Source of the DNA: an uncultured Duganella sp. | GTDB taxonomy: Bacteria; Pseudomonadota; Gammaproteobacteria; Burkholderiales; Burkholderiaceae | Direction: 5' to 3' | DNA: 14,855 nt | Assembly (NCBI GenBank): GCA_946482335.1 | Contig: CAMLRG010000135.1 | Location: 1-14,855, forward strand | Shown: piece after piece, positions 1-14,855 of the stretch | How positions within the stretch are numbered: the first letter of the stretch is position 1 | Layout of the letters: every line of letters starts with the position of its first letter | Made by a program: the position numbers and the translations under genes | The notes under the pieces: generated by a model | Told to the model about the DNA's origin: nothing | Database searches by the model: none | The model's input: the letters and a program-made list of their open reading frames with translations, nothing else

Positions 1-1197
1 GATTCGCAAGACCGGGTGGCCGACGCTTCCGCCATGGCAGGCGAAATCCTGAACGCCATGCCGACCGTGCAAGCGTTCACCCATGAAACGCTGGAAGCGC
101 AGCGTTTTGGCGGCTCGGTGGAAGGTGCGTTCAGCACCGCCATGCGCCGCATCCAGGCGCGCGCCTTCCTCACCATGCTGGCCATCGTGCTGGTGTTCGG
201 CACCATCGTGTTCGTGCTGTGGCTGGGCGCCCATGCCGTACTGGAAGGCTCGATGACGGGCGGCGACCTGGGCCAGTTCATCCTGTACGCTTCCATCGTG
301 GCCGGTGCCATCGGCGCGCTGTCCGAAGTGATGGGGGAAGCCCAGCGCGCGGCCGGCGCCACCGAGCGCCTGCTGGAATTGCTGGCGGTGCGCTCCGATA
401 TCCAGAACCCGGCCCAGCCGCAGGCCTTGCCGCCGCGTGCGGCCAACGGCGCTGCGCTCAGCTTGGCCGACGTGTCTTTCAGCTACCCTTCGCGCCCCGA
501 TACGCTGGCGCTCGACCATGTAACGCTCGACATCCAGCCGGGCGAAACCATCGCCGTGGTCGGCCCCTCGGGCGCCGGCAAGACCACCCTGTTCCAGATG
601 CTGCTGCGCTTCTACGATCCGCAATCGGGCGCCATCCGTCTCGACGGCACCGATATCCGCCTGCTGGACTTGCATACCCTGCGCGGCGCCATCGGCATCG
701 TGCCGCAGGATACGGTGATCTTCTCGGCCGACGCGATGGAGAACATCCGCTACGGCCGCGCCGACGCCACCGACCAGGAAGTGGTGCAGGCCGCGCGCCT
801 GGCCGCCGCCCATGAATTCATCGAGCGCCTGCCGAACGGCTATAAATCCTTCCTCGGCGAGCGCGGCGTGCGCCTGTCGGGCGGCCAGCGGCAGCGCATC
901 GCCATCGCGCGCGCCCTGCTGAAGAATCCTCCGCTGCTGCTGCTCGACGAAGCCACCAGTGCGCTGGACGCCGAATCGGAGCGCCTGGTGCAAGGGGCGC
1001 TGGAAGCGGCCATGGTCGGCCGCACCACCATCATCATCGCGCACCGCCTGGCCACGGTGCAGCGCGCCGACCGCATCATCGTCATGGAAGACGGCAAGAT
1101 CGTCGAAACCGGCACCCACCAGTCGCTGGTGGCGCTGGGCGGCATCTACGCCAACCTGGCGGCGCTGCAGTTCCACCATGTCCACGTGACGCACTGA
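1..1197 (+). CDS. ABC exporter, fused permease-ATPase (MsbA/ABCB-like), 5' end missing
   Basis: This is the C-terminal 398 residues of a half-transporter with fused membrane and nucleotide-binding domains. Such proteins act as inner-membrane dimers that export lipids or drugs. The reading frame is open to the window edge, so the start lies upstream; the GTG at 16 is internal. The visible part holds the last two membrane helices (about nt 166-250 and 265-340) and a complete ATPase domain. That domain has Walker A GPSGAGKTT (562-588), a Q-loop in IGIVPQD, the signature LSGGQRQR (874-897), Walker B LLLLDEA (about 934-954) followed by the D-loop SALD, and the H-loop in IIIAHRL. Family members are about 590-610 residues, so roughly 200 are missing. 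The next gene begins 14 bases after the stop, which suggests co-transcription. The substrate cannot be read from the sequence. The ABCB-type assignment is firm; calling it MsbA itself would not be. Confidence 0.93.
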   Translation, partial: DSQDRVADASAMAGEILNAMPTVQAFTHETLEAQRFGGSVEGAFSTAMRRIQARAFLTMLAIVLVFGTIVFVLWLGAHAVLEGSMTGGDLGQFILYASIVAGAIGALSEVMGEAQRAAGATERLLELLAVRSDIQNPAQPQALPPRAANGAALSLADVSFSYPSRPDTLALDHVTLDIQPGETIAVVGPSGAGKTTLFQMLLRFYDPQSGAIRLDGTDIRLLDLHTLRGAIGIVPQDTVIFSADAMENIRYGRADATDQEVVQAARLAAAHEFIERLPNGYKSFLGERGVRLSGGQRQRIAIARALLKNPPLLLLDEATSALDAESERLVQGALEAAMVGRTTIIIAHRLATVQRADRIIVMEDGKIVETGTHQSLVALGGIYANLAALQFHHVHVTH

Positions 1198-1211
1198 GCA
1201 AAGGGTTCGCC

Positions 1212-2287
1212 GTGACCGACGCCGAATTGCGCCAACAATGCCACACCGTCCTGCCTGGCCACCGCCAGCCGGCGCCGGCCGAAACCTTTGCCGCCATGGC
1301 GGCGTGGTGCGAGGCCAATGGCGTTGCCCATGACGTCTATGGCGAAGGTGAGCTGCTCCAATCCTTCGAGCGCAAGGTCGCCGACCTGCTGGGCTTCGAG
1401 TCCGCCGTCTTCTGCATGACGGGCACCCTGGCCCAGGTCACGGCACTGCGCCTGGCCTGCATGGAGCGCGGCAGCCGCCTGGTGGCATTGCACCCGACCG
1501 CCCATATCTTCCGCCACGAGCGCGGCAACCACCAGTTGCTGGACCACTTCCACGCCTTGCAGCTGGGCGATCCACAGCGCCCGTTCACACTGGCGGAATT
1601 GCAGGCCGTGCCGGACCGGCTGGCTGCCGTCGCGCTGGAATTGCCGGCGCGCGAACTGGGTGGACAGTCGCCGTGCTGGGACGAGCTGCAGGCGATCAAG
1701 GCCTATTGCCGCGAACAGGGCATCCACCTGCACCTGGATGGCGCGCGCCTGTGGGAAGCGGCGGCGGCTTATGGCCGTGCCCCGGCGGAACTCGCGCGAG
1801 GCTTCGATAGCGTGTACGTCTCGCTGTACAAGGGCATCGGCGGCCTGGGTGGCGCCATGCTGCTCGGCAGCCGCGCTTTCGTGGCCCGCGCGCAGGAATG
1901 GTTCCGGCGCCAGGGCGGCAACGTGATCCACCGCACCCCATACGTGGTGGCGGCGGCCATGCAGTTCGACGCGCGGCTGGCGGCCATGCCCGCCTATTTC
2001 CGCCGCACGCAATGGCTGGTCGACGCGCTGCGCGACTTCCCGCGCCTGCGCCCCAACCCTGCCCGGCCGCAAGCCAATATGCTGCATATCCATGTGGCGG
2101 TCGAACGCGAGCGGCTGCTGGAGATCCGCAATGAAGTCGCGGCGCGCCACGGCGTCTGGTTGCTGAACCGCGCAGCCCATGCGCAATTGCCCGGCGCCAG
2201 CTATACCGAATGGTACGTCGGCGACAACCTTCTGGCGCTGACGGACGAACAAGTCCGGCATGCCCTCACCCTTTGGAGCGACGCACT

Positions 2288-2291
<4 letters not shown>
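1212..2291 (+). CDS. Threonine aldolase / beta-eliminating lyase family PLP enzyme
   Basis: A 359-residue fold-type I PLP enzyme. The family cleaves L-threonine or allo-threonine to glycine and acetaldehyde, or acts on related beta-hydroxy amino acids. The cofactor-binding pattern is visible: HLDGARLWEA with Asp176 (pyridine nitrogen) and Arg179, and SLYKGIGGLGGA with Lys207 as the expected Schiff-base lysine. His98 lies in the segment that normally carries the ring-stacking histidine. Length fits the family (about 340-360). The start is GTG at 1212, with the Shine-Dalgarno sequence AAGGG (1201-1205) six bases upstream. The stop overlaps the rhlE start in ATGA (2288-2291), implying translational coupling. 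The SLYKG subgroup is more distant from E. coli LtaE, so substrate range is uncertain. Glycine from this reaction could feed the folate one-carbon pool used by the thyA product downstream; that link is inference. Confidence 0.88.
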
Positions 2292-3832
<1,541 letters not shown>

Positions 3833-3844
3833 ACGGAGAGACCC

Positions 3845-4816
3845 ATGAAGCAGTACAAGGAATTGATCAGCACCGTGCTGGAGCAAGGCAGCTGGCAGGA
3901 CAACCGCACCGGCATCCGTACCCTGAGCGTGCCGGGCGCCATGATGCGCTTCGACCTGAACGACGGTTTCCCCGCCGTGACCACCAAAAAGCTGGCCTTC
4001 AAATCCGTGGTCGGCGAACTGTGCGCCTTCCTGCGCGCTTCCCGCAGCGCCGCCGATTTCCGCGCGCTCGGCTGCAAGGTGTGGGACCAGAACGCCAACG
4101 AGAACCAGCAATGGCTGGCCAATCCTTACCGCAGCGGCACCGACGACCTGGGCCCCGTCTACGGCGTGCAATGGCGCCAATGGCCCGGCTACAAGGTGCT
4201 GGATGCCGCAGCCGAAGCGCAGATCGCCGATGCGGAACGCAACGGCTTCCGCCTGGTCGCCCCGCTGGAGGAAGACGGTGTGCGGAAAGTGCTGATGTAC
4301 AAGGCCATCGACCAGTTGCGCGAGTGCCTCGACACCATCGTCGACAACCCGTCGAGCCGCCGCATCCTGTTCCATGGCTGGAACCCGGCGGTGCTGGACC
4401 AGGTGGCGCTGCCAGCCTGCCACCTGCTGTACCAGTTCATCCCCAACGCCACCACGCGCGAACTGTCACTCTGCCTGTACGTGCGCAGCAACGATATCGG
4501 CCTGGGCACGCCGTTCAACATTGCCGAAGGCGCCGCACTGCTGCACCTGGTGGCGCGCCTGACCGGCTATCAACCCCGCTGGTTCAGCTATTTCATCGGC
4601 GATGCGCACATTTACGAAAACCATATGGAGATGGTGCAGGAGCAGCTGAAGCGCGAGCCGCTGCCGCTGCCGCAACTGCGCATCGACAGCCGGGTGCCGG
4701 CATTCGCCGACACCGGCAAATACGAGCCCGAATGGCTGGAAAAGATCGAGCCTTCCGACTTCACGCTGGAAGGTTACCAGCACCATGCACCGCTGACGGC
4801 GCCGATGGCGGTTTAA
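3845..4816 (+). CDS. thyA: Thymidylate synthase ThyA
   Basis: A 323-residue enzyme that methylates dUMP to dTMP using 5,10-methylene-tetrahydrofolate, releasing dihydrofolate. Visible family features are DNRTG near the N-terminus with the phosphate-binding Arg21, [11 protein letters not shown], the SRR pair in [14 protein letters not shown], the catalytic cysteine Cys192 in [10 protein letters not shown] (TGC 4418-4420), [14 protein letters not shown], and GDAHIYENH. It is longer than E. coli ThyA (264 aa). Two inserts flank the DLGPVYG motif: about 12 residues before it and about 25-30 after it. This resembles the longer Lactobacillus-type length (316 aa). The start ATG has the Shine-Dalgarno sequence CGGAGAG at 3834-3840. 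It closes the plus-strand run from the ABC exporter. Its TAA (4814-4816) overlaps the stop of the convergent protease gene. The folate partner folA is about 8.4 kb downstream, beyond the opposite-strand block. Confidence 0.97.
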
Positions 4817-6339
4817 GCCATTTCTTCCTCGGGGACGACGCTGCTCCACCACTGGTTGGCGGCAGCCTCCCCTTCCTTCTCCAGCAGGAAATGGTAGCCG
4901 CGTTGCGCGGCTTCCTCCAGCAGGCGCCGGTCGTTCAACGCCGCATCGCGCAAATGCGCGAGGCCCTGCCGGTGGCCCTGTTCCAGCAGTATGCGGCCGT
5001 ACAACAAGGAGGCGGTCGGGAACGGCCCGCCGGGACGCTTCAATTGCTCCGCCAGCACAGGCTTGGCCGCTGCGCCGCCCTCGAATTCGAATTTGAGCAG
5101 GGCGAGTTCCTGCAGATCCGGCACTGTCAGTTGGTCCGCCGGCCGCGCCGACAGTTCCCCGATCCGCAGCTGTGCTTGGGACACGTGGCGGAAGCGCTCC
5201 CGCCAGCCGCGCCCGTTGGCTTCCCACCATTGCTTGTCCAGTTCAGCTTCCAGCTGCTTGCCGACGCCGGCCGCCAGCATGACGTCCGCCGCACTGGACT
5301 CGACCGGCTGCGGCAACGCGGGCGGCGCGCCGATCGCATCGAGCCGCTCGCGCAGGCAGGGATGGGTATCCTCGACGCCGGAAGCCTGGGCCCAGGCCGC
5401 GTCCAGGGCGCTTCTGGTGGCCCACTCGTCGTGATTGGCCTTGAACGCCATCCGCATCGAAGCGAACGGCATGAACGGCGGTTGCTCGGCGCGGTCGGCG
5501 TGGGCGTACAGCTTGGGCCAGAACGTCCGCCCGACCCAATCCCCCAGCAAGTGGCCGCGCACCAGGCCCTGGGCGGTGGCGGTGCGGCCGGCCATGCCGG
5601 CGGCGGTGCGGTCGGCTTCGTACTCGTCCTGGCGCGCCAGCACGAAGGTATAGGCGCTGTAGTACGGGAAGAAGCGCTTCAGCGTGCCGGCAATCGCACC
5701 GCTTAGCAGATTGTCCCCGGCGCCGTCCTCGACATGTTCGTACAGGCTGACGAACAGGCGGCGCTGGCGGTACACCCAGGCCGACGCCTTGCCGTGGTTG
5801 CCGCACAGGTGGCCGTACTCGTGCGCCAGCACGGACAGCATCTCCTTGGGCGTGGCACCGAGCAGGTATGGCAGCCCGACGATCAGGTAATTGCGGTAGC
5901 CGCCGAAGATGCCAAAGCGGGCATGCTGGCAGATGGCGGCATTGTAGTCGTCCGTCACCAGCACATGATGGATGGCAGGTCCCTTCAACTTGGCATACAG
6001 CTTGTCGAGGATGTCGAACAGCTTGGGCGCTTCGTTGCGCGTCAGTTCGCGCCCAGTGGGACGCTCCAGCCGCATCAACATCACGCGCAGGACGATGAAG
6101 ATCAGGGGCAGCAGGAACAGCCCGAACAGGCCAATTTTGATGGTGGCGACGGTGCGGTGCGAGGCCAGCGCCCATTGCATGAGCGTGATGAACAAAGCGA
6201 TCAGCCCGGCCAGCGCGCCGAACAGGACGACGTATGCTGCCAGGCTGATGGCGATGACCTTGCGGCGAAATGCCGCCGGGCTGGCGTGTGAATCCAGCTC
6301 CAGGCGGCGCACCAGGTGTTCGAACGCTTTGCTGTCCAA
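4813..6339 (-). CDS. Membrane-anchored M48-family zinc metalloprotease
   Basis: A 508-residue predicted inner-membrane peptidase of the M48 (HtpX/Ste24-like) family. Two membrane helices are visible at about residues 28-54 and 65-88. The zinc site is HEYGH (173-177), and the third ligand lies in the EXXXD motif EYEAD (Glu239 to Asp243). The remaining 260 residues are helical, acidic and alanine-rich, and look like a repeat or TPR-like region without a clear family name. The start is TTG at 6339: the codon before it is an in-frame TGA, and GAGGAG (plus-strand 6345-6350) lies five bases upstream, so no longer in-frame start exists. An ATG at 6343-6341 opens only a shadow frame. The gene is last in the minus-strand run, 22 bases after the chemoreceptor. 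Its TAA overlaps the thyA TAA. HtpX-like membrane quality control is a family-based guess; substrates are unknown. Confidence 0.88.
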
Positions 6340-6344
6340 TCATT

Positions 6345-6350
6345 CTCCTC
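6345..6350 (-). promoter_or_regulatory. Ribosome-binding site fixing the TTG start of the M48 protease
   Basis: On the minus strand this reads GAGGAG, five bases before the TTG at 6339. An in-frame TGA directly precedes the TTG, so site and stop together decide the start. The neighbouring ATG at 6343-6341 is only one base from the site and is in another frame. Confidence 0.75.
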
Positions 6351-6361
6351 AGTTGCAATGC

Positions 6362-8086
6362 TTAAAATTCTTCCCAATCCCCGACCGGGCTGTTGGCCAC
6401 CTTGCGGGCGGCGGCTTTGCTGTCGCGCAGCGCTGGCTTGGCCGCCACTGCGGGCTTGGCACGGACCGCCTGGATCACGGCCCGGGCCTGTACCGCAGCC
6501 GGGTGCTCGCGACGTTGGCCGTCGACCTGGAACACGCTCACCACACGCGACAGGCTGTTGGCCTGGTCCTGCAAGGCGGCGGAAGCGGAGGCCGCCTCCT
6601 CCACCAAGGCCACATTCTGCTGCGTAATGGTATCCATTTCCGAAATGGCGTGGTGGATCTGCTCCAGGCCCGCGGTCTGTTCCTGGGTGGCGCTGGTGAT
6701 CTCGCCCATGATGTCGGTGACGCGCTGGATGCTGGTCACGATTTCCTTCATCGTGGTGCCGGCCTGGTTCACCAGCTTGGCGCCGCTTTCCACCTTGCCG
6801 ACGGAATCATCGATCAATTGCTTGATCTCCTTGGCGGCAGCGGCTGAGCGCTGGGCCAGGTTGCGCACTTCACTGGCGACCACGGCGAAACCGCGGCCCT
6901 GTTCACCGGCGCGGGCCGCCTCCACCGCCGCATTCAGCGCCAGGATATTGGTCTGGAAGGCAATGCCATCGATGACGGCGATGATGTCGACGATCTTGTT
7001 CGACGATTCGTTGATCGAGCCCATGGTCGCCACCACTTGCTCCACCACTTCACCGCCCTTGGTGGCAACGCTCGAAGCCGACACGGCCAGCTGGTTGGCC
7101 TGGCGTGCGTTGTCGGCGTTCTGACGCACGGTGCTGGTCAACTGCTCCATCGAGGAGGCGGTCTGCTCCAGCGAGGCGGCCTGTTCGCCGGTACGCTGCG
7201 ACAGGTCCATATTGCCGGCCGCGATCTGGCCCGATGCGCTGGAGATGGTGTCGCTGCCGCCGCGCACCTCGGACACGATGGACGCCAGGTTGCCGCGCAT
7301 CTTGTCGAGGGCGCGCAGCAGTTCGCCGAACTCGTTGGCCGGATGCGAGGTGGCTTCGCCTTTCAGGTCGCCTTCGGCAACACGGTTGGCGACTTCCATT
7401 GCTTCGCCCAGGGGCTCGGAGATCGCTTTCATCAGCAGCAGGCCGGCAAACACGCTGAGCGCCAGGCCGCCGACCAGGACCACGGTCACCGTCGTGGTGG
7501 TGCGTTTCAGGCTGGCTGCCACGCTGGCGTCGTCTTCCATGATGCGTTTGTCGGCATGCTCGGACAGCGCCTTCAGCGCGCCGTCGCCGATCCGGTAGGA
7601 AGGGTTGATCTTCTTGATCAGCACCGTCTCCGCATCGTCCCAGCGGTTTTCCTTCACCGCGGCAGTGGCAGCGCGGATGTGCGCCACACCCAGGCCGTCG
7701 CTCTTGGCGAACCATTCCTCCGCCATCTTGCGTTCTTCCGGTTCCTTGATGCTTGCCAGGTAGCCTTCCCAGCGCTTGCCTACACGGGCCGTCACTTCGT
7801 CCACGATATTGAAATGGTTGGTCAGCGGGTGGTCGTGCAACTGGCTCCAGGCCAGGTCGGGATTGTGCTGCAACGCTTGCAGGATCTGGCTGCGGCCCGT
7901 TTCCATGTCCAGCCGGATGGCATTGCGTTCCGCGATGTTCCTCTGGTTGGCAACGGTCACGTCCCTCACCAGGCCGATCGAACGCTCCGCACTGAGGATC
8001 CCCAGGCCGCCAATGATGGCCATCAAGCCAATCAGCAGACCCAGCACACCTACCAGCAGGGTCTTGATCTTGAAATTATTGAACAT
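6362..8086 (-). CDS. Methyl-accepting chemotaxis protein (transmembrane chemoreceptor)
   Basis: A 574-residue Tar/Tsr-type receptor that senses ligands outside the inner membrane and controls CheA through CheW. Domains in order: first membrane helix (8-31), periplasmic helical sensor region (about 32-196, probably a four-helix-bundle type), second membrane helix (197-219), HAMP (about 217-270), and a coiled-coil signalling domain (about 271-520). The conserved hairpin tip is at 376-412 ([20 protein letters not shown] onward). An Ala-rich flexible linker follows, then a C-terminal DWEEF (570-574) that fits the xWxxF tether recognised by CheR/CheB. The ATG start at 8086 has TAAAGGAG six bases upstream, made from the end of carB. 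Only three bases separate the carB stop from this start, so coupling to carB is likely. The ligand cannot be read from the sequence. No other che gene is in the window. Confidence 0.95.
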
Positions 8087-8089
8087 CGC

Positions 8090-11000
8090 TCACTCCTTTA
8101 CCAGACATTTGAAAAATTGATGCAACCGGCCACGCAATTCCGACACTTCGTCGAACTCGATATAGGTGATGTCGGCCAGGTCTTCGAGTTCGCGCAGCAG
8201 CGTGGTCTTGATTGGCGCGCCTTTCCATACCAGGAACAGGATAGGCGTCCGCCGGCCTTTGAATATGTGATAGCTCAACTCGAATGCACTGCTCTCGCTC
8301 ATGCCGACACGGATATTGATCATGACGTCGGCCTGGTCCAGCAATGCCAGGCGGTGGCGCCTGAAATTCTGCGGCGTGAATGGTTTGCCCTGGCTGCGCT
8401 CAAAGGAAGCGCGGAAGGTCTCTGCGCTTTCTGCCTGCAAGCCAGTCAGGTAGTCGAATGCATGCGGCAAGCCGTTCGCGCTATCGATCATCTGCATGAT
8501 CTCGCCGATCATACGCTGTTCGCGCTCGTCCGACTCGGTAAATGGTTGCCGGATGAAGAGCTTGAGTGGCGCGGAGCCGACACTGCGCTGGCGCGGTACC
8601 GAGCGGCGCTCGGGGATCTGCCAGGCTGCCGCCGCCAGGTCGGCCGCGCTGGGCACGGGACGCGGCACCGGCAGCACCTTCCCCTGTTCGCTGGCGCCCA
8701 TCGCATGCAGTTCCTGTAGCGAGCGCACATCCAGCGTGCCGGCATGCTGGCGCGCTTCGGCTGCGGCTTCGGCGGCGGCGATCGTGGTGAAGATCACGGT
8801 ACCGCTTGCAAGCGCCGCGGTACGCAAGGCGCGCGTGGCGGCGATTGCGCTGCGCTTTTCGTCGACGGTCACCACGGCCATGGCGATTTCGCGCAAGGCC
8901 AGCAGGCCAAGCAGGGTTTCGTCTTCAATGGTATTGACGGGCACTTCCCCCGCTTCCAGGATGGCGGCCGTCACTTCGCTGGCGCACAGCGAGTAGCCCG
9001 CCTCGGAAAGCTCGCGGCCCAGCGCTACGGCGCGCGCCTGGTCGGCCTTGCGTACGCGCATATACACGTGCCCTTGCAGTGGGATCCGCAGGCCGGCGCC
9101 CAGTTCGGCCTTGAGGAAGGCTTCGCCGAACGTCGACCCGGTGCCCATCACTTCACCGGTGGATTTCATCTCCGGCCCGAGGATGGTATCCACCCCCGGG
9201 AATTTTGCAAACGGCAAAACAGACTCCTTGACGCTGTAGTAAGGCGGAACCACTTCCGCCGTGACGCCCTGCGCCGCCAGCGTGCGGCCCGCCATGCAGC
9301 GCGCCGCCACCTTGGCCAGCTGCACACCGGTCGCCTTCGAAACGAATGGGACGGTGCGCGATGCGCGCGGATTCACTTCCAGCACGTACACCCGGTCGAC
9401 CGTGCGGCCATCGGCCTTCTGGCGCTGCACCGCAAACTGCACGTTCATCAGGCCGACAACCTTGAGTCCGCGCGCCAGGCGCATGGTCTGGCGCTTGATT
9501 TCGGCCACGGTGCCGTCGGCCAGCGAATATGGCGGCAGGCTGCAAGCCGAGTCGCCGGAATGGATGCCGGCCTGCTCGACGTGCTCCATGACGCCGCCGA
9601 TCACGACCTCGGTGCCGTCGCTGACGCAATCGACGTCCACTTCGATCGCATCATTGAGGAAGCGGTCCAGCAGCACCGGCGAATCGTGCGAGACCTTGAC
9701 CGCCTCGCGCATATAGCGCTCCAGGTCGGCCCGCTCGTGCACGATCTCCATGGCGCGGCCGCCCAGCACATAGGATGGGCGCACCACCAGCGGATAGCCG
9801 ATTTCCTCGGCCATCGCCACTGCCTGCTGCTCGTCGCGCGCGGTGCGGTTGGAGGGCTGACGCAAGTCCAGTTCGAACAGCAGCTTCTGGAAGCGTTCGC
9901 GGTCTTCAGCTGCATCGATCATGTCAGGCGAGGTGCCGATGATGGGCACACCGTTGGCCTCCAGCGCCAGGGCCAGCTTGAGCGGGGTTTGGCCGCCGTA
10001 CTGCACGATCACGCCTTCCGGCTGCTCGATGGCGACGATTTCCAGCACGTCTTCCAGCGTCAGCGATTCGAAATACAGGCGGTCGGAAGTGTCGTAATCG
10101 GTCGATACGGTTTCCGGGTTGCAGTTGACCATGATGGTCTCGTAGCCATCCTCGCGCATGGCGAGCGCGGCATGCACGCAGCAGTAGTCGAATTCGATGC
10201 CCTGCCCGATGCGGTTCGGGCCACCGCCCAGCACCATGATCTTGCGCGCGCCGCTCGGCTGCGCCTCGCACTCTTCGTCATAGGTGGAGTACATGTAGGC
10301 GGTACGCGTGGCGAACTCGCCGGCGCAGGTGTCGACCCGCTTGTACACGGGGCGGATACCCTGGGCATGGCGCTGGGCGCGCACCGCGTCCTCATGCACA
10401 CCGAGCAGGCTGGCAAGGCGGCGGTCGCCGAAACCTTGCTGCTTCAGGCGCCGCATCACGTCCGGCTCCAGCGCCGCCAGCGGCTGCGCTGCCACCCATT
10501 CCTCGATTTCCACCAGATCCTGGATCTGGGCCAGGAACCAGGGGTCGATATGGGAAAGCCGGTTCACCTCGACCAGCGACATGCCTTGCGCGAACGCCTC
10601 GCCCACGTACCAGATTCGCTGCGGTCCTGGCAGGCGCAGTTCCTGCTCGATCACGTCGCGGCCGGTGGCGATGCGCTGCAAGCCGTCCACGCCGATGTCC
10701 AGTCCGCGCAGGGCTTTCTGGAACGATTCCTGGAACGTGCGGCCCATGGCCATCACTTCGCCGACCGACTTCATTTGCGTGGTCAGGCGGTCGTTCGCGC
10801 CGGGGAATTTCTCGAAGGCGAAGCGCGGGATCTTGGTGACCACGTAGTCGATCGCCGGCTCGAACGAGGCTGGCGTGGCGCCGCCGGTAATGTCGTTCTG
10901 CAGCTCGTCCAGGGTGAAGCCGACGGCCAGTTTGGCCGCAACCCTTGCGATCGGGAAGCCGGTGGCCTTGGATGCCAGCGCCGAGGAGCGCGACACGCGC

Positions 11001-11905
11001 GGGTTCATCTCGATCACGATCATGCGGCCATCCTGCGGATTGACGGCGAACTGCACGTTCGACCCGCCGGTATCGACGCCGATCTCGCGCAGTACGTCGA
11101 TCGCCGCGTCGCGCATCACCTGGTATTCCTTGTCGGTCAGGGTTTGCGCCGGCGCCACGGTGATCGAGTCACCGGTGTGCACGCCCATCGGGTCGAGGTT
11201 TTCGATCGAGCAAACGATGATGCAATTGTCCTTGCGGTCGCGCACCACTTCCATCTCGAATTCCTTCCAGCCGATCAGCGACTCTTCGATCAGCAATTCG
11301 GAAGTGGGCGACAATTCCAGGCCGCGCAGGCAGATGGCATTGAATTCTTCGGCATTGCGCGCGATGCCTCCGCCGCTGCCGCCCATGGTGAAGGAAGGAC
11401 GGATGATGACGGGGAAGCCGAGGCGTTCCTGCGCCTGCCAGGCTTCGGCCATGCTGTGGGCGATGCCCGACCGGGCCGACAGCAGGCCGATGCGCTCCAT
11501 GGCCTGCTTGAACTTGGCGCGGTCTTCGGCGCGGTCGATGGCTTCCGGGGTGGCGCCGATCAGTTCCACGTTGAAGCGTTCCAGCACGCCATGGCGGTGC
11601 AGGTCGAGTGCGCAATTGAGCGCAGTCTGGCCGCCCATGGTGGGCAGCACGGCCTGCGGGCGCTCCTTTTCGATGATGCGCGCCACGGTTTCCCAGGTCA
11701 CCGGTTCGATGTAGGTGACGTCGGCCATGCCGGGATCGGTCATGATGGTGGCCGGATTGCTGTTCACCAGCACCACCTGGTAGCCTTCTTCACGCAGCGC
11801 CTTGCAAGCCTGGGCGCCGGAATAATCGAACTCGCAGGCCTGGCCGATCACGATCGGGCCGGCGCCAATAATCAGGATGCGCTGGATATCGGTACGCTTA
11901 GCCAT
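8090..11905 (-). CDS. carB: Carbamoyl-phosphate synthase large subunit, with an extra C-terminal domain
   Basis: CarB makes carbamoyl phosphate from bicarbonate, ammonia (channelled from CarA) and two ATP, for pyrimidine and arginine synthesis. It has 1271 residues; normal CarB is about 1070-1080. The first synthetase half keeps E. coli numbering: Arg129, Arg169, Glu299, Asn301, Arg303. The second half keeps YVLGGRAME (712-720) and LEVNPRASR (842-850). Residues matching the ornithine site are also kept (Glu777, Asp785, Glu894). The MGS-like regulatory domain (about 945-1070) is divergent. It is about four residues short, with Thr992 where E. coli has Lys993 and Val1012 where it has Asn1015. 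The canonical end is near LQELHAMG (1063-1070). Residues 1071-1112 form a Pro/Arg/Ala-rich linker, and 1113-1271 an extra domain (separate entry). The frame is uninterrupted. The ATG overlaps the carA stop by 8 bases. A second, specialised carB copy is possible. Confidence 0.96.
8093..8100 (-). promoter_or_regulatory. Chemoreceptor ribosome-binding site embedded in the carB 3' end
   Basis: The minus strand reads TAAAGGAG here, six bases before the chemoreceptor ATG. AAG GAG are also the last two sense codons of carB (Lys1270-Glu1271), directly before its TGA (8092-8090). Ribosomes finishing carB would therefore uncover or reuse this site. Confidence 0.75.
8093..8569 (-). other. CarB C-terminal extension: nucleoside deoxyribosyltransferase / DNPH1 / TIR-like domain
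   Basis: This encodes CarB residues 1113-1271. What is seen: a first strand and turn LKLFIRQPF (1114-1122) like the FI.xPF opening of these Rossmann-like domains; [11 protein letters not shown] (1188-1198) like the D.aDvvi strand; [13 protein letters not shown] (1205-1217) like the [F/W/Y]-E-[L/I]-[G/S] helix, with Glu1209 where the catalytic glutamate sits in nucleoside 2-deoxyribosyltransferases and in human DNPH1; then a hydrophobic strand PILFLV and a final helix ending LHQFF. The family cleaves or transfers N-glycosidic bonds of nucleosides or nucleotides, and defence-related TIR-like relatives use a similar fold. The assignment rests on motif order by eye, not on a search. A purely binding (sensor) role is equally possible. 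Hand-counted G+C for 8101-8580 is about 57%, against about 65% in nine sampled 60-base rows of the rest of carB. Confidence 0.5.
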
Positions 11906-13055
11906 GGCGTGCGCCCTCCATCATGCTGACGAAGCGGTCGAACAGCGGAGCCAGGTCGTGCGGCCCGGGCGAAGCTTCCGGGTGTCCCTGGAAGCAGAAG
12001 GCCGGCTTGTCGGTGCGGCGGAAACCCTGCAGCGAACCATCGAACAGGGAAATATGGGTGACGGCGCAATTGCCCGGCAGCGAATCCGGATCGACGGCAA
12101 AGCCATGGTTCTGCGAAGTGATCATCACGCGGCCGGTCTCCACGTCCTGCACCGGATGGTTGGCGCCGTGGTGGCCGAACTTCATCTTCACCGTACGCGC
12201 GCCGGAAGCGAGCGCCATGATCTGGTGCCCCAGGCAGATGCCGAAGGTCGGTACGCCGCGCTCGATCAGTTCGCGTGCCGCCTCGATCGCATAGCCGCAA
12301 GGCTGCGGGTCGCCAGGACCGTTGGACAGGAAAATGCCGTCGGGATTCAGTGCCAGGGCCGCCGCGGCGCCAGCCTTGGCCGGCAGCACCGTCACGCGGC
12401 AGCCGCGCTGGGCCAGCATGCGCAGGATATTGGCCTTGACGCCGAAATCGTAGGCCACCACATGGCGGGCCGGCTGCAGCTGGCGGCCATGGCCATGGCC
12501 CGGCATCCATTCCGTTTCGGTCCATTCATAGGGAAACGCGATGCTCACTTCCTGCGCCAGGTCCATGCCGGCCAAGCCGGGAAATTGGCGGGCCATGCGC
12601 AGCGCTTCCTCAGCGCCGCCACCGGCCACGATCGCGCCCGACTGGGCGCCTTTTTCGCGCAGGATGCGCGTCAGCTTGCGGGTGTCGATGCCGGCGATCG
12701 CCACCACGCCCTGCTCGCGCAGCCAGGACGACAGGTCCTGTTCGCTGCGGAAGTTCGATGCCAGCAACGGCACATCCTTCACCACCAGTCCGGCCGCATG
12801 GGTCAGCGCGGCTTCCGCGTCCTCGCGGTTGATACCGGTATTGCCGATATGGGGATAGGTCAGGGTCACAATCTGGCGGCTGTAACTCGGATCGCTCAGG
12901 ATTTCCTGGTAGCCGCTCATGGCGGTATTGAAAACGACTTCGCCAGCCGTTGCGCCGTCGGCGCCGATCGAGATGCCTTCAAACAGCGTACCGTCGCCCA
13001 ATGCGAGCACGGCGCGCCCGGCAATCCCGCTGGGATGCTTGAGTGGGTGTTTCAT
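11898..13055 (-). CDS. carA: Carbamoyl-phosphate synthase small subunit (glutaminase)
   Basis: A 385-residue class I glutamine amidotransferase subunit that hydrolyses glutamine and passes ammonia to CarB. The N-terminal small-subunit domain is present ([20 protein letters not shown], and the segment with [12 protein letters not shown] and [16 protein letters not shown]). The amidotransferase domain follows, with FLSNGPGDP, the nucleophile Cys274 in FGICLGHQ, and the His358/Glu360 pair in [13 protein letters not shown]. Length is near E. coli CarA (382). I chose ATG 13055, which has AGGAG (plus-strand 13064-13068) eight bases upstream. The frame stays open to a GTG at 13073, but that would put the ribosome site inside the gene. 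The last codons overlap carB by 8 bases (11898-11905), which would keep the two subunits in balance. All expected catalytic residues are present, so this half of the enzyme looks conventional. Confidence 0.97.
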
Positions 13056-13078
13056 CAGGGGGTCTCCTGCCACGGGTT

Positions 13079-13084
13079 GTTATA
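13079..13084 (-). promoter_or_regulatory. Candidate -10 box for carA
   Basis: The minus strand reads TATAAC, 5 of 6 matches to TATAAT. A start about seven bases downstream (near 13072) would give a short leader of about 17 bases that still contains the AGGAG site. No good -35 hexamer is found 16-18 bases upstream. The CTGCA direct repeat overlaps that region and could bind a regulator instead. Confidence 0.35.
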
Positions 13085-13202
13085 GGTAGAGCAACTGCAT
13101 TTGCTGCACAGAAATCTCTGGCGCGACGGGAGCTACGATACGTCAGGCAGGGGCCGGCAAAACTCTCCAAAGTTCACAATTGAAGATTCCGGGCGTAAAA
13201 AT

Positions 13203-13218
13203 CTTGCGTTGGCGCAAG
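13203..13218. repeat. Small perfect inverted repeat upstream of folA
   Basis: The arms CTTGCG (13203-13208) and CGCAAG (13213-13218) surround a TTGG loop. It lies 36 bases upstream of the folA -10 box, so it is a possible operator half-site pair or a chance hairpin. No T-run follows, so it is not a terminator. Confidence 0.3.
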
Positions 13219-13253
13219 CGCGCAACATGAGCGAATGGCAAAGTGCTCCGATA

Positions 13254-13259
13254 TATAAT
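13254..13259 (+). promoter_or_regulatory. Consensus -10 box of folA, suggesting a leaderless mRNA
   Basis: The sequence is a perfect TATAAT inside an A/T-only run (13251-13259). The usual start site, about seven bases after the box, falls at 13266-13267, on the A of the folA ATG. No Shine-Dalgarno sequence precedes that ATG, which fits a leaderless transcript. No convincing -35 is seen at 16-18 bases (13230-13237). Confidence 0.45.
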
Positions 13260-13266
13260 GTCGGCC

Positions 13267-13749
13267 ATGACAAATTTGACTATCATCGTTGCCACCGATG
13301 CCAACAATGGCATAGGAATCCATAACAGCCTGCCCTGGCACCTGCCCGAAGACCTGGCGCACTTCAAGCGGCTCACATCGGGCCACCCGATCATCATGGG
13401 CCGCAAGACCTTCGATTCGATCGGCCGGCCCCTGCCAAATCGCCGCAACATCGTCATCACGCGCAATGCGGGATGGCGGCACGACGGCGTAGAGTGCGCC
13501 GGCTCACTGGAAGAAGCGCGCAAACTGGTGGCCGACGCGGACCAAGCTTTCGTCATTGGAGGCGCCCAGGTGTACGGGCAAGCGATGCCGCTGGTTGCCA
13601 GGCTTGTCATTACGCGCATCGCCCGCACCTATGAATGCGATGCTTTTTTCCCCGCCGTGAATGCGGACGAATGGCAGGAGACTGCGCGCGAAGAACACGT
13701 TTCGGCAGCTGGGCTGCCTTATGCATTTATCAGCTATACCAGGAAATAG
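13267..13749 (+). CDS. folA: Dihydrofolate reductase
   Basis: A 160-residue cytoplasmic enzyme that reduces dihydrofolate to tetrahydrofolate with NADPH, regenerating the cofactor used up by thymidylate synthase. Family signatures are the Met20-like loop with GIGIHNSLPWHLPEDL, containing Trp24 and the catalytic Asp29 (Asp27 in E. coli); GRKTFDSIGRPLPNRRN for NADPH phosphate and folate contacts; and VIGGAQVYG for the nucleotide-binding glycine turn. Length matches E. coli FolA (159). Start: ATG 13267 directly precedes the conserved TNLTIIVAT beginning. An in-frame ATG at 13258 overlaps the TATAAT box, and a GTG at 13243 is further upstream; neither has a ribosome-binding site. The next gene begins three bases after the stop. 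Divergent from carA. Confidence 0.96.
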   Translation: MTNLTIIVATDANNGIGIHNSLPWHLPEDLAHFKRLTSGHPIIMGRKTFDSIGRPLPNRRNIVITRNAGWRHDGVECAGSLEEARKLVADADQAFVIGGAQVYGQAMPLVARLVITRIARTYECDAFFPAVNADEWQETAREEHVSAAGLPYAFISYTRK

Positions 13750-13752
13750 ACA

Positions 13753-14319
13753 ATGTCCGGACACGGTTTCCACGTCCACGGCCCACACGACCACGCCGTG
13801 GAACATGCAGCGCACAGTAACGACAAATTCTCCGGCAATATCGCCGTGACCACGGCTATCCTGGCGACGGTGGGGGCGATCTTCGGCTACCAGGGCGGCG
13901 CTACGCAAAACGATGCGGCGCTGTTCAAAAACAATGCCGCCATCGCCAAGACCGAGGCGGCCAACCGCTGGAACTATTACCAGGCCAAGTCGTCCAAGCA
14001 GAACCTGGCCGAACTGGCCATGACCCTGCCCAACGTCGACCCCAAGCGCTACCAGTCCGAAGTGGCGCGCTACAAGGAAGAGAAGGCGGAAATCAAGAAG
14101 GATGCCGAGCAGTGGGAATCCAAGTCGGCCGAGTGGGACCATAAATCCGACCACGCCCTGCACAAGCACCACCAGTGGGCGCTGGCCACCACGGCGGAAC
14201 AGATCGCCATCGCGCTGGCTGCGATCACCCTGCTGACCAACCGCAAATGGCTGATGTATGCCACGTATGGGGTGGCGGCCGTTGGTCTTGGCCTGGGCGT
14301 CATGGCTATGCTGGCTTGA
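13753..14319 (+). CDS. DUF4337-type membrane protein of unknown function
   Basis: A 188-residue protein that I recognise as DUF4337-like; no function is established. Seen in the sequence: a histidine-rich N-terminus (His 4, 7, 9, 12, 14, 18 and 21), a first membrane helix at about 28-46, a long charged helical section at about 54-135 (rich in Lys, Glu and Ala, with NRWNYYQAKS at 71-80) likely to form a coiled coil, and two more hydrophobic segments at about 142-162 and 166-187. The charged part would lie on one side of the membrane between the first and second helices. AGGA at 13741-13744, inside the end of folA, is its likely ribosome site. The three-base gap to folA implies one transcript, but a role in folate metabolism does not follow. 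The histidines could bind metal; that is untested. Confidence 0.85.
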   Translation: MSGHGFHVHGPHDHAVEHAAHSNDKFSGNIAVTTAILATVGAIFGYQGGATQNDAALFKNNAAIAKTEAANRWNYYQAKSSKQNLAELAMTLPNVDPKRYQSEVARYKEEKAEIKKDAEQWESKSAEWDHKSDHALHKHHQWALATTAEQIAIALAAITLLTNRKWLMYATYGVAAVGLGLGVMAMLA

Positions 14320-14325
14320 CCCGGT

Positions 14326-14381
14326 AAACCGGCGTCAGGCCCTGTGGGCCTGACCCCGCCTGACCGGTTTTGATATTTTTT
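14326..14381 (+). terminator. Rho-independent terminator with two competing hairpins
   Basis: The longer fold pairs AAACCGG (14326-14332) with CCGGTTT (14364-14370) and TCAGGC (14335-14340) with GCCTGA (14358-14363). That gives 13 pairs with a two-base bulge and a 17-base loop, followed by a T-rich tract (14368-14381). The shorter fold is a perfect 9-base stem, GTCAGGCCC (14334-14342) with GGGCCTGAC (14346-14354), around a TGT loop. The two share bases and exclude each other. It sits seven bases after the DUF4337 stop and most simply ends the folA transcript. Confidence 0.65.
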
Positions 14382-14409
14382 ACACCAGCCCGGGAAATTC
14401 TGCGATACT
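14379..14409 (+). promoter_or_regulatory. Candidate promoter of the amino-acid decarboxylase
   Basis: TTTACA (14379-14384, 5 of 6 to the -35 consensus) is followed after 19 bases by an extended -10, TGC-GATACT (14401-14409; 4 of 6 plus the TG). The inverted repeat CCGGGA (14390-14395) / TCCCGG (14409-14414) straddles the spacer and -10 and could be an operator. A start near 14416 would give a leader of about 40 bases. Confidence 0.35.
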
Positions 14410-14426
14410 CCCGGTCTTATTTTTTT
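14390..14426 (+). repeat. Inverted repeat followed by a T-run, upstream of the decarboxylase
   Basis: Six-base arms CCGGGA and TCCCGG flank a 13-base loop. TCTTATTTTTTT (14415-14426) follows. It has the shape of a weak terminator or attenuator. It ends 29 bases before the decarboxylase ATG and overlaps the promoter candidate, so its role is ambiguous. Confidence 0.35.
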
Positions 14427-14455
14427 CGGCGCTTGGTCGCGCCTGGAGACCATCG

Positions 14456-14855
14456 ATGAAATTCCGCTTCCCCATCGTCATCATTGACGAGGATTTCCGT
14501 TCCGAGAACACGTCCGGCCTGGGCATCCGCGCCCTCGCCGCTGCGATGGAAAAGGAAGGCATGGAGGTCCTCGGTGTGACCAGTTACGGCGACCTGGCCC
14601 AGTTCGCCCAGCAGCAGTCGCGCGCCTCGGCCTTCGTGCTGTCGATCGACGACGAAGAGTTCGGCGGCGGCACGCCCGAGGAAACCGACGTCGCGCTGGC
14701 ATCGCTGCGTGCCTTCGTGTCGGAAATCCGCCATAAGAATGCCGAGATCCCGATCTACCTGTACGGCGAAACCCGCACCTCGCGCCATATCCCCAACGAT
14801 ATCCTGCGCGAGCTGCACGGCTTCATCCACATGTTCGAGGACACCCCGGAGTTCG
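14456..14855 (+). CDS. Orn/Lys/Arg decarboxylase, N-terminal part (cut by window end)
   Basis: The first 133 residues of a large PLP-dependent basic amino-acid decarboxylase; the full enzyme is about 750 residues. These enzymes turn arginine, lysine or ornithine into agmatine, cadaverine or putrescine, often in acid stress or polyamine supply. The visible part is the receiver-like N-terminal wing domain: FPIVIIDEDFRSENTSGLGI near the start, VTSYGDLAQFAQQQSRASAF at 41-60, IDDEEF at 64-69, then IPIYLYGETRTSRHIPNDIL and HGFIHMFEDTPEF at the edge. The PLP domain with the lysine is beyond the window, so the substrate cannot be decided. ATG 14456 has GGAG (14445-14448) seven bases upstream. The gene has its own promoter candidate and is separated from folA-DUF4337 by a terminator. 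Confidence 0.92.
   Translation, partial: MKFRFPIVIIDEDFRSENTSGLGIRALAAAMEKEGMEVLGVTSYGDLAQFAQQQSRASAFVLSIDDEEFGGGTPEETDVALASLRAFVSEIRHKNAEIPIYLYGETRTSRHIPNDILRELHGFIHMFEDTPEF

Follow-up and report, generated by a model that had tools for sequence, protein, structure and literature searches.

The window, a stretch of 14,855 nucleotides from an uncultured Duganella sp., carries three closely spaced genes on its minus strand. carA (11898..13073), recognised by its Pfam GATase and CPSase_sm_chain domains and by its coordinates, encodes the glutamine amidotransferase subunit of carbamoyl phosphate synthetase (CPS) and overlaps the start of carB by 8 bases. carB runs from an ATG at 11903-11905 to a stop at 8090-8092 and encodes a protein of 1271 amino acids. 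Three bases past this stop begins a gene (6362..8086) for a chemoreceptor (MCP) with a TarH-type sensor, HAMP and MCPsignal domains, assigned by Pfam and further by linkage and co-occurrence. Within CarB, residues 1-1070 (8696..11905) form the core, as defined by NCBIfam, PDB alignment and residue comparison. The remainder, residues 1071-1271 (8093-8695), consists of a Pro/Arg/Ala-rich linker (residues 1071-1112, 8570..8695), delimited by alignments and by low confidence in a model of MGS domain, linker and tail, and of a tail domain (residues 1113-1271, 8093..8569) with an N-glycosidase fold, delimited by its AF2 model, fold matches and conservation. Both the length and the sequence of the linker vary among relatives in the alignments.

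That the carB frame passes the normal end of CarB, as an earlier note had read from the letters, is borne out: the NCBIfam model NF003671 covers residues 1-1066 and matches at 1677.9 bits, as a full-length CPS large subunit does, E. coli CarB (PDB) aligns to residues 1-1068, and the tail lies beyond. A missed stop or frameshift near 8695 is rejected, since the tailed frame, 1276-1354 amino acids long, is also found in relatives (L001-L014). The dN/dS of the tail against six relatives is 0.035-0.070 and that of the CarB core, calculated with two of the same six, is 0.062-0.067; judged by these rates, purifying selection on the tail is comparable to that on the core. When homologs were scored over residues 1072-1271, with candidates limited to proteins of 0.55-1.75 times the query length, the search returned 117 proteins (E 1.5e-115 to 6e-19), all annotated with Pfam domains of the CPS large chain. 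In three Massilia-type genomes (L015, L020, L027) the carB frames are broken, by sequencing error or as pseudogenes.

Predicted fold and conserved residues of the tail

The tail on its own has no Pfam match, the domain has none in NCBIfam or PADLOC and nothing significant in PHROGs, and among PDB sequences the best E-values are 0.62 by sequence and 0.35 by profile, neither significant. PF05014 (Nuc_deoxyrib_tr) does not match the window domain. Across 55 domain members only weak Pfam scraps appear: APEH_N in 1 (E 0.0084), DUF4942 in 6 (best E 0.01) and PF05014 in 4 (best E 0.026). In structure the picture is clearer. The AF2 model of the domain (pLDDT 87.5, pTM 0.84) retrieves MilB at ranks 1-4 in Foldseek and DNPH1 with the top VIA-align Z-score, 14.6 over 133 residues, so that the modelled domain has the overall fold of the MilB/DNPH1 N-glycosidases, and hhalign places it on the deoxyribosyltransferases of PF05014 with E 2.6e-4 and a probability of 42%, glutamate on glutamate. 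The by-eye assignment of an extra domain with an N-glycosidase/deoxyribosyltransferase/DNPH1 fold was therefore sound, and Glu1209, the residue then named, is confirmed by numbering and occupies the catalytic-glutamate position in the hhalign register.

Conservation was read from 259 aligned proteins: the 117 tail homologs, 120 of the 336 proteins of a second search, many of which are contig-edge pieces of CarB, and 22 fusions found with a Chitinophaga query. E1209 is kept in all 259 and a serine six residues ahead of it in 258; in the known nucleotide 5'-phosphate N-glycosidases of the MilB/DNPH1 kind, a phosphate-binding serine stands six residues before the catalytic glutamate. Also conserved are the R1119-Q1120-P1121 loop, R1182/R1185, R1199, S1203-E1204-S1205, Y1212 and K1233-T1234-T1235. 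R1185, 24 residues before the glutamate, is arginine in 259/259 at the position that would correspond to the general acid D80 of DNPH1, an equivalence drawn from spacing and the hhalign register with deoxyribosyltransferases rather than from superposition. Hydrolysis by the tail thus cannot be assumed, and judging from this arginine the textbook reaction may fail; the nearly invariant E1169 could serve as the general acid instead. A model of MGS domain, linker and tail, built from 23 rows, reaches a pTM of 0.47 and gives no confident contact or packing between tail and MGS domain, which suggests a tail that probably works as a tethered unit.

Partnership with CPS and association with a chemoreceptor gene

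A pattern-based scan of genome contigs yielded 61 domain loci. The domain is joined to CPS in three fusion architectures, at the CarB C-terminus, the CarA N-terminus and the CarA C-terminus, and is also found beside carAB. CarB fusions are mostly from Oxalobacteraceae; others come from Bradyrhizobium (L054) and from bins that bear the labels Thiotrichales (L038) and Rhodospirillales (L035). CarA fusions occur in Chitinophaga (L051) and in a gammaproteobacterial bin (L053). Beyond Burkholderiales some of these hosts are metagenome bins, whose assignment may be wrong. The domain gene overlaps the end of carB in a Marinamargulisbacteria genome (L058) and lies two genes upstream of carA in a Frankiales bin (L060). 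The Chitinophaga-fusion query, searched against proteins of similar length, gave 22 proteins: 11 CarB, 9 CarA/GATase and 2 without listed domains. Among the nine CarA/GATase fusions the domain is N-terminal in 4 and C-terminal in 5; P0255 has GATase only, and its source name is anthranilate synthase component II. On a tree of CarB cores the tailed label has to change five times, and starred branches force at least three of these changes, which may be gains or losses, and the quick tree carries a warning of long branches. The tail is therefore no one-off and recurs as a partner of CPS, with 117 CarB-type homologs and three fusion architectures. This coupling is well supported and is the firm result of the analysis. 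The reservation is the stand-alone copies with no CPS nearby (L036, L049, L052, L057, L059), of which one belongs to a Weissella genome (G013) whose sole CarB match is partial, at 31%.

The domain is rare: it is present in 14 of 195 sampled genomes of the window's family and, outside that family, in 1 of 292 from the phylum of a cyanobacterial bin and in 1 of 296 from the phylum of Chitinophaga, the single carrier being in each of the last two samples its centre genome. In Caballeronia (L036, L037, L039, L040) a stand-alone tail follows a short stretch resembling the CarB C-terminus, YSLQ[ED]LH, at a locus lacking carB; apparently this is what remains of a fusion whose CPS part is gone. Three Massilia species (L022/L028, L023/L026, L025/L021) each carry on one contig two tandem units of carA, tailed carB and MCP gene, as if the three genes had duplicated as one block. 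The cyanobacterial bin has a stand-alone domain gene (L049, 5974-11218) beside a 1577-aa gene, a relaxase by eye, which suggests a plasmid, and the bin holds a further copy of the domain. At L059 (5992-8032) the stand-alone domain is present as two tandem copies, and in Bradyrhizobium centrolobii (L054, 2-1021) carA and the tailed carB have upstream of them an open reading frame that by eye looks like glutamine synthetase.

The host of the tail is not the plain, presumably housekeeping CarB, as the earlier note's wording would imply. When 19 genomes were searched for CarB copies, each of the 7 from Oxalobacteraceae had at least one tailed CarB plus a plain one, the latter as open frames of 1072-1084 amino acids with 74-76% identity to the window core. 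Bradyrhizobium has a plain CarB as well. Going by these relatives, the tailed protein belongs to a second, paralogous copy of CPS and the plain CarB is presumably the housekeeping one. In the window protein 11 of 12 ATP-grasp positions checked, in a numbering that we take to be correct, equal those of E. coli, the exception being Arg for His at 754, and the tailed CPS is therefore predicted to be active.

As an allosteric enzyme under the control of UMP, IMP and ornithine, CPS is a textbook case. The window CarB falls short of an intact UMP/IMP allosteric site: in its MGS domain K954 is replaced by Q and K993 by D, while T977 is retained (E. coli numbering; that of K954, T974, N1015 and T1017 as UMP-site positions, though not that of Thr977 and Lys993, is our assumption). 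Both lysines are kept in 17/17 plain CarBs. Among the tailed rows nearest the window K993 is lost in 108/108 and K954 in 106/108, counts in which rows lack independence, a locus and a database protein sometimes being one and the same sequence, in which lineages were assigned by the nearest of four reference rows, and which exclude four truncated CarB rows (L022_924, L023_938, L025_937, L076_941). T977 is retained in nearly all tailed rows, and to judge by this residue something of the UMP site survives. Both lysines are also lost in L051, in L053 and in the P0116 type (6/6); they are kept in P0117 and in the two neighbour-gene cases (L058, L060). In tailed rows of the Bradyrhizobium type both are kept in 22/26, so that loss of the lysines is no condition for having the tail.

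A match to an MCP directly follows the tail or immediately precedes carA in 34 of 40 fused loci, the 40 being those left after exclusion of L053 and L058, where carB merely ends close by. Five of the six others have no contig sequence on a possible side, and only the Bradyrhizobium locus truly has none; the receptor match at L038 is weak (28%). Among the 21 other loci an MCP adjoins the domain in five (L042-L046, titled as Burkholderiales or Betaproteobacteria). A relative of the sensor domain at E <=1e-15 is present in seven of eight genomes, and the best one is each time at the locus of the domain. Within the 195-genome family sample the sensor occurs in 30 genomes, including all 14 that bear the domain, and without it in 16 (Fisher p 1.8e-13, uncorrected for shared ancestry). 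In Burkholderiales this MCP sensor family accompanies the tail domain, and the chemoreceptor gene is a dedicated one. One of five sensor-only genomes read (L097, 5695-13762) has a neighbourhood of the window type (DUF4337, decarboxylase, folA, thyA) and the MCP without carAB and tail, representing either a loss or the state before insertion.

The function of the tail and its known relatives

What does the tail do beside CPS? Going by the fold and the conserved residues, the ligand is most likely a ribosyl phosphate of the pyrimidine pathway, which the domain would turn over as an enzyme or detect as a sensor. The reading we prefer, on which we are evenly divided between belief and doubt, is that of an accessory CPS whose tail, processing or sensing a nucleotide, takes over or undoes end-product control. 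The tail would bind a phosphorylated ribosyl compound of the pathway, with UMP, CMP, OMP and PRPP as candidates, through Ser1203/Ser1205 and the basic residues R1119, R1182, R1185, R1199 and K1233, and the glycosidic bond of the bound compound would be cleaved through E1209. End-product control would leave the degenerate MGS domain and pass to the tail, which might either remove the feedback nucleotide locally or report on it. The retained glutamate favours catalysis; unusual chemistry or sensing is favoured by the conserved basic residues and by the arginine where the acid is presumed to lie. Catalysis and substrate alike are deduced from fold and conservation. Against the preferred reading stand that same arginine, the retention of Thr977, a loss of lysines that is not general, the CPS-free copies, the rarity of the domain and the want of a confident contact between MGS domain and tail.

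A tail that, on binding a nucleotide or PRPP, controls CPS in place of the MGS site and cleaves nothing is possible, yet clearly less probable to us. It would suit the invariant arginine, the many basic residues, the lysines lost from the MGS site in several lineages, and fusion to either CPS subunit, as fits a regulator, but it leaves unexplained the glutamate at the catalytic position in every aligned protein and the stand-alone copies, those of Caballeronia with just a short CarB-like remnant. Alternatively, the tail may be synthetic, handing a Glu-bound ribosyl phosphate to ammonia, carbamate or carbamoyl phosphate formed by CPS and giving a novel ribosyl product that is perhaps related to the signal of the neighbouring chemoreceptor. 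The transfer chemistry known for this fold from the deoxyribosyltransferases, the partnership with either CPS subunit and the dedicated chemoreceptor speak for such an enzyme; its product is hypothetical and stand-alone copies have no CPS nearby, and we hold it to be improbable.

The suggestion of a defence-type effector riding on CPS found no support. Besides the domain itself, nine of ten proteins flanking stand-alone copies have no PADLOC match, and the tenth, which matched five PADLOC models, typeIV_RecD best, reads by eye as a relaxase-helicase; plasmids and phages searched by tblastn with the domain of the window, and viral contigs scanned by pattern, gave no relative at the sensitivity used. 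An anti-phage role is accordingly very improbable. Slighter still is the chance of a passive C-terminal extension with no function related to CPS: the variable linker would agree with it, and it is contradicted by the three fusion architectures, the invariant pocket residues and the low dN/dS of the tail. Taken as a whole, the earlier reading stood in its extra domain, fold and glutamate, was wrong or incomplete on the host of the tail and on its recurrence, and gained no support for its hint of defence.

In line with the earlier note, no CarB with such a tail seems to be described: we found neither such a fusion nor a duplicated CPS in the open-access literature, and a paper on the Massilia group and Leptospira (PMC13386949) does not contain the words uracil, pyrimidine, carbamoyl, nucleobase or purine. 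The superfamily and CPS are already known; the domain family and its recurrent partnership with CPS turned up neither in the family libraries used nor in the open-access literature searched. More broadly, and doubtfully, the domain might be a third component of CPS, thinly but widely spread in bacteria: a ribosyl-phosphate-processing domain repeatedly joined to CarA or CarB, replacing UMP feedback and in Burkholderiales coupling the state of the pathway to a dedicated chemoreceptor, possibly via a product of its own. If true, the first step of pyrimidine and arginine synthesis would have a layer of control undescribed in the literature searched, and if the tie to the chemoreceptor is functional, a biosynthetic enzyme would be linked to chemotaxis.

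Among known systems the CMP N-glycosidases MilB and BcmB share with the tail the fold, the position of the nucleophilic glutamate, the serine six residues before it and, in an inferred register, Phe rather than Tyr at a first-strand position that PMC10603095 ties to ribose. The tail departs from them in the arginine at the presumed general-acid position, the lack of a significant sequence match, its joining to CPS and an RQP loop that follows the first strand. DNPH1 (Rcl) gives the top structural score and has the Glu and Ser positions in common, but identity is 17%, and the D80 and Y24 positions appear to be Arg and Phe. The nucleoside 2-deoxyribosyltransferases align glutamate on glutamate, yet their Pfam family, PF05014, fails to match the window domain and touches fewer members than DUF4942 does. 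E. coli CarB shares with the window protein its alignable length and nearly all of the ATP-grasp positions; the window CarB differs in the loss of K954 and K993, in its 200-aa tail and in accompanying, in relatives, a plain CarB as an additional copy.
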